Shown: piece by piece, positions 1 through 64,000 of the stretch | Layout of the letters: each line of letters opens with the position of its first letter | How positions within the stretch are numbered: position 1 is the first letter of the stretch | Origin: Ruminiclostridium cellulolyticum H10 | Lineage (GTDB): Bacteria; Bacillota; Clostridia; Acetivibrionales; DSM-1351 | Length of the DNA: 64,000 bases | NCBI RefSeq assembly: GCF_000022065.1 | Contig: NC_011898.1 | Span: forward strand, 1,696,001-1,760,000 | Direction of reading: 5' to 3' | Made by a program: the position numbers and the translations under genes | Notes under the pieces: model-generated | What the model saw: only the letters and a program-made list of their open reading frames with translations | Databases searched by the model: none | Told to the model about the DNA's origin: nothing

Positions 1-2
1 TT

Positions 3-905
3 TTGAATAAAAAATTTATTTCATCTATTGCAATTATATCTATAGTGAGTATGCTTTTTTTGACAGCCGGATGCGGTGTGAGAATAAACGGTAAGGATTA
101 TACAATATTCGAGGCAAATCATCAAGAGGATAAAAAGAATGATACTGTTAGAGAAGAGACAGGAGGAGACATGGAGAGTGAGGTAGCAGAGGGCATTGAT
201 AAAATAGCTGAGGAAATAGGAGAAGGAGAAGTTCTCAATATTGACAATAGTGCCGGAAACATTACTATTAAAGAGTCTGATGATTCCAAGCTTGTTGTCG
301 AGATTCAAAAAAAGATAAATGGATTACCTTCTGAACAGATAAAGGATGCATTCCGCAGTATGAACTTATGTTTGGAAAGAGAGGGTAAAGACTTAAATGT
401 AGTTTTAAAGACAAAAGATGGTAATGATTTTTGGGATTGGAATAAATTGAAATTGGGTTTATTTAAAGGCAGTGTAAATTTTACCGTATTGGTTCCTAAA
501 GGCATTAAAGAAATAAACACAAACACAGGGGCGGGTAATATTGATATCAAGAGAATCTCTTCACAGATTTCCGCTAGCACCGGAGCTGGAAATATAGATC
601 TTGACGACATTTCGGCTTACGGAGAAACAGTATTGGAGACGGGTACGGGTAATGTGGATTTTAACGGTGATATTGATAAAGTTACTTCTTTTAAAGCCTC
701 CACAGGAGTTGGAAATGTAAGTTTAGAAGTGCCGGAAGAAACAAAAATGTCTCTTAATGCAGAAACTGGTCTGGGACATTTATCAGGTTTCTTTATAAGT
801 TCAGATGACAAAGTCAAAAAGAGCTTCAATGAAGATATAAATGGCGGCGGCCCGGAGGTAAAGCTAACTACGGGTGTTGGAAATACAGAAGTAGATAAAA
901 GGTAA
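3..905 (+). CDS. DUF4097-type surface lipoprotein
   Basis: Predicted exported lipoprotein of 300 aa. A hydrophobic signal segment (residues 5-22) ends in a lipobox, LTAGC, with the lipidated Cys near residue 24. An acidic linker follows. The second half (about 175-300) carries at least five spaced copies of a T-G-x-G-N/H-[IVL] motif, the pattern of the DUF4097 putative-adhesin fold (a stacked beta solenoid). Such proteins often sit with PspC or anti-sigma systems, but the upstream neighbour lies outside the window. The TTG at base 3 is at the window edge, so an earlier start cannot be excluded. No enzymatic residues are evident; the role at the cell surface is unknown. Confidence 0.75.
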   Translation: MNKKFISSIAIISIVSMLFLTAGCGVRINGKDYTIFEANHQEDKKNDTVREETGGDMESEVAEGIDKIAEEIGEGEVLNIDNSAGNITIKESDDSKLVVEIQKKINGLPSEQIKDAFRSMNLCLEREGKDLNVVLKTKDGNDFWDWNKLKLGLFKGSVNFTVLVPKGIKEINTNTGAGNIDIKRISSQISASTGAGNIDLDDISAYGETVLETGTGNVDFNGDIDKVTSFKASTGVGNVSLEVPEETKMSLNAETGLGHLSGFFISSDDKVKKSFNEDINGGGPEVKLTTGVGNTEVDKR

Positions 906-910
906 AAAAT

Positions 911-950
911 GCCGTTCATACATACTAAACAGGTATGAACGGCGTTTTTA
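911..950 (+). terminator. Intrinsic terminator of the lipoprotein gene
   Basis: An 11-bp perfect stem, GCCGTTCATAC with GTATGAACGGC, is followed by TTTTTA. It begins six bases after the lipoprotein stop codon. It may also serve the convergent gene that ends at 962. Confidence 0.85.
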
Positions 951-961
951 TGGGAACATAC

Positions 962-1585
962 TTATAATACTGCCTTTAATGAAAGCCATAAAATATCACA
1001 AAGTTCGCATTTATTATTTTCATTGGAATACATTTCAGGCAAAGAATTATTGTTTCCCAAATCAAAGATTTTGTCATCAAAGGCAACTGATAATAAAAAC
1101 TCACAATCACCAAAGTTCTTCCTCTCAAGAATATCAATCATTTGCCCTATATCCAGCAGTGGCAGACAATCCTGCTTGTTAAAGGATTCAGGTCTTTGAA
1201 GCTCAAAGCTGAAATCTTCGTCAATGGAGAAATCCTCCGAAAAGTCATCATTCAGGGTATCCTCGGAATCCTCAACACTATCTTCAGTTTCCCGCGGATT
1301 TTCAGGGTAAGCTGGATATGTATCTCTGTCTGAATCGTTTTCAGATGTCAATGTGAAAAGGTTGTCAGGCAAAAATTTCATGTCATAGAGAACTATATCG
1401 TTATGTTTGGTTAAATTGAGTCCTCCAATAATAAATGTAATCTGCTTGTATTTTTCCTCAGCGGCATCTACACAGACATTGGCAACAGCGACATCATACG
1501 CTTGAGGAATCCACAAATCACAGAGATTTTGCTTTTGCTCAAGCGTCAGCTCAGCAAGATCTTTGTCAGTTATTCTAAGTTTCAT
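962..1585 (-). CDS. Hypothetical acidic protein
   Basis: A 207-aa protein that I do not recognise. The start is placed at the ATG at 1585 because a GGAGG lies about 10 bases upstream; the reading frame stays open to 1684 without a ribosome binding site. The middle (about residues 95-140) is strongly acidic and low-complexity, rich in Asp, Glu and Ser, and is flanked by two conserved-looking segments. No signal peptide or membrane helix is visible. It is monocistronic and convergent with the lipoprotein gene. Expression is plausible from the ribosome binding site, but function is unknown. Confidence 0.6.
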   Translation of the reverse strand: MKLRITDKDLAELTLEQKQNLCDLWIPQAYDVAVANVCVDAAEEKYKQITFIIGGLNLTKHNDIVLYDMKFLPDNLFTLTSENDSDRDTYPAYPENPRETEDSVEDSEDTLNDDFSEDFSIDEDFSFELQRPESFNKQDCLPLLDIGQMIDILERKNFGDCEFLLSVAFDDKIFDLGNNNSLPEMYSNENNKCELCDILWLSLKAVL

Positions 1586-1744
1586 ACTGTTTTCCTCCGA
1601 CTTGGATAGATTAAAAAATGTTAACGGAAAATTACACCAATTATTCCGTAAAATTATTATATTATAAAGTTTGCTTCTTGTCATAAATATTTTGTTTTTA
1701 GTCGGAATAATACATTGTACAGCTTTAAAGTTGGTTTATAACAC

Positions 1745-1773
1745 TTGACGAGAACACAAGTTTGATAAATAAT
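1745..1773 (+). promoter_or_regulatory. Probable topoisomerase operon promoter with LexA-like site
   Basis: TTGACG (1745-1750) and AATAAT (1768-1773) are separated by 17 bases, a plausible sigma-A promoter 40 bases before the start codon. The spacer contains GAACACAAGTTT (1752-1763), which fits the GAAC-N4-GTTY pattern of Gram-positive LexA boxes. The palindrome is imperfect, so the LexA assignment is tentative. Confidence 0.4.
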
Positions 1774-1814
1774 GTTTAAGTGGACGATTATACAAGTATA
1801 TGGAGGTTTTACAA

Positions 1815-3797
1815 ATGACAAAGAAAGATAGAAAGAATGAATATGGTAATGAAAGCATTTCATCACTCAAAGGGGCTGATCGGGTAAGACTACGCCCAGG
1901 TGTTATATTCGGTTCAGATGGTCTGGACGGTTGCGAACATTCTTTCTTTGAAATTTTGTCAAACTCAATAGATGAGGCCAGGGAAGGTCATGGGAATATT
2001 ATTGAGATTACAAGGTTTGCGGACAATTCCATTATGGTTCAGGACTGGGGAAGAGGTTTGCCTGTAGATTATAACTCAAAAGAGGAACGTTTCAACTGGG
2101 AGCTTGTTTATTGTGAATTGTACGCAGGAGGGAAGTATCAGAACAATTCAGGTGAAAACTACGAATATAGTCTTGGACTAAACGGACTTGGGGCATGTGC
2201 AACCCAGTATAGCTCGGAATATTTTGATGTTACTGTATTTCGTGACGGATACAGATACGACCTTCACTTTGAAAAGGGTGAAAATATCGGAGGGTTGAAA
2301 AAGGAAAAATGTAAATATGATAGAACGTCAACCATTCAGAAATGGAGACCTGATATAGATGTTTTTACCGATATAGATATTCCACTGGAATATTATCAGA
2401 CGGTACTGAAAAAACAGGCAGTAGTCAATGCGGGGCTTAAATTCATACTAAAGGATGAGGAGTCTGGTGAAACATATATATATATGTATGAAAACGGTAT
2501 AGTTGACTATATCAAAGAAATAACAAAGGATACCGGTTTCACTGAAGTACAGTTTTACGAGGGTTCTGCGAGGGGCAGGGACAGAGCGGACAAGCCGGAA
2601 TACAAGGTTAAGATGCAGATAGCCTTCTGTTTTAACAATCATACAAACCTTTTGGAATACTATCATAACTCCAGCTTCCTTGAGTATGGCGGTGCCCCTG
2701 ACAAGGCTGTAAAAAATGCAATGATATATGAGATCGACAAGAGTATAAAGGCAAGGGGAAAATATAACAAAGACGAGTCAAAAATAACCTTTGCCGATAT
2801 CGAGGACAGTCTTATACTGGTTGTTAACTCTTTTTCCACAATAACCAGCTATGAGAACCAGACGAAAAAATCAATAACCAACAAGTTTATTCAGGAGACC
2901 ATGACAGATTTCCTTAAACAACAGCTGGAAATCTATTTCATAGAAAACAAAATTGAAAGCGACAAAATAATTGAGCAAATTCTGGTAAATAAAAGAAGCA
3001 GGGAAACCGCCGAAAAGACCAGAATCAACATTAAAAAGAAGCTTAGCGGCAATTTGGATATTTCCAACAGGGTAAAGAAGTTTGTCGACTGCCGTACGAA
3101 GGATATATCAAGAAGAGAGATATATATAGTTGAGGGTGATTCTGCTCTTGGAGCCTGTAAGCTCGGAAGGGATGCAGAATTTCAGGCTATTATGCCGGTA
3201 AGGGGAAAAATCCTCAATTGTCTTAAAGCACAGTATGACAATATTTTTAAAAATGAAATTATTATTGATCTTTTAAAGGTACTGGGATGTGGTGTAGAAA
3301 TCAAATCAAAGCATAACAAGGACTTAAATACTTTTGACCTGGCGAACCTTAGGTGGGACAAGGTAATTATATGCACTGATGCGGACGTAGACGGCTTCCA
3401 GATCAGAACTCTGATACTAACTATGCTTTATAGACTTGTCCCTACACTTTTGAGTGTAGGAAAAGTATTTATAGCAGAGTCGCCTTTGTTTGAGATTACT
3501 TGCAAAAATAAGTCCTACTTTGCATATACGGAAAAGGAAAAAGCAGAGATTCTAGCAAAGCTTGAAGGCAAGAAGTATACTATTCAGCGTTCAAAGGGAC
3601 TTGGAGAAAACGAGCCGGAAATGATGTGGGAGACTACTATGAATCCTGCCACAAGGCGGCTGATAAAGGTAATGCCAAGCGATGTAGAGAAAACTACTAT
3701 GATGTTTGATGTACTGCTGGGAGATAATCTGGCAGGAAGAAAACAGTTTATAGAAGATAATGGGAATAAATATCTTGATATGATTGATGTTAGTTAA
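1815..3797 (+). CDS. parE: Type IIA DNA topoisomerase subunit B (ParE/GyrB-like)
   Basis: ATPase subunit of a type IIA topoisomerase, 660 aa, which uses ATP to drive duplex passage. Visible in order: a GHKL ATPase domain with the N-box ENSIDEA-like segment (ILSNSIDEA) and a glycine-rich GLNGLGA lid, the transducer domain, a TOPRIM domain with EGDSALGAC and the metal-binding DADVDG, and the C-terminal QRSKGLGE segment. The start at 1815 is preferred over the in-frame ATG at 1800, whose own codons contain the GGAGG. It is 49 bases upstream of the A subunit, forming a two-gene operon. The sequence is rather divergent, so this may be a second topoisomerase besides the housekeeping gyrase. ParE versus GyrB cannot be settled here. 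Confidence 0.88.
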   Translation: MTKKDRKNEYGNESISSLKGADRVRLRPGVIFGSDGLDGCEHSFFEILSNSIDEAREGHGNIIEITRFADNSIMVQDWGRGLPVDYNSKEERFNWELVYCELYAGGKYQNNSGENYEYSLGLNGLGACATQYSSEYFDVTVFRDGYRYDLHFEKGENIGGLKKEKCKYDRTSTIQKWRPDIDVFTDIDIPLEYYQTVLKKQAVVNAGLKFILKDEESGETYIYMYENGIVDYIKEITKDTGFTEVQFYEGSARGRDRADKPEYKVKMQIAFCFNNHTNLLEYYHNSSFLEYGGAPDKAVKNAMIYEIDKSIKARGKYNKDESKITFADIEDSLILVVNSFSTITSYENQTKKSITNKFIQETMTDFLKQQLEIYFIENKIESDKIIEQILVNKRSRETAEKTRINIKKKLSGNLDISNRVKKFVDCRTKDISRREIYIVEGDSALGACKLGRDAEFQAIMPVRGKILNCLKAQYDNIFKNEIIIDLLKVLGCGVEIKSKHNKDLNTFDLANLRWDKVIICTDADVDGFQIRTLILTMLYRLVPTLLSVGKVFIAESPLFEITCKNKSYFAYTEKEKAEILAKLEGKKYTIQRSKGLGENEPEMMWETTMNPATRRLIKVMPSDVEKTTMMFDVLLGDNLAGRKQFIEDNGNKYLDMIDVS

Positions 3798-3846
3798 TAA
3801 TAATTATTGTACTTTTAAATAATCGGAGTAAAGGAAAGAGGCAAAA

Positions 3847-6033
3847 ATGACTCATAAAAATCTGGTTGAACAAAATATTACAGAAACTCTGGAAAGCAAC
3901 TATATGCCATATGCAATGAGCGTTATAGTTTCCAGAGCAATACCTGAAATCGACGGGTTTAAACCTTCCCACAGAAAGCTGCTTTATACCATGTATAAGA
4001 TGTCGCTTCTGACAGGAGCTAAAACCAAATCATCTAACATTGTCGGCCAAACCATGAAGCTAAATCCTCATGGAGACATGGCTATTTATGAGACAATGGT
4101 AAGAATGACCAGGGGTAATAATGCTTTGCTTCATCCGTTTGTAGATTCTAAGGGTAACTTCGGAAAACAGTATTCCAGGGATATGAAGTTTGCAGCACCC
4201 AGGTATACCGAAGCAAAGCTTGATAAAATATGTGAGGAAATCTTTAAGGACATTGACAAAAATACTGTTGAATTTGTTGATAACTATGATGGAACAATGA
4301 AAGAGCCTGTTTTGCTGCCAACTACTTTTCCGACTATTCTGGTGAATTCGAATCAGGGTATAGCCGTTGGAATGGCCAGCAACATCTGTAGTTTCAATCT
4401 TGTAGAGATATGTAAAACAACATCTGCTCTTATTGACGACGAAAATGTAGTTCTTGAAGATTATCTTAAAGCACCTGATTTTTCATCAGGAGGACAGCTT
4501 ATCTATTCCGCAAAGGAAATAAGGGATATATACAAGAACGGCAGAGGCGGCTTTAAGGTTCGTGCTAGATATAAATACGACAAGGAAAACAATTGTATTG
4601 AAATTATTGAAATACCATATACAACAACGGTTGAGGCTATTATCGACCAGATAATAGAGCTGATAAAGGGCGGCAAAATTAGAGAAATAACCGATGTCAG
4701 GGATGAAACGGATTTAAGCGGCTTGAAACTGACCATTGATCTCAGAAAGAATACAGACCCGGACATACTTATGAACAAGCTATTCAAGCTTACGCCACTT
4801 CAGGACAGCTTTAGCTGTAATTTCAATATTCTTATAAACGGTAGGCCAAGAGTAATGGGTGTCAGGACTATTTTGAACGAATGGCTGAATTTCCGAGTTG
4901 AATGTATAAAACGCCAGATATCGTATGATATAGAAAAAAAGAGTGATAAGCTTCATTTGTTAATGGGTCTCAAAAAAATACTTTTAGACATTGATAAGGC
5001 AATTCAAATCATTAGAGGAACTGAACAAGAAGCTAAGGTTGTACCAAACCTGATGACCGGCTTCGGAATAGATGAGATTCAAGCTGATTACATAGCAGAA
5101 ATCAAATTGAGAAACCTCAACAAGGAATATATACTCAACAGAGTTGGTGAAACAGAAAATCTTATTAAAGAGATAGCAGAACTTAAAGATATACACGGAA
5201 ACGACAACAAAGTAAAAAAGATTATCCAGAAGCAGCTAAGTGAGATAGCTAAAAAGTTTGGAAAACCAAGACGTACTGAAATTATAAGTGATGAGCAAGT
5301 CGAAGAAATAACCACCGAACACTTTATTGAAGACTATAACCTAAAGGTATTCCTTACTGAACACAACTACCTCAAAAAGATACCATTGGTTTCATTGAGA
5401 GCGAACCCGGAGCATAAGCTTAAGGATGAAGATATAATAATTCAGGAGATAGAGACCCACAACAAGGCTGATTTACTGATGTTTACCAACAAATTTAACG
5501 TTTATAAATCAAGGATTTATGAAATTCCGGACTGTAAAGCAAGCAGTCTGGGAGAGTATTTGACAAATCTTCTGGGACTTGATAATGATGAGAAAATAAT
5601 TTACATTACTGCAACTAATAATTATGAGGGGTATATGCTGTTTTTCTATGAAAACGGCAAGGGTGCAAAAATTGAAATGTCCGGCTATGCAACAAAAACA
5701 AACAGGAAAAAGCTTGCAAATGCTTATTACAGTGGCTCACCCCTTATAAGAATGATTTTTATAACGGAGGATATTGAGCTGATTGCGATAAGCAGCATTA
5801 ATAAGCTACTTGTATTTAATACCAACAGTATAAATCCAAAGACAACAAAAAATTCTCAGGGAGTACAGATTCTTACCTCAAAGAAGGGAAGTTTAATGAC
5901 GGATATCAAAACCCTGGATGAAATGGTATTATCCAATGTGGATTATTACAGGACGAAAAATATTCCGGCAGTGGGTTATTACATTAAGGAAGAAGACAAG
6001 ACAGAAAAGCAGATGAGTCTTGATTTGGAATAA
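3847..6033 (+). CDS. parC: Type IIA DNA topoisomerase subunit A (ParC/GyrA-like)
   Basis: DNA breakage-reunion subunit, 728 aa, partner of the upstream B subunit. The winged-helix region contains the catalytic tyrosine in AAPRYTEAKL (about Tyr120), preceded by the HPHGD-like segment NPHGDMAIYETMVRM that forms the quinolone-binding helix. A tower and coiled-coil region follows. The C-terminal part (about 500-728) is shorter than a full GyrA propeller, which fits ParC or a reduced A subunit better. A GyrA-box is not recognised by eye. The operon's terminator immediately after the stop codon has been split by an insertion sequence. Confidence 0.88.
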   Translation: MTHKNLVEQNITETLESNYMPYAMSVIVSRAIPEIDGFKPSHRKLLYTMYKMSLLTGAKTKSSNIVGQTMKLNPHGDMAIYETMVRMTRGNNALLHPFVDSKGNFGKQYSRDMKFAAPRYTEAKLDKICEEIFKDIDKNTVEFVDNYDGTMKEPVLLPTTFPTILVNSNQGIAVGMASNICSFNLVEICKTTSALIDDENVVLEDYLKAPDFSSGGQLIYSAKEIRDIYKNGRGGFKVRARYKYDKENNCIEIIEIPYTTTVEAIIDQIIELIKGGKIREITDVRDETDLSGLKLTIDLRKNTDPDILMNKLFKLTPLQDSFSCNFNILINGRPRVMGVRTILNEWLNFRVECIKRQISYDIEKKSDKLHLLMGLKKILLDIDKAIQIIRGTEQEAKVVPNLMTGFGIDEIQADYIAEIKLRNLNKEYILNRVGETENLIKEIAELKDIHGNDNKVKKIIQKQLSEIAKKFGKPRRTEIISDEQVEEITTEHFIEDYNLKVFLTEHNYLKKIPLVSLRANPEHKLKDEDIIIQEIETHNKADLLMFTNKFNVYKSRIYEIPDCKASSLGEYLTNLLGLDNDEKIIYITATNNYEGYMLFFYENGKGAKIEMSGYATKTNRKKLANAYYSGSPLIRMIFITEDIELIAISSINKLLVFNTNSINPKTTKNSQGVQILTSKKGSLMTDIKTLDEMVLSNVDYYRTKNIPAVGYYIKEEDKTEKQMSLDLE

Positions 6034-6040
6034 AATATGT

Positions 6041-6064
6041 AAAGTATCTAACGTCAGGTTAGGT
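6041..6064 (+). terminator. Left half of the topoisomerase operon terminator, interrupted by an IS
   Basis: AAAGTATCTAAC (6041-6052) plus the loop and CAGGTTAGGT (6055-6064) lie eight bases after the parC-like stop. Joined to the sequence after 7364, they form a 12-bp stem followed by TTTTTT. As it stands, the T-tract lies 1.3 kb away, beyond the insertion. The arm GTTAGGT is still next to the left half, so a hairpin can form but without its T-tract. Confidence 0.7.
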
Positions 6065-7354
6065 GTCCTGAACGGTACTTGGGTTGACACTCCTCTGGGA
6101 AATATTAAGTTTTGTTTATTCGGCACTTCCAATATGGAGGTGCCTTTCTATGTCAAACCGGCGCCTGGTCTGATATCTTTTTTGCCCTCATCGCCGGGCG
6201 GGCTAGACCCTACAAATTAACTCGCAGGATCATTCAGGAGCTTCTCTCGGGCAAGAGGCAAGCTGTCAAGAAATGTCTGCATCGGCGTCTTGCCTTTACA
6301 CCTTTTCCCCTGATGTGTTCGCTCTTCGTTGTATTCCAGCATATAAAAATCCAAATCCTCCTGCATTTGTTCAACTGATTTATACATTGTCCTTCGGAAT
6401 GCGGGTTTATAAAATTCATTCAGAATTGTTTGGTTAAAACGCTCGCATATACCGTTTGTTTGAGGGCTTTTAGCCTTTGTCATTGTGTGCTCAATGTCGT
6501 TCATCTGCAGAAATAACTCATACAAGTGTTTCTCAGGTGCTCCACAGTACTCCGTTCCTCTGTCTGTGAGTACTCTCATTATCGGTATCATATGATTCTC
6601 AAAGAACGGTAAGACTCTGTCATTTAATATATCTGCTGCTGTTACTGGTACCTTGGCTGTATATAATTTTGCGAATCCCACTGCCGAATAAGTATCTATG
6701 GCAGTTTGCTGATATATACGTCCAACACCTTTGATATAGCCCACATAGAAAGTGTCCTGTGCCAGCAAATATCCCGGGTGCTGGGTATCTATCTCGTCTA
6801 TGGATATATTCTTTTCCTGCTGTGCCTTTTCCAGAGCAGCGAGCTGATCTTCAGTGTAAAGTATGCCTTCCTTGGCAGCCTTTTCTTCAAGCTTTTTGAG
6901 TCTCTTGTCAAAGGTTTCTATATTATATCTCTGCCAGATTGATCTTACCCCTCCGGCTGATACAAGAACTCCTTGTTTTCTCAGTTCGTTACTTGCCCTG
7001 AGCTGCCCGTATGCCGGCTTTTCATATGCTATTCTTAATACGGCTTCCTCAGTTTCTGGAGCAACCCTGTTTTTCATACAAGGCTTTCTTCTGGTCTTGT
7101 CCTTTAATCCTTCCAGACCATTTTCCTCGTAAGCTTTCTTAATATCATAGAAGTGCTGTCTGCTGACTCCATGAATTTTACATGCTTCACTTACGTTTTG
7201 AAGATATTCGGCCAACTCAATCAGGCTCATTTTGTTTTTAACTATACGATCTTGTGCTGTCATAATTGAAATCTCCTCCTACAATTTAATTATTGTCCAG
7301 AGGAGATATTGCCCAACATTATTCAGATACTGTCAAGTGAAGTCAATTCTCTAG
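6065..7354 (-). mobile_element. IS481-family insertion sequence
   Basis: A 1,290-bp element carrying one transposase gene on the minus strand. It is bounded by identical 10-bp direct repeats, CAGGTTAGGT, at 6055-6064 and 7355-7364, read here as the target-site duplication. The ends show an imperfect inverted repeat: a GAA-x-x-G-x-ACTT-x-x-x-TTGACA pattern runs inward from both sides, and CCTCTGG occurs further in at both ends. The transposase frame is intact, so the copy may be active. The exact termini rest on the direct repeats and should be checked against other copies. Confidence 0.7.
6217..7263 (-). CDS. IS481-family transposase
   Basis: DDE transposase of 348 aa. An N-terminal helix-turn-helix (about residues 20-60, CKIHGVSRQHFYDIKKAYEE) is followed by an rve-type integrase catalytic core. 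The acidic triad is visible as AQDTFYVG, VLTDRGTEYCG and NGICERFNQT, with roughly 35 residues between the last two. The C-terminal EYNEERTHQGKRCKGKTP segment is typical of the IS481 and IS3-like group. The frame has no stop or shift. A GGAGG lies about 10 bases upstream of the ATG. Confidence 0.9.
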   Translation of the reverse strand: MTAQDRIVKNKMSLIELAEYLQNVSEACKIHGVSRQHFYDIKKAYEENGLEGLKDKTRRKPCMKNRVAPETEEAVLRIAYEKPAYGQLRASNELRKQGVLVSAGGVRSIWQRYNIETFDKRLKKLEEKAAKEGILYTEDQLAALEKAQQEKNISIDEIDTQHPGYLLAQDTFYVGYIKGVGRIYQQTAIDTYSAVGFAKLYTAKVPVTAADILNDRVLPFFENHMIPIMRVLTDRGTEYCGAPEKHLYELFLQMNDIEHTMTKAKSPQTNGICERFNQTILNEFYKPAFRRTMYKSVEQMQEDLDFYMLEYNEERTHQGKRCKGKTPMQTFLDSLPLAREKLLNDPAS

Positions 7355-7372
7355 CAGGTTAGGTACTTTTTT
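7355..7372 (+). other. Right half of the split terminator and IS target duplication
   Basis: This begins with the second copy of CAGGTTAGGT (7355-7364) and continues ACTTTTTT, the 3' arm and T-tract belonging to the topoisomerase operon terminator. Removing 6065-7364 rebuilds an uninterrupted hairpin plus T-tract. Confidence 0.65.
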
Positions 7373-7496
7373 ATTACGATAATATGGAGTTTTATTTAAT
7401 AATACATTACATAATTGACATATATAGTAATCAGATGCAATAATGGTAAAACAAGTAATTAATTACTATTTTATCATAGCTGAAAGGTTACATTAT

Positions 7497-8978
7497 ATGT
7501 TTCAAAAAATCACAGAAAAAACACTAATTGTATTTTGTTTAGTGTATTTGATAATCATATCCGTTTGGAACTTTGTTTATTTAATACAAAATAAAGCTGC
7601 AGTCTATATTTTTCCTCTAGAGCTTTTTTGTATAGTTGTGTTTTTGGTTATATACAGATTAAAGGCAGGCAAAAGGATATTTGCAATATTATTGTTTGTT
7701 ATGGCTTTCTGCCTAAAAAGCTATGTTGCGGTTCGTTATAATGCAGCTCCACAATCGGATTTCAAATTAATTTATAATGCAGCAATAAAATTAGCTCAAG
7801 GTGATTTTTCATTTTCAAATACAAAATATTTCAGCTTGTGGTCATATCAGACTGGGATTGTATTATACTATGGACTTCTTCTGAAACTTGGCCTAAATGT
7901 TATTGGTCTTAAAATTTGCAACTGTTTTTTTATAGCAGGTGTTAATGTTCTGGTATACAAGATTTCAGAAAGGCTTGTTGGCGATAGGTGTGCAAGATTT
8001 ATTTCGGTAATGTACCTTTTTTATCCTGCAACATTTTTCTTATGTTCTGTATTAACAAATCAACATGTTTCCAATTTCTTAATATTACTGGGGGTTTACC
8101 TGTATATTTTCAGAAAAACCAACACAGTAGCTAATACTGTATTAGCGGCTGTAATGATTGCTATTGGAAATGCCTTGCGTCCTCAAGGTATTTTAGTCGT
8201 TGCTGCATTTATTATTTGGGCAGTGATAGAATTATTACACAAAAATACCGATAAAAAAATTAAGGTAGAAACAGCGGTAAAGATTTTAGGTTTTGTGACT
8301 GTTTACGTACTTTTGGGAAAAGGTATGTCCATGGCAACACAGATTTCAGGGTTGAATCAGAATGGGCTAAGCAACAACTTTCCATTATATAAAATAGTGG
8401 TAGGATTAAACAGCGAGACTGCCGGATGCTATTCTTATGAGGATGCCTCAAAACTTATTACCATAAAAGATAGTAAACTCAGAAATCAAAGGGCTTTAGG
8501 GCTTATCAAGGAAAGGCTTACGTACAGTGATAAAATGAAAAAACTAATGCATGGAAAACATGAAAAGATGTGGGTAAAAATGGATACTACAATCGATTGG
8601 GGCTTCAAATATTTAAATCAGATTGGGATAACATTTTTTAGAAAGAATATTGTATATGAAAACTTTAAAATAAGAATTTTAAAGTTGGAAAAGGTTTTTT
8701 ATTGTTTTATATTTGTTTTGGCGACAGTAGGTGTTTTTGCAGAAATAAGAAAGCACAAATATAAAAAAGGTTTTGTTCCCATTTCATTAATCATAGCTGT
8801 GAATTTCGCAGTATATTGCATGATAGAAATTCAAAGCAGGTACCGGGACTTTCAAATGATTTTCATATTCATACTTGCGGCAGTCGGTATTAAATATTTA
8901 GCAATGCTTGTAAAAAACAATTTAATCTTATGGCATAATAGAATATACTTGACATCAGTGGATAAAACTATAAAATAA
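7497..8978 (+). CDS. GT39-like polytopic membrane glycosyltransferase
   Basis: A 493-aa integral membrane protein with about ten hydrophobic segments spread along its length. The extracytoplasmic loop after the second helix contains a PQSDFKLIYNAA segment, whose Asp sits where GT-C enzymes of the PMT/ArnT/RgtA class place their catalytic acid. It is followed by YFSLWSYQTG, also typical. Such enzymes transfer sugars from polyprenyl-phosphate donors. The start at 7497 has a weak GAAAGG upstream; an in-frame ATG at 7443 would add 18 residues but lacks a ribosome binding site. Donor and acceptor are unknown. It stands alone between the IS and the cyclophilin gene. Confidence 0.65.
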   Translation: MFQKITEKTLIVFCLVYLIIISVWNFVYLIQNKAAVYIFPLELFCIVVFLVIYRLKAGKRIFAILLFVMAFCLKSYVAVRYNAAPQSDFKLIYNAAIKLAQGDFSFSNTKYFSLWSYQTGIVLYYGLLLKLGLNVIGLKICNCFFIAGVNVLVYKISERLVGDRCARFISVMYLFYPATFFLCSVLTNQHVSNFLILLGVYLYIFRKTNTVANTVLAAVMIAIGNALRPQGILVVAAFIIWAVIELLHKNTDKKIKVETAVKILGFVTVYVLLGKGMSMATQISGLNQNGLSNNFPLYKIVVGLNSETAGCYSYEDASKLITIKDSKLRNQRALGLIKERLTYSDKMKKLMHGKHEKMWVKMDTTIDWGFKYLNQIGITFFRKNIVYENFKIRILKLEKVFYCFIFVLATVGVFAEIRKHKYKKGFVPISLIIAVNFAVYCMIEIQSRYRDFQMIFIFILAAVGIKYLAMLVKNNLILWHNRIYLTSVDKTIK

Positions 8979-9020
8979 GTAATAGCTAAAAAATATATAG
9001 TTGGAAGGAATACTTAAATT

Positions 9021-9542
9021 ATGAACAAAAATCCTATTGTTACTTTTGAAATGGAAAACGGGAATATTATGAAGGCAGAACTATATCCTGAAATTGCTCC
9101 CAATACTGTAAACAACTTCATTTCTCTTATAAATAAGGGCTTTTATAATGGCGTTATATTTCACAGGGTAATACCTGGTTTTATGATACAGGGGGGAGAC
9201 CCGGAAGGAACCGGAGTCGGCGGCCCTGATTACAGCATTAAGGGAGAGTTCTCATCAAACGGATTTAAAAATGACTTAAAGCATGATAAGGGAGTTCTTT
9301 CCATGGCAAGAACAATGGTTCCTGATTCTGCCGGATCACAGTTTTTTATAATGGTTGAAAGAGCACCTCACCTTGACGGTCAATATGCTGCATTTGGTAA
9401 GGTAACCGAGGGAATTGAAGAAGCGGATAGAATAGTAAGCGTTAAGACGGACTACAACGACAAGCCAAAGGAACCTCAGGTAATGAAGACGGTTACTGTT
9501 GAAACATTCGGTGTAGAATATCCTGAACCTGAAAAAGTATAA
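9021..9542 (+). CDS. ppiB: Peptidyl-prolyl cis-trans isomerase, cyclophilin type
   Basis: Cytoplasmic cyclophilin of 173 aa, catalysing cis-trans isomerisation of proline peptide bonds. Family hallmarks are visible: VIFHRVIPGFMIQGGD (catalytic Arg in FHR), GVLSMAR, SAGSQFFIMVE and LDGQYAAFGKV. There is no signal peptide. GGAAGGA lies 12 bases before the ATG. It is monocistronic and closed by a strong terminator shared with the convergent flavoprotein gene. One substitution is worth noting: the usual Trp of the cyclosporin site is His in APHLDG, as in many bacterial cyclophilins. Confidence 0.93.
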   Translation: MNKNPIVTFEMENGNIMKAELYPEIAPNTVNNFISLINKGFYNGVIFHRVIPGFMIQGGDPEGTGVGGPDYSIKGEFSSNGFKNDLKHDKGVLSMARTMVPDSAGSQFFIMVERAPHLDGQYAAFGKVTEGIEEADRIVSVKTDYNDKPKEPQVMKTVTVETFGVEYPEPEKV

Positions 9543-9560
9543 ACTTATTTAGAAAACAAA

Positions 9561-9610
9561 AAAGCACGTTGTATCAAGGCTTTACCGACTGATGATACAA
9601 AGTGCTTTTC
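9561..9610. terminator. Bidirectional terminator between ppiB and the flavoprotein gene
   Basis: The stem AAAGCAC..TTGTATCA pairs with TGATACAA.GTGCTTT, with A-tracts on the left and T-tracts on the right. It therefore works for both convergent genes. Confidence 0.8.
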
Positions 9611-9619
9611 GTTTATATA

Positions 9620-11020
9620 TTAAGAATTATTGATTCTGTTTATAATTGTCCTCGCAGCAAGAACACCGCTGGCACTGGCTTGTGAAAGTCCTCTCGTTAC
9701 ACCGGCACCATCACCTATGGCAAACATGTTAGGGAGCTTGGTTTCAAGTTCATTAGTCAACTGAAGTCTTGAACTGTAGAATTTAACCTCTACACCATAA
9801 AGCAGTGTATCATAATTTGCTGTGCCCGGAGCAATCTTATCAAGAGCATAGATCATTTCAATTATGTTGTCCAGATGTCTCTTGGTTAATACAAGGCTTA
9901 AATCCCCAGGGGTTGCATTTAACGTCGGATGAGTGAAACTCTGACCGAGTCTGTGAGGGTTAGTCCTTGCACCCTTGATTAAATCCCCGAACCTTTGTAC
10001 AAGTACACCTCCGCCAAGCATATTTGAAAGAGAGGCAATTCTCTTACCGTATTGGTAAGGTTCGTTAAACGGTGATGTAAACCTGTTACTAACCAGAAGT
10101 GCAAAGTTAGTATTTTCACTTCTCAGTTTTGGATCAGTATAGCTGTGTCCGTTAACAGTTACGATTCCATCAACATTCTCTGAAACAACATGTCCATATG
10201 GATTCATGCAGAAGGTACGAACAAGATCACCGTACTGCTTTGTCCTGTAGACAAGTTTAGATTCATATACAACATCAGTAATATGTTCAAATACCTTGGC
10301 AGGCAGTTCCACTCTTACTCCGATATCAACCTGGTTGTTAATGAGGTCAAGATTCAATCTTTTACACTGTTGTGAGAACCACTCGGCACCTGATCTCCCA
10401 GGTGCTGCAATTAGATACTTGCAGTTAAGGGTTTGTCCGTCATGTAACTCAACAGCATAACCTCCGTCCTTGCAGGGTTCGATGTTGAGAACCTTTGTAT
10501 TACACATAAGCTCCAGACGTTCCAGAAGGTAATTGTATAGTCTTTTAAGTATTTCAAGGTTGTTTTCAGTACCAAGATGCTTTACTGATGCCTGCAACAG
10601 GTGAAGGTCATTTTCTAATGCCCTTTTTTCAATAGCCTTCGCTTCATCAGTATATGTGGAGAACCTTTCCTTTGTAGCTCCAAATTCAACGTTAACATTA
10701 TCAACATAATTTATAAGATTCATAACTTCGTCATCAGGCAGATAATCATTCAGCCAGCCGCCAAAAGCAGTTGTAAAGTTGAATTTACCGTCGGAATATG
10801 CTCCTGCACCACCGAAACCACGCATTATATCACATGTTTTGCAGCGTATACAGTCCTCTGTTCTATTAGTAACAATGGGGCAGGTTCTTTTAGTAATATC
10901 ATGTCCCTGTTCAATCATTACTACCTTGAGTTGGGGATTTTGTTTTGTCAGTTCATATCCGGCAAAGATACCTGATATACCGCAACCGATTATTACAACG
11001 TCGTACATTGAATTGTTCAT
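9620..11020 (-). CDS. FAD-dependent dehydrogenase of the COG2509 type
   Basis: A 466-aa flavoprotein. An N-terminal Rossmann motif (VVIIGCGISGIFAGYEL, residues 9-25) binds FAD, and MFAIGDGAGVTRGLSQA near the C-terminus is the second FAD-contact motif. A Cys-rich segment, CPIVTNRTEDCIRCKTCD (about 46-63), is characteristic of this group of uncharacterised dehydrogenases and may bind metal or an Fe-S cluster. Substrate and acceptor are unknown. The ATG at 11020 has GGAGG seven bases upstream; Met5 is a less likely start. It is monocistronic. Confidence 0.82.
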   Translation of the reverse strand: MNNSMYDVVIIGCGISGIFAGYELTKQNPQLKVVMIEQGHDITKRTCPIVTNRTEDCIRCKTCDIMRGFGGAGAYSDGKFNFTTAFGGWLNDYLPDDEVMNLINYVDNVNVEFGATKERFSTYTDEAKAIEKRALENDLHLLQASVKHLGTENNLEILKRLYNYLLERLELMCNTKVLNIEPCKDGGYAVELHDGQTLNCKYLIAAPGRSGAEWFSQQCKRLNLDLINNQVDIGVRVELPAKVFEHITDVVYESKLVYRTKQYGDLVRTFCMNPYGHVVSENVDGIVTVNGHSYTDPKLRSENTNFALLVSNRFTSPFNEPYQYGKRIASLSNMLGGGVLVQRFGDLIKGARTNPHRLGQSFTHPTLNATPGDLSLVLTKRHLDNIIEMIYALDKIAPGTANYDTLLYGVEVKFYSSRLQLTNELETKLPNMFAIGDGAGVTRGLSQASASGVLAARTIINRINNS

Positions 11021-11233
11021 GTAAACCCTCCATATACAAAATGTCAGTTTAATATTTTACTTAAAAATGTATGGTAGCTGATAGATTGTCTACCCAAATA
11101 ACATATTATACATTAAATAAAAACGTTAGTAAATGGTAAATTAATATAAGGCATATAATTCAACATAATGCGGATTTTAGTAAATTGGTTTGAATTATTT
11201 TATTAAAAGTGATATACTTTACACAAAATAAAA

Positions 11234-11270
11234 AGACAGTTCGTGACCATCCTGTCTAAAAACAAAACTA
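11234..11270 (+). promoter_or_regulatory. preQ1-I riboswitch aptamer
   Basis: The P1 stem AGACAG/CTGTCT encloses a loop beginning TTC, and is followed by an A-rich tail, AAAAACAAAACTA. This is the compact pseudoknot layout of the class I preQ1 riboswitch, and it lines up element by element with the known Bacillus queC leader. A terminator follows within ten bases, then queT, whose product imports a queuosine precursor. The function of the downstream gene independently supports the call. Confidence 0.85.
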
Positions 11271-11278
11271 TGGCGACG

Positions 11279-11310
11279 CTGCCTGCTTAAGCAGGGCAGT
11301 ATTTTGTTTT
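11279..11310 (+). terminator. Expression-platform terminator of the preQ1 riboswitch
   Basis: CTGCCTGC, a TTAA loop and GCAGGGCAG (one bulged G) are followed by TATTTTGTTTT. It lies between the aptamer and queT, so ligand-dependent premature termination is expected. Confidence 0.75.
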
Positions 11311-11354
11311 GTATAAAGGCATTTAAGGTACTTTGTCACGGCAATGGAGGTTAA

Positions 11355-11852
11355 ATGAATAAAAATATCAGAAGAGTAACTGTGGCAGCCATGATAGCAG
11401 CCGTGTATTTTGTCCTTACAATGATTTTTTATCTAACAAGTTTTCAGCCGCTTCAAAGCAGGCTTTCAGAAGCTCTTACCGTACTTCCGTATTTTACTCC
11501 TGTGGCCATACCGGGAATTTTTGTGGGTTGTATTATCTCAAATATTCTTGGAGGGAACGGAATATGGGATGTGGTTATTGGAAGTCTTGCATCTCTTTTA
11601 GCAGCTTATCTTACTTATAAAATAAGCTATAACAAGCCTAAACGTAAGCTACTGGCACCACTGCCCGCGGTATTGGTAAATGCTGTGTTTATTGGTACTA
11701 TGCTTAGTGTGCTTTCTGATTTGCCCCTTTTTGCTACTATGTTATCGGTGGGATTGGGACAGGTGTTGGCATGTTATGTCCTTGGATTTCCATTAATGCT
11801 GCTTATTGAGAGAACGAAAAAATTAAACGAACTTTTTAAAGGTATTTCTTAA
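11355..11852 (+). CDS. queT: Queuosine precursor ECF transporter S component (QueT family)
   Basis: A 165-aa membrane protein with about five or six helices. The N-terminal RRVTVAAMIAAVYFVLT and the RLSEALTVLPYFTP segment are hallmarks of the QueT family, the substrate-binding S component of group II ECF transporters. It would share the EcfA/EcfT energising module, encoded elsewhere, to import queuine or preQ1/preQ0. The upstream preQ1-I riboswitch supports this substrate. GGAGG lies six bases before the ATG. Transcription is expected to fall when preQ1 is plentiful. Confidence 0.9.
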   Translation: MNKNIRRVTVAAMIAAVYFVLTMIFYLTSFQPLQSRLSEALTVLPYFTPVAIPGIFVGCIISNILGGNGIWDVVIGSLASLLAAYLTYKISYNKPKRKLLAPLPAVLVNAVFIGTMLSVLSDLPLFATMLSVGLGQVLACYVLGFPLMLLIERTKKLNELFKGIS

Positions 11853-12009
11853 AAATGTTCACATTTGTCTTGATTTTTTTCTTTGTCTAATATAAAATGA
11901 TTTTGTCGAAATACTATTGATTATGTTTTTAAAAAATTTTATATAAAGATATTTTCCAATTAATTGATTTTTTATATTTTTAATATAAAATTAAATTATG
12001 GAAAAGTAT

Positions 12010-12076
12010 CCCGTATATTTTCGGTAATATGGTCCGACAGTTTCTACGAAGCCGCCGTAAATGGCTTTGCTACGGG
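12010..12076 (+). promoter_or_regulatory. Guanine riboswitch aptamer
   Basis: P1 is CCCGTA (12010-12015) with TACGGG (12071-12076). P2 is TCGG/CCGA closing the TAATATGG loop. The J2/3 segment is the invariant GTTTCTAC. P3 is AAGCC/GGCTT closing GCCGTAAAT. The loop sequences allow the family's loop-loop GG-CC pairs. The specificity base just before the 3' P1 strand is C (12070), which selects guanine or hypoxanthine rather than adenine. It lies upstream of xpt, a classic target. Confidence 0.93.
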
Positions 12077-12114
12077 TGTTCATCTTAGACATAGCAGTTT
12101 GTCGTAAGATTTTG

Positions 12115-12143
12115 AACTCCCAATCTCTGATTGGGAGTTTTTT
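12115..12143 (+). terminator. Expression-platform terminator of the guanine riboswitch
   Basis: AACTCCCAATC and GATTGGGAGTT form an 11-bp stem with a three-base loop, followed by TTTTT. It lies 38 bases after the aptamer and before xpt. Confidence 0.88.
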
Positions 12144-12270
12144 AGATTTATGACGCAAATCCATTAAGTACTTGTGGTATTTGACCCGGCAGACCCCGGG
12201 CTTGATACTATTTTGTAAAGGTATGGATATTACTGCGATATTTATGACATTTATATTACCGGAGGATAAG

Positions 12271-12843
12271 ATGGAACTCTTAAAGCAGAGAATATTAAAA
12301 GACGGAAGAGTAATTGGAAACGACATATTAAAGGTTGATTCATTTCTGAATCACCAAATGGACGTAGCTCTTTTCAATGAGATGGGCAAGGAATTTCACA
12401 AGCAGTTTGCCCATAAAAATATCACCAAAATTCTAACTATAGAAGCGTCAGGCATTGGTATTGCCTGTATTGCCGCACAATATTTCAATGTTCCCGTAAT
12501 TTTCGCAAAGAAAACAGAATCCAGAAATCTGGATAGCGATGCATATCTTAGTGAAGTTTTTTCCTTTACAAAGGGAAAAACCTATACCATTCGGGTTTCA
12601 AAAAACTATTTAAATTCAGAAGATACAATTTTAATAATAGATGACTTTCTGGCTAACGGAAAAGCTGCATTGGGACTTGCCCACATAGTGGAACAATCCG
12701 GAGCCAAGCTGGGAGGCATAGGGATAGCAGTAGAAAAAGGCTTTCAGGATGGCGGAAAACTGTTAAGGGAAAAAGGCTTCGATGTTAAGTCCCTTGCAAT
12801 CATCAGCAGTATGGAGAATGGAAGACTTAGCTTTACAGAATAG
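12271..12843 (+). CDS. xpt: Xanthine phosphoribosyltransferase
   Basis: Purine salvage enzyme of 190 aa that converts xanthine (and guanine) plus PRPP to XMP (GMP). The type I PRTase PRPP-binding motif is visible as [17 protein letters not shown], and the N-terminus [29 protein letters not shown] is typical of Xpt. The ATG at 12271 is chosen because GGAGG lies five bases upstream; the open frame extends to 12172 inside the leader. It is controlled by the guanine riboswitch. With only 65 bases and no terminator before the next gene, it probably heads the nucleoside-importer operon. Confidence 0.95.
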
Positions 12844-12908
12844 TTATTTGGTGTTTCTTGAAACATTAAAATATATAATTTTATTTTAAACAATAGGGGG
12901 ATAACAAA

Positions 12909-14069
12909 ATGAAAAGATTAACGGCTTTAATGCTAACAATTGTATTTTTTTGTATGGCAGTATTATCCGGCTGTGGGTTAAGTGCTACTGACAACAGTGG
13001 AAATTCATCAGCATCTACCTCTACATCAGCAGGCTCAACAGCATCAGATTCATCAGATGCAAACGGATTAAAAGTAGGATTTATCTATATCGGATCAGTT
13101 GGAGATGTAGGATATACCTATGCACATGATCAAGGTCGTAAATACCTTGAAACTACTCTTAAAGACAAGAATATAAAGACATTGGCGGTTGAGAATGTTC
13201 CTGAAACGGCAGAATCCGAAAAGGCAATAAATAACCTCATTGACCAAGGTTGTAAAGTTATATTCGCAACAAGTTACGGTTACATGGAATTTGTTGAAAA
13301 AGCAGCAAAAGAAAATCCGGACGTTAAGTTCTTTCACTGCTCCGGATATAAATCAAATAGTACTAATTTTGTAAACTATTTCGGGCAGATTGAAGAAGGA
13401 AGGTATCTTTCAGGTATTGTTGCAGGACTAAAGACAAAAACAAACAACATCGGATATGTTGCAGCAATGCAGATTCCTGAGGTTATCAGAGGAATAGACT
13501 TCTTTACACTTGGTGTTCGCTCTGTAAATCCTGATGCAGTGGTAAATGTGAAATGGACAAATACCTGGTACGATCCTCAGGTTGAAAAGGATGCGGCTAC
13601 AGCACTTCTTAATGAAGGAAACGATGTTATTGCTCAGCATCAGGATTCAACAGCTGCACAAATTGCAGCTCAGGAAAAGAGTGCATTTGCAATCGGATAC
13701 AATTCAGACAGTAGCAAGGCAGCTCCAAAGGCATACCTGACAGCTCCGGTGTGGAACTGGGGAGTATACTATGCTGATCAGGTTCAGAAGATACTGGACG
13801 GAACATGGAAAGCTGAAAATTACCTTGGCGGAATGAAGGATGGAGTTGTTGATATCGGGCCAATATCAGACTTAGTTGAAGATGACATAAAAGCTAAGGT
13901 TGAAGAAGCAAAGAAAAAGATTCTCGATGGTTCATTAAATGTGCTTGCAGGTCCTATCAAGGATCAGACAGGTGCAGTAAAGATTCCTGAAGGAAAAGTT
14001 ATGACTGTTGAAGAACAGCAGTCCTGTAAATGGTTTGTTGAAGGTGTTAACGGTAAAATAAATAAATAA
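12909..14069 (+). CDS. BMP-family nucleoside-binding lipoprotein
   Basis: ABC importer solute-binding lipoprotein of 386 aa. The signal segment ends in LSGCG (lipidated Cys near residue 22), followed by a Ser/Ala/Thr-rich spacer. The mature part starts LKVGFIYIGSVGDVGYTYAHDQG, the PnrA/BmpA N-terminal signature; ATSYGYMEF and DVIAQHQDSTA are further family segments. Relatives bind purine nucleosides, for example guanosine in B. subtilis NupN. Its place behind the guanine riboswitch and xpt supports a purine nucleoside. AGGGGG precedes the ATG. Confidence 0.92.
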   Translation: MKRLTALMLTIVFFCMAVLSGCGLSATDNSGNSSASTSTSAGSTASDSSDANGLKVGFIYIGSVGDVGYTYAHDQGRKYLETTLKDKNIKTLAVENVPETAESEKAINNLIDQGCKVIFATSYGYMEFVEKAAKENPDVKFFHCSGYKSNSTNFVNYFGQIEEGRYLSGIVAGLKTKTNNIGYVAAMQIPEVIRGIDFFTLGVRSVNPDAVVNVKWTNTWYDPQVEKDAATALLNEGNDVIAQHQDSTAAQIAAQEKSAFAIGYNSDSSKAAPKAYLTAPVWNWGVYYADQVQKILDGTWKAENYLGGMKDGVVDIGPISDLVEDDIKAKVEEAKKKILDGSLNVLAGPIKDQTGAVKIPEGKVMTVEEQQSCKWFVEGVNGKINK

Positions 14070-14104
14070 CCAGATTTGAAACTTTTGACATTGAGTTATG
14101 ACAA

Positions 14105-14155
14105 TTTAGCAGTAGTTGATAGAGCCGATTTAGTCGGTAATCGACTACTGCTAAA
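14105..14155 (+). other. Intercistronic hairpin after the binding-protein gene
   Basis: A 16-base arm, TTTAGCAGTAGTTGAT, pairs with ATCGACTACTGCTAAA around an inner GCCGA/TCGGT hairpin. No real T-run follows. Such a structure between a binding-protein gene and its transporter genes usually stabilises the upstream mRNA or partly attenuates downstream expression; that role is inferred. Confidence 0.7.
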
Positions 14156-14193
14156 AATATTACTAAGTAAATAATTATTTAAAAGGTGATGCT

Positions 14194-15723
14194 GTGAAAA
14201 ACGAAGTGTATATAAAAATTGATAATTTAACTAAAACCTTTGGTTCCGTTGTCGCTAACAATAATGTGTGCCTTGAGGTAAAGAAGGGTGAAATCCACGC
14301 TTTGCTGGGGGAAAACGGTTCAGGAAAAAGTACTTTGATGAATATGCTCTCAGGTATATACACTCCGGATAGCGGAAGTATATACATCAAGGGAAAGCAG
14401 GTTACATTCAGGACACCTAAAGACTCCATGGCAATGGGTATCGGGATGATACATCAGCATTTTAAGCTTGTGGAGGTGTTATCTGCAAAGGATAATATTA
14501 TAGCCGGACAGAAGGAAAGTTTTTTTATAGGAAATAAACAGCTTTCCAAAAAAATAGAGAACATATCTGAAAAGTATGGACTGGCTGTTGACCTTTATAA
14601 GAAAGTATATAATATGTCTGTAGGAGAAAAGCAGACTGTTGAGATATTAAAGGTAATTTACAGGGGTGCGGAAATACTGATTCTTGATGAACCTACAGCA
14701 GTTCTTACGCCTCAGGAAACAGAGGGACTTTTCAAAATTTTAAGAAGGATGAAGCAGACAGGCTGCTCAGTTATAATAATTACACACAAGCTTAACGAAG
14801 TAATGGAAATATCAGATAGAATAACTGTTCTGAGAAAAGGTGAAACAGTAGGTACTGTTAATAAGGAAGATACAAGTGCCACTGAGCTTACAAACCTGAT
14901 GGTAGGTAAAGCTGTTGATCTTTCAATTAATAGGGTTGAAAATAAAAATAACAAGACAATATTAAATATAAAAAATCTCACAGTAGCAGATGAAGAAAAC
15001 GTTAAGGCTCTTGATGCGGTTAGCTTCTCCCTTTCAACAGGAGAGATACTAGGTGTTGCAGGTGTAGCCGGCAGCGGCCAGAAAGAGCTGTGTGAAGCTA
15101 TAGCAGGTCTGTATCCTATTGCTTCAGGCTCTATTGAATACAAAGGTGAAAATATCGTAGGAAAAAATCCTCGTGACATAATCAAAATGGGTATAAGCAT
15201 GAGCTTTATCCCGGAAGACAGACTGGGTATGGGTTTGGTAGCCTCAATGGGTATGGTTGATAACCTGATTCTTAAAGAATATCAGAATCAAAAGGGTCTA
15301 TTTATAGAAAAAAAGACTGCAAGAACTCTGGCACAAAAACTAATAAATATGCTTGAAATCAGTACCCCGGGGATTAACCATCCTGTCCGTCAGCTTTCCG
15401 GGGGTAACATACAAAAGGTACTTTTGGGACGCGAAATAGAATCGAACCCCGATTTGCTTATAACTGCGTATCCCGTAAGGGGACTTGATATTAATGCATC
15501 CTACACAATTTATGACCTGTTGAACGAGCAGAAGAAAAAGGGAGTAGGTATACTGTATATCGGAGAAGATCTTGATGTTCTCATAGAGCTTTGCGATAGA
15601 ATAATGGTTATCTGCAACGGTAGGATAACAGGTATTGCTGAAGCCTCAAAGATAACAAAGGAGAAGCTGGGCCTTATGATGGCAGGAGAAGAGATGGAAA
15701 AGGTAATGGGGGTGAAAGTGTAA
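14194..15723 (+). CDS. Nucleoside ABC transporter ATPase with two ABC domains
   Basis: A 509-aa protein with two tandem nucleotide-binding domains, the NupO/BmpC arrangement. Domain 1 has Walker A GENGSGKST, signature SVGEKQ and Walker B ILILDEPTA. Domain 2 has a degenerate Walker A (VAGSGQKEL), signature LSGGNIQ and no canonical DE pair in its Walker B (LITAYPVRGLD), as is usual for this family. The GTG start at 14194 has AAAGGTGAT upstream. The stop codon overlaps the next gene's ATG (TAATG), implying translational coupling. Confidence 0.92.
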   Translation: MKNEVYIKIDNLTKTFGSVVANNNVCLEVKKGEIHALLGENGSGKSTLMNMLSGIYTPDSGSIYIKGKQVTFRTPKDSMAMGIGMIHQHFKLVEVLSAKDNIIAGQKESFFIGNKQLSKKIENISEKYGLAVDLYKKVYNMSVGEKQTVEILKVIYRGAEILILDEPTAVLTPQETEGLFKILRRMKQTGCSVIIITHKLNEVMEISDRITVLRKGETVGTVNKEDTSATELTNLMVGKAVDLSINRVENKNNKTILNIKNLTVADEENVKALDAVSFSLSTGEILGVAGVAGSGQKELCEAIAGLYPIASGSIEYKGENIVGKNPRDIIKMGISMSFIPEDRLGMGLVASMGMVDNLILKEYQNQKGLFIEKKTARTLAQKLINMLEISTPGINHPVRQLSGGNIQKVLLGREIESNPDLLITAYPVRGLDINASYTIYDLLNEQKKKGVGILYIGEDLDVLIELCDRIMVICNGRITGIAEASKITKEKLGLMMAGEEMEKVMGVKV

Positions 15724-16802
15724 TGTACAGAGTTATTAAAAGGACGGATCTGACACAAAAACAATCTGTTTTATTCAGGATTATTGCAGTATTCGGAGCA
15801 CTTATTGCAACCAGTATATTTATAATGATAATCGGTTTTAACCCCATTGATGTCTACGTATCAATGCTAGACGGTTCATTCGGCTCGACGTACAGGTTCA
15901 GGGAGGCAATAATACAGGCTATTCCTCTTATTGTTACTTCTCTTGGTATATCTGTGGCTTTCAGGATGAAATTCTGGAATATAGGAGCAGAAGGGCAAAT
16001 AATAATGGGTGCTTTTGCTGCAAGTTATTTTGCTTTGTACCATTCTAACCTCCCTACGGGTTTACTGCTCTTAGTTATGTTCGTTTCTGCTGTTATAACG
16101 GGAGGTATTTGGTCCCTAATTCCCGCATATTTCAAAGCAAGGTTCGGAACAAACGAAACATTGTTTACCCTAATGATGAATTATATTGCACAAAAATTTC
16201 TTATGTATCTTCAGTACGGTCCTTGGAGGGACCCTAATGCACTGGGAGCAGGGAAAATTGCATTATTTTCCGATAATGCTACACTTCCCGAAGTTTTTGG
16301 GATTCATATAGGATGGATTGCTGCCATAGTTTTGGTATTGTTAATGTATATTTTTATAAATAAGACAAAAAGGGGTTACGAAATACAAGTAATCGGAGAA
16401 AGTGAAAATACAGCAAGATATGCCGGAATGAATGTAAAAAAGATAATTCTATCTTCCATCTTTCTAAGCGGTGCCTTGTGTGGTATGGTAGGTATGTTTC
16501 AGGTGTCAGGAGTAAACCATACTCTGAGTTATCAGGTAGCCAACGGAGTAGGATTTACTGCAATTATAACAACCTGGCTTGCTGGCTTGAGTGCTCCTAT
16601 TATTGTAATCGCATGTTTCCTTTTCGCTGTTCTCCAACAGGGGGGCACATATATTCAAACTGCTTTTAATATTCATTCATCAGTAGCACAGATACTTCAG
16701 GGAATGATTCTGTTCTTTGTTCTGGGAAGTGAGTTTTTTGTACAATACAAGCTTATCCGTAAAAGGACGACGGAACACACAATAGTAAAGGAGGTGGCAT
16801 AA
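15723..16802 (+). CDS. Nucleoside ABC transporter permease 1
   Basis: A 359-aa BPD_transp_2-type permease (NupP/YufP-like) with about ten hydrophobic segments. The conserved FRMKFWNIGAEGQIIMGAF segment (about residues 80-98) is a family hallmark, as is GENTARYAGM-like GESENTARYAGM in the cytoplasmic loop. It pairs with the next gene's product as the membrane heterodimer driven by the double-ABC ATPase. It overlaps the ATPase gene by one base and ends one base before the second permease gene. Confidence 0.92.
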   Translation: MYRVIKRTDLTQKQSVLFRIIAVFGALIATSIFIMIIGFNPIDVYVSMLDGSFGSTYRFREAIIQAIPLIVTSLGISVAFRMKFWNIGAEGQIIMGAFAASYFALYHSNLPTGLLLLVMFVSAVITGGIWSLIPAYFKARFGTNETLFTLMMNYIAQKFLMYLQYGPWRDPNALGAGKIALFSDNATLPEVFGIHIGWIAAIVLVLLMYIFINKTKRGYEIQVIGESENTARYAGMNVKKIILSSIFLSGALCGMVGMFQVSGVNHTLSYQVANGVGFTAIITTWLAGLSAPIIVIACFLFAVLQQGGTYIQTAFNIHSSVAQILQGMILFFVLGSEFFVQYKLIRKRTTEHTIVKEVA

Positions 16803-16803
16803 A

Positions 16804-17745
16804 ATGAGTTTTATGAGTATGATTACATTTATTTTAGCCGGTGCCGTAACAGCAGGAACTCCTTTACTATTCGCGACATTAGGAGAAATAATTACAGAAA
16901 AGGTTGGGCAGCTAAACCTCGGTGTTGAGGGAATGATGCTTATCGGTGCAGTTATAGGCTTTGGTGCTGCATTATCTACAGGCAATCCGGTATTTGGAAT
17001 TATTGCAGGAATGGTTGCAGGGGCCGGAGGTGCACTGATTTTTGCATTTTTGACCATTACGTTAAGAGCAAACCAGATTGTTTCAGGTCTTTCGCTTACT
17101 ATATTCGGTGCAGGGTTTTCAAGTTTTTTGGGACAAAAGCTGATTGGACAAGCTTTATCGGATTCAGTAAGAAACAGTTTCACGCCTGTAAAAATTCCTT
17201 TGCTTGGAGATATCCCAATTTTAGGAAGTGCCTTTTTTCACCAGAACATCCTTGTTTATGCCGGGTATGTAGCTGCTGTATTAATGGGATTTTATATGTA
17301 TAAGACCAGATTGGGCCTAAACCTGAGAACTGTGGGCGAAAACCCGGGTGCTGCCGATACAGCCGGAATAAATGTTACTATGTACAAGTACCTTCATATT
17401 CTTTTGGGAGGCGCTTTAAGCGGTATAGCCGGTGCGTATATGTCAATGGTTACAGTACCGTCATGGCAGGAGGGTGTAACTGGAGGAAGAGGTTGGATAG
17501 CGGTTGCACTTGTAATTTTCGTAACGTGGAACCCATTTAAAGCTATGCTAGGTTCATATTTCTTCGGTGGACTGAGTATTTTGGGTTTGTACTTGCAAAG
17601 CCATGTACCGATTCCACAAAGTATCTTTGACATGCTTCCTTATCTGGTAACAATTATAGTTCTAATTATTATTTCGATAAAGAAATCAAAGGAGAACCAA
17701 CCGCCTAAAGCACTTGGAGAGCCGTACTTTCGAGAAGAACGGTAG
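16804..17745 (+). CDS. Nucleoside ABC transporter permease 2
   Basis: A 313-aa BPD_transp_2-type permease (NupQ/YufQ-like) with about eight or nine hydrophobic segments. TPLLFATLGEIITEKVGQLNLGVEGMM-type sequence near the N-terminus and GENPGAADTAGI in the middle loop are hallmarks of the second subunit. AAAGGAGGT within the end of the preceding gene supplies its ribosome binding site. It is the last gene of the xpt-importer operon; a terminator follows within 15 bases. Confidence 0.92.
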   Translation: MSFMSMITFILAGAVTAGTPLLFATLGEIITEKVGQLNLGVEGMMLIGAVIGFGAALSTGNPVFGIIAGMVAGAGGALIFAFLTITLRANQIVSGLSLTIFGAGFSSFLGQKLIGQALSDSVRNSFTPVKIPLLGDIPILGSAFFHQNILVYAGYVAAVLMGFYMYKTRLGLNLRTVGENPGAADTAGINVTMYKYLHILLGGALSGIAGAYMSMVTVPSWQEGVTGGRGWIAVALVIFVTWNPFKAMLGSYFFGGLSILGLYLQSHVPIPQSIFDMLPYLVTIIVLIIISIKKSKENQPPKALGEPYFREER

Positions 17746-17756
17746 AGAATTTAGCC

Positions 17757-17812
17757 AAAAAGCCGCAAAGCCTAAGAAAACTTTGGTTTTGTGGCTTGAG
17801 TTTTGTTTCAAT
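17757..17812 (+). terminator. Terminator of the nucleoside importer operon
   Basis: AAAAAGCCGCAAAGCC pairs imperfectly with GGTTTTGTGGCTT, followed by a T-rich stretch, GAGTTTTGTTT. Confidence 0.7.
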
Positions 17813-17886
17813 GCTTACATTATATAAATTCTGTGCTAAAATATGTTTTGTGCTAATATTTTATTGTACAGGGAGGTTGTTCCTGG

Positions 17887-18057
17887 ATGAACAAATTTTT
17901 GAGACGGGGCTGTCTAATTTTTTCTATTATACTGTTGGTTTATGCAATCATACGCATTGTTTTTGGTCGTGAAAATTCAGGTATATTTTATTTGGTAGCC
18001 GCAGTAGGATTTTATATTATGTATTATTCATATGCCAAGTCTCAGAGGAAAGACTGA
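17887..18057 (+). CDS. Small two-helix membrane protein
   Basis: A 56-aa frame preceded by GGAGG ten bases before the ATG. Residues 8-25 (GCLIFSIILLVYAIIRIV) and 32-50 (GIFYLVAAVGFYIMYYSYA) are hydrophobic and likely membrane-spanning. The N-terminus is basic (FLRRG) and the C-terminus charged (KSQRKD). No family is recognised. It is flanked by the importer operon terminator and trpS, so it is probably its own transcription unit. Confidence 0.6.
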   Translation: MNKFLRRGCLIFSIILLVYAIIRIVFGRENSGIFYLVAAVGFYIMYYSYAKSQRKD

Positions 18058-18168
18058 TATTTCATAATAAGTCAGAAAACACCTTGTTATCGATAATATT
18101 TTAAGATAAAATCTTTAAGTATGAATAAATGGGTACTAATAAATAAATTCATAAGGATGTGTTTTTAG

Positions 18169-19179
18169 ATGGAACAGATAGAGCAAAAGAAAAGGATTTT
18201 CAGTGGCGTTCAGCCGTCAGGAAACCTTACCATAGGAAATTATCTGGGTGCAATAAAGAATTGGATTCCTTTGCAGGAAGAGTATGAATGTCTGTACTGT
18301 GTAGTTGATCTCCACACACTCACAGTTCGTCAGAAACCTGCCGAATTAAGACAGAGAAGTTTAAATCTTCTTGCACTTTATATGGCTTGTGGTCTTGACC
18401 CTAAAAAAAGCATACTTTTTTTACAGTCACATGTTAGTGCACACTCAGAATTAGCATGGATTCTCAATTGTTTCACATATATGGGTGAACTGAATAGAAT
18501 GACCCAGTTCAAGGACAAGTCACAAAGACATGGGGACAATATTAATGCAGGCTTGTTCACATATCCTGTACTTATGGCAGCTGATATCCTTCTTTATCAG
18601 GCAGACCTCGTTCCGATCGGACAGGATCAGAAACAACATCTTGAGATTACCAGAGATGTAGCCGACAGGTTCAATAACATATATGGAGATACTTTTACAA
18701 TTCCAGAAGCATTTATACCTAAAATAGGTGCAAAAATAATGAGCCTTCAGGAGCCCGAAAAGAAAATGTCCAAATCAGATGAAAATGAGAATGCATTTGT
18801 TCTGATTCTTGACCCACAGGATGCAGTTATGCGTAAATTTAAAAGAGCTATTACCGATTCAGATCGTGAAATACGTTATGATGAACAAAACAAGCCCGGT
18901 GTCAGCAACTTAATCAGTATATACTCAAGTGTTACTGGAAAGAGTATAAGTGACATTGAAAAGGAATTTGAAGGAAGGTCCTATGGTGATTTAAAAGAGA
19001 CAGTTGGACAGTCGGTGGTTGAAATGTTGAATCCTATACAACAAAGATTCAATGAGTTTTCATCTGATAAGGAACAGCTGAACTTAATTTTAAAGGAAAA
19101 TGCTGAAAAAGCAGCTTACATGGCAAGAAAAACCCTTTCGAAAGTTCAGAGAAAAATCGGTCTTTTACCTAGAGGTTAA
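18169..19179 (+). CDS. trpS: Tryptophanyl-tRNA synthetase
   Basis: Class I aminoacyl-tRNA synthetase of 336 aa that charges tRNA-Trp. The Rossmann core shows the HIGH-like motif in FSGVQPSGNLTIGNYLGA and the KMSKS motif in KKMSKSDENE. GQDQKQHLEITRDVADRFN is the characteristic bacterial TrpRS segment. Length is normal. AAGGATG lies upstream of the ATG at 18169. The 111-base upstream gap holds no T-box sequence, so tRNA-dependent attenuation is not indicated here. Confidence 0.96.
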   Translation: MEQIEQKKRIFSGVQPSGNLTIGNYLGAIKNWIPLQEEYECLYCVVDLHTLTVRQKPAELRQRSLNLLALYMACGLDPKKSILFLQSHVSAHSELAWILNCFTYMGELNRMTQFKDKSQRHGDNINAGLFTYPVLMAADILLYQADLVPIGQDQKQHLEITRDVADRFNNIYGDTFTIPEAFIPKIGAKIMSLQEPEKKMSKSDENENAFVLILDPQDAVMRKFKRAITDSDREIRYDEQNKPGVSNLISIYSSVTGKSISDIEKEFEGRSYGDLKETVGQSVVEMLNPIQQRFNEFSSDKEQLNLILKENAEKAAYMARKTLSKVQRKIGLLPRG

Positions 19180-19273
19180 TATTTGTATTGGGGATTCGTT
19201 TCGTTGTCTTGAAATGGTTCCCTGTTTTTTTAGGTAATACAATTCTACTGCAATACGTTTAACGGAGGCTTAC

Positions 19274-19843
19274 ATGAGTTTAACAGAACTGATTTTGCTG
19301 GCAATAGGTTTATCTATGGATGCTTCAGCAGTATCAATATCAAATTCATTGTGTATCAAGAAAATAAAAATAAAACATATTCTGCAAATGGCAGTCATGT
19401 TTGCTGTATTTCAGGGTATTATGCCTTTAATAGGTTATTATGCCGCTAATTCCTTTGAAAACGTCATAGAGAGGTTTGATCATTGGATAGCTTTTATTTT
19501 GCTTGTGATTATCGGTGGAAAAATGATTCATGAATCTATAACTGCTGATGAAGAGCAGGATTGTTCGTTGTTTTCATTAACCTTCAAGCTTCTCTTGGTA
19601 CAGGCAGTTGCGACTAGCATAGATGCATTGGCAGTGGGAGTAAGCCTTTCGGCTCTTAATGTAGATATATTGTATTCAATTACAATAATCGGTATAGTAA
19701 CTTTCATATGCTGTACAGCTGCAATACTGCTGGCTAACAGGTTTGGCAATTTATTGGGAAAGCGTGCAGGAATAGTTGGCGGATTAATATTGGTAGGAAT
19801 AGGTGTCAAGATATTTGTTCAGCATATGTTCTTCGGCGGCTAG
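19274..19843 (+). CDS. mntP: Manganese efflux pump MntP
   Basis: A 189-aa membrane protein with six hydrophobic segments, in two similar halves as in the MntP (DUF204) family. Each half carries the signature acidic motif: GLSMDASAVSISNSL near residue 13 and ATSIDALAVGVSL near residue 118. Relatives export Mn(II). CGGAGG lies eight bases upstream of the ATG. No yybP-ykoY manganese riboswitch was seen in the 94 bases before it. Confidence 0.9.
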   Translation: MSLTELILLAIGLSMDASAVSISNSLCIKKIKIKHILQMAVMFAVFQGIMPLIGYYAANSFENVIERFDHWIAFILLVIIGGKMIHESITADEEQDCSLFSLTFKLLLVQAVATSIDALAVGVSLSALNVDILYSITIIGIVTFICCTAAILLANRFGNLLGKRAGIVGGLILVGIGVKIFVQHMFFGG

Positions 19844-19853
19844 ATATATTTAC

Positions 19854-19892
19854 CAAACATATGTTTGTTTTTCCTATAATATGTGGTATAAT
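19854..19892 (+). promoter_or_regulatory. uvrB promoter with LexA (SOS) box
   Basis: CAAACATATGTTTG (19854-19867) is a perfect 14-bp palindrome differing from the Gram-positive LexA consensus CGAACATATGTTCG by one symmetrical base pair per arm. It overlaps a -35 element (TTGTTT, 19865-19870); a perfect -10, TATAAT, lies at 19887-19892. Binding would block the promoter of uvrB, a standard SOS gene. Confidence 0.8.
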
Positions 19893-19962
19893 ATTTTTTA
19901 TTATATAAACAGGGATAAATGATAGATATATCGGCTGGTAAGTATGGAAAGGTATGAATTTT

Positions 19963-21936
19963 ATGAACAAATTTGAAGTAATTTCAGAGTACAAGCCCAT
20001 GGGCGACCAACCCAAAGCTATAGCAAAACTCAGCAAAGGCATACTTGAAGGGCAAAAACATCAGACACTTCTGGGAGTAACAGGTTCGGGAAAAACATAT
20101 ACCATGGCGAAGGTTATAGAGCAAGTACAGAAGCCAACACTTGTGATTGCACATAATAAGACTCTTGCGGCACAGCTTTGCAGTGAATTCAAGGAATTTT
20201 TTCCAAATAATGTTGTTGAATATTTTGTGAGTTATTATGACTACTATCAGCCTGAAGCATATATACCTTCAACTGATACGTATATAGAAAAAGATTCTTC
20301 TATAAACGAAGAAATTGATAAATTGAGACACTCTGCCACAGCTGCTTTGTTTGAAAGAAGAGACGTAATAATTGTTGCCAGTGTTTCCTGTATTTATGGT
20401 TTGGGTGACCCGGAGGATTACACCGACCTTATGCTGTCCCTTAGAGTAGGTATGCAGAAGGATAGGGATGATGTAATCAAAAAGCTTGTAGATATACAGT
20501 ATGAAAGAAATGAGATAGATTTCAGAAGAGGAAGGTTCAGGGTCAGAGGAGATGTTCTGGAGATTTTTCCTGCCAACAGTTCCGAAAAGGTTTTAAGAGT
20601 AGAATTTTTTGGTGATGAAATAGAAAGAATTACGGAAGTAGACTACCTAACTGGTGAGATAGTCGGAACCAGGGACCATATAGCTGTATTCCCGGCTTCC
20701 CACTATGCTACAAGCAGGCATAAAATGGACCGTGCTATGGTAACTATTGAAAAAGAGCTGGAAGAAAGACTGGAGCAGTTTAAAATGGAAGACAAGCTGC
20801 TGGAGGCTCAAAGACTGGAGCAGAGAACCAGATACGACTTGGAAATGATGTCTGAAATTGGTTTTTGTCAGGGAATAGAGAACTACTCCCGCCATATAAG
20901 CGGTCGTGAAGCCGGAAGTTCCCCATATACCCTGATGGATTATTTTCCAGATGATTATCTCCTTGTTATTGATGAATCTCATGTAACAGTATCACAGGTA
21001 GGTGCTATGTACAACGGTGACCGATCCAGAAAGGAGTCACTTGTAGAATATGGTTTTAGACTGCCGTCAGCTTTTGACAACAGACCTCTTAAATTCCATG
21101 AGTTTGAAGAACGGGTGAATCAGGTAGTATATGTAAGTGCAACGCCTGCTAATTATGAAAGGGAACATTCTACTCAGATAGTTGAACAGATTATCAGGCC
21201 TACAGGCTTAATTGATCCCGAGATTACAGTAAAACCTGTAAAAGGTCAGATTGATGATTTAATCGGTGAAATTAATATGAGAGCTGAAAAACATCAAAGA
21301 GTCCTTGTAACAACTCTTACTAAGAAGATGGCAGAAGATTTGACGGACTATATGAAGGAACTTGATATAAGGGTAAAGTACCTTCATTCCGACGTTGTTA
21401 CTTTTGAGAGAATGGAGATAATAAGAGATTTAAGGTTGGGTGTTTTTGATGTGCTAATCGGAATAAATCTGTTAAGAGAAGGACTCGACATTCCCGAGGT
21501 CTCGCTGGTAGCCATACTTGATGCGGATAAGGAAGGTTTTCTGCGTTCTGAAACATCACTGATACAGACTATAGGAAGAGCTGCCAGAAATTCTGAAGGT
21601 ATGGTTATAATGTATGCAGACAACATTACAGGCTCAATGCAGAGAGCTATAAGTGAGACAAACAGAAGGCGTCAGATTCAGATGGATTACAATGAGAAGC
21701 ACGGAATTGTTCCGACTACTATTCAAAAATCCGTCAGAAATGTTCTGGAAGCCACGAAGGTTGCTGAAGAAGAGGACAAGTATTATACCGAAAAGAAAGC
21801 AACTCAAATGTCTGAACAGGAACTTGAAAATCTTATAGCAAAACTGCAGAAGGAAATGAAGCAGGCGGCGGCAGATTTACAATTTGAGCGTGCAGCAGAA
21901 TTAAGAGATAAGATAGAATTACTCAGGGGGAAGTAA
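19963..21936 (+). CDS. uvrB: Excinuclease ABC subunit B
   Basis: Nucleotide-excision repair helicase-like subunit, 657 aa, which verifies damage delivered by UvrA and loads UvrC. Visible in order: Walker [13 protein letters not shown] (motif I), the damage-probing beta-hairpin [12 protein letters not shown], the DESH box VIDESHVTV, motif [20 protein letters not shown] and QTIGRAARN, and a C-terminal UVR coiled-coil ([20 protein letters not shown]). The ATG at 19963 is favoured since GGAAAGG sits ten bases before it but only one base before the in-frame ATG at 19954. uvrA is not adjacent; lrgAB follows with overlapping stop/start. Confidence 0.97.
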
Positions 21937-22286
21937 TGAAACTACTAAGGCAGTTTTTAATCATACTAATCATTTGCTTTATTGGAGAAGTATTGAACAA
22001 AGTAGTGCATGTTCCGCTCCCGGGCAGTATCATAGGAATGATATTGCTTTTTATTTGCCTGATAACGGGAGTCATTAAATTGGAGAAAGTAGATGAGATA
22101 AGTAGATTTTTAATAGATCATCTTGCATTCTTTTTTATTCCGGCAGGGGTTGCCCTACTTGGTTACGTGGGTGTTTTAAAGGAAAGTATCCTTCCTATAT
22201 TGGTTATATGTTTTGTTACAACTCTTGTAGTTATGATTGTAACCGGTTGGACTATACAGCTGATTAAAGGGAGGAAGAGCAGATGA
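21936..22286 (+). CDS. lrgA: LrgA/CidA family holin-like membrane protein
   Basis: A 116-aa protein with four hydrophobic segments, matching the LrgA/CidA family linked to control of murein hydrolase activity and, in newer work, to small-metabolite export. PLPGSIIGMILLFICL is the family hallmark. Its ATG overlaps the uvrB stop (TAATG) and its end overlaps lrgB by four bases, so all three may be co-transcribed from the SOS promoter. Confidence 0.85.
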   Translation: MKLLRQFLIILIICFIGEVLNKVVHVPLPGSIIGMILLFICLITGVIKLEKVDEISRFLIDHLAFFFIPAGVALLGYVGVLKESILPILVICFVTTLVVMIVTGWTIQLIKGRKSR

Positions 22287-22978
22287 AAGAAATTATAAGG
22301 TCACCTTTATTTGCACTGCTTATATCTATTTTAGCTTATGAGATAGGTATTCTTATAAACAAAAAAACAAGGATAGTGTTTTTCAATCCTCTAATGATTG
22401 CAATTGCGTTGGTTATTGGAACTTTGTTGGCATTACACATACCACTGGAGGATTATCAGAAGGGTGGAGATTTTATAGCTCTTTTCCTGACACCTGCAAC
22501 AGTAATATTGGCGGTTCCGTTATATAAAAACATAAATTCCTTAAAAAAAGATTATATTGCCATACTGGGTGGTGTAATAGTTGGAGCAGCTACGGCAATA
22601 TTCAGTGTGTGGGCTATGGCAAAGGCTTTCGGACTTTCTAAAGAACTTATAGCATCCTTGGTACCAAAATCTATTACAACCCCGCTGGGGATTGAATTAT
22701 CAACCCAAATAAAGGGAATACCCTCTGTAACAGTTGCCGCCATTATAATAACTGGTGTAGTTGGTGCCGTATTTGCCGAATGGTTATTAAAGGTATGTAA
22801 AATAACTGATAAGACAGCAAAGGGTATAGCTATAGGAACTTCATCTCACGCGTTGGGCACTACAAAGGCTGTTGATATAGGTGAAACGGAAGGAGCTATG
22901 AGCGGCTTAGCCATTGGTCTTGCAGGGCTTGTAACGGTTATAGTTGCAACCATTTTGTTTAAATTCGGATTCTTTTAA
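22283..22978 (+). CDS. lrgB: LrgB family membrane protein
   Basis: A 231-aa polytopic membrane protein, partner of LrgA. The conserved LVPKSITTPLGIELSTQIKG and GTSSHALGTTKAVDIGETEGAMSGLAIGL-type segments near the C-terminus identify the LrgB/CidB family. GGGAGGAAGAG upstream, within lrgA, gives a good ribosome binding site. The operon position directly behind uvrB is unusual and links it, at least transcriptionally, to DNA damage. Confidence 0.88.
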   Translation: MKEIIRSPLFALLISILAYEIGILINKKTRIVFFNPLMIAIALVIGTLLALHIPLEDYQKGGDFIALFLTPATVILAVPLYKNINSLKKDYIAILGGVIVGAATAIFSVWAMAKAFGLSKELIASLVPKSITTPLGIELSTQIKGIPSVTVAAIIITGVVGAVFAEWLLKVCKITDKTAKGIAIGTSSHALGTTKAVDIGETEGAMSGLAIGLAGLVTVIVATILFKFGFF

Positions 22979-23054
22979 TACAAGACAAGTTTCATACATG
23001 TTTGAATTGTTTTCGTAAAATATTATAGAAAATGTACTATAAGGAAGTGAAAAT

Positions 23055-23747
23055 ATGAAAAACATTTATGTTGTATTATCTTCAACCCCTACCAGGATGG
23101 GAAAGCTAATAAGAATATTTACCAGAAGCTTTTATAACCATTCTTCTATAAGTCTTACAGAGAATCTGAACGAGATGTATTCGTTTGCACGTTATAGGGC
23201 TTCCAATCCTCTCGTTGGCGGATTTGTAAAAGAGTTTCCTGAAAGATTTACTCTTGGTAAGCAACAGGATGTTTGTATACAGGTTTTCAAAATACCAGTA
23301 ACCGAAGAACAGTATGACACAATTAAATTATTCATATATAAAATAAAGGATGACAAGGAAGAGAACATATACAATTCAATAGCTGCCATAGGTGTTTTAC
23401 TTGGGTGTAAATTTGATACCTATAAGGCTTATACATGTTCTGATTTTGTTGCAAGAACACTTGTTGAGGGTAATATTCTGTGGGATACATGTATATCTAA
23501 AAACGTTATTCCTGACGATATTTATATGCTGCTACAAAGATATGTTTCCTACCGCGGATGCCTGAAAGCCTATGAGCCTATAACCGGGGTAGATTTTGAT
23601 ACGGAAGATTTTTTTGTAAAAGCAGGCATTATTAATGAAATGGTATATACCTTCAACCATTTCTACAGGCTCATAAAGCGTAGTATCATATACAGCTTTT
23701 ATATAGCTGAAAAGCTTTCAAAAATTAATAAGATATTTTCAGCTTGA
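23055..23747 (+). CDS. Permuted NlpC/P60-like (YiiX-type) putative hydrolase
   Basis: A 230-aa protein with no signal peptide. A His in YNHSSISL (His29) near the N-terminus and a Cys in YTCSDFVARTL (Cys128) in the middle match the circularly permuted papain-like fold of the YiiX/YebB group, where His precedes Cys. Those relatives are thought to act on amide or thioester bonds of lipids or peptidoglycan. The C-terminal third is unassigned. AAGGAAGTG precedes the ATG. Monocistronic. The fold call rests on motif layout only. Confidence 0.55.
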   Translation: MKNIYVVLSSTPTRMGKLIRIFTRSFYNHSSISLTENLNEMYSFARYRASNPLVGGFVKEFPERFTLGKQQDVCIQVFKIPVTEEQYDTIKLFIYKIKDDKEENIYNSIAAIGVLLGCKFDTYKAYTCSDFVARTLVEGNILWDTCISKNVIPDDIYMLLQRYVSYRGCLKAYEPITGVDFDTEDFFVKAGIINEMVYTFNHFYRLIKRSIIYSFYIAEKLSKINKIFSA

Positions 23748-23838
23748 TAATTTATTCGACTTTCTAATCCTCATTGAATTTGGATTAATTTATGATATAC
23801 TAATATTCAAATGAAATTTATAGGAGGTCGCTTAAATA

Positions 23839-25569
23839 ATGGAATACCTATCAAAACTTAACTTTTGGTTGGATAATGAATATTTCGATCAAGATACAAA
23901 AAATGAACTTTTATCTATAAAAAACAATGCCAAGGAAGTGGAAGACAGGTTCTATAAAAGCCTTGAATTTGGCACAGGAGGACTCAGGGGTATTATCGGA
24001 GCCGGAACTAATAGAATTAACATTTATACTGTCAGAGTTGCTTCACAGGGCTTGGCAAATTATATAAATCAAATGGGTAAACAGGATAAAGGGATTGTAA
24101 TAGCGTATGATCCGCGATTTATGTCACCAGAGTTCTCACTGGAGGCTGCAAAGGTATTTTGTGCTAATGGCATTAAAGCTTATCTCTTTGACGAATTAAG
24201 ACCAACACCTCAACTATCATTTGCAGTAAGATACCTTAAGGCCGCTGCCGGAGTAGTTGTTACTGCAAGTCATAACCCAAAGCAGTACAACGGCTACAAG
24301 GTATACGGAGAAGACGGCGGACAGCTGTCTATTGACGGTTCAAATGCAGTTATATCTGAAATAAACAAGATTACGGACATCACTAAAGTTAACATAATAT
24401 CAAAGGAAGACGCTGCAAGCAAAGGACTTCTTCAAATTATAGGCAGTGAAATAGATGATGCATATATAGAGATGCTCAAGAAATTAAGAATAAACAAGGA
24501 TGCTGTTTCTAAAGTTGCCGATACGTTCAAAATTGTATACACTCCGCTTCACGGGGCTGGCAACAAGCCTGTTAGGAGAATACTTGCTGAAAGCGGCTTT
24601 AAGGAAGTTCTTGTTGTTAAGGAACAGGAGCTTCCCGATTCTCAATTCTCTACCGTAAAATCTCCAAATCCCGAAGAAAGATCCGCCTTTGAGCTTGCTA
24701 TTAAGCTGGCTTCAGATAACAATGTTGACTTGATTATAGGAACTGACCCGGACAGCGACAGAGTCGGCGTGGTTGTTAGGAAAAATGACGGTGAATATGC
24801 GGTTCTGACGGGTAACCAGACGGGATGTTTGCTGCTGGAGTATATACTTACTGCTATGAAAGAGGAAGGAAAGCTTCCTGCTAATGGTTTTGTTGTAAAA
24901 ACAATAGTTACTACCGAACTTGCTAGGATTATAGCTGACTTTTATAATGTTGAGCTGGTTGAGGTTCTAACAGGCTTCAAATTTATTGGAGAACAGATTA
25001 AGCTTAGAGACGAAAATGGAAACCAGAAATACCTGTTTGGTTTTGAAGAAAGTTATGGTTATCTTGCCGGGACAGACGTGAGAGACAAGGATGCCGTGGT
25101 GGCATCAATGCTAGTAGCCGAGATGGCCGCTTATTACAAGGTAAAGGGTATTTCACTTTACGATGCACTCACAAATCTTTATGAAAAGTATGGCTATTTT
25201 GTTGAAGGCATCAGTTCATTTACACTTGAGGGCAAGGATGGAGTTATGAAAATAAAAGAAGCCCTGACAACCATGAGAAAGACCAAATATGAATCCTTTG
25301 GGGGTATCAAGGTTAAAGCAATTAGGGACTACCAGAAATCAGAAAGGCATGTTATTGCAAGCGGAGCTACAGAGAAAATCACTTTACCTGAGTCAGACGT
25401 TCTTTATTTTGAAATGGAAGACGGTTCATGGTTTTGCGTAAGGCCGTCGGGAACAGAACCTAAAATAAAGATTTATTACGGAGTATCAGACAGGACATTA
25501 AATTTGTCCCAGGATAAGCTTGAAAAGTTTAAAGCTGGCGTTCTTGATGTTATAAAGCCACTCTTATAA
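23839..25569 (+). CDS. pgcA: Phosphoglucomutase / phosphomannomutase
   Basis: A 576-aa alpha-D-phosphohexomutase interconverting glucose-1-phosphate and glucose-6-phosphate. Visible: phosphoserine loop TASHNPKQYNGYK (about residues 139-151), metal loop GTDPDSDRVG (about 310), sugar-specificity loop GFEESYGYL (about 410) and phosphate-binding RPSGTEPKIKIY near 535. The length fits the long PgcA-type group. AGGAGGTCG precedes the ATG. In a GH94-bearing organism this enzyme feeds glucose-1-phosphate into glycolysis, together with pgi at 60 kb. Confidence 0.94.
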   Translation: MEYLSKLNFWLDNEYFDQDTKNELLSIKNNAKEVEDRFYKSLEFGTGGLRGIIGAGTNRINIYTVRVASQGLANYINQMGKQDKGIVIAYDPRFMSPEFSLEAAKVFCANGIKAYLFDELRPTPQLSFAVRYLKAAAGVVVTASHNPKQYNGYKVYGEDGGQLSIDGSNAVISEINKITDITKVNIISKEDAASKGLLQIIGSEIDDAYIEMLKKLRINKDAVSKVADTFKIVYTPLHGAGNKPVRRILAESGFKEVLVVKEQELPDSQFSTVKSPNPEERSAFELAIKLASDNNVDLIIGTDPDSDRVGVVVRKNDGEYAVLTGNQTGCLLLEYILTAMKEEGKLPANGFVVKTIVTTELARIIADFYNVELVEVLTGFKFIGEQIKLRDENGNQKYLFGFEESYGYLAGTDVRDKDAVVASMLVAEMAAYYKVKGISLYDALTNLYEKYGYFVEGISSFTLEGKDGVMKIKEALTTMRKTKYESFGGIKVKAIRDYQKSERHVIASGATEKITLPESDVLYFEMEDGSWFCVRPSGTEPKIKIYYGVSDRTLNLSQDKLEKFKAGVLDVIKPLL

Positions 25570-25580
25570 TATAGAATTTT

Positions 25581-25625
25581 AAATGCCCTTAAAATAGGTG
25601 CTGCCACCTGTTTTAAGGGCATTTA
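25581..25625. terminator. Bidirectional terminator
   Basis: AAATGCCCTTAAAA pairs with TTTTAAGGGCATTT, with an inner AGGTG/CACCT extension. It sits between the convergent phosphoglucomutase and metallophosphoesterase genes. Confidence 0.85.
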
Positions 25626-25627
25626 AT

Positions 25628-26440
25628 TTATGGGAACTGGATTACTGCAATTTCCGGAACCGAAAGAAATCTTAAAGGAAACAGCACATTTCCCAAACCT
25701 CGGTTGATATAAATAATTATGCCGTTGATTTTATGGAGTCCTCTCCTATACCCCATCCTGCAAAGTTTTTCTCGTCTAAGAATCCTGAACTCAAGATGAA
25801 AAGGCATCCAGATCTGACCTCCGTGGAAATGTCCGCATAGAAAGTAGTGGGCTTTGTCTTTAGGCAATAAAAGTGCCATATCCGGGTTGTGAGAAAATAC
25901 AATATTAATGCTATCCCTGGACGAGGAATCCATATATGAGAATGCTTTATCCAAATCAGGTTTGCCTCTTCTCAAGTCATCAATGCCAATAATATTGTAA
26001 GCAGTACCATTCTTGGAAATGCTTTTGCCCGCATTATTGAGGACAGTTGCACCGGTTTGGTTTATTTGGTCAATAAAGCTTCCTACACCGTTCTTTTTGT
26101 TAACAAGTGCTTTATGCTCATGATTCCCCAGTGTAAGATATACCGGGAAAATATCAGCCAGTGCCTTTATCAAATCCAGAGCTTTAGGAATATCCTCCAC
26201 TGTTTCAATATAGTCTCCTGTGATAAGAACTATGTCAGGATTAACGTCTTTTAAAGCCTTTATAATCCTTTTTTTACTTATATGAAGATGATTAACATGT
26301 AAATCGGATAAATGGGCAATTTTAAGACCCGTAGAACTTTTACTAAAATTGATGTAATTCTTTTTCAGCAGGGTTGTTTCAAAAAGCATATAGATCAGCA
26401 GAAATGCTGTAAGGACTAATATTATAATGATGTAACTCAT
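25628..26440 (-). CDS. Membrane-anchored metallophosphoesterase (YkuE-like)
   Basis: A 270-aa calcineurin-like phosphoesterase with an N-terminal hydrophobic anchor (residues 3-20). Di-metal ligands appear in order: DLH (Asp46, His48), GDY (Asp76), GNHE (Asn106, His107), a lone His in FSHNPD (His184) and GHFHGGQ (His204, His206). Relatives hydrolyse phosphodiesters, some acting on UDP-diacylglucosamine-like or membrane substrates. The catalytic domain should face outward behind the anchor, but topology is inferred. Substrate unknown. Confidence 0.85.
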   Translation of the reverse strand: MSYIIIILVLTAFLLIYMLFETTLLKKNYINFSKSSTGLKIAHLSDLHVNHLHISKKRIIKALKDVNPDIVLITGDYIETVEDIPKALDLIKALADIFPVYLTLGNHEHKALVNKKNGVGSFIDQINQTGATVLNNAGKSISKNGTAYNIIGIDDLRRGKPDLDKAFSYMDSSSRDSINIVFSHNPDMALLLPKDKAHYFLCGHFHGGQIWMPFHLEFRILRREKLCRMGYRRGLHKINGIIIYINRGLGNVLFPLRFLSVPEIAVIQFP

Positions 26441-26683
26441 TTAGGTTTCTCCTGTTTAATCTTTTGTCTCGTAATATAAATAAGTATATTCTAAAATATA
26501 TTCTTTGTAAAATAAAACAAAATCTTGTTGATATTAATTGGGATAAAAAGTATAATTGTTTTGGTAGATACTATATTTTGTCATATCAAGTAACAACTGG
26601 AGTTAATTAATAGTCAAATCATAAAATACATCATAATTCGGTAGTAGTGTAATTAAGCTTTAATTAATGTTTCTACATATATA

Positions 26684-26783
26684 AATACACATGGGTTCCG
26701 GGTGTATTTTAATGTCCCGGAATACTACAAATCAAGACCGTGCTAGAGCATTTATGCCAAGGGGTATTGTGCCTAGTGCATGG
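26684..26783 (+). ncRNA. Structured leader of the HD-GYP gene (unassigned)
   Basis: Two elements are seen. First, AATACAC (26684-26690) can pair with GTGTATT (26702-26708), while TTCCGGG (26696-26702) can pair with CCCGGAA (26716-26722); these two hairpins exclude each other. Second, ACCGTGC (26737-26743) pairs with GCATGGT (26777-26783) around inner TAG/CTA and ATGCC/GGTAT helices, an almost continuous long hairpin ending 20 bases before the start codon. It does not match c-di-GMP-I or -II riboswitch consensus as I know them. Confidence 0.4.
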
Positions 26784-26803
26784 TTTGTGCTGAAGAGGAA
26801 ACA

Positions 26804-27856
26804 ATGAGAAAGATTAATATTTCAAACTGCCAGGCAGGAATGACTTTGGGGAAGGCTGTATATTATGATGGTTCATCAATGTTAATTGATGAGGGAACTG
26901 TATTAACACCATCGCACTTAGCACAAATTGCCTCTCTGGGTATTACTGAATTGTATATTCAGGATAGTTTTTCAAAAGATATAATTGTAAAAGATGTAAT
27001 AAGGGATATTACTAGGTTGGAGGCTATTCACTTTATGAAACAGACTATGGAGAAATATAGTCTGGAAGGTATGCCGTCATCCGGAAACATCATTTCAATT
27101 GTAGATAAAATCTTAAACGATATCCTTAAATCAGAAGAAATTATTGTTAATCTGATGGATATAAAGACCTTTGACGGGTATACTTTTTCTCACAGTGTAA
27201 ACGTATGTATTCTGTCCCTAATCATAGGTATAAAACTAAAGCTGGGGCAGTCTGAACTCCGGGAACTCGGGGTGGGTGCTCTTTTACACGACATTGGCAA
27301 AGTTTTAATACCTACAGATATTCTGAATAAGAAGTCGTCACTTTCAAATGATGAATTTGAAGTAATAAAGCGTCATTCCAGGCTGGGTTATGATATACTA
27401 AAAAATATACAGGGTATCAGTGAAAAGTCTGCATTGGTTGCATTGAATCACCATGAGAGGTGCGATGGAAAAGGGTATCCCATGGCTTTGCAAAAGCAAG
27501 AAATACACCTTTATTCAAAGATAGTAGCTGTGACGGATATATTTGATGCATTGACCTCTGATAGGATATACCGTAAGAAAATAGACACGTTTAACGCTAT
27601 AAATTATCTCGAATCTATTAATAATTTGCTTCTTGACTCTCAAATTTTAGATTGTTTTGTTAACGTTATCCCTCCATACCCTATAGGTACAGAGGTTACT
27701 ATGAGCAGCGGCGAAAAAGGTATTGTTATCGGTTTGAATAAGTCTCATATTCCCATTGTGAGACTGAATGTAAATTCTGATGGAACTTCAAAATATCCCT
27801 ATGAAGAAATAAATCTGGAAAGTTGCAATAATTACTTTATAGTATCATCAAGCTAA
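26804..27856 (+). CDS. HD-GYP domain c-di-GMP phosphodiesterase-like protein
   Basis: A 350-aa protein. The N-terminal 110 residues form a PilZ-free, DUF3391-like region. The HD-GYP core follows: HSVNVCILS, the metal pair in LLHDIGKVLIP, HSRLGYDIL, LNHHERCDGKGYP (the GYP motif as KGYP) and TDIFDALTSDRIYRK. Relatives degrade cyclic di-GMP. A C-terminal segment of about 70 aa is beta-rich. The ATG at 26804 has GAGG seven bases upstream and is preferred over an in-frame ATG at 26780 inside the leader hairpin. Cytoplasmic, no membrane helices. Confidence 0.85.
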   Translation: MRKINISNCQAGMTLGKAVYYDGSSMLIDEGTVLTPSHLAQIASLGITELYIQDSFSKDIIVKDVIRDITRLEAIHFMKQTMEKYSLEGMPSSGNIISIVDKILNDILKSEEIIVNLMDIKTFDGYTFSHSVNVCILSLIIGIKLKLGQSELRELGVGALLHDIGKVLIPTDILNKKSSLSNDEFEVIKRHSRLGYDILKNIQGISEKSALVALNHHERCDGKGYPMALQKQEIHLYSKIVAVTDIFDALTSDRIYRKKIDTFNAINYLESINNLLLDSQILDCFVNVIPPYPIGTEVTMSSGEKGIVIGLNKSHIPIVRLNVNSDGTSKYPYEEINLESCNNYFIVSSS

Positions 27857-27876
27857 GAAATTAATGTTGTGACATA

Positions 27877-27922
27877 AAAACAAAGGGTTTCACAAATTTC
27901 AAAATTGTGAAACCCTTTGTTT
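27877..27922. terminator. Bidirectional terminator between HD-GYP gene and tRNA-Leu
   Basis: AAAACAAAGGGTTTCACAA pairs with TTGTGAAACCCTTTGTTTT, a 19-bp nearly perfect stem with A- and T-tracts at its base. It directly abuts the tRNA-Leu CCA end. Confidence 0.9.
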
Positions 27923-28005
<83 letters not shown>

Positions 28006-28119
28006 CCGAGCAGTTCTTATTATAAATACATTTAATCGTTTTGTCAACAAAAAGTTTCAAATGTGCATATAGTACTACCGAGGTATGTGAAAAGTAGGAA
28101 TGAAAGATGTATTCACTTT

Positions 28120-29301
28120 TTAAGAATTAGACATCCTCCATACATTCATTTTTCTCAAAAAATACAGAGCTATGAGTTGTGTACAGCCTATGAATAAAAG
28201 AAAAAAGTTAAGGCTCCAGTCGTATTTTATAAACCACAGTAAGCTTATTAGTATAAGCAAGCTTACTATTCTTCCGCTGTTAAGCATGATTTCCTTGTTT
28301 ATAATGTACTCTAGGCGTAAATCATCTTGGTGCTGAATACTTATTATGTTGAAGCTGGCAGAAGAAAAAGGCACCAAGAAGAAGGGAAGAGATGCAGATT
28401 CCATTATCATATATAACAGTAGCGTTCCGTAACGTATATTTACAACCAATCCCCAAACTGCTATGAACATTACCAAAGCACCTGTAAGCATGGATTTTAG
28501 CCTTGATTTTGGCTTTATTAGCTTTTGTTCAATTACATATGTCACTGATGAAATAATTGAAGCAATCAGGGAAAAAGTACCTACCGACCATTCGCTACCC
28601 GTGCTTTTAAAAACAAGTACAATTATAAGAAATCCTATAATAACATCTCTGAAACCCCACATGAGCAAGCCTTTTCTCAAAAAACTCCAATCTTGTAAGT
28701 TAATGTTAAATATTTTTTTAAAATTCATCTTGCTGTCGTAGTATTCTGCTTTTATCAAAAAGGATACCAATATCAGTACTACAAATAGCAGTAATGATAT
28801 TGAAAAGACAATAGTATAACCCATTCCCAAGAAATTCTTATTAATTATATAAGCTGAAGAAATAGGGGCAGCAGCACCGCAAATTCCCGCAATGGAACCA
28901 TTGAAACCATTAAAGGTATCCCTGTTTTCAGTTGATGTAAAATCAAAACATAACACATGAAAAGCAAGCCAATAAAAACCCGCAGCTATCCCGTATAATA
29001 TTCCGAATAACAGGACAAGCTTGGAAATTCTGTCTTTTAAAAAAAGGATAAGCCCAAAAAAAGTAATGAAGAAAGCTATTCCTAACCTTAGAGACCAGAT
29101 ACCATTCTTTCTTTTGGAGAGCCATCCTGCAAAAATAAAGGTGATGGGAAGAAATATATACTGCATAAGATTGTACTGTGCTAAAACTATAAAGTTCTTT
29201 GACTCTTTCCATAAAAGTATATTTAGAAAAACATTGGACATACCCATTGAAAGGGTGAAAAGGGCACTAACAGTCAGCAAGAGTTTAGCTCTTTTTGTCA
29301 T
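28120..29301 (-). CDS. MFS-type transporter
   Basis: A 393-aa integral membrane protein with about twelve hydrophobic segments, matching the major facilitator layout of two six-helix bundles. The loop after helix 2 carries [16 protein letters not shown], a loose version of the MFS motif A. GGGAGG lies seven bases before the ATG. Substrate cannot be told from sequence; neighbours give no pathway clue. Monocistronic. Confidence 0.78.
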
Positions 29302-29387
29302 TCAAAACCTCCCGGTCAGTATTTTGAATGATCTTATTTTTTACAAATAAATTATTATAATACCTTCATATTTCAAATCAAAACAAA

Positions 29388-29425
29388 AACGGCAATGATC
29401 CTTTTGCAGAACCATTACCGTTTTA
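29388..29425 (-). terminator. Terminator-like hairpin between the TM2 gene and the MFS gene
   Basis: AAACGGCAATG pairs with CATTACCGTTT (one mismatch), with an A-rich left side that reads as T-rich on the minus strand. It lies downstream of the TM2 protein gene. Confidence 0.6.
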
Positions 29426-29441
29426 AACGATTAAAATTAAT

Positions 29442-29891
29442 CTATTGAAGTCTTACACGATGTTTTACTTGGAAATTATGATCATTGGAACACAAATATA
29501 TGATACCTTCGATAAATCCAACAAAACCTGGGATAAAAGTCCAGCAGAACAGCAGGTAGAGTATACCTAAACCGATTTTGCCCATGTAAAATTTGTGAAT
29601 TCCTAGTCCTCCTAAAAATATACCCAGAAGACCTGCTGCAATTTTGTTTTTAATAGGCCAGGCAGGATCGATACCGTTGTTTATATACTGATGTTGAGCA
29701 AATTGCTGTTGTTGCTGTGCGACCTGCTGCTTGTACATTTGCGCCTCATACTCCTGGTTTCCGGAAACAGGTCTTTGATTAGATGATGGAGCAGAATTTA
29801 CATCTGCAGCTATAGCTTCGCCGCAGTATTTACACTCTCTGTCACTAAGAGCACATGGTGCCCCACATTGGGGACATACATTTTGAGCCAT
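29442..29891 (-). CDS. Zinc-ribbon TM2-domain membrane protein
   Basis: A 149-aa protein. An N-terminal zinc ribbon (CPQCGAPCALSDRECKYCG, residues 6-24) is followed by a Gln-rich linker, then a TM2 domain: two hydrophobic helices with KNKIAAGLLGIFLGGLGIHKFYMG and GIIYLCSND. TM2 proteins are small, poorly characterised membrane proteins. It is downstream of the SPFH gene on the same strand, separated by about 80 bases, and both have zinc ribbons, suggesting related envelope function. Confidence 0.8.
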   Translation of the reverse strand: MAQNVCPQCGAPCALSDRECKYCGEAIAADVNSAPSSNQRPVSGNQEYEAQMYKQQVAQQQQQFAQHQYINNGIDPAWPIKNKIAAGLLGIFLGGLGIHKFYMGKIGLGILYLLFCWTFIPGFVGFIEGIIYLCSNDHNFQVKHRVRLQ

Positions 29892-29970
29892 TATTATACC
29901 ACCCTATCTTGTTTATTTTAATTATACTTACAAAAAATATAATATATTACAAAAAGTCTGACCACAGTAA

Positions 29971-31113
29971 TTATAGCTTTTTACCGCATTGTGGGCAAAA
30001 CTTTGTGCTAACCGGCACTTCTGCTCCGCATTCACAGGTCTGAGTTCCCATAGAAGTTCCGCACTCAGGACAGAATTTTGGATCACCTGGTATTAATACT
30101 CCGCAAGAAGCACAAACCTTCTTGGGAGTTTCCAATAATTTTCCGCATTCGCAGCAAAACTTTGATTTTGCTGGATTTTGAGCCTTGCAGGAGGGACATG
30201 CTATAGTCGCCTTATCTGCAGCCGCCCTTGTGTTTATGGTATTATGTATGTCGGAACCCAGAGATGCACCGACACCCAAACCTACACCCAAACCTACACC
30301 TCCTGCAGCAAATGCACCTGCCACACCGGAATTATTGCTGGCGGCATGGTCATAAACATCAAAAGAACGCTTTGTTACATATCGGTTATCACCCATAATC
30401 TCAAATTCAGCCTTGTTTTTGAGAATCTTGTTAATTTCCTCAAAATCTTCATCAGGAAAGTTAATAGATTTTATTATTAAGCTGATTGCAGATAAACCAT
30501 ATTTAGCAAATTCTGGAGCAATCAAATCAAAGGTATAATTTGCAATATCGTCGAGTCTGGCAGTAATCTCCAATGCAGAAATTTTTTGATTTACAATTAC
30601 ATTGGCAATTATGCTCTTGATTTTCTGAATCAACATTCCCTTGAAGAAGTCTATAACATTGTTAAACTTAATAATGTCGGCCGGATTCATTACACCGATC
30701 AATTCACGGAAAAAAGTTTCGTAGTTATCCAGTTTCAGACCCATCTGACCAAACGCACGAATCCTGAGTCTGGTATAATATTTGGGATCAATTATTTGTA
30801 CTGGATCAGATGTTCCCCAGTTGATATCAAGCTTTGTAGTAGTATTGATGTAGTATATTTCTGCACTGAAAGGAGTTTTTCCTCCAAAAGGCAGATTTAC
30901 AAAAACTCTAAGTATTGGAAGATTTTTTGCATCAAGAGTATAGGTACCCGGAGTAAATAGGTCACAAACCTCTCCGCCCTTAACAAAAACAGCGATCTGA
31001 CCTTCGCCCACAATAAGCTGCGTGCCATAAACAAGATCTTCGACAGGATGCTTATAAACGATCCAGTCACGAGATCTAAGTCCGTCAAATTTAACTCTAT
31101 CAATGATAGCCAT
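29971..31113 (-). CDS. SPFH-domain protein with C-terminal zinc ribbons (YdjI-like)
   Basis: A 380-aa protein. The N-terminal two thirds match the SPFH/virion-core group: MAIIDRVKFDGL, VGEGQIAVFVKGGEV and SAEIYYINT segments. A Gly/Ala-rich stretch (about 270-290) leads to two or three CxxC pairs arranged as zinc ribbons, ending CECGAEVPVSTKFCPQCGKKL. The ATG at 31113 has GAGGTG upstream and is preferred over an earlier in-frame ATG at 31173. Relatives act as membrane-microdomain scaffolds with PspA-type stress proteins; a role in envelope stress is inferred. Confidence 0.8.
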   Translation of the reverse strand: MAIIDRVKFDGLRSRDWIVYKHPVEDLVYGTQLIVGEGQIAVFVKGGEVCDLFTPGTYTLDAKNLPILRVFVNLPFGGKTPFSAEIYYINTTTKLDINWGTSDPVQIIDPKYYTRLRIRAFGQMGLKLDNYETFFRELIGVMNPADIIKFNNVIDFFKGMLIQKIKSIIANVIVNQKISALEITARLDDIANYTFDLIAPEFAKYGLSAISLIIKSINFPDEDFEEINKILKNKAEFEIMGDNRYVTKRSFDVYDHAASNNSGVAGAFAAGGVGLGVGLGVGASLGSDIHNTINTRAAADKATIACPSCKAQNPAKSKFCCECGKLLETPKKVCASCGVLIPGDPKFCPECGTSMGTQTCECGAEVPVSTKFCPQCGKKL

Positions 31114-31186
31114 CTTGGACAACACCTCACAAAATATTATTTTAATTATACCATAATATGCTATGCAAATCAAACCTTAAAGTCTG

Positions 31187-31855
31187 TCATTCCGCCGGAT
31201 ATACCACAAATTCATTCCTATCATAATCAAGTATATTTTCTTGCTTCATTTTTGATAATTCTCTCGATAAAGCACTTCGGTTGACACACAAAAAGTCTGC
31301 CAGCTCATCACGTGAAAAAGAAATTTTGAATCTGTTTTTTCCGGTTCTTTGTATCTGCATTGATAAATAGGCCATAAGCTTCTCTCTGGTTGATCTCTGA
31401 GACAGGATATCAATCTTGCTATTAAGAAAAATATTTTTCTGAGCAATCAGTGAGAGCATGTTTTCTATAAGCTTGGTATGAAAGCTGCATGAGGAAGAGC
31501 AGGTTGTAACAATTTTATTAAACTGTATATACATTACAGCACACCCCGTGGTGGTAATTACTGTTACAGGGCTTTTAGCTACATTTGCACATGCAAAAGC
31601 TTCTCCGAACATATCTGACGTGCCGATTTCTGAAACTATATTCCTGTTGCCCATTATATCTTCCTTAACTATTTGAGCTGAACCTGATAAAATTATCCCC
31701 ACCGATGACACCTTGTCTCCTGTCAGCAACAGGATGTCATTTTTAGTATAAATCTGCTCATAAGCTTTAAGGCAGTCCAGCATATAAAGCATATTTTTTT
31801 CGCTTACATTCTGAAAAATTGCTGCTTGTTTTAAGATTTCAATTTTATTATTCAT
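31187..31855 (-). CDS. Crp/Fnr-family regulator divergent from hcp
   Basis: A 222-aa transcription factor. An N-terminal cyclic-nucleotide-binding-like beta-roll (about 10-125) is followed by a dimerisation helix and a winged helix-turn-helix with FSRDELADFLCVNRSALSRELSKM (about 168-191). Five or six Cys residues are present but not in the Fnr N-terminal cluster arrangement. It is divergent from hcp, the layout of HcpR-type nitrosative-stress regulators. GGGAG precedes the ATG, directly beside a palindrome it may bind, implying autoregulation. Effector is unknown. Confidence 0.85.
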   Translation of the reverse strand: MNNKIEILKQAAIFQNVSEKNMLYMLDCLKAYEQIYTKNDILLLTGDKVSSVGIILSGSAQIVKEDIMGNRNIVSEIGTSDMFGEAFACANVAKSPVTVITTTGCAVMYIQFNKIVTTCSSSCSFHTKLIENMLSLIAQKNIFLNSKIDILSQRSTREKLMAYLSMQIQRTGKNRFKISFSRDELADFLCVNRSALSRELSKMKQENILDYDRNEFVVYPAE

Positions 31856-31870
31856 AAAATTTTACTCCCT

Positions 31871-31912
31871 GTTGCAAATGCAACCGATTTAATAAAATAA
31901 GTTTAATATAAT
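31871..31912 (+). promoter_or_regulatory. hcp promoter with Crp/Fnr-type palindrome
   Basis: GTTGCAAATGCAAC (31871-31884) is a perfect 6-2-6 palindrome. A TATAAT -10 box lies at 31907-31912; the predicted start near 31919 puts the palindrome centre at about -41.5, the class II activator position of Crp/Fnr proteins. No good -35 box is seen, which fits activator dependence. Confidence 0.6.
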
Positions 31913-31986
31913 CGTTTTGTAAAGTCAATCAATTACAAAAACCAAAATCACTTAAAAATAATAAATTTTATGAAAGGAGTTATATT

Positions 31987-33555
31987 ATGTCAGATATGTT
32001 TTGTTTTCAGTGTGAACAAACCGCGGCAGGAAAAGGATGTACAGGAGGAGCAGGTGTCTGTGGTAAAAAAGCGGATACTTCAAATTATCAGGATTTACTT
32101 ACAGGTGCAATGATAGGTCTTGCAAAGACTGCTCAAAACGCTAAACCAACTGAAAGTACGCATAAAACAGTTATTGAAGGTCTGTTTATGACAATAACCA
32201 ACGTGAGCTTTGATAATGCATCAATTCAAAGTCATATTGAAAAAGTTAACAGTGAAAAACTAAACTTGGTTAACGGAGTTGCAGCACAGAATAACTATGA
32301 AATGGAAAATCTCTGGAATGCTCATGAGGACATTCGTTCTCTGAAATCCCTTATTTTGTTCGGAATAAGAGGGATGGCCGCTTATGCATACCATGCATTG
32401 GTTCTGGGATATTCAGATGAAGAGGTTAACAACTTCTTTTATAAGGCATTGAGAGCCGTAGGAAGTGATATGTCTATTGATGAGCTTCTCTCAATTGTTA
32501 TGGAAACAGGGGAAGTTAATTTAAAGTGCATGGCTCTTCTTGATAAGGCTAATACAGAAACCTATGGCACCCCGGTACCGACTTCCGTACCAATGACTGT
32601 TGAAAAGGGTCCGTTTATTGTAATTTCCGGTCACGACCTTTACGACTTACACCTTCTTCTGGAGCAGACAAAGGATAAGGGAATCAACATTTATACCCAT
32701 GGTGAGATGCTTCCAGCACATGCATACCCTAAGCTTAAAGCATACACCCATTTGAAAGGTAACTTTGGTACTGCATGGCAGAATCAGCAGAAGGAATTTG
32801 ATAATATTCCAGCTCCTGTATTATTTACAACAAACTGTCTTATGCCTGTAAAACCAAGTTACAGTGACAGAGTATTTACAACTGAAGTTGTTGCATATCC
32901 TGAAATAGTTCATATAGGAGATGATAAGGACTTTACTCCTGTAATAAACAAGGCACTTGAACTTGGCGGTTATAAGGAAGATACAAGGTTTACAGGTATC
33001 AACGGAGGAGATACTTTAACAACTGGGTTTGCAAGAGGAACAGTTCTTTCTGTTGCCGATAAGGTAATTGATGCTGTTAAGGCAGGAGCAATAAAACATT
33101 TCTTCCTGGTTGGAGGCTGTGATGGTGCAAAGGTAGGAAGAAACTACTACACAGAATTTGTTAAGAAAACACCAAAGGACACTGTAATACTGACACTAGC
33201 TTGCGGAAAGTATCGTTTCAATGACCTTGATATCGGCGAAATAGGTGGACTTCCAAGGATCATGGATATGGGACAATGTAATGATGCATACAGTGCAATA
33301 CAGGTGGCTTCTGCTCTGGCTAACGCTTTTGAGTGTGATATCAATGAACTGCCACTCTCACTTGTGCTTTCATGGTACGAACAGAAGGCTGTCTGCATAC
33401 TGCTGACTCTGCTTTCTCTTGGAATTAAGAATATTTACCTTGGGCCTACATTGCCTGCATTTGTTTCACAAAACGTATTGAATATATTAGTAGAGAAATT
33501 CAACATCAGTACGATTTCTACTCCTGATGAGGACTTGAAAAAGATTCTCGGGTAA
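31987..33555 (+). CDS. hcp: Hydroxylamine reductase / hybrid cluster protein
   Basis: A 522-aa hybrid-cluster protein implicated in NO and hydroxylamine detoxification under anaerobic conditions. The N-terminal Fe-S cysteines are seen in CFQCEQTAAGKGCTGGAGVC. Hybrid-cluster ligands appear further on in GHD, the TTNCLMP, VGGCDGAK, LACGKYRFN and SWYEQKA segments. GAAAGGAG precedes the ATG. It is monocistronic and transcribed divergently from a Crp/Fnr regulator. After the stop, CCCGGCCTT (33572-33580) pairs with AAGGTCGGG (33603-33611). Confidence 0.95.
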   Translation: MSDMFCFQCEQTAAGKGCTGGAGVCGKKADTSNYQDLLTGAMIGLAKTAQNAKPTESTHKTVIEGLFMTITNVSFDNASIQSHIEKVNSEKLNLVNGVAAQNNYEMENLWNAHEDIRSLKSLILFGIRGMAAYAYHALVLGYSDEEVNNFFYKALRAVGSDMSIDELLSIVMETGEVNLKCMALLDKANTETYGTPVPTSVPMTVEKGPFIVISGHDLYDLHLLLEQTKDKGINIYTHGEMLPAHAYPKLKAYTHLKGNFGTAWQNQQKEFDNIPAPVLFTTNCLMPVKPSYSDRVFTTEVVAYPEIVHIGDDKDFTPVINKALELGGYKEDTRFTGINGGDTLTTGFARGTVLSVADKVIDAVKAGAIKHFFLVGGCDGAKVGRNYYTEFVKKTPKDTVILTLACGKYRFNDLDIGEIGGLPRIMDMGQCNDAYSAIQVASALANAFECDINELPLSLVLSWYEQKAVCILLTLLSLGIKNIYLGPTLPAFVSQNVLNILVEKFNISTISTPDEDLKKILG

Positions 33556-33639
33556 GCTTTAAGTCAATTTTCCCGGCCTTTCGTATGTTAAATATATTTA
33601 CTAAGGTCGGGATTCTTCCAATATAAAGTTATGCTTTGG

Positions 33640-33686
33640 TTCAACTATGTATGTTTCGAAAGATCATATATAGTTGGATTTTTTTA
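33640..33686 (+). terminator. Intrinsic terminator downstream of hcp
   Basis: TCAACTATGTATG pairs with CATATATAGTTGGA (12 bp, one G-U), followed by seven T's. The remaining bases to mscL (33687-33861) are AT-rich; a -10-like TATAAT near 33796 may be the mscL promoter. Confidence 0.8.
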
Positions 33687-33861
33687 TAATCCATTTTTAT
33701 TGATATACAAATCAGAGGTTGACATAAATTATAAACTACAGAATAAGACTCACGTTTTTTGACATCTATTTTACGTATGTCGCTAATTTATGTATAATTA
33801 TTGTGTATACTAATTTTACCTAATAATAAATTACTAAATAGTCTTAAAAAAGGATGCTGTT

Positions 33862-34275
33862 ATGAAAAAATCAAAATTTATTTCTGAATTTAAAGAGTTT
33901 ATTTCAAGAGGAAATGTAGTGGATCTGGCTGTGGGTGTAATAATTGGTTCTGCATTTACAGCTATAGTTAATTCACTTGTTAATCAGATTATTATGCCTG
34001 TTATCGGGTTTATAATAGGCGGCATTAACTTTTCTGATTTTAAATGGACTTTAAAAAATGCGGAGGGAGACACACCTGAAGTAGCCGTATATTTCGGCTC
34101 ATTTATCCAGCAAGTAGTTAACTTTCTCATAATTGCTTTTGTTGTTTTTATGATGGTAAAGTTAATAAATATGCTGAAAAGAAAAAAGGAAAAAGAAATA
34201 GAGGAGATAAAGGAAGAAAAAGTTTCAAAGGAAGAAATATTACTTACAGAAATCAGGGATTTGCTGAGAAAGTAA
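33862..34275 (+). CDS. mscL: Large-conductance mechanosensitive channel
   Basis: A 137-aa channel opened by membrane tension to release solutes on hypo-osmotic shock. The N-terminal amphipathic helix and TM1 signature [20 protein letters not shown] are diagnostic. TM2 (about 82-103) is followed by a highly charged C-terminal helix, [14 protein letters not shown], ending LLTEIRDLL. Length is typical. AAAAGGATG lies upstream. Monocistronic. Confidence 0.95.
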
Positions 34276-34302
34276 AGGTAGTACTATTTTAGGTATAAAG
34301 AG

Positions 34303-34347
34303 AGGCTGTTGCACAGCGAATAAAAATTATTCGCTGTGTAACAGCCC
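34303..34347. terminator. Long hairpin between mscL and the CAP-domain gene
   Basis: GGCTGTTGCACAGCGAATAA pairs with TTATTCGCTGTGTAACAGCC almost perfectly. Only short A/T runs flank it, but it sits between two convergent genes and probably ends both transcripts. Confidence 0.65.
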
Positions 34348-34384
34348 ACTGTAAATAAAAATACTTATATTTGCTTTAAAATAA

Positions 34385-35371
34385 TTACCCTATAAACTGC
34401 TGAGTCCAGTACAATCTTCCGCTGGAGTTCTTGGCTACTCCTACACCAATCTGTGTAAAGGATGATTTAAGGATGTTTGCCCTGTGTCCGGGTGAGTTCA
34501 TCCAACCCTTCATTACCTGTTCAGGTGTAGTTTGTCCCATTGCAATATTTTCACCTGCAGTTCTGTAGCTGATACCGTATTTTTTCATCATATCAAACGG
34601 TGATCCGTAAGTTGGTGAATTATGATCAAAGTATCCAAGTTTGGCCATGTCCTGTGATTTAAGGGTCGCTGTTTTATTTACCTGAGAATTCATTGTCAAA
34701 GGCTTCAAACCATTTTTAGCTCTTTCTGCATTAACAAGTTCTACAACTCTCTTCTGGAAAGCTGTATAGTCACCGTTTGTTGCCGGAGTTGATGCAGGCT
34801 TTTGGGGTGTCGCTGGTTTGGAAGTCGCTGGTTTAGAAGTTGACGGTTTGGAAGTAGTAGGCTTGGCGGCTGACAGCCTCGAATTCAGTATTGAATTCAA
34901 AGCAGACTGAATATTTGAATTATTCGTATTTTTGGCAGTTGAGTTGTCACAATTCTTGGTGTATACTATTCTTTGCAGCTTATCCATAATATTTGCTGAT
35001 TCGATTTTATTATTGGTAGCTGTAGTTGGCTGATTATAGGAAGTTTGTACACTATTTTTATCAGTTACTTTATCAACACTATTTGTTGGGCAATTAGTTG
35101 ATTTTGAAGTATTAGCAGATACGTTGTTAACCGTTGCTTTTTTTGAGTCAGACACATCTTTGCTTTTCTCTGCTGAAGCTGGTGCGACTTTAGATACAAT
35201 CGAATCCAGTGTCTTGGATGGTACTGTTGATTGGCTAATTTTTGTCGTATCTAGTGAAGCAATGCTTTCTGCTTTTGTATTTCCGATAGCAAAGCCGTTA
35301 AATACAAAGGATGATGCTAAAATAGCACATGCTGCCACACTTGATAGTACTATAGAAGATTTCTTAATCAT
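34385..35371 (-). CDS. Secreted CAP/SCP-domain protein (YkwD-like)
   Basis: A 328-aa exported protein. The signal peptide (residues 1-28) starts MIKKSSIVLSSVAACAILA. A Ser/Thr/Asn-rich region and a short STSKPATSKPATPQKP repeat form a flexible linker. The C-terminal CAP domain (about 205-328) has VVELVNAERAKNGLKPL, HNSPTYGSPFDMM, AGENIAMG and GWMNSPGHRANIL, with the cavity His residues. Relatives are extracellular proteins of uncertain function, some found in spores. AATGGAGGG precedes the ATG. Its upstream region holds a candidate structured RNA. Confidence 0.88.
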   Translation of the reverse strand: MIKKSSIVLSSVAACAILASSFVFNGFAIGNTKAESIASLDTTKISQSTVPSKTLDSIVSKVAPASAEKSKDVSDSKKATVNNVSANTSKSTNCPTNSVDKVTDKNSVQTSYNQPTTATNNKIESANIMDKLQRIVYTKNCDNSTAKNTNNSNIQSALNSILNSRLSAAKPTTSKPSTSKPATSKPATPQKPASTPATNGDYTAFQKRVVELVNAERAKNGLKPLTMNSQVNKTATLKSQDMAKLGYFDHNSPTYGSPFDMMKKYGISYRTAGENIAMGQTTPEQVMKGWMNSPGHRANILKSSFTQIGVGVAKNSSGRLYWTQQFIG

Positions 35372-35449
35372 ATTTTCCCTCCATTAGTTTAGATTAATTT
35401 TACGTTCGTTTCTTCTTCCTGCCCATAATCAGCATTTTTGCGACGTTGC

Positions 35450-35640
35450 TCCTGCCAAAAGAATTATCAGCGTAATATTCATCAGCCTACCGGGGTACGG
35501 ACATTATGTTAACATTCATATCTGGATGTAACAACCCCACAATTATTTACAGTGAGTGTTAGGATATCAGTTCAAATGCGTAGCTTTTGGTTGTAGGCCT
35601 TACCCACAGCGGGCTAGGCAGACTAGGACTTGCTTTTAAA
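35450..35640 (-). ncRNA. Candidate structured RNA (family unassigned)
   Basis: The 392-base gap between the CAP and ZIP genes has no open frame but can fold. Reading the minus strand: GGCCTAC (about 35600-35594) pairs with GTAGGC (about 35491-35486); ACAACC with GGTTGT; GTTACAT with ATGTTAAC (one bulge); and CTGCC near the 5' end with GGCAG near the 3' end. Together they nest into a closed multi-helix RNA of about 190 bases. A TTGACA near 35735-35730 on the minus strand could belong to a promoter. The helices are also possible on the plus strand, so the strand is uncertain. Confidence 0.4.
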
Positions 35641-35763
35641 ACTCTTGTTGGTTAGTTAATATTACTATTTTTATTATTGGAATTTGGCTATGTATTGTTT
35701 ACTTTTAATAAATAGGGGTAATAAATATATTGTCAATATTCATTGTTCGAAAGGTGGGACCTT

Positions 35764-36582
35764 ATGGAATGGTTAAATAATCAAAATCCTGTATTACTGG
35801 CACTCTTTGCTACACTGACAACATGGGCACTCACGGCACTGGGAGCCGCAATGGTTTTCTTTTTCAAGGAAATAAACCAACGACTTCTTAATACAATGCT
35901 GGGTTTTGCGGCAGGTGTAATGATTGCTGCGAGCTTCTGGTCTCTGCTGGCTCCTGCAATAGAAATGGCAGAAAGTTCGTCAAAAATACCTGCCTGGCTT
36001 GTTGCCGCGTTAGGCTTTATAGGAGGTGCATTTTTTCTTTACCTCGCTGACAGGCTTATTCCGCACATGCATTTAAATTCAAAAGATGGGGAGAGCGAGG
36101 GTATATCAACAAATCTGCGACGAAGTATACTTCTTGTATTTTCGATAACTTTACATAACATTCCTGAGGGCCTTGCGGTAGGAGTAGCTTTCGGAGCTGC
36201 GGCAAATGGAATTAACAATGTAACCTTGCTATCTGCAATTGCAGTTGCAGTGGGAATCGGAATTCAGAATTTCCCGGAGGGTGCCGCTGTGTCAATTCCA
36301 TTAAGAAGGGAAGGGTTATCTCGTACAAAAAGCTTCTTGTACGGACAGTCTTCGGGTATTGTTGAGCCGATTGCAGGTGTTATTGGTGCCGCACTTGTTA
36401 TGTATGTACAGCCTATCCTCCCGTATGCACTTGCATTTGCTGCCGGAGCAATGATCTTTGTGGTTGTGGAAGAGCTTATTCCGGAAGCACAGAGCGGAAA
36501 CCACAAAAGCACACACATGGCCACCGCAGGATGTATTATAGGTTTTGTGGTAATGATGATACTGGATGTAGCACTTGGTTAG
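35764..36582 (+). CDS. ZIP-family metal transporter
   Basis: A 272-aa membrane protein with about eight hydrophobic segments. The metal-site helices are clear: TLHNIPEGLAVGVAFG (HNIPEG) and GIGIQNFPEGAAVSIPL (QNFPEG), the ZupT/GufA-type bacterial ZIP pattern for Zn(II) and other divalent ions. A His-containing loop precedes them. GGTGGG lies six bases before the ATG at 35764; the frame extends upstream to a TTG at 35743 without a site. Its 3' end overlaps the convergent AraC gene by four bases. Confidence 0.9.
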   Translation: MEWLNNQNPVLLALFATLTTWALTALGAAMVFFFKEINQRLLNTMLGFAAGVMIAASFWSLLAPAIEMAESSSKIPAWLVAALGFIGGAFFLYLADRLIPHMHLNSKDGESEGISTNLRRSILLVFSITLHNIPEGLAVGVAFGAAANGINNVTLLSAIAVAVGIGIQNFPEGAAVSIPLRREGLSRTKSFLYGQSSGIVEPIAGVIGAALVMYVQPILPYALAFAAGAMIFVVVEELIPEAQSGNHKSTHMATAGCIIGFVVMMILDVALG

Positions 36583-37436
36583 ATAATGTCAGCCGCATTG
36601 CTCCTCTTTTCCATTGAAGGGGGAATCCCATAGTATTTCTTATAAAGCTTGCTGAAGTAGAAGGCATCCTCATAACCTACACTTCTTGCAACGGTTTTAA
36701 TAGGCATATTTCCTGACATTAGCAGTTCACGTGCTTTTGTAAGGCGAATCCTTATTAAATGGTTTATAGGGGATTCACCCGTCTCTTCCTTGAATATTTT
36801 GGAAATATAAACCGGACTCAGATACATATTGTGAGCTATTCTGTACAGAGAAATCTGTTCCATATAATTTGTACTCAAATATTCAAGAATATCATTAACT
36901 ATATTTGTTTTTTCGGAAGTTTGTATATCCAGCCGTGTTTTTTCCGTTCTTTCTTTGTTTGCTGTCATTCCCCTGTGTAACAATGCTGTTAGTTTCATTA
37001 TGCTGCTTTTTATAAATAAATCGCAGTAAGGCTCATTTTTTTCCTGTTCATTTATTGTTTCATTAATACATTTAATTATTTCGGGCTGATAAAGCGGTAA
37101 AGTAAAAACAGGTAAAGAAGAGGGTTCAATTAGAAAATTTTCGGGCAGTTCCTTAAAATGTATATTGGTTAACCCGTAATTAAATTCCTCGACCTTAACT
37201 CCTGAAGGAATAATTTTTTCGTGTTGTACACCTGGATTTATAATAATAATATTCCCTTTGGCAACTTCATATAATTTATCGTCTATTATATATTTGAAAT
37301 ATCCGGACAGTACAATTTTAACTTCAGTATAGTCGTGTGTATGTAGCGTCACATGGCTTTCAGAGTTAACCATATTAATATATGCATATAGCAATGTAGG
37401 ATTAAAATTTTCGGCACATATTTCCGGCTTACACAA
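36579..37436 (-). CDS. AraC-family regulator with cupin-like sensor domain
   Basis: A 285-aa regulator. The N-terminal half (about 20-130) resembles an AraC-type cupin: HLHTHDYTEVKIVLSGYFKYIIDD and VAKGNIIIINPGVQHE. The C-terminal half has two helix-turn-helix motifs: ISLYRIAHNMYLSPVYISKIFKEETGESP-type sequence and MPIKTVARSVGYEDAFYFSKLYKKYYGIPPS. These regulators usually control sugar uptake or degradation; the target is not evident. It is divergent from the ABC exporter, 206 bases away, which is a possible target. Confidence 0.88.
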   Translation of the reverse strand: MCKPEICAENFNPTLLYAYINMVNSESHVTLHTHDYTEVKIVLSGYFKYIIDDKLYEVAKGNIIIINPGVQHEKIIPSGVKVEEFNYGLTNIHFKELPENFLIEPSSLPVFTLPLYQPEIIKCINETINEQEKNEPYCDLFIKSSIMKLTALLHRGMTANKERTEKTRLDIQTSEKTNIVNDILEYLSTNYMEQISLYRIAHNMYLSPVYISKIFKEETGESPINHLIRIRLTKARELLMSGNMPIKTVARSVGYEDAFYFSKLYKKYYGIPPSMEKRSNAADII

Positions 37437-37642
37437 AAAGAATCACTCCTGTTATTTACATTATATATTTGTGCAGAGTAATCCTATCTTACCACAAAAT
37501 AAAGATTATTCCAATCGGCAAACTTTGATATTACTAACTATAAAAATTGATAAAAATGTACATCTTTAGATAAAGATTATCCATTCCATAAGAAAACTAA
37601 TCATTTATAATTAAATCACCAGTATCGAGAAAGGATTTATTT

Positions 37643-39388
37643 ATGGAAAATTTTAAATGGGTTTGGCAGTATATCAAAAAATATAAGCTGCGAATGTGCA
37701 TTGCCATGATATTTGTGTTGGTAGCGTCTGCTCTTTGCATGGTTACTCCGTACGCCTCAGGTATAATAATTGACAAGGTAATCAGGCAAAGCCAGCATGA
37801 TATGCTTTTAAAACTATGTATACTTATGTTGGCGGCAACGATCTTAAAATCTATAATCAGGTTTTCATATCAGATTATATTCGAAACAATATCACAGGGA
37901 GCTTTTATGAAAATCAGGGAAAGTATGTACCAAAAACTCCAGAATATGGATTTTAAGTTCTTTGATACCACCAGAACCGGTGACATAATGGCGAGAATGA
38001 CAGGTGATTTGGATATAGTACGCCATCTTATTTCATGGGTAATATACATGGTTTTTGAGAACGCTACAGTATTTATTTTTGCCGTAACACTGTTATTCAC
38101 AATCAATTGGCAGTTTACACTGGTCATGCTTTTGGTAATACCTTTTCTGGCGTGGGCTGCAATTAAGCTGGCTAGTGATGTAAGACCGACTTTTTCTGCA
38201 ATAAGGGAACAGTTTTCAAGACTGAATTCTGTTGTACAGGAAAATATCAGTGGAAACCGAGTAATTAAAGCTTTTGCAACAGAATATATAGAAATAAACA
38301 AATTTGACAAGGAAAATGAAGCTTACCGTAAAAGAAACATGGATTCCGCAAAGGTATGGTCTAAATATCTCCCGATAATAGATGCTCTGGCGGGAACTCT
38401 TTCACTTACAATAATAATTATCGGCGGGGTACTTGCAATTAACAATAAAATAACAATCGGTGAGCTGGTAACTTTTAATTCTATAGTTTGGGCATTGGGA
38501 AATCCAATGAGGAATTCCGGCTGGCTTATAAATGATATACAAAGATTCAACGCATCAGCAGACAAAATACGTGAGTATCTGAACAATGAATCTGCAATAA
38601 GCAATATAGAAAAGCCTGCTAACAGGGAGATTACAGGATTTGTTGAATTCAATAATGTCAGCTTCGGTTATGATAATGAGGAAGTACTGAAAAATGTCAG
38701 TCTTAAAGCCAAGCCGGGGGAAACTGTAGCAATAATAGGTCCCACAGGGTCAGGAAAATCCACTCTTGTAAATCTCATATGCAGATTTTATGATTGCAGC
38801 GAAGGAGAAGTACTGGTTGACAATGTAAATGTAAAGGAAATGGATTTAAGAACACTGCGTTCAAAGGTTTCGGTTGCAATGCAGGACGTATTTCTCTTTT
38901 CTGATACTATTGAAGGGAATATAGCTTATGGTGTACCTGATGCTCCCTATGAAAGCATAAAGCGGGCTGCAGGTATAGCGGATGCCGATGAGTTCATATC
39001 ATCCTTACCGGAAGGCTACGATACTATCATAGGAGAACGCGGAGTCGGACTCTCAGGCGGACAGAGGCAGAGAATTGCCTTGGCGAGAGCTATACTTAAA
39101 GACCCGTCCATACTAATACTGGATGATACAACTTCCAGTGTCGATATGGAGACGGAATTTGAAATACATAAAACGCTAAGATCTTTTTACAATAATAAAA
39201 CAACTTTTATAATCGCACATAGAATATCATCTGTTAAAAATGCAGACAAGATTATTGTTTTAAACGATGGGCAGGTAGTAGAGCAGGGAACCCATCAGGA
39301 ACTGTTGAATTTGAAAAGCTATTACTACAAAGTTTATCAAAGCCAGTATGGAGATTTTGACGGACTTGATGAGAAGGAGGTGGGCTAA
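37643..39388 (+). CDS. ABC exporter half-transporter with degenerate catalytic site
   Basis: A 581-aa type I ABC exporter half: six transmembrane helices (about 15-300) fused to a nucleotide-binding domain. Walker A is IIGPTGSGKST and the signature is canonical, GLSGGQRQ, but Walker B reads ILILDDTTSSVD, with Asp replacing the catalytic Glu. This is the pattern of the degenerate-site subunit of heterodimeric exporters such as TM287/288 and BmrCD. The next gene begins one base after its stop codon. Likely drug or lipid export; substrate unknown. Confidence 0.92.
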   Translation: MENFKWVWQYIKKYKLRMCIAMIFVLVASALCMVTPYASGIIIDKVIRQSQHDMLLKLCILMLAATILKSIIRFSYQIIFETISQGAFMKIRESMYQKLQNMDFKFFDTTRTGDIMARMTGDLDIVRHLISWVIYMVFENATVFIFAVTLLFTINWQFTLVMLLVIPFLAWAAIKLASDVRPTFSAIREQFSRLNSVVQENISGNRVIKAFATEYIEINKFDKENEAYRKRNMDSAKVWSKYLPIIDALAGTLSLTIIIIGGVLAINNKITIGELVTFNSIVWALGNPMRNSGWLINDIQRFNASADKIREYLNNESAISNIEKPANREITGFVEFNNVSFGYDNEEVLKNVSLKAKPGETVAIIGPTGSGKSTLVNLICRFYDCSEGEVLVDNVNVKEMDLRTLRSKVSVAMQDVFLFSDTIEGNIAYGVPDAPYESIKRAAGIADADEFISSLPEGYDTIIGERGVGLSGGQRQRIALARAILKDPSILILDDTTSSVDMETEFEIHKTLRSFYNNKTTFIIAHRISSVKNADKIIVLNDGQVVEQGTHQELLNLKSYYYKVYQSQYGDFDGLDEKEVG

Positions 39389-41167
39389 ATGGCAAGAAAC
39401 AAATATGACGTTGATGAAGAGTTGTTAACAAAATTCAAAATGAAAGACCTTATTAGACTTTTAAAGTACTTAAAGCCATACAAGGTGACAATGTTTGGAA
39501 CGGTTCTTTTGATGCTTTCTGCAAGTGTTGCAAACCTTATTGGCCCGCTGCTTGTACAGGATGCTATAGACTTCAAAATACCGCAAGGTGATATAAAGGG
39601 ACTGGTTATACTATCAGGAATTTTCGTTGGAACACTGATAGTAAATGCCGTATGTTTCAAGTTCAGGGTAATATTGATGTCCCAGCTGGGAAACAATGTA
39701 GTCAAAAAGATAAGGGAAGACATATTTTATAAGATTCAGAAGCTCCCGTTTTCATATTATGACAGCCGTCCCCATGGTAAGATACTTGTAAGGGTTGTAA
39801 ATTATGTAAACTCACTCAGCGACCTACTTACAAATGGCTTTATTAATTTTATAACAGATATGTTCACCCTTGTATGCATAATAGTTTTCATGCTTTTTAT
39901 AAATGTTAAGCTTACCTTAATCAGTATGATTGGACTTCCTCCATTGTTTATTTGCATAATGTTAATAAAAAATATTCAGAGGAAAAATACACAGGCCTTG
40001 AGCATGAAGCAGTCAAACCTCAACGCCTATATACATGAAAGCATATGTGGTGTTAAGGTAACTCAGTCCTTTGCAAGAGAGGAACAAAATCAGGGTATTT
40101 TTCATGAATTGAACAAGATTTACAGAAGAGCATGGATGAGATTCGTAAAAGCAAATTTTATTTTGTGGCCTATAATAGAAACGATTTCAATAATCGGTAT
40201 AATAATACTGTATTTTGGTGGAATATTCTGGGTAAAGGGGATAACAATAGGTGTACTGATAGCCTTTACAAGCTATATTTCAAGGTTTTGGCAGCCTATA
40301 AGTAATCTGGGGAATTTCTACAACGCAATGATAAATGCAATGGCATATCTTGAAAGAATATTTGAAACACTGGATGAAGAGGTTTCTATAGAGAATCTGC
40401 CGGGGGCAATTCCAATGCCTGAGGTAAAGGGAGCAGTGGAATTTAAAAATGTGGGTTTCAGCTATGAAGAAGACAAAAAGATTCTTGATAATATAAATTT
40501 TAGATTCCAACCGGGAAGCAGCATAGCACTTGTAGGCCCTACCGGAGCGGGGAAGAGTACCATAATAAATCTTCTGAGCAGGTTCTATGATGTTCAGGAG
40601 GGAGAAGTACTGATTGACGGCATAAACATAAGAGAAGTACAGCTGGAGTCTCTGAGAAAACAGATGGGAGTTATGCTGCAAGATACATTCCTTTTCTCAG
40701 GCACTGTTATGAGCAACATAAAATATGCAAGGCCCGATGCTACAGATGAAGAGGCCATTGAGGCAGCAAAAACCGTGTGTGCACATGAATTCATTATGAA
40801 TATGCCAAATGGCTATCAAACAGAGATAAATGAAAGAGGAACAAGGCTTTCAATCGGAGAAAGACAGCTTATTTCCTTTGCTAGGGCACTTCTGGCAGAC
40901 CCAAAGATACTCATACTTGATGAAGCAACCTCCAGTATCGACACAAGAACGGAGCTTGCACTGCAAAGAGGACTTCAGGGGCTTCTGGTGGGAAGAACTT
41001 CATTTATTATAGCTCACAGGCTGTCAACGATAAAAAATGCACATTGTATTATGTATGTGGACAATGGTTCGATTGTTGAACGGGGAACTCACGACGAGCT
41101 GATGTCTGCGAGAGGACACTATTACAAATTATATAATTCTCAATTCAGTGTTATGGAGGCAGGATAA
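39389..41167 (+). CDS. ABC exporter half-transporter, catalytic partner
   Basis: A 592-aa partner half-transporter with six helices and one nucleotide-binding domain. Walker A is LVGPTGAGKST, Walker B carries the catalytic Glu (ILILDEATSSID), and the signature motif is altered to LSIGERQ. Its altered signature and the partner's Asp would fall in the same composite ATP site, leaving one competent site. GAAGGAGG inside the end of the upstream gene is its ribosome binding site. The genes abut, so equal expression is expected. Confidence 0.92.
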   Translation: MARNKYDVDEELLTKFKMKDLIRLLKYLKPYKVTMFGTVLLMLSASVANLIGPLLVQDAIDFKIPQGDIKGLVILSGIFVGTLIVNAVCFKFRVILMSQLGNNVVKKIREDIFYKIQKLPFSYYDSRPHGKILVRVVNYVNSLSDLLTNGFINFITDMFTLVCIIVFMLFINVKLTLISMIGLPPLFICIMLIKNIQRKNTQALSMKQSNLNAYIHESICGVKVTQSFAREEQNQGIFHELNKIYRRAWMRFVKANFILWPIIETISIIGIIILYFGGIFWVKGITIGVLIAFTSYISRFWQPISNLGNFYNAMINAMAYLERIFETLDEEVSIENLPGAIPMPEVKGAVEFKNVGFSYEEDKKILDNINFRFQPGSSIALVGPTGAGKSTIINLLSRFYDVQEGEVLIDGINIREVQLESLRKQMGVMLQDTFLFSGTVMSNIKYARPDATDEEAIEAAKTVCAHEFIMNMPNGYQTEINERGTRLSIGERQLISFARALLADPKILILDEATSSIDTRTELALQRGLQGLLVGRTSFIIAHRLSTIKNAHCIMYVDNGSIVERGTHDELMSARGHYYKLYNSQFSVMEAG

Positions 41168-41314
41168 TACTGATTCCAAAAACAGCTAATTTTACATGTG
41201 TTTTTATCAGTGACACTTTAGAAAATAAGATAATATTCATTTACAATATATACTTAAATGAACTATTATATAATGGAAGGTAAGCCTATATAAAATTAAC
41301 AGGAGGAATTAACA

Positions 41315-42379
41315 TTGACTATAACTAAGAGATACTTCGGAACATTGCCAGGTGGGACTGAAGCAAATATTTATACTTTAAAAAACTCCAACAATATGTC
41401 TGTAGACATAACGAACTATGGGGGAACTATTGTTTCTATCCTTGTGCCGGATAAAAATGGGAAGATTGCTGATATTGCTTTAGGATTTGACGATCTTAAA
41501 AAATATACAGAAAATGACGCATATATCGGAGCGTTAATCGGAAGGCATGGCAATCGTATTGAGGATGCGAAATTCGAATTAAACGGAAAAGTGTACGAAC
41601 TTGTAAAGAATGACGGAAATAACCATCTTCATGGTGGTACAATCGGTTTTCATAATGTAGTATGGAATGCAGATATTCAAGAAGAAAAGGGCGTACAAAA
41701 GTTGATTCTCACCCATACAAGCCCTGACGGTGAAGAAAATTACCCCGGAAATCTCAATGTAAAGGTAGAATATTCACTTACAGAAGACAATGAGTTGAAA
41801 ATAGACTATACTGCAATTTCTGATAAAGACACAGTTGTTAACCTTACAAACCATGCATACTTTAACCTTTCAGGACACGACTCGGGAGATGTTTTGAAAC
41901 ATCAGATATACATAAATGCAGATAACTTTACTCCTGTAAATGACGAATGTATCCCAACAGGAGAGATCAGGGAAGTTAAAGGTACTGTAATGGACTTTAC
42001 TCAATTAAGAAGTTTTTCAGAAGGACTTTCCAGCACCGACCAACAGGTAGTAAACGGCGGAGGTTATGACCATAACTGGGCACTGAATACAAAAGGAAAT
42101 ATCAATGAAGTTGCCTGTGAGCTTTATGATCCTGAAAGCGGTCGGGCTATGCAGGTATTCACAACAAAACCGGGCGTGCAGTTCTATTCAGGAAACCATT
42201 TAAGTAAAACGGTACAATTAATTGGCAAGAATAGTGCTGTTTACAATAAGAGAGCAGGACTTTGTCTGGAAACACAGTATTTCCCTAATGCAATGAGGCA
42301 TAAGAATTTTCCTTCACCGATACTTAACGCCAATGAGAAATATCATCATATAACAATTTATAAGTTTTTAAATAAATAA
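41315..42379 (+). CDS. galM: Aldose 1-epimerase
   Basis: A 354-aa mutarotase interconverting alpha and beta anomers of glucose or galactose. Hallmarks: GRHGNRI with sugar-binding Arg, NNHLHGG (catalytic base-side His), LTNHAYFNLSGH (catalytic acid His) and LCLETQYFPNA with the catalytic Glu near the C-terminus. There is no signal peptide. The TTG at 41315 has AGGAGG eight bases upstream and is the likely start. Mutarotation of sugars released by disaccharide breakdown fits the carbohydrate theme. Confidence 0.93.
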   Translation: MTITKRYFGTLPGGTEANIYTLKNSNNMSVDITNYGGTIVSILVPDKNGKIADIALGFDDLKKYTENDAYIGALIGRHGNRIEDAKFELNGKVYELVKNDGNNHLHGGTIGFHNVVWNADIQEEKGVQKLILTHTSPDGEENYPGNLNVKVEYSLTEDNELKIDYTAISDKDTVVNLTNHAYFNLSGHDSGDVLKHQIYINADNFTPVNDECIPTGEIREVKGTVMDFTQLRSFSEGLSSTDQQVVNGGGYDHNWALNTKGNINEVACELYDPESGRAMQVFTTKPGVQFYSGNHLSKTVQLIGKNSAVYNKRAGLCLETQYFPNAMRHKNFPSPILNANEKYHHITIYKFLNK

Positions 42380-42386
42380 AATCAAA

Positions 42387-42413
42387 AAGCCCCTGAAAAA
42401 TCAGGGGCTTTAA
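42387..42413. terminator. Terminator after galM
   Basis: AAAGCCCCTGA and TCAGGGGCTTT form an 11-bp perfect stem around AAAA. Flanking A and T runs allow it to serve the convergent zinc-ribbon gene too. Confidence 0.88.
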
Positions 42414-42434
42414 TTTGCTCTTAATTAACGAAAA

Positions 42435-42611
42435 TTACCTTCTGTTAAATCCGCCATTAAAGCTTTTCTGAGATGCCTTTTTTGCTCTTCTGCAATCTGG
42501 GCACCTTGCTGGTTCATTAGTAAATCCTTTTTCGGCGTAAAATTGTTGCTCGCCAACCGTAAATGTAAAAGTTGCACCGCAATCTTTACAAGTTAGAGTT
42601 TTATCTTCCAT
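42435..42611 (-). CDS. Small zinc-ribbon protein
   Basis: A 58-aa protein with two CxxC pairs, LTCKDCG and ARCPDCR, spaced to bind one zinc, followed by a basic tail (RRAKKASQKSFNGGFNRR). This is the widespread short 'zinc-ribbon domain containing' family in Clostridia; the basic tail suggests nucleic-acid contact but nothing is proven. The ATG at 42611 is chosen because GGAGG lies eight bases upstream; the open frame continues to 42662. Confidence 0.78.
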   Translation of the reverse strand: MEDKTLTCKDCGATFTFTVGEQQFYAEKGFTNEPARCPDCRRAKKASQKSFNGGFNRR

Positions 42612-42890
42612 GGGACTACCTCCTATATAATTATATTGCTGAGCATATAAGAACTTAAACATTACGGACCAAAAAGGATGTTATGAATCAGTATAAGAAA
42701 TTATAAGCTTTGCACCTTTATTATACACTTTGAAAAAACAATAAGCAATAAATTTCAAACAAATAATGTAAATAAATTACATATAAGACGACAAGTGGAT
42801 AATAAAATTGCAATGAAATACTTTGTTAACAGTATTTTCATAGTATTTATGCTGTTTGATAAAAAATAGTGAAAAATAATCTATTTACTA
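42612..42890. other. AT-rich intergenic stretch, nothing recognised
   Basis: Between the zinc-ribbon gene and the tRNA-His promoter there is no frame with a ribosome binding site and no strong hairpin. Confidence 0.6.
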
Positions 42891-42919
42891 TTGACAAAAC
42901 TAACATTGTGCCGTAAAAT
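42891..42919 (+). promoter_or_regulatory. tRNA-His promoter
   Basis: TTGACA (42891-42896) and TAAAAT (42914-42919) are separated by 17 bases. The predicted start is about 25 bases before the tRNA. Confidence 0.8.
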
Positions 42920-42950
42920 ATCAAATGTGTCTTGGGGACACTTTATAAAT

Positions 42951-43028
<78 letters not shown>

Positions 43029-43035
43029 TATTATG

Positions 43036-43081
43036 AAAAAGGACTGTTGAAAAACAAATCTGTTTTGCAATAGTCCTTTTT
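43036..43081 (+). terminator. tRNA-His terminator
   Basis: AAAAAGGACTGTTG pairs with CAATAGTCCTTTTT, with the T-tract at the 3' base, eight bases after the tRNA. Confidence 0.85.
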
Positions 43082-43087
43082 GTTTGT

Positions 43088-43126
43088 GTAGCAGATACCA
43101 CACGTTATAAGTGTGATATCTGCTAC
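43088..43126 (-). terminator. Hairpin at the 3' end of the MutS2-like gene
   Basis: GTAGCAGATATCACAC pairs with GTGTGGTATCTGCTAC when read on the minus strand (16 bp with one G-U). On the plus strand the same position would be an A-C mismatch, so it belongs to the mutS2-like transcript. No long T-run follows. Confidence 0.6.
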
Positions 43127-43137
43127 TTTTCATTTAA

Positions 43138-45084
43138 CTAATTTTCATACTCTATAAACAACTCAGGATTATGTCTTTTCCCCATCTTGTGTCTTGCTTT
43201 GCGATTGTCCACAGTATCAAATATTATTGAAAAGTCGTAGTCAGCTGGGTATAACTCGCTGGCTGGTACGTGTAGTTTTATTCTTTTGTGGGAAAGAAGT
43301 TTTTTTTGTCCTTTAATCTGAACACCTATTTCACCATGTTCGTTGGCTTTTTGATAAACCAGCCCTATTTCTTTCTGAGGAAAGACCATAACACTATCTC
43401 CAATGTTAAATCTGCTGCTTCTGTTTTGTGGTACATTTTTCTTTGGGTTTTCCTTTATAAGAACAGGTGCATTTAAGTCAGGTGGAATTCCGGACTGGCT
43501 GTCCGCTCCAATAGGGCTTAACAAGGATTCATTATTCTCTGAATTAACCTTAGTAGGGTACTCTTTATAGGCGGCATCATGAGCAAGCCTGAGAAGATGT
43601 GGGGGAAAGCCAAGCCTTTTTGCAATATACAGGGCACAGCTTTCCCCGGCCTCACCAATTTCAAGTTTATACAAAGGTTTCAAACTTTCCTTGTCAAAAG
43701 CCATTCTGGCATTTACAAGACCGGGTGTTTTTTTGGCATAGTCCTTTATTTCAGGATAATGAGTAGTTGCTACAAACAGGCAGCCCTTGTTTTTCAAATC
43801 TTCCAGAATTGCGGTAGCTATACCCATACCTTCTGCCGGGTCGGTTCCAGAGCCTACTTCGTCAAGCAGGACAAGGCTTTCTCCCGTGGATTGCCTTAGA
43901 ATATCATTTATGGTTGTTATGTGTGCCGAAAAAGTTGACAAGTTCTCGGTAATACTCTGTCCGTCTCCGATATCACATAAAATCATATTATGCATTGAAA
44001 ATTCACTTCCCATGGCGGCGGGAACATGAAGTCCGCTTTGTGCCATGATTGAAAGCAACCCTACAGTTTTAAGGGCCACTGTTTTTCCTCCTGTATTTGG
44101 CCCAGTTATAACAACTCCTCTTATACCACTACCGATTTCAAAGTCAAGAGGAACACATTCCGATTGATTAAGAAGAGGGTGGCGTCCGGCTTTGATAACA
44201 ATCCTGCGGTCCATATGAATATCAGCTTCACAGGCCTTCATCTGAACTGAAAGCTTAGCCTTAGCAAAAACTGCATCAAGAGTTTCCATTATATCTACGT
44301 TAGTTTTAAATACAGCTGAATGTTCATCCACTAATGAGGTCAGAGTATATAAGATTTTTCTTTCTTCATTTTCTTCTTCCACTGTAAGGGCGGATATTTC
44401 CTCTTGAAGTCTGCGTACAGCGGAAGGCTCAATAAAATAAGTTCCTCCTGTGGCGGAGGTTTCTATCAGCGAGCCGACTACCATGTTCTTATATTCTTTT
44501 CTTACGGGCAGTACGAAATGACCATTTCTCATTGAAACAAAACTGTCCGCAAACCATTCTTTTTTACTCCTTAATATACTTTCAAGCTTGGTACGGACTT
44601 GTTGGTGGGAATTATCCTTCCTTCTTCGTATATCTTTCAGCTTTGGTGAAGCAGAATCATCAACCCGTCCATTTCTGATTGAGTGTTCAATTTCTTCACA
44701 GAGGTCATTAAGTGCATCTATTGAGCTTCCATAATAAGCAATATCATTCTCAAGGCTCTCGGTCCTTTTGAGATATGATTTCATACGTCTGCAGGCAAGA
44801 AGAAACTGTGAAACCTCTTCTAATTGTTCAGGAACAAGCATTGCACCCTTTGAACAAAGATCAAGAATTCTGTCTAGCTCGTTCATTGAAGAGAGAGGAG
44901 GAGTCCCCAGACTTTCAAGAATTCTTTTTGCGTTGGTAGTTTCCTTCATTCTTCTTCTGCATTCTCCCTCCTTCAGAAAAGGTTGAAGCATCGAAAGATT
45001 CTCTTTAGCTCTTTGAGAAACGGTATTTTCCATAAGCATTTCAATTATTTTGTTAAATTCAAGTGTTACGGCATATTTATTCAT
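43138..45084 (-). CDS. MutS2-like ATPase lacking the Smr domain
   Basis: A 648-aa MutS-family ABC ATPase. The N-terminal core and clamp (about 1-290) begin like MutS2 (KYAVTLEFNKIIEMLMENTVSQRAKE). The ATPase has Walker A GPNTGGKT (328-335), the ST motif NLSTFSAHI (381-389), Walker B LVLLDEVGSGTDP (404-416) and the TTHYPEIKDYA segment. A KOW-like beta domain (about 558-603) follows a short linker. Full-length MutS2 is about 780 aa and ends in an Smr nuclease; here the protein stops about 45 residues after the KOW-like domain, without the DLRG or HG.G Smr motifs. AGGAGG precedes the ATG. The 5' leader suggests attenuation. MutS2/RqcU of Bacillus splits collided ribosomes; that this one does so is inference. 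Confidence 0.85.
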   Translation of the reverse strand: MNKYAVTLEFNKIIEMLMENTVSQRAKENLSMLQPFLKEGECRRRMKETTNAKRILESLGTPPLSSMNELDRILDLCSKGAMLVPEQLEEVSQFLLACRRMKSYLKRTESLENDIAYYGSSIDALNDLCEEIEHSIRNGRVDDSASPKLKDIRRRKDNSHQQVRTKLESILRSKKEWFADSFVSMRNGHFVLPVRKEYKNMVVGSLIETSATGGTYFIEPSAVRRLQEEISALTVEEENEERKILYTLTSLVDEHSAVFKTNVDIMETLDAVFAKAKLSVQMKACEADIHMDRRIVIKAGRHPLLNQSECVPLDFEIGSGIRGVVITGPNTGGKTVALKTVGLLSIMAQSGLHVPAAMGSEFSMHNMILCDIGDGQSITENLSTFSAHITTINDILRQSTGESLVLLDEVGSGTDPAEGMGIATAILEDLKNKGCLFVATTHYPEIKDYAKKTPGLVNARMAFDKESLKPLYKLEIGEAGESCALYIAKRLGFPPHLLRLAHDAAYKEYPTKVNSENNESLLSPIGADSQSGIPPDLNAPVLIKENPKKNVPQNRSSRFNIGDSVMVFPQKEIGLVYQKANEHGEIGVQIKGQKKLLSHKRIKLHVPASELYPADYDFSIIFDTVDNRKARHKMGKRHNPELFIEYEN

Positions 45085-45187
45085 ATTTACCCTCCTGTTT
45101 TAGCAGGCAGAGAGGTGTGTCCAATCTGCGTGAAATTTGATTATTAATTAAGTGGACACAAATCTTGTATATACGTTCTCCAGAACA

Positions 45188-45225
45188 AACAAAAAAGCGT
45201 AACAGGAACAAACCCGTCACGCTTT
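45188..45225 (-). terminator. Leader terminator (attenuator) of the MutS2-like gene
   Basis: On the minus strand AAAGCGTGACGGG pairs with CCTGTTACGCTTT around TTTGTT, giving 13 consecutive pairs including two G-U, then TTTTTTG. On the plus strand two A-C mismatches would arise, so it is a minus-strand RNA. It lies about 100 bases before the start codon, inside the leader. Confidence 0.8.
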
Positions 45226-45410
45226 GCTAAAATCATTTGAATACGGCTAATAACTATATATCAGTAAAAATGGTTTTGAAGCATATCTGTAATGTACTGA
45301 ACGTACGAAGCAGGTGTCCAACGATACCTAAACACAGGTATCGGTAATAAAAAGGTACACTAAATAAACAGGATTACGACCTGTTTAAAAAAAGAACCTT
45401 TTCCAACTAT

Positions 45411-45446
45411 TTAGTTGTTAATCACCTTTACAGATAATACCGACAT
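45411..45446 (-). CDS. 11-residue leader peptide upstream of the MutS2-like gene
   Basis: The frame MSVLSVKVINN-stop, with AAGGAAGG five bases before its ATG, starts about 26 bases after the predicted transcription start. The last codons (AAC AAC TAA) lie inside the 5' arm of a hairpin, so a ribosome stalled or paused here would change downstream folding. Translation of so short a frame is inferred from its ribosome binding site and position only. Confidence 0.5.
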   Translation of the reverse strand: MSVLSVKVINN

Positions 45447-45478
45447 CAAAACCTTCCTTTCATGTTGAAATTTATTTC

Positions 45479-45508
45479 AGAATAGCATATGCCATTTGGA
45501 GTTGTCAA
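45479..45508 (-). promoter_or_regulatory. Promoter of the MutS2-like leader
   Basis: On the minus strand, TTGACA (45508-45503) and TATTCT (45484-45479) are separated by 18 bases. The predicted start is near 45472, downstream of the tRNA terminator. Confidence 0.75.
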
Positions 45509-45575
45509 GGTAACAAACCTGCAATGTTAAACTTGAATTTCAGAAAATTATTTAACATCGAATAACTTAATAAAT

Positions 45576-45603
45576 AAAAAAAACCTGTAACAAATGCTAC
45601 AAG
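45576..45603 (-). terminator. Terminator of the tRNA-Gln/tRNA-Lys transcript
   Basis: On the minus strand CTTGTA pairs with TACAGG around a short loop, followed by eight T's. It begins a few bases after tRNA-Lys, so the tRNA transcript should not enter the mutS2-like leader. Confidence 0.65.
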
Positions 45604-45607
45604 TCTT

Positions 45608-45683
45608 TGGTGACCCATCCGCGACTCGAACGCGGGACACCTTGATTAAAAGTCAAGTGCTCTGCCAACTGAGCTAATGGGTC
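45608..45683 (-). tRNA. tRNA-Lys (anticodon UUU)
   Basis: Acceptor GACCCAT/ATGGGTC, discriminator A and encoded CCA. The stem CTTGA/TCAAG closes CTTTTAA, giving UUU. The T-arm GTTCGAGTC is normal. It is second in a two-tRNA unit, three bases after tRNA-Gln. Confidence 0.96.
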
Positions 45684-45686
45684 AAA

Positions 45687-45763
45687 TGGCTGGGATGGCT
45701 GGACTCGAACCAACGAAATGCCAGAGTCAAAGTCTGGTGCCTTACCGGCTTGGCTACATCCCA
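45687..45763 (-). tRNA. tRNA-Gln (anticodon UUG)
   Basis: Acceptor TGGGATG/CATCCCA with the U1-A72 pair typical of tRNA-Gln, discriminator G and encoded CCA. The stem CCAGA/TCTGG closes CTTTGAC, giving UUG. It is transcribed ahead of tRNA-Lys. Confidence 0.96.
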
Positions 45764-45832
45764 ACGTCAAGCGCAAAACCTATTATAAAGGGGTTTGCAC
45801 TTTTTGTCAAGCTTTATCGAACAATTTATTTT

Positions 45833-47452
45833 TTATTTTTGAACTTTAAAATCCTGAGTAGCTATATCAATAAGTTTAAGGTCCTTGTTTCTTTCTTCTG
45901 CCATACGAATAGACCACTCGTTTTCAAATAAAATGGAATTTCTCTCCTCTTTATCCTGAACAATAATAGATGTACTTGGCAAGTTTAATTTTCTCGGATC
46001 CAATCCTTCATTCTCAATCCACCTTGCGTGTCTGAATGGGAGATTCTGAATACGAAGGGATACACCATACTCGTTCTTTAGCCTGTATTCAAGTACTTCA
46101 AACTGTAAAGCACCTACAACTCCGATTATCAGTGCTTCTATACCTATATCAATCTGCTTGAATACCTGTATGGCACCTTCCTCTGACAATTGCTCTATTC
46201 CCTTGATAAACTGCTTTCGCTTCATTGTATCCGCAGGGGAAACTCTTGCAAAGAATTCGGCAGGGAAGATAGGAATACTTTCGAACCTTACATTGTTGTT
46301 TCCTTCATATAAAGTATCTCCCAATTTGAAAATGCCTGGATCAAACAAACCAATGATGTCACCGGGATACGCCTCTTCTACGATTGTTCTTTCCTGAGCC
46401 ATAAATTGCTGAGGCTGTGAAAGACGTACATCCTTTCCTGCATTTACATGTCTTACGGTCATACCTTTTGTAAATTTCCCGGAGCAAACTCTTAAAAAAG
46501 CAAGTCTGTCTCTATGAGTAGGATTCATGTTTGCCTGAATTTTAAATATAAAACCTGAGAATTTGTTATTTTCCGGGTCGATTTCGCCTTCGGAAGTTTC
46601 TTTGATTCCGGGTGAAGGAGCCAGTTCCAGAAAGGCTTCAAGGAACGGTTGAACACCGAAATTGGTCATGGCACTTCCGAAGAACATAGGAGTCAGCTCG
46701 CCGCAGCGGATTTTTTCCCTATCAAATTCCTCCCCTGCCATATCCAACAGTTCTATATCTTCACAAAGCTTGTCATGGTAATGACTTCCCAAAAGGTCTG
46801 TAAATATCGTATCATCAACTTTACCCACTGTAGATGATACTTGGGTTTGTCCATGTGCACCGCCGCCAAAAAGTTCTATTTGTGAAAGATTTCTATTATA
46901 AATACCTTTAAAATCGCCTTCGGTACCTATTGGCCAGTTCATAGGATATGAACGAATTCCGAGAACCTGTTCGATTTCTTCCATCAGTTCAAAGGGGTCC
47001 TTGCTGGCACGATCCATTTTGTTTACAAATGTAAATATGGGAATACCCCTCATCTTACATACATGAAAAAGCTTTATTGTTTGTGCCTCCACACCTTTCG
47101 CACCGTCTATGAGCATGACTGCACTATCCGCAGCAACAAGAGTTCTGTAGGTATCCTCACTGAAATCCTGGTGGCCGGGTGTATCCAATATATTGATACA
47201 ATAGTCATTATATTCAAACTGCATTACACTGGAGGTAACGGATATTCCTCTTTGCTTCTCAATTTCCATCCAGTCGGACACAGCATATTTATTGGCTTTT
47301 CTTGCCTTGACAGAACCAGCAAGTCTTATAGCTCCTCCATAAAGGAGAAGTTTTTCGGTCAAAGTGGTTTTTCCTGCATCAGGGTGAGAAATAATAGCAA
47401 AAGTTTTTCTACGGGATACTTCTTTTTTAATTTCACTTTTTAAATCAGGCAT
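45833..47452 (-). CDS. prfC: Peptide chain release factor 3
   Basis: A 539-aa translational GTPase that recycles RF1/RF2 after termination. G-domain motifs: G1 SHPDAGKTT (about 22-30), G2 region QRGISVTSSV, G3 DTPGHQDFSEDTYRTL, G4 FVNKMDR. The N-terminal RRKTFAIISHPDAGKTTLTEKLLLYGGAIRLAGSV-type sequence separates RF3 from EF-G. Domains II and III follow. The ATG at 47452 lies behind a GAGAGG-like site. It is transcribed toward the two tRNAs but about 70 bases apart. Confidence 0.96.
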   Translation of the reverse strand: MPDLKSEIKKEVSRRKTFAIISHPDAGKTTLTEKLLLYGGAIRLAGSVKARKANKYAVSDWMEIEKQRGISVTSSVMQFEYNDYCINILDTPGHQDFSEDTYRTLVAADSAVMLIDGAKGVEAQTIKLFHVCKMRGIPIFTFVNKMDRASKDPFELMEEIEQVLGIRSYPMNWPIGTEGDFKGIYNRNLSQIELFGGGAHGQTQVSSTVGKVDDTIFTDLLGSHYHDKLCEDIELLDMAGEEFDREKIRCGELTPMFFGSAMTNFGVQPFLEAFLELAPSPGIKETSEGEIDPENNKFSGFIFKIQANMNPTHRDRLAFLRVCSGKFTKGMTVRHVNAGKDVRLSQPQQFMAQERTIVEEAYPGDIIGLFDPGIFKLGDTLYEGNNNVRFESIPIFPAEFFARVSPADTMKRKQFIKGIEQLSEEGAIQVFKQIDIGIEALIIGVVGALQFEVLEYRLKNEYGVSLRIQNLPFRHARWIENEGLDPRKLNLPSTSIIVQDKEERNSILFENEWSIRMAEERNKDLKLIDIATQDFKVQK

Positions 47453-47738
47453 CTTTATAACCTCTCGAAATTCAATTTTTAACCACGTTTCATTTTATAT
47501 TATAGCCATGATGCTGTCAAATAGTAATGATTACATTGATTTTCGATGATAAAATAACATCTGTAAAATAAAAAAGTTTGGATAATATTCTTACAATGTG
47601 GCTAATTTTATGTTAGAGTTTGGGTAATTTACCAAGGTGTTCTAAATATATTGAAAGGTATTAAAAATTCTTATAGAATAGTATAATTAGTTAAATGATA
47701 TAGAAAGTTATATATAATAAAGTATTCGGAGGTTTTGG

Positions 47739-49397
47739 ATGAGTAATAATCAAATATTCGTTACTATAAACAATCAAAGGTATGAATTGGAGGACAGCAC
47801 TACCTTACTGGAGTTGAGTAAGCGCTTTGAAAAGGAATACGTATCCACCATTGTTGCAGCGAGAGTTAATAATGATATTAAGGAATTGAGCTTCGAAATA
47901 AAAGAGAATGCCGAAATTAGTTTTTTAGATTTAACTGATGAAGATGGTATGAGAATTTACAGGAGAAGCCTTTATTTTATATTTATTATGGCAGTCCAAG
48001 ATGTTTTTCCAGATAGAAAGGCAGTAATAAGCCATCCTATGAGTAACGGTGTTTACTGCGAAATAAACGGTAAGGATGAACTTTCTGAGGATGATGTTGA
48101 GCTTGTGGAAAAGAGAATGAGAGAGATAGCTGCAGGTAAAATGCCATTTGAAAAAAAGGAAATTTCAACAGAAAGTGCAAGAAAGCTATATAAGGAAAGC
48201 GGGAAACTTGACAAGTATGAGGTTCTGGAACACAGACAGAAGCCATATGTGACTTTTTATAACTGCGGAGGTTATGAGAACTACTATTATGGGTATATGG
48301 TACCTGATACCGGGTACATTAACTGTTTTGCACTCAAGTTTCACAAGCCCGGCGTAGTCATCCAGTTTCCCTCCCGAAAAGAGCCTTGCAGACTTCAGCC
48401 TTTTACTGAGCAAAAAAAACTGTTTAACGTATTTATTGAGTATAAAAAATGGGTGAGAATATTAGGAGTTGAAAATATCGGATCACTCAATGACATTGTA
48501 AAGGCCGGCGAAATAGGGGATCTTATAAGAGTCAGCGAAGCTCTTCATGAGAAGAAGATTGCTCAGATTGCAGATAAAATTACAAACCACGAAGAAGAAA
48601 AAAGGATTGTACTTATTTCCGGCCCGTCATCATCGGGTAAAACTACTTTTGCTAACAGGCTCGGTATTCAGCTGAGGGTTAACGGTTTCATACCAAAAAC
48701 CATTTCACTTGACAACTATTTTGTAAACAGAGACAGAACACCTTTGGATGAAGATGGAGAATATGATTATGAAGCACTTGAAGCTATTGATGTTGAACTA
48801 TTTAATACACACCTGTCCGAACTGTTAAACGGGAGCGAAGTTGAAGTACCTTTATATAATTTTGAGACCGGATCAAGAGAATCGGTGGGCAAAAAAATGG
48901 TTATAAGGGATAATAATATCCTTGTAATAGAAGGAATACATGGACTGAATGACAAGTTGACGGAAGCTGTGTCCTGCGAAGATAAGTATAAAATCTATGT
49001 AAGTGCTTTGACATCTATAAATATAGATGATCATAACAGAATACCATCCACCGACACCAGAATATTAAGAAGGATTGTAAGAGATAACCAATTCAGAGGA
49101 TGTTCTGCGATTAATACAATAAACAGGTGGCCTTCAGTAAGAAGGGGTGAGGAAAAAAACATATTCCCATTTCAGGAAAATGCAGATATTATGTTTAATT
49201 CATCTCTTGTATATGAGCTTTGTTTGTTAAAAGTATATGCAGAGCCTTTACTGCTAAAGCTTGGTCCTGATAATGAAAGATATTCGGAAGTAAAAAGGCT
49301 GATAGAGTTTTTAAGTTACTTCCTACCCATAGATGCAAAGGATGTTCCCAATAATTCAATTGTCAAGGAGTTTATTGGTGGAAGCTGCTTCTTCTAA
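47739..49397 (+). CDS. TGS-domain uridine kinase-like nucleoside kinase
   Basis: A 552-aa fusion. The N-terminal TGS-like domain (about 1-70) and a ThrRS-type second region (about 70-240) resemble the editing half of threonyl-tRNA synthetase. The C-terminal kinase of the uridine kinase/phosphoribulokinase family has Walker A GPSSSGKT (295-302), DNYFVNRDRTP and VIEGIHGLND. This architecture recurs across Clostridia and Thermotogae; the natural substrate is not settled. GGAGG lies six bases before the ATG. The 286-base upstream gap is AT-rich with no clear structure. Confidence 0.88.
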   Translation: MSNNQIFVTINNQRYELEDSTTLLELSKRFEKEYVSTIVAARVNNDIKELSFEIKENAEISFLDLTDEDGMRIYRRSLYFIFIMAVQDVFPDRKAVISHPMSNGVYCEINGKDELSEDDVELVEKRMREIAAGKMPFEKKEISTESARKLYKESGKLDKYEVLEHRQKPYVTFYNCGGYENYYYGYMVPDTGYINCFALKFHKPGVVIQFPSRKEPCRLQPFTEQKKLFNVFIEYKKWVRILGVENIGSLNDIVKAGEIGDLIRVSEALHEKKIAQIADKITNHEEEKRIVLISGPSSSGKTTFANRLGIQLRVNGFIPKTISLDNYFVNRDRTPLDEDGEYDYEALEAIDVELFNTHLSELLNGSEVEVPLYNFETGSRESVGKKMVIRDNNILVIEGIHGLNDKLTEAVSCEDKYKIYVSALTSINIDDHNRIPSTDTRILRRIVRDNQFRGCSAINTINRWPSVRRGEEKNIFPFQENADIMFNSSLVYELCLLKVYAEPLLLKLGPDNERYSEVKRLIEFLSYFLPIDAKDVPNNSIVKEFIGGSCFF

Positions 49398-49509
49398 ACT
49401 CAAAAAGCTTTTCCTTAGTGCTGTTCTGCTGAGTATGGACATTTATCTACCCTACCAGCAGAGTAGCCCCTACAGGTTTTCCAAGGACCGGTTCTAACGG
49501 AGGGGATAT

Positions 49510-49833
49510 ATGACATTAGAATGTTTATTACAGAAAATTGATGGTAAGGTATTAACGGGTAACTTTAAAGAAATTACTCTTGAAAATGTTTACATATGCG
49601 ATTTATTGAGTTGGGTTATATCTCATGCAAGAAAAGGTGACGCATGGATTACTGTACTTACAAATGTTAATGTACCTGCGGTTGCACTTCTGACCCAAGT
49701 AGGCTGTGTTATTATTCCGGAGAACATTGAGGTAGAGGAGCTGACATTAAGAAAAGCGAAGGAAAACGGTATTCTTATGATAGGCACACAATATAATGCT
49801 TTTGAGATTTGTAAAAGGTTTATAAATCAATAG
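49510..49833 (+). CDS. DRTGG-domain protein
   Basis: A 107-aa single-domain protein resembling the DRTGG domain found with HPr kinase, CBS and phosphotransacetylase proteins: an N-terminal MTLECLLQKIDGKVLTGN, ending KENGILMIGTQYNAFEICKRF. The DRTGG residues themselves are not conserved here. GGAGGGG lies just before the ATG. In other Clostridia such stand-alone proteins occur near hydrogenase-maturation or sensor genes; here there is no such neighbour. Function is unknown. Confidence 0.65.
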   Translation: MTLECLLQKIDGKVLTGNFKEITLENVYICDLLSWVISHARKGDAWITVLTNVNVPAVALLTQVGCVIIPENIEVEELTLRKAKENGILMIGTQYNAFEICKRFINQ

Positions 49834-49888
49834 TTAATGCTGTTTTTGTCCAACATGCATAGTATAATTTACGGAGGAAAAACCACAT

Positions 49889-50698
49889 ATGAATTATATT
49901 CAAAGCAGTCAGAATTCAACTATAAAGGATATAAAGTCACTACACTTAAAGAAAAACAGGGATGCACATGGCTTGTATTTTGTGGAGGGAATACGCTTTG
50001 TCAGCGATGCCATAGACAATGGACAGAGTATAGCAAAAATTATTATTTCTGAAAAGCTGGAAGGCCTAAATGGTGGCAGTGAACTGATTGAAAAGGTTAA
50101 AGGTGCTTGCAGCGACATAAGCCTTGTCCCGGAAAAAATATTCAGAGAAGTCTCCGATACTCAAACTCCTCAGGGTATTCTTGCGGTTATTAAAAAGAAT
50201 AAATACAGTTTTGATAAGGTAATTACAGAAGGTAGTTCTGTTGTGATATTGGATTGCCTTCAAGACCCCGGCAATGCAGGCACCATCATAAGGACAGCAG
50301 ATGCTGCGGGAATTTCGGCTGTTCTTATGTCAAAGGGCTGCGTTGACCTTTATTCTCCAAAAGTTCTCAGATCTACAATGGGTTCTGTTTTCCATATTCC
50401 CATATTTGAAGGATTGAATATTACAGAAATCATTCGTGTACTTAAACAAAACGACTACAAGGTAATAGCTTCTCATTTATCAGGAAAGAACAACTACTTT
50501 CAGGAGGATCTGACAGGCAGGAGTGCCATAATTGTGGGCAACGAGGCAAACGGAATATCTGATGAGACAGCCTATATGGCGGACAGCCTCGTAAAAATAC
50601 CCATGCCCGGCAAAGCAGAATCCTTAAATGCTTCTGTTGCAGCTTCAGTTATGATATATGAAATAGTAAGACAGAAAAGTCATATACAATTTCTATAA
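49889..50698 (+). CDS. TrmH-family (SpoU) RNA 2'-O-methyltransferase
   Basis: A 269-aa SPOUT-fold methyltransferase. An N-terminal substrate-binding domain (about 1-95) includes VEGIRFVSDAI. The catalytic knot shows VVILDCLQDPGNAGTIIRTADAAGI (motif 1 with the conserved Asn and Arg), IIVGNEANGISDE (motif 2) and KIPMPGKAESLNASVAASVMIYE (motif 3). Relatives methylate 23S rRNA or tRNA ribose. GGAGG lies about 11 bases upstream. The exact target cannot be told. Confidence 0.92.
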   Translation: MNYIQSSQNSTIKDIKSLHLKKNRDAHGLYFVEGIRFVSDAIDNGQSIAKIIISEKLEGLNGGSELIEKVKGACSDISLVPEKIFREVSDTQTPQGILAVIKKNKYSFDKVITEGSSVVILDCLQDPGNAGTIIRTADAAGISAVLMSKGCVDLYSPKVLRSTMGSVFHIPIFEGLNITEIIRVLKQNDYKVIASHLSGKNNYFQEDLTGRSAIIVGNEANGISDETAYMADSLVKIPMPGKAESLNASVAASVMIYEIVRQKSHIQFL

Positions 50699-50744
50699 AT
50701 TGCTTGCAGAATTACCAAATTATATATATAATAATATCAGTAAA

Positions 50745-50758
50745 TGGGAACGTTCCCA
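50745..50758. promoter_or_regulatory. LacI-type operator upstream of the LacI gene
   Basis: TGGGAACGTTCCCA is a perfect 14-bp palindrome with the central CG typical of LacI-family operators. The 19 bases AAATGGGAACGTTCCCAAA recur exactly at the GH94 gene. It lies 27 bases before the regulator's start, so autoregulation is expected. Confidence 0.85.
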
Positions 50759-50785
50759 AAAATTATTTTTTCTGCGGAGGACTGT

Positions 50786-51799
50786 TTGAACAATATTTTT
50801 GATATAGCAAGGATGGCGGGAGTATCAAAAACTACCGTTTCCAGAGTAATAAACAATCAGCCTGGAGTAAGAGAAGAAACTCGGATAAAGGTACAGGAGG
50901 CCATAAAAAAGCTGAATTACGTTCCGAATCATGCTGCAAGGAGTCTTGTTTCAAGAAAATCCGGAGTTATAGGTGTTGTTTTAAATGAGTTTAATGCTTC
51001 TGTATATCTCAAGCTTGCAAATTATCTGGAGAAATTCGCCTATAATTACAATTACAATGTAGTTTTTTGCAGTTCAAATGATAACTATGAGTCAAAATCA
51101 AGATATGTCCAATATTTTACAGGTGGTGCTGCAGACGGACTTATACTTTTCGGAAGTGACACTAGAGACAAAGAGTTGGTCAAAAGAATTCTCAAAACTG
51201 GATTTCCATTAGTACTAATAGAAAATTATTTTAACGATATAAATGTTAATGATGTAATTATTAATAATTTTTCCGGAGCAGTAAATGCGGTCAATTATTT
51301 GGTAGGATTGGGACACCGTAAAATAGCACATATTACAGGAAATGTAAATCATAGGGCGGCACTGGAACGCCTTAATGGTTATATTAGAGCCTTGAATGAA
51401 AATGGTTTAGCCTATAGCAAGGAATATGTTATTAATACCGATTCTGGTGAGCAAAGTGGCTGTAAAGCGGCAGACCAATTGCTTAAATTAAAGGAACCAC
51501 CCACTGCGGTATTTACATTTAATGATATGCAGGGTTATGAGGTAATACAAAGGGCATCCGAGTTGGGACTAAGTGTTCCTAGGGATTTATCAGTTGTTGG
51601 GTTTGATAACATTTACGATATATTCAGATTCATACCTTCGAATGTTAGGCTAACTTCCATGAAACAGCCCATGGAAAAGGTAGCGGAGGCTGCAATACAA
51701 TTAATGGTGGCTAATATTGATAACGCGGACGAACAGCCTAAGGTAATCTCATTTGAAACAGAATTATTTCATGGTACTTCTTGTTGTGAAAGGAAATAG
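50786..51799 (+). CDS. LacI-family regulator of the GH94 phosphorylase
   Basis: A 337-aa regulator. The LacI-type helix-turn-helix is at the N-terminus (IFDIARMAGVSKTTVSRVINN) followed by the hinge helix with PNHAARSLVSRKSG, then a periplasmic-binding-like sensor domain (TAVFTFNDMQGYEVIQRA, SVVGFDN). The start is placed at TTG 50786, since CGGAGG lies five bases upstream and translation here yields the standard N-terminus; an in-frame ATG at 50744 falls within the operator. Identical operators before itself and the GH94 gene define its likely regulon. Inducer probably a cello- or other disaccharide. Confidence 0.9.
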   Translation: MNNIFDIARMAGVSKTTVSRVINNQPGVREETRIKVQEAIKKLNYVPNHAARSLVSRKSGVIGVVLNEFNASVYLKLANYLEKFAYNYNYNVVFCSSNDNYESKSRYVQYFTGGAADGLILFGSDTRDKELVKRILKTGFPLVLIENYFNDINVNDVIINNFSGAVNAVNYLVGLGHRKIAHITGNVNHRAALERLNGYIRALNENGLAYSKEYVINTDSGEQSGCKAADQLLKLKEPPTAVFTFNDMQGYEVIQRASELGLSVPRDLSVVGFDNIYDIFRFIPSNVRLTSMKQPMEKVAEAAIQLMVANIDNADEQPKVISFETELFHGTSCCERK

Positions 51800-51837
51800 A
51801 TCGGTTAAAGCTTTAAAAAATATTTTTTAGCATCAAA

Positions 51838-51851
51838 TGGGAACGTTCCCA
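51838..51851. promoter_or_regulatory. LacI-type operator upstream of the GH94 gene
   Basis: This is a second exact copy of TGGGAACGTTCCCA, 20 bases before the GH94 start codon and 38 bases after the regulator's stop codon. No separate -10 box is evident, so it may control readthrough or a promoter inside the intergenic gap. Confidence 0.85.
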
Positions 51852-51871
51852 AAGGTGCGGAGGAGGTAAAT

Positions 51872-54226
51872 ATGAGATTCGGGTATTTTGACCGAAAGAA
51901 CAGGGAATATGTAGTAACAAGGCCTGATACACCGACGCCATGGATTAACTACATAGGCAGTGGAAATTATGGTGGTATAGTTTCCAATACAGGGGGAGGT
52001 TACAGTTTTCATAAGGACCCTCAAAATCGCAGAGTTACACGCTACAGGTATAATAATATACCTATGGACAGACCCGGAAGGTATGTATACATAAGAAACA
52101 AGGACACAGGGGAGTACTGGAATCCAGGCTATCAGCCCGTACAGAAGAAACTGGACGGATACAGCTGCCGTCACGGACTTGGCTACAGTGTTTTGACCGG
52201 GGAATATAAAGGAGTTATAGGCGAGGTTACATATTTTGTACCTGATGATAAGAACTTTGAACTATGGTTTGTCAAAGTATCTAATACTCGCAGCATACAG
52301 CAGAATCTTCAGATTTTTGCATACTCGGAGTTTTGCTTCTGGGATGCAATAATGGATCAGCAGAATGTTGACTGGGTACAGCAGATTAATCAGGGCAGAT
52401 TTGATGATGGAATTATTACCTACCATCCTCATCACGTTAGTGACAATGCCGCTTTTTTTGCAACGGGTGAAAAGGTAAGCAGCTTTGATACCAATCTTGA
52501 AACCTTTATTGGAAGATATAGATCGGAAGGCAATCCTATTGCCGTAGAACAGGGAGCTTGCAGTAATTCCATATCCTACAGGACAAACGGTGTCGGTGCC
52601 TTTTGTATAGACTGTGACCTTGGCCCCAATGAAGAACGTGAGTTGGTTTTTGTGCTTGGGTTTGCAGAGGAAAAATCAGAGATAAGAAAAGACATAAAGG
52701 AATATCTTTTGCCCGAAAATGCTAAAGCGGCGTTTAGCAGACTACAGGCTTCATGGCTTGACTTTACATCCAAGCTCAGTGTTGAAACACCTGATGAGGA
52801 TATGAATCTGTTTGTAAACATATGGAATCAGTATCAGTGCAAAACTACCCTCAACTGGTCAAGATTTGTTTCACTGTATCAGCTGGGTCTTGGGAGAGGT
52901 ATGGGTATCAGAGACAGTGCACAGGATACACTTGGCGTAATGCATACGATACCTGCCGAGGCAAAGGAGGTTATTATAAAGCTTCTTAAATGCCAGTATA
53001 CAGACGGAAGAGCATATCATCTGTTTTTTCCGCTTACAGGAGAAGGAGGACAGGGGGATGCTCCCGTCAAGAAATTTGACTGGTATTCCGACGACCATTT
53101 GTGGCTGATACTTGCTGTAAATGCTTATATAAAGGAAACTGGAGATTTTGAGTTTTTGAACATGGAAGTTCCGTATAACGATAAAATTACCTCACAGACC
53201 GTAATGCGGCACCTTGATATGGCATTGGAATTTACAAACAATAACCGAGGCCCTCATAATATTGCGTTGGCGGGACGTGCTGACTGGAATGACACACTTA
53301 ACCTTGATACAGGTAAGGGTGTTGCAGAAAGTGTATTTACGTCTATGCTATATTGCAGGGCATTAATAGAAATGATTGAAATACTGGATTACCTTAAAAA
53401 TACAGATATGATAAAAAAGTATTCCGACATGTATGAGGATATGAAGAACGCTATAAATGATACCTGTTGGGATGGAGAATGGTACAAGAGGGCTTTTGAT
53501 GATAACAGTCAGCCTCTTGGTTCAAAGGAAAATAAGTTCGGTAAAATATTCATAAATTCCCAGTCATGGGCAGTTTTAAGCAAGGTAGCGGAAAACGGAA
53601 GAGCAAATGAGTCAATGGAATCCGTTGAGAAGTATCTCAATTCGAAATATGGAGTTGTAACTATGTATCCTGCTTACACAGAGTATGACACCACAAAAGG
53701 AGGAGTAACTACATTTCCACCGGGAACAAAGGAGAATGGAGGGATCTTCCTTCACACGAATCCTTGGGTAATGATTTCAGAGGTAATGCTCGGTCACGGG
53801 GACAAGGCCTTCATGTACTATAATCAGATTTTGCCGGGCAAAAGGAATGATGATGCGGAGTTGTATGAGGTAGAGCCGTACGTATACTGCCAGAACATTC
53901 TCGGCAAGGAGCATCCTCAGTTTGGTATAGGCAGAAATTCCTGGCTTTCGGGAACAGCTGCATGGAATATGGTAGCATCAAGCCAGTATATACTGGGAAT
54001 AAGGGCAAACTATGATTCACTGACGGTAGATCCGTGTATCCCTTCAAGCTGGAAGGGTTTTAAAGCTACAAGAGTATTCAGAGGTGCCACCTATTATATA
54101 GAAGTACAAAATCCAAACAGAGTTTGTGCAGGGGTCGAAAAAATAATTGTTGATGGCGTTGAGACGGAAAAGATACCTGTTTTTGAGGCAGGAACAGAGC
54201 ACAATGTAGTCGTTGTAATGAAATAA
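51872..54226 (+). CDS. GH94 disaccharide phosphorylase (cellobiose phosphorylase-like)
   Basis: A 784-aa cytoplasmic inverting phosphorylase that would split a beta-linked disaccharide with phosphate into a sugar-1-phosphate plus a free sugar. The layout matches cellobiose phosphorylase: an N-terminal beta-sandwich (MRFGYFDRKNREYVVTRPDT, TPWINYIGSGNYGG), a linker, an (alpha/alpha)6 barrel with IWNQYQCKTT and GRGMGIRDSAQDTLG, and GRADWNDTLN (465-477) with the catalytic acid in the ADWND motif. It is 20-30 residues shorter than typical CBP, so chitobiose or another beta-disaccharide is possible. GGAGG precedes the ATG. LacI-controlled. Confidence 0.88.
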   Translation: MRFGYFDRKNREYVVTRPDTPTPWINYIGSGNYGGIVSNTGGGYSFHKDPQNRRVTRYRYNNIPMDRPGRYVYIRNKDTGEYWNPGYQPVQKKLDGYSCRHGLGYSVLTGEYKGVIGEVTYFVPDDKNFELWFVKVSNTRSIQQNLQIFAYSEFCFWDAIMDQQNVDWVQQINQGRFDDGIITYHPHHVSDNAAFFATGEKVSSFDTNLETFIGRYRSEGNPIAVEQGACSNSISYRTNGVGAFCIDCDLGPNEERELVFVLGFAEEKSEIRKDIKEYLLPENAKAAFSRLQASWLDFTSKLSVETPDEDMNLFVNIWNQYQCKTTLNWSRFVSLYQLGLGRGMGIRDSAQDTLGVMHTIPAEAKEVIIKLLKCQYTDGRAYHLFFPLTGEGGQGDAPVKKFDWYSDDHLWLILAVNAYIKETGDFEFLNMEVPYNDKITSQTVMRHLDMALEFTNNNRGPHNIALAGRADWNDTLNLDTGKGVAESVFTSMLYCRALIEMIEILDYLKNTDMIKKYSDMYEDMKNAINDTCWDGEWYKRAFDDNSQPLGSKENKFGKIFINSQSWAVLSKVAENGRANESMESVEKYLNSKYGVVTMYPAYTEYDTTKGGVTTFPPGTKENGGIFLHTNPWVMISEVMLGHGDKAFMYYNQILPGKRNDDAELYEVEPYVYCQNILGKEHPQFGIGRNSWLSGTAAWNMVASSQYILGIRANYDSLTVDPCIPSSWKGFKATRVFRGATYYIEVQNPNRVCAGVEKIIVDGVETEKIPVFEAGTEHNVVVVMK

Positions 54227-54237
54227 GATAGTTAAAA

Positions 54238-54266
54238 GGGAGTGTCGCCACTTGGTGACACTCCCT
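54238..54266 (+). terminator. Terminator-like hairpin after the GH94 gene
   Basis: GGGAGTGTCGCCA and TGGTGACACTCCC form a nearly perfect 13-bp stem 12 bases after the stop. The T-run is weak; it lies just before a convergent gene. Confidence 0.7.
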
Positions 54267-54269
54267 ATG

Positions 54270-54617
54270 CTAATTCCTTTCTTTTGAAAAAAAGCCATAA
54301 ATAATGACCATTACAGAAATGATAAACTGAACCGCAAGCAGGATTTTCAAAATCGGATTAATATCGCTTAAAATCCCTCCGGGGCTTCCTCCGTATGTCC
54401 TGTGGATTATGTATGTATCATTCAAGGTTATTACTGTCATCAATTCAAATATACTTACAAACAGCAGAACAATTCCGAATTTCAGCATTGATAATCCGAC
54501 TTGAGATATTCTGTATACATGTTGTGGAAGATTAGCTCGTTCTACAAGGTCTATATTACAGTCACTACACTGTGTATAACCTTTTTCATATTCTATTTTG
54601 CAATTTGGACAAATCAT
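54270..54617 (-). CDS. Zinc-ribbon membrane protein
   Basis: A 115-aa protein with an N-terminal zinc ribbon (CPNCKIEYEKGYTQCSDCN) and two hydrophobic segments (about residues 42-65 and 88-110). The ATG at 54617 is preferred: the earlier in-frame ATG at 54632 lies within the GGAGG site. Similar short CPxC...CxxC plus membrane proteins are common and uncharacterised in Clostridia. It is next to the coiled-coil gene on the same strand, 21 bases downstream, so they are probably co-transcribed. Confidence 0.7.
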   Translation of the reverse strand: MICPNCKIEYEKGYTQCSDCNIDLVERANLPQHVYRISQVGLSMLKFGIVLLFVSIFELMTVITLNDTYIIHRTYGGSPGGILSDINPILKILLAVQFIISVMVIIYGFFSKERN

Positions 54618-54638
54618 TATTGCAACCTCCAAAAGAAT

Positions 54639-55583
54639 TTATATTTCTATGGATGCTATGAGGTCTGCTTTTCTGCTTTCATTATCGGAGAGGTTTTTCT
54701 TTAGTTCCTTCCTTTTGGTTTCAAGGATTCTTAACGTTCTGTTTATTTTATCAATAAGATCTCTTAAATCTTCAGCATCGCTTTGTATTTTGTCCCGTAC
54801 TTTCAAGTCAGTAAAAATATTATCGAACCAAAAATCAACAGCCCTAGTAGTAGAATCAATTTCGCAAGAAAGGTAGGAGGCCTGCATATTGACATCATTA
54901 AGCTCAGTCTCGAAAGCTTTAACCTGTGAGTTTAATATGTTGAAATATCTTTGTGCTTCTTCAATGTGGCTATATTTTGCATTGTGTGTTAAAATTCCTC
55001 CTTTCAGCCATACATCAAGTGTAGCAAGGTCTTCAGCCTTATTCAGATGCTCCATGGCATTATCTGCTGTAATCAACACTTTGTTTGCAGCACCGATGGC
55101 TTCTTGTGTTTCAACCACCTGCCCGAAGAGGAATTCATGTTCCTGCTCTATTTCCATGTACATTTTGAATGAATCAGCTGAAATATTGTTTTTTATGAAT
55201 TCCTCACGTTTTGCCAATTCATTTTCCTGTGTACGTTTCAATTCATTAAGTTCAGATATCCTTCCTTTTAGCTCTGATTCTTGCTCGCTCAATACTTTTA
55301 CATTTTCGACAGCTCTGTCATATTCCAATTTTGCGGTAAGCATTTCTTGGGTTTCCTTATTTATTTTGCCCTCGTATTTTCCAAGAAGTTTTCGTAAAGA
55401 GTTCGTCAAAGAATCCTTTTTTATATTTTCCACATCCAGAGTTTCAGCTTCAAATTTACGAAGCAAAGTATTAACATTGTTTTTAGCCTCAGTTATTCTT
55501 TTTCGCAGACTTTCCATTCTATGCTCCAGTGCAGGCAGTACTGCGAGACGGTCTTTTATTTCTTGTAATTGCTTGTTGTCCAT
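54639..55583 (-). CDS. Coiled-coil protein of unknown function
   Basis: A 314-aa protein made almost wholly of charged heptad-like helix: LEHRMESLRKRITEAKNNV, ELKGRISELNELKRTQ and LRDLIDKINRTLRILETKRK are examples. No signal peptide, membrane helix or Walker motif is seen. Layout (long antiparallel helices with breaks near 145 and 215) recalls PspA- or SMC-like scaffolds, but no family is recognised. GGGGGG precedes the ATG. It is followed by the zinc-ribbon membrane gene, suggesting a two-gene unit. Confidence 0.7.
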   Translation of the reverse strand: MDNKQLQEIKDRLAVLPALEHRMESLRKRITEAKNNVNTLLRKFEAETLDVENIKKDSLTNSLRKLLGKYEGKINKETQEMLTAKLEYDRAVENVKVLSEQESELKGRISELNELKRTQENELAKREEFIKNNISADSFKMYMEIEQEHEFLFGQVVETQEAIGAANKVLITADNAMEHLNKAEDLATLDVWLKGGILTHNAKYSHIEEAQRYFNILNSQVKAFETELNDVNMQASYLSCEIDSTTRAVDFWFDNIFTDLKVRDKIQSDAEDLRDLIDKINRTLRILETKRKELKKNLSDNESRKADLIASIEI

Positions 55584-55774
55584 TTTAATACCCCCCGTTT
55601 TATAAAATATTTAATTATAAAGAACAATATTCTGAAATTTTAACAGATATATAGATATAATTATTAAACATTACCAAACTATACCAAACTATTATATAAT
55701 CTGGAAAAGGTGTAGTCAAACATACATATAAATTTCTGCCTTGATTGTTTTAAACTAAGTTGCTATAATACCTT

Positions 55775-56059
55775 ATATATGTGGTTTTGAAATTACAATC
55801 CAAAAGCAATGATGGAGAAAAGTAAGCGAGAAACGGATATTCCAGAGAGAAGGTATCAATGGCTGAAAGTACCTTTATTATACAGCTTGCCCAAGTTCCC
55901 TCCGGAGCTGCAGCTTTGAACCGTGTTATGATATTTTTCATATGTAGAGGCTGCCGGTTAAAACCGTTATATTTACAAAGAGTCCGGATATTCTATTCGG
56001 AAATCTGGGTGGTACCGCGAAGATAGCCTTCGTCCCTTTATTGGGGCGGAGGTTTTTTT
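55775..56059 (+). promoter_or_regulatory. T-box riboswitch of pheST
   Basis: The T-box sequence TGGGTGGTACCGCG is at 56006-56019. The terminator follows: CCTTCGTCCC pairs with GGGGCGGAGG, then TTTTTTT (56027-56059). Upstream, a long stem I region contains the AGAGAG element and a specifier-loop candidate TTTGAACCG; a UUU (Phe) codon at 55915-55917 fits the downstream genes. A promoter is likely from TTGATT (55741-55746) and TATAAT (55763-55768). Uncharged tRNA-Phe would stabilise the antiterminator. Confidence 0.92.
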
Positions 56060-56092
56060 AGTTGAAGTAAATAATGAAAGGAGATAATAGAC

Positions 56093-57124
56093 GTGATTGG
56101 AAAAATCAGTAAATTAAGAGATGTTGCCGTCGCCAAAATAAAGGAAGCCGGCAGCAGTGCAGAGGTTGAAGAACTCAGGGTAAAACTCCTGGGTAAAAAG
56201 GGTGAATTAACTGAAATGCTGAAAGACCTTAAAAACATGGCTATTGAGGAAAGAAAGCAGTTCGGACAGGAAGCTAATGCATTAAAAAATGAATTGAGCG
56301 AGATAATTGAAGCAAAATTCAAGGAGCTTAGTGCAAATGATGTAAAGAAGTCTTTGTCAAGCGGTTCAAACTTTGATATTTCTTTACCCGGTACTCACTA
56401 CAAGCTTGGTTCATTGCACCCTGTAACAATTGTTCAAAAGGAAATAGAAAAAATATTTACGGGAATGGGCTTCAATATAGTTGATGGTCCTGAGGTAGAG
56501 GAGGAATTTTACAATTTCGAAGCATTGAATATACCAAAGCACCATCCAGCAAGAGATATGCAGGACACATACTGGCTGGAAAACGGCTCTTTGCTAAGAA
56601 CCCATACATCCCCATGTCAGGTAAGGGCAATGCAGAAGTACGGAGCACCTCTCAAGGTAATTGCTCCCGGAAGATGTTTCAGAAATGAAAGTACTGATGC
56701 TTCTCATGAAAATACATTCTTCCAGTTGGAAGGAATGATGATTGATAAAAATGTGTCAATTGCAAATCTCATTTATGTAATGAAATTGCTTTTGTCCGAA
56801 GTGTTTCAGAGAGATGTTAAAATAAGGCTGAGGCCGGGATTCTTTCCATTTGTTGAGCCGGGCTTTGAGCTTGACTTGAACTGTATGATTTGTGGCGGAA
56901 AAGGCTGTCCTACATGTAAACATTCAGGCTGGATTGAATTACTCCCATGCGGAATGGTTCATCCCAATGTACTCCGTTATGGAGGTATAGACCCTGAAGA
57001 ATACACAGGTTTTGCATTCGGATTGGGACTTACAAGACTTGCGATGATGAAATATGGAATAAGCGATATCCGTGTTCTTAATTCAGGTGATTTAAGAGCT
57101 ATGGAACAATTTTCGGTAAGATAG
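56093..57124 (+). CDS. pheS: Phenylalanyl-tRNA synthetase alpha subunit
   Basis: A 343-aa class II synthetase catalytic subunit, active as an alpha2-beta2 tetramer with PheT. An N-terminal coiled coil (about 1-85) contacts tRNA. Motif 2 and 3 regions are clear: RTHTSPCQVRAM, GRCFRNESTDASHENTFFQLEG and FGLGLTRLAMMKYGI. Cysteines in CMICGGKGCPTCKHSG suggest a zinc-binding insertion. GTG start at 56093 follows AAAGGAGAT. It is 12 bases from pheT and under T-box control. Confidence 0.97.
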   Translation: MIGKISKLRDVAVAKIKEAGSSAEVEELRVKLLGKKGELTEMLKDLKNMAIEERKQFGQEANALKNELSEIIEAKFKELSANDVKKSLSSGSNFDISLPGTHYKLGSLHPVTIVQKEIEKIFTGMGFNIVDGPEVEEEFYNFEALNIPKHHPARDMQDTYWLENGSLLRTHTSPCQVRAMQKYGAPLKVIAPGRCFRNESTDASHENTFFQLEGMMIDKNVSIANLIYVMKLLLSEVFQRDVKIRLRPGFFPFVEPGFELDLNCMICGGKGCPTCKHSGWIELLPCGMVHPNVLRYGGIDPEEYTGFAFGLGLTRLAMMKYGISDIRVLNSGDLRAMEQFSVR

Positions 57125-57136
57125 GAGGGAAAAAGG

Positions 57137-59518
57137 TTGAAAATATCATTAAATTGGATTAAAGACTATGTTGATTTAGAAGGCATTGATATAAAGGAAT
57201 TATGGTACAGGTTTACCATGTCCGCGGCTGAAGTAGAAGAAGTGGAATTTGTAGGACAGGATATAAAGAATGTAGTAGTCGCAAAGGTTTTAAGCGTTGT
57301 TCCCCACCCTGAATCCAAAAAGTTAAAAATCACTCAGGTAGACTCGGGAGATGGCATAATTCAGATTGTTTGCGGAGCTCCTAATGTAGCTGAAGGGATT
57401 TTGGTACCTTTAGTAAAAATTAGCGGTTCTGTAAATAAAATACCAAAGATAGGAAAAGCAAAGCTTGTGGGAGTTGAAAGCTTTGGTATGCTGTGTTCTG
57501 CTTCAGAACTGGGGATTAGCGATGATCATAGCGGACTTCTGGTTCTTGACGGCGATTATGCACCGGGTACTGACATAAAATCAATAATAGATATTGATGA
57601 TGTAATTATTGAGATAGATAACAAGTCACTAACAAACAGGCCTGACCTGTGGGGACACTACGGAATCGCCCGCGAAATTGCAGCAATTTACGGCAGAGAG
57701 TTAAAGCCAATGAATCTTGATAGTCTGGAAGGTTCTGAGGAAAAGTCCAAACTGGATATAACTGTTGAAGATACAGAGAAATGCCTCAGATATTCAGGGC
57801 TTAAAATAGACGGTGTAAAGAAGCTGGAAACTCCTCTGAATATGAAGGTAAGACTTTTCTACTGTGGAATGAGGTCTATATCTCCTTTGGTTGATTTAAC
57901 CAACTACCTCATGCTTGAAATGGGCCAGCCTATGCATGCATTTGACAGCAGACAGGTGGAAAGTGGAATAGTTGTTCGCTCCACAAAAGAAACTACTTCA
58001 TTTAAAACTCTCGATGGAATTGAAAGAAAACTCCCTGAGGATGTACTGCTTATTTGTACAAAGGAGCGTCCTGTTGCAATAGCAGGAATAATGGGCGGTG
58101 AAAATTCAGAGGTACTGGAAGACACAACTTCAATATTACTGGAATCTGCTACTTTTGAGGGTGCATCAACCAGAAAAAGCTCAACAAAAATAGGTCTTCG
58201 AACAGAAGCAAGTGCAAGGTATGAAAAAATGCTTGACCCAAATATGACAGTTCAGGCATTACAAAGGTTTGTAAAGCTGCTTCGTGATATGCAACCTGAT
58301 ATAGAGTTTGCATCTGCGTTGACAGATGTTTACTGCAATAAGCTTGAACCAATCGATATAGAAATTACAAAATCATATATAGATAAGTATATCGGAAACA
58401 CGCTGACTGCTGAAAGAATGGTCGAGATATTACGTTCTCTGGAATTCAAAGTAGACGTGGAAGGAGATACTTTCAGAGTAAAGGTTCCTACCTTCAGAGC
58501 GACAAAGGATGTAACTATGAAGGTAGATATAATAGAAGAAATAACAAGAGTTTACGGATATGACAACATTCAACCTCAAACCCTTGATGTTGCATTAAAA
58601 CCGTTGCAGTACAACGAAGAAAGACTTTTTGACCACAAGGTGAAAGAACTGCTTTCCGAGAGATTCGGTGCTTCCGAAGTTAACAGTTATATATGGTATG
58701 ATAATAATTTCAATTCTAGAGCGGGTATTGAAACAAAAGCGCAGGTAAAGGTGTTGAACCCTCAGGCACATGATTCCAATACCTTAAGGGACAGCATGGT
58801 TCCGGGAATGTTGGCTTTTGCCGAAAAAAATGAAAAAACTTATGATGATTTTTCATTTTTTGAAATTGGAAGCATATTCAACGCTGCAAATTCAAAGGAA
58901 AAGTGCGAACAGCATAAAAACATATGCGTTCTGGCTGCGAGTAAACTTAAAAGTGAAGATGAACTTTTCTATGACTTAAAGGGTTTGCTTTCCTTTATTG
59001 CTAAAACCGTAAAAAATATTGATCTTGATTATACAGTATGTACAAAGGAACACAACTGGGTTCATCCTGTGAAATCAGTAGATGTAAGCTGCAACGGAAA
59101 ATTGATGGGATACCTTTCCGTTGTCCATCCAATGATAAAGAAAAACATTGGTAAGAAACTGAACATTGCAGTCTTGGAGATAAACAGGGATGTCCTCCAT
59201 AATATTGAACAAAAGGCAATAAAATACAAAGAGCCCTCCAAATATCCAGAAGTACTTCTCGACTACAGCTTTTTGGTTGACAATAGTGTAACATTTGACA
59301 AGCTGATGCAGGATATCGGGGCTTTCAAGTCAGATGTACTGAACGGTTTCGAGTTCGTTACAATATACAATGGAAAAGGCTTGCCGGAAGGAAAGAAGAG
59401 TATGACCTTCAGGTTTGTAATTGGTTCTGCGGAAAAAACTCTGTCCAGTGAGGATATAAATGCATTTGCAAACAGCCTGCTGGATTATATGGCAGAAAAA
59501 GGTTATACCCTCAGATAA
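57137..59518 (+). CDS. pheT: Phenylalanyl-tRNA synthetase beta subunit
   Basis: A 793-aa subunit. In order: EMAP/tRNA-binding domain (about 40-150, VVAKVLSVVPHPESKKLKITQVD), B3/B4 editing domain (about 210-390, with ICTKERPVAIAGIMGG), B5 (about 400-470), the degenerate synthetase core, and the C-terminal FDX-ACB anticodon-binding domain (about 700-793). TTG start at 57137 after GGAGG. It forms an operon with pheS. Confidence 0.97.
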   Translation: MKISLNWIKDYVDLEGIDIKELWYRFTMSAAEVEEVEFVGQDIKNVVVAKVLSVVPHPESKKLKITQVDSGDGIIQIVCGAPNVAEGILVPLVKISGSVNKIPKIGKAKLVGVESFGMLCSASELGISDDHSGLLVLDGDYAPGTDIKSIIDIDDVIIEIDNKSLTNRPDLWGHYGIAREIAAIYGRELKPMNLDSLEGSEEKSKLDITVEDTEKCLRYSGLKIDGVKKLETPLNMKVRLFYCGMRSISPLVDLTNYLMLEMGQPMHAFDSRQVESGIVVRSTKETTSFKTLDGIERKLPEDVLLICTKERPVAIAGIMGGENSEVLEDTTSILLESATFEGASTRKSSTKIGLRTEASARYEKMLDPNMTVQALQRFVKLLRDMQPDIEFASALTDVYCNKLEPIDIEITKSYIDKYIGNTLTAERMVEILRSLEFKVDVEGDTFRVKVPTFRATKDVTMKVDIIEEITRVYGYDNIQPQTLDVALKPLQYNEERLFDHKVKELLSERFGASEVNSYIWYDNNFNSRAGIETKAQVKVLNPQAHDSNTLRDSMVPGMLAFAEKNEKTYDDFSFFEIGSIFNAANSKEKCEQHKNICVLAASKLKSEDELFYDLKGLLSFIAKTVKNIDLDYTVCTKEHNWVHPVKSVDVSCNGKLMGYLSVVHPMIKKNIGKKLNIAVLEINRDVLHNIEQKAIKYKEPSKYPEVLLDYSFLVDNSVTFDKLMQDIGAFKSDVLNGFEFVTIYNGKGLPEGKKSMTFRFVIGSAEKTLSSEDINAFANSLLDYMAEKGYTLR

Positions 59519-59528
59519 GATAGATGAT

Positions 59529-59580
59529 AAGCACATCAGCCAAAAACCCATTTAAGTGGTTTTTAGCTGGTGTGCTTTTT
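59529..59580 (+). terminator. pheST terminator
   Basis: AAGCACATCAGC and GCTGGTGTGCTT, with an inner AAAAACC/GGTTTTT stem, form a long hairpin ending in TTTTT. It lies 10 bases after pheT and before the convergent SASP gene. Confidence 0.9.
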
Positions 59581-59590
59581 ATAACACTCT

Positions 59591-59821
59591 TTATTGTTGA
59601 TTTTTTAACTGATTTTCATAGGCTGCAACCATTTTCTTAACCATCTGTCCACCAATAGGGCCGCCTTCAGAACCGTTCTGTCTTGCTGTCAAATCTCCCT
59701 TGTAGTGGTCATTGTTCTCTTTAGTAAATTGTGTTCTGCCGATTTCAGCGGCACATTCCATCTTGAACCTGGTAAGAGCTTCTCTGCTGTCTTCCACAAG
59801 TGGTGTTTTAGGTCTCGACAT
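59591..59821 (-). CDS. Alpha/beta-type small acid-soluble spore protein
   Basis: A 76-aa DNA-binding protein of the dormant spore, which protects DNA from UV and heat. Family marks: RFKMECAAEIG, containing the GPR protease cleavage region, and TARQNGSEGGPIGGQMVKKMVAAYE, close to the consensus ANGSVGGEMVKR. A two-residue insertion, GGPIGGQMV, is seen in many clostridial SASPs. AAAGGAG precedes the ATG. It implies that the organism forms endospores; a sigma-G promoter is expected but not clear by eye. Confidence 0.92.
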   Translation of the reverse strand: MSRPKTPLVEDSREALTRFKMECAAEIGRTQFTKENNDHYKGDLTARQNGSEGGPIGGQMVKKMVAAYENQLKNQQ

Positions 59822-60043
59822 AGTAATTCTCCTTTTTGTTCATATTATTAACGGAAACATTCCGCTCAAATGTATTTTTATCAGCATTGGCAATTTTATT
59901 ACATGTAAATATTACTCTAAATGGTTTAAAGAATGTTCTTTTTCATATAAAAAGGAAATAGAACTTTTATTTGCTAATACCAGATGTTATACTAGTAAAG
60001 ATAAAAATTTTTTAGCAAAAAAGAGCAATTTAGGAGGGTATTT

Positions 60044-61396
60044 ATGGAAAGAGTAACATTTGACAGCTCCAAGGCTTCGGGCTTTGTAAGCGATTATGAG
60101 ATTAATTATTTCGAAGGCTACGTAGAACAGGCACACAAAATGCTTCACGAAAAAAACGGTCCCGGAAGTGATTTTTTAGGATGGGTTGATTTACCATTAA
60201 ATTATGATAAAGATGAATTTGCACGTATAAAGAAGTCAGCTGACAAGATCAAATCGGATTCTGATGTACTTATAGTTATAGGAATCGGAGGCTCATATCT
60301 GGGTGCAAGAGCAGCAATAGAAATGCTCTCACATTCTTTTTACAATATGCTGCCAAAGGATAAGCGTAAAACTCCTGAAATATACTTTGTAGGAAACAAT
60401 ATCAGTTCTACTTACCTTTCTGACCTATTGGAATTAATAGAAGGTAAGGAGATTTCAGTAAATGTTATATCAAAATCTGGTACAACCACTGAACCCGCAG
60501 TTGCTTTCAGAATATTCAAGGAATACATGGAAAACAAGTACGGCAGGCAGGAAGCTCAGAAAAGAATATATACTACTACAGACAAGGCAAAAGGAGCATT
60601 AAAGAATCTGGCAGATGAAGAAGGCTACGAATCTTTTGTAATACCTGATGATGTAGGGGGAAGATTTTCAGTTCTGACAGCTGTAGGACTTTTACCGATC
60701 GCCGTATGCGGTGCGGATATTGATATGATTATGAAGGGAGCTCTTGACGCGTACAATCTTTACAAGGACTTTGATTTCAAGAATAATGACTGTTACAGAT
60801 ATGCAGCTGCAAGAAATGCCCTTTACAACAAAAATAAGACTATTGAGATTATGGTTAACTATGAACCGTCACTTCATTTCTTCACAGAATGGTGGAAGCA
60901 GCTTTACGGAGAAAGTGAAGGAAAGGATCAAAAAGGTATATTCCCGGCAGGGGTTGATTTTACAACTGATCTTCATTCAATGGGACAGTACGTACAGGAT
61001 GGTTTGAGGAATCTGTTTGAAACGGTAATACATGTTGGTAAGGCCAAGAAAACCATAACAATAAAAGAAGATAAGGACAATATCGACGGCCTGAACTTCC
61101 TTGCAGGAAAAGAAATGGCTTTTGTAAATAATAAGGCGTTTGAAGGAACACTCCTTGCTCATACTGACGGCGGAGTACCTAATCTTATCGTTAATGTTCC
61201 GGAACTTAATGAGTATTATTTCGGAAATCTTGTATATTTCTTTGAAAAGGCTTGTGGAATAAGCGGTTATTTGCTCGCTGTTAACCCATTCGATCAACCT
61301 GGTGTTGAGGCATACAAAAAAAATATGTTTGCACTCCTTGGTAAACCCGGATATGAAGAAGAGAAGAAGGAATTGGAAGCAAGACTCGGTAAATAA
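60044..61396 (+). CDS. pgi: Glucose-6-phosphate isomerase
   Basis: A 450-aa glycolytic isomerase (glucose-6-phosphate to fructose-6-phosphate). Hallmarks: [34 protein letters not shown], and [15 protein letters not shown]; catalytic Glu and His lie in QLYGESEGK and [13 protein letters not shown]; the last Lys is in [18 protein letters not shown]. Length is typical of Gram-positive Pgi. GGAGGG precedes the ATG. With phosphoglucomutase at 24 kb it completes the route from glucose-1-phosphate. Confidence 0.97.
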
Positions 61397-61440
61397 TTAC
61401 TGCAAGCATATTTAAAAATAATAAAAATAATTATAACGTG

Positions 61441-61494
61441 AAGTGCACCCCAAAGGTTGGATAAAAAATCTAACTTTTTGAGGTGTACTTTTTT
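61441..61494 (+). terminator. Terminator after pgi
   Basis: AAGTGCACC pairs with GGTGTACTT around an inner imperfect helix, ending in TTTTTT. A 45-base gap separates it from pgi. Confidence 0.75.
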
Positions 61495-61575
61495 ACGTCA
61501 AAGAACCCGGTATATTCACATTGTTTATAGCTAGGTATATAATATAAGCAATAACAGGATATCAAGGAGATTAAG

Positions 61576-62160
61576 ATGGATAAATCAATCAAAATAAAAT
61601 TATCTAAAAATGAAAAAGTAAAAGGTGCATTATCTGATTTTACAATTTCGTATTCCTCCAAAAAACTGGACAAGAAAAGTGTCAGTAATAAAATAATATC
61701 AGCACTTAAAGGCGATGATAATATCTTTATTGAAATAGACAGTTCATTGATGACTTTAGATGAGAATAATAAAGATTATTTGCATAGCCGTCTGACAGAT
61801 GCTTTTGAGCATATGGGACTGGCTTTTATAGATAAAAAGATTTCTTATGACAAAAAACGTTCCTTTTTATCCATTCCTATTGAAAGTAAGAAAATTGAAG
61901 GCTACAGGATATGTGTTTATGCTGATAATAATTCATGGAATAATAGAGAATTAGCAGATGTTATTCCCGAACACGGAGTAAGATATTATATTTCAGGGCT
62001 ATTCAATGATTTGGGTAGCTTTACTGCAACAGATGAAGGAGAAAGACTTGATAAGTGCAGTATGGTAATTTTTGATCATGTTCTGCTTGGAAGCATGGGG
62101 ATCAGTTCTTCAAAAAGCAAGGAGGAGGTTAAAAGTTTGTTGAACAATAACTTGCTCTGA
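61576..62160 (+). CDS. Hypothetical protein
   Basis: A 194-aa protein that I do not recognise. It is soluble, alternating alpha and beta by look, with no signal peptide, membrane helix, Cys pair or nucleotide-binding motif. Lys is abundant in the N-terminal third (KIKLSKNEKVKGAL). AAGGAG lies eight bases before the ATG, and codon use looks like its neighbours. It sits alone between the pgi terminator and folC. Confidence 0.6.
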   Translation: MDKSIKIKLSKNEKVKGALSDFTISYSSKKLDKKSVSNKIISALKGDDNIFIEIDSSLMTLDENNKDYLHSRLTDAFEHMGLAFIDKKISYDKKRSFLSIPIESKKIEGYRICVYADNNSWNNRELADVIPEHGVRYYISGLFNDLGSFTATDEGERLDKCSMVIFDHVLLGSMGISSSKSKEEVKSLLNNNLL

Positions 62161-62258
62161 CTTGTCCTGACCTTTCAGATTGACTGGATTTAAAAAAACT
62201 GCTATTGTTTACTTATATTATATATTTACCTATACGTTATAATATCTGGAGGTTTACC

Positions 62259-63533
62259 ATGCACTATGAAGCTGCATTGGAATATTTACATGGTACTCTG
62301 AAGTTTGGTAGTATATTTGGACTTGACAGAATTACCAAGCTCTTGGATTTAATGGGTAATCCCCATAAAAAACTAAAGTTCATCCATATTGCAGGAACAA
62401 ATGGCAAGGGGTCTACAACGGCATTTATCAGCAGCATCTTAATTGAAGCGGGATACAGGACCGGAATGTTTACATCTCCCTATATTCAAAGATTTACCGA
62501 GAGAATAAAAGTAGATAATAACGAGATATCAAATGATGAGCTGGCTGAACTTATTTCACAAATAAAGAACTGTATAGAAAAAATGGTTAGTAATGGGTTT
62601 GAGCACCCTACAGAATTTGAAATCATCACTGCTGCTTCTATGGAATATTTTTATAAAAAGAAATGTGATATTGTAGTATTGGAAGTCGGCCTTGGGGGTA
62701 TTGTGGATTCAACTAATGTGATAGACACCCCGGAAGCATCGGTTGTTACTTCAATTAGCATGGATCACATGGACAGATTGGGCGAAACTCTTGGAGAGAT
62801 CGCATATCAAAAGGCAGGCATAATAAAGCAGGATGGAGTGGTAGTGCTTTATCCTCAGGAACAAGAAGCTGAGGAAGTAATAGAAAGGGTTTCCAAAGAG
62901 AAAAACGCACAAATACACAAAGTTGATTTTTCAACAATATATGATAAGGGGTTCAGTTTATCCGAACAGATTTTTGATTATAAGGATTATCGGAACATAA
63001 AAATAGGTTTATTGGGCGATCACCAGATGAGAAATGCTGCAGTTGCAATAGATACCTGCGAACTTTTATGTAATAAAGGATTTGCTCTCACACATAGGAA
63101 TATATTAGACGGGTTAGAAAAGACCAGGTGGCCTGGAAGATTGGAAATAATCAATAAAAATCCTTTGGTGCTGATAGATGGTGCACATAACCTTGAGGGT
63201 GGTCAGGCTCTGAATACAGCATTGGACAAGTATTTTACACAAAAGAAAAAGATCTTTGTCGTAGGCTTTTTACGGGACAAGGATTATATTGGGATAATGG
63301 ATATGTTGGGAAATAAAGCAGATACTATTATTACCGTTACCCCCAATAATGAGAGAGCCGTCCCATCCGCAGAACTGGCTGAAATTCTAAAGTCCTATTC
63401 AAACCACGTAGTAGATGGAATGAGTATTGAAAATGGTTTACAGACTGCTGTCGGTCTTGCGGATTCAGAAAGTGTTATTTGTGCTTTTGGTTCACTTTAT
63501 ATGATTGGAGAAATAAGAGGACATTATAAATAG
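62259..63533 (+). CDS. folC: Folylpolyglutamate synthase / dihydrofolate synthase
   Basis: A 424-aa Mur-ligase-like enzyme adding glutamate to folates (and possibly to dihydropteroate). ATP loop: HIAGTNGKGSTTAFI (about residues 42-56). Further marks: TSPYIQRFTERIKVD, EVGLGGIVDSTNVI, SMDHMDRLGETLGEIAYQKAGI, WPGRLEII and LIDGAHNLEGG. TGGAGG lies six bases before the ATG at 62259; the frame extends upstream to 62205 without a site. The next gene starts 32 bases after its stop. Confidence 0.95.
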   Translation: MHYEAALEYLHGTLKFGSIFGLDRITKLLDLMGNPHKKLKFIHIAGTNGKGSTTAFISSILIEAGYRTGMFTSPYIQRFTERIKVDNNEISNDELAELISQIKNCIEKMVSNGFEHPTEFEIITAASMEYFYKKKCDIVVLEVGLGGIVDSTNVIDTPEASVVTSISMDHMDRLGETLGEIAYQKAGIIKQDGVVVLYPQEQEAEEVIERVSKEKNAQIHKVDFSTIYDKGFSLSEQIFDYKDYRNIKIGLLGDHQMRNAAVAIDTCELLCNKGFALTHRNILDGLEKTRWPGRLEIINKNPLVLIDGAHNLEGGQALNTALDKYFTQKKKIFVVGFLRDKDYIGIMDMLGNKADTIITVTPNNERAVPSAELAEILKSYSNHVVDGMSIENGLQTAVGLADSESVICAFGSLYMIGEIRGHYK

Positions 63534-63565
63534 AATAAATTAATACTTTGAAGGGAGCTTTTGTT

Positions 63566-64000
63566 ATGGATTTGAAACAGGAAATCAGAAGTTTTACTCC
63601 TATTGACATAGAAAAATTATCCCAGGAAAAGAACGTGTCCGAAAATGTAGTAGACTCCGTAAAAGGGTACAATAAAGCAATAGAAAATCTGCGAACCGGC
63701 AGTGAAGATATAGCCATGATTGAACTGAAGAAGGTCGTTTCGGTTAATCCGGATTTTTATGATGCAGTTAATTTACTAGGGTTATGTTATGCATATACAA
63801 ACCAGATTGATAAGGCACAAGAGCTTTTTAGCAGAGTTGCAGATGCAGAGGTGGATTCAGTTAAAGCAGCAGAATATTTGAATTATATAGGCAGAGGAAG
63901 TGCTTCGGGAAAGAGTGTCGGCAGCAGCAAAACGGTAAAATCTGAAGCAAAGCCCCAGAAGCCAGCCCCAAAAACCAAGTATGCCAAACCTAAGCAGGCT
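63566..64000 (+). CDS. TPR-repeat protein, N-terminal part (cut by window end)
   Basis: The frame runs from ATG 63566 (AAGGGAG upstream) to the last base without a stop, 145 codons. Residues about 45-105 look like one or two tetratricopeptide repeats: AIENLRTGSEDIAMIELKKVV and AVNLLGLCYAYTNQIDKAQELFSRV. A low-complexity Lys/Pro/Ser region follows (KPQKPAPKTKYAKPK), suggesting a linker to a domain outside the window. It is likely co-transcribed with folC. Confidence 0.7.
   Translation, partial: MDLKQEIRSFTPIDIEKLSQEKNVSENVVDSVKGYNKAIENLRTGSEDIAMIELKKVVSVNPDFYDAVNLLGLCYAYTNQIDKAQELFSRVADAEVDSVKAAEYLNYIGRGSASGKSVGSSKTVKSEAKPQKPAPKTKYAKPKQA

Follow-up and report, generated by a model that had tools for sequence, protein, structure and literature searches.

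The window analyzed here, a 64,000-nucleotide stretch spanning positions 1,696,001–1,760,000 of the single-contig genome (4,068,724 bp) of Ruminiclostridium cellulolyticum H10, carries on its minus strand a release factor 3 (RF3) gene, two tRNA genes, a promoter, a leader, and a 648-codon gene, in that order. The leader and the gene behind it comprise the following features, numbered within the window:

45479–45508, minus strand: promoter TTGACA-18-TATTCT with an extended -10 TG (consensus scan, 10 of 12 matches)
about 45452–45458, minus strand: leader-frame Shine-Dalgarno AGGAAGG, which also pairs with the 3′ part of segment 2 (sequence; P1 duplex)
45411–45446, minus strand: leader frame MSVLSVKVINN, then stop; segment 1, putative anti-antiterminator (conserved in relatives; synonymous fraction)
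about 45404–45417, minus strand: hairpin CAACU-AAAU-AGUUG over the last codons and stop (fold, consensus structure)
about 45365–45387, minus strand: nested hairpin in P1, AAACAGG/CCUGUUU (fold)
about 45322–45343, minus strand: nested hairpin in P1, CGAUACCU/AGGUAUCG (fold)
45267–45316, minus strand: segment 2, putative antiterminator (permutation tests over 38 leaders; window-copy pairs)
45194–45225, minus strand: intrinsic terminator of 13 pairs with a U tract, its 5′ arm and loop being the target of segment 2
45090–45096, minus strand: main-gene Shine-Dalgarno (sequence)
43138–45084, minus strand: Smr-less MutS2 paralog of 648 aa, with a MutS core and ATPase, a KOW-like region, and a conserved C-tail

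The neighbor of the locus across the two tRNA genes (45690–45763 and 45611–45683) is prfC, encoding release factor 3 (45833–47452, minus strand); in two related loci (L010 and L011), an RF3 gene lies on the opposite side. Elsewhere in the window, Rfam identified a T-box leader (55800–56040, plus strand) and a purine riboswitch aptamer (11991–12092, plus strand).

The layout originally predicted from sequence alone, namely the promoter, ribosome binding site, 11-codon frame, end-of-frame hairpin, nested hairpins, and 13-bp terminator, was confirmed in every part. The terminator, predicted to lie about 100 bases before the gene, is 107 nt from its ATG (45084), and the claim that its G-U pairs mark a minus-strand RNA also held, because these pairs become A-C mismatches if read on the opposite strand. 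The frame reads ATG TCG GTA TTA TCT GTA AAG GTG ATT AAC AAC TAA, and nearly all of 27 leaders retain the pairs of the hairpin at its end, some of them through compensatory changes. Segment 2 can form P1 with the Shine-Dalgarno and frame or, alternatively, pair with the loop and 5′ arm of the terminator; in the window copy, a GUAC hairpin interrupts it. The leader folded at −110.9 kcal/mol, vs −81.6 ± 5.7 for shuffled sequences (z = −5.2; 0 of 100 shuffles as stable). For the leader, Rfam gave no family at the gathering threshold in the window, and a relaxed threshold applied to ten loci gave no plausible match. Promoter-like sites are by themselves weak evidence (22 observed vs 11.3 expected by chance in 4 kb, both strands); conservation is strong evidence, and the TTGAC and TATGCTATTNTG boxes occupy the same position in other Ruminiclostridium-group leaders.

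The description of the gene as MutS2-like held in part: the product is an Smr-less MutS2 paralog, and the canonical MutS2 is a separate 804-aa frame elsewhere in the genome (40% identity). The paralog matched TIGR01069 (MutS2) at 572.7 bits (cut-off 400) over residues 2–506 only, the match stopping at profile position 512 of 790, and a Pfam scan returned MutS_V only. It met the MutS core/ATPase criterion for canonical MutS2 and did not meet the C-terminal Smr criterion, no Smr domain being found by the Pfam scan and the C-terminal alignment showing a different tail; members of the paralog family end in a KOW-like region followed by ELYPxDYDFSIIFDTVxNRKARHxMxKRH in place of Smr. An assignment to the KamC reactivase ATPase (NF052383) was rejected at 234.1 bits, below the cut-off of 300. 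The best matches of the predicted model (mean pLDDT 85.5) were MutS2 structures, including the Bacillus subtilis disome complex 7qv3 (37% identity and TM 0.72/0.78 against chain w). In a phylogenetic tree, the canonical MutS2 copies formed one clade (0.98) with the paralogs apart from it; the main paralog clade was supported at 1.0, and its join with a Listeria/Enterococcus/Acetoanaerobium group was weak (0.34).

Canonical MutS2 is present in almost every genome of the order (38 of 40), and the distribution of the paralog is patchy, with its C-tail profile matching 18 of 58 genomes. At least 584 relatives of the paralog were confirmed; the family consists of proteins of ∼650 residues that, where annotated, carry only the generic names MutS2 or MutS. 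Searches of plasmids and phages for a mobile close copy recovered distant relatives only, and several of these were located on plasmids of very large size or within contigs resembling host DNA. Smr-less MutS2 copies were also observed in Cytobacillus, Paenibacillus, Acetoanaerobium, and contigs labelled Listeria and Enterococcus phage (L156–L160), four of them with a recognizable upstream short frame (MLGVVLN, MSVAGI, MSVVGI, and MSVIVLL); the contigs that carry the Listeria and Enterococcus copies were deposited as phage but are unverified and may be host DNA.

The leader parts occur in the same order upstream of relatives whose protein identity ranges between 88% and about 40%, and conservation of the frame, segment 2, and the terminator extends across Clostridia and into some Bacilli. 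From the confirmed relatives, 80 loci were retained by the species-genome scan, which together with further genome-search loci gave 97 loci with ≥200 nt upstream. A short frame with a Shine-Dalgarno was assigned in 86 of these, 8 of them doubtful, and was not found in the other 11; the terminator was detected automatically in most relatives. The leader thus survived the sequence-based part of the refutation originally proposed for it, namely a lack of conservation of frame and terminator in relatives. Selection on the frame was assessed in 26 distinct aligned frames, where the synonymous fraction of single-base codon changes was 0.41 in frame, vs 0.11 and 0.14 in the other two, and no sequence had an internal stop in frame, vs 23 and 8 in the others. 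On this basis, the leader frame is under coding selection, an inference from sequence alone without translation data.

The leader peptides include an 11–12-residue type (MSV[LS]SV[KMT]V..N, LLNVSVMVIFN, MSVLSVKEVCAN) and a short type (MIEVVLN, MLEVVLNK, MSESVHN, MSVSL). The long type has an almost invariant Ser-Val at positions 5–6, Val is frequent at positions 3, 6, and 8, and the short-leader sequences vary. Ser occupies position 2 in 46 of the 72 unique peptides, and 86% of unique peptides contain [AST]-V, compared with 49% when shuffled; because frames were chosen partly by eye and with a first-residue rule, counts of residues close to the start carry a bias. The criterion of a known drug-arrest motif or a described short leader was not met: MSVLSVKVINN lacks RLR or any other +x+ motif, and the [AST]-V enrichment is only suggestive. 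Short-type leaders were searched by pattern instead of covariance model. The frame-tail pattern GTTCTTAACTAA with its complement 65–95 nt on was found in 2 of 299 phylum genomes (control pattern, 0), and both matches precede MutS2-like genes, with frames MLGVVLN and MSVSVLN.

Both alternative pairings of segment 2 were supported across the family. The P1 duplex, in which the Shine-Dalgarno and frame pair with segment 2 (consensus CCUUACAGACUGCUUCAAUAACCAU), had a mean of −23.3 kcal/mol with cognate partners vs −17.9 ± 0.57 with permuted partners (0/20,000; 38 leaders), and segment 2 with its cognate terminator 5′ arm and loop had a mean of −12.7 vs −9.95 ± 0.41 (0/20,000; 38 leaders). Loci with wrong or doubtful automatic placement of segment 2 were left out of the permutation test, and kinship among leaders remains uncorrected. 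In five sequences, the third base of codon 6 has changed together with its segment-2 partner, and the pair is retained. In a footprint simulation, transcripts were truncated before the terminator 3′ arm and the ribosome footprint was masked; the predicted pairing of the terminator arm with the segment-2 side had a mean of 0.19 in the free transcript, which rose to 0.63 when codon 3 was in the P site and to 0.51 for codon 6. The codon-6 footprint raised the predicted antiterminator pairing in 33 of 43 leaders and lowered it in none (Wilcoxon, 1.6e-11); footprints upstream of the frame, at the stop, or beyond left it near background.

The window copy itself is a weaker case, and it failed the simple antiterminator duplex test (z +0.74), which is partly explained by the hairpin-split pairing. 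Its predicted antiterminator pairing was 0.00 in the free transcript and reached 0.43 when codon 2 was in the P site, but codons 3 and 6 gave only 0.06 and 0.00, so that the model predicts a response confined to very early stalls. The pairs formed in the codon-2 case comprise ACCUG (45315–45311) with CGGGU (45216–45212), p about 0.5–0.6, and AUGCUU (45284–45279) with AAGCGU (45224–45219), p about 0.2–0.3, values that vary with the transcript modelled. Two criteria for an attenuator were met by parts already described, a short frame with a ribosome-binding site and an intrinsic terminator between frame and gene, and a third, mutually exclusive anti-antiterminator and antiterminator pairings, was met across the family and is weak in the window copy. 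The original proposal of a translation-sensing layout is supported to this extent, with induction by drugs remaining an inference.

A covariance model of 27 leaders, R1, was used to survey the genes behind the leader, with E < 1e-4 counted as a strong match. Within the order, R1 matched 15 of 18 genomes with the paralog vs 0 of 40 without it (Fisher, 2.7e-11), and no genome had a second match at this threshold. The order, class, and phylum samples together gave 35 such matches, some of which are training-leader loci or species, so that not all are independent. MutS2-like genes follow 27 of the 35, and five precede the ATPase of an ABC-2-type exporter (L123, L129, L131, L169, and L170), which is drrA-like but below cut-off. 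The remaining three comprise a leader, MSVLSVMVVLN, directly before a GNAT acetyltransferase (L165); one before a CD3324-family gene and then an RsgA-like GTPase (L127); and one with the frame MEMSAMVVFN and no recognized gene behind it (L133:1501–1643, E 5.9e-6), possibly a decayed copy. Weaker matches in L171 (E 4.7e-4) and L134 (E 0.019) precede a methyltransferase or methyltransferase fragment; these are short-leader relatives (MSVIL) with a class I SAM methyltransferase that is apparently broken in L134. An exporter lies directly behind the MutS2-like gene in 8 distinct loci and a GNAT gene in three, and in L123 we read a MutS2-like C-tail remnant, KRHDIARKHDPQLVIKTNNEERG followed by a stop, between leader and exporter. 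The remnant and these adjacencies suggest an operon from which different genes have survived.

A second terminator was observed in many relatives (L049:1791–1847, L014:1415–1472, L017:1381–1435, and about 35 more), mostly <200 nt before the gene, with a conserved internal loop, GGAGCAUUC/GGUAUGUC, and covarying outer-stem pairs. Its model, R2, gave strong matches only at loci of this kind, one of them before the exporter in L178, and the window's own genome had no match at E ≤ 0.01. This second terminator is not explained by a stalled-ribosome attenuator and counts against that reading.

The anatomy, conservation, frame selection, alternative pairings, and gene associations were shown by computation, and we consider it likely that the leader attenuates transcription under the control of stalled ribosomes and induces a ribosome-splitting factor, probably as a defence against drugs of the peptidyl-transferase centre. 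Stalling, termination, and readthrough are inferred. In unstressed cells, the 11-codon frame would be translated and the ribosome quickly released, after which the Shine-Dalgarno and codons would pair with segment 2 (P1), the terminator would form, and transcription would end ahead of the gene. A ribosome stalled in the first codons, for example by a peptidyl-transferase-centre drug, would block P1, and segment 2 would then take the terminator 5′ arm and loop, allowing RNA polymerase to read into the gene. In other genomes, the same leader would drive an exporter, acetyltransferase, methyltransferase, or RsgA-like GTPase.

The activity of the protein is likewise inferred, by analogy: the Smr-less MutS2 ATPase would most likely split stalled ribosomes, as MutS2 does, and protect translation like HflXr. 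B. subtilis MutS2 carries out ATPase-dependent splitting of collided ribosomes, and a strain lacking it is hypersensitive to chloramphenicol, tetracycline, and erythromycin (PMC10897456). KOW and SMR mutants of the same protein show only very modest erythromycin sensitivity (PMC10897456), which leaves room for ribosome splitting by a version without Smr; against this, Smr aids the recruitment of MutS2 to collisions, and in its absence the splitting activity may not carry over. The inducer class is also an inference. Some drugs act best with a penultimate Ala and less so with Ser or Thr (PMC8987054), and the [AST]-V context fits such drugs; the short VVLN type does not, which leaves the inducer undecided.

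Several other explanations were weighed. The most serious is a general translation-stress sensor without drug preference, induced by any slow early elongation; it remains possible, as any footprint inside the frame works in the simulation and short-leader sequences are variable, but it does not account for the excess of [AST]-V over shuffled peptides (86% vs 49%) or for the nearly fixed Ser-Val of the long type. An amino-acid-starvation attenuator of the ilv type, in which a Val-rich leader (3 Val in 11 codons) stalls without charged tRNA, would use identical RNA logic and would fit the common Val at positions 3, 6, and 8. We regard it as unlikely, however, given short forms with a single Val codon (MSVSL, MSVIL, MSESVHN) and client genes that encode a ribosome-splitting relative, exporter, GNAT, methyltransferase, or RsgA-like GTPase and include no biosynthesis genes.

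A ligand- or protein-binding riboswitch, with the short frame incidental and the internal loop of the second terminator perhaps acting as sensor, draws support from that conserved loop and covarying stem before the gene in many relatives. It is very unlikely in view of the coding selection on the frame and of the window's genome, where frame and P1 are present and the second-terminator model is unmatched (E ≤ 0.01). Chance, that is, a terminator of the upstream tRNA unit combined with an accidental short frame, could appeal to the two tRNA genes just upstream and to the frequency of promoter-like motifs, but it is all but excluded by conservation that persists in other genera where the tRNAs are absent, by the association seen with the covariance model, and by the statistics of the frame.

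A bolder version of the attenuator reading makes three claims jointly: that a portable SV-type attenuator controls ribosome-drug defence genes across Bacillota, that the Smr-less MutS2 is a new inducible resistance class splitting drug-stalled ribosomes, and that the peptide is tuned to penultimate-Ala/Ser/Thr drugs (phenicols, oxazolidinones, or natural relatives). We lean slightly against this combination. If the attenuator reading is right, ribosome splitting of the MutS2 type would rank beside ABC-F proteins and HflXr among the inducible defences against drugs that target the ribosome, with a range of Clostridia and some Bacilli and related copies in the contigs labelled Listeria and Enterococcus. 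The generically named ∼650-residue family would gain a testable role, and the leader offers a handle on unrecognized resistance genes behind it, having already led to the exporter, acetyltransferase, and methyltransferase.

Among the closest known systems is rli80-hflXr of Listeria monocytogenes (PMC6310831), in which a short frame overlapping an anti-antiterminator is likewise followed by an antiterminator and terminator and a ribosome-splitting client; the window leader differs in its SV-type peptide without an RLR motif and in its unrelated RNA, and the HflX GTPase and MutS2-type ATPase are unrelated proteins. The leaders of ARE ABC-F genes, with peptides such as MIN in vmlR, MR[I/M] in cplR, MAGN in lsaA, and MYLIFM in msrD (PMC10201436, PMC10314930, PMC9226507), are also short frames that sense drug-stalled ribosomes, with premature termination and a resistance gene behind, and mefA-msrD similarly pairs efflux with a ribosome factor; the window leader differs from these in peptide and RNA, in the long-range P1 that covers its Shine-Dalgarno, and in its client, which is not an ABC-F protein. 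The uORFC-6-1 motif before hflX in Bacillales (PMC8632094) shares a structured RNA, a conserved short frame, and a ribosome-rescue gene, whereas its RLR peptide and hflX are its own, and "mutS" is absent from the main text of that paper. Canonical MutS2 of B. subtilis (PMC10897456; PDB 7qv3, 8qpp) has the same MutS core, clamp, and ATPase, followed by a KOW-like region, in contrast to which the paralog lacks Smr and has a new conserved C-tail; the former is a near-universal single copy, the latter an accessory copy behind a putative attenuator. The original statement that no leader was known for a MutS2 homolog held in the literature searched, which did not extend to Term-seq and supplementary listings, where one is not excluded. 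The attenuation logic is already known from rli80-hflXr and the ARE ABC-F leaders, from which the present system differs in its peptide, its RNA, and its client gene.
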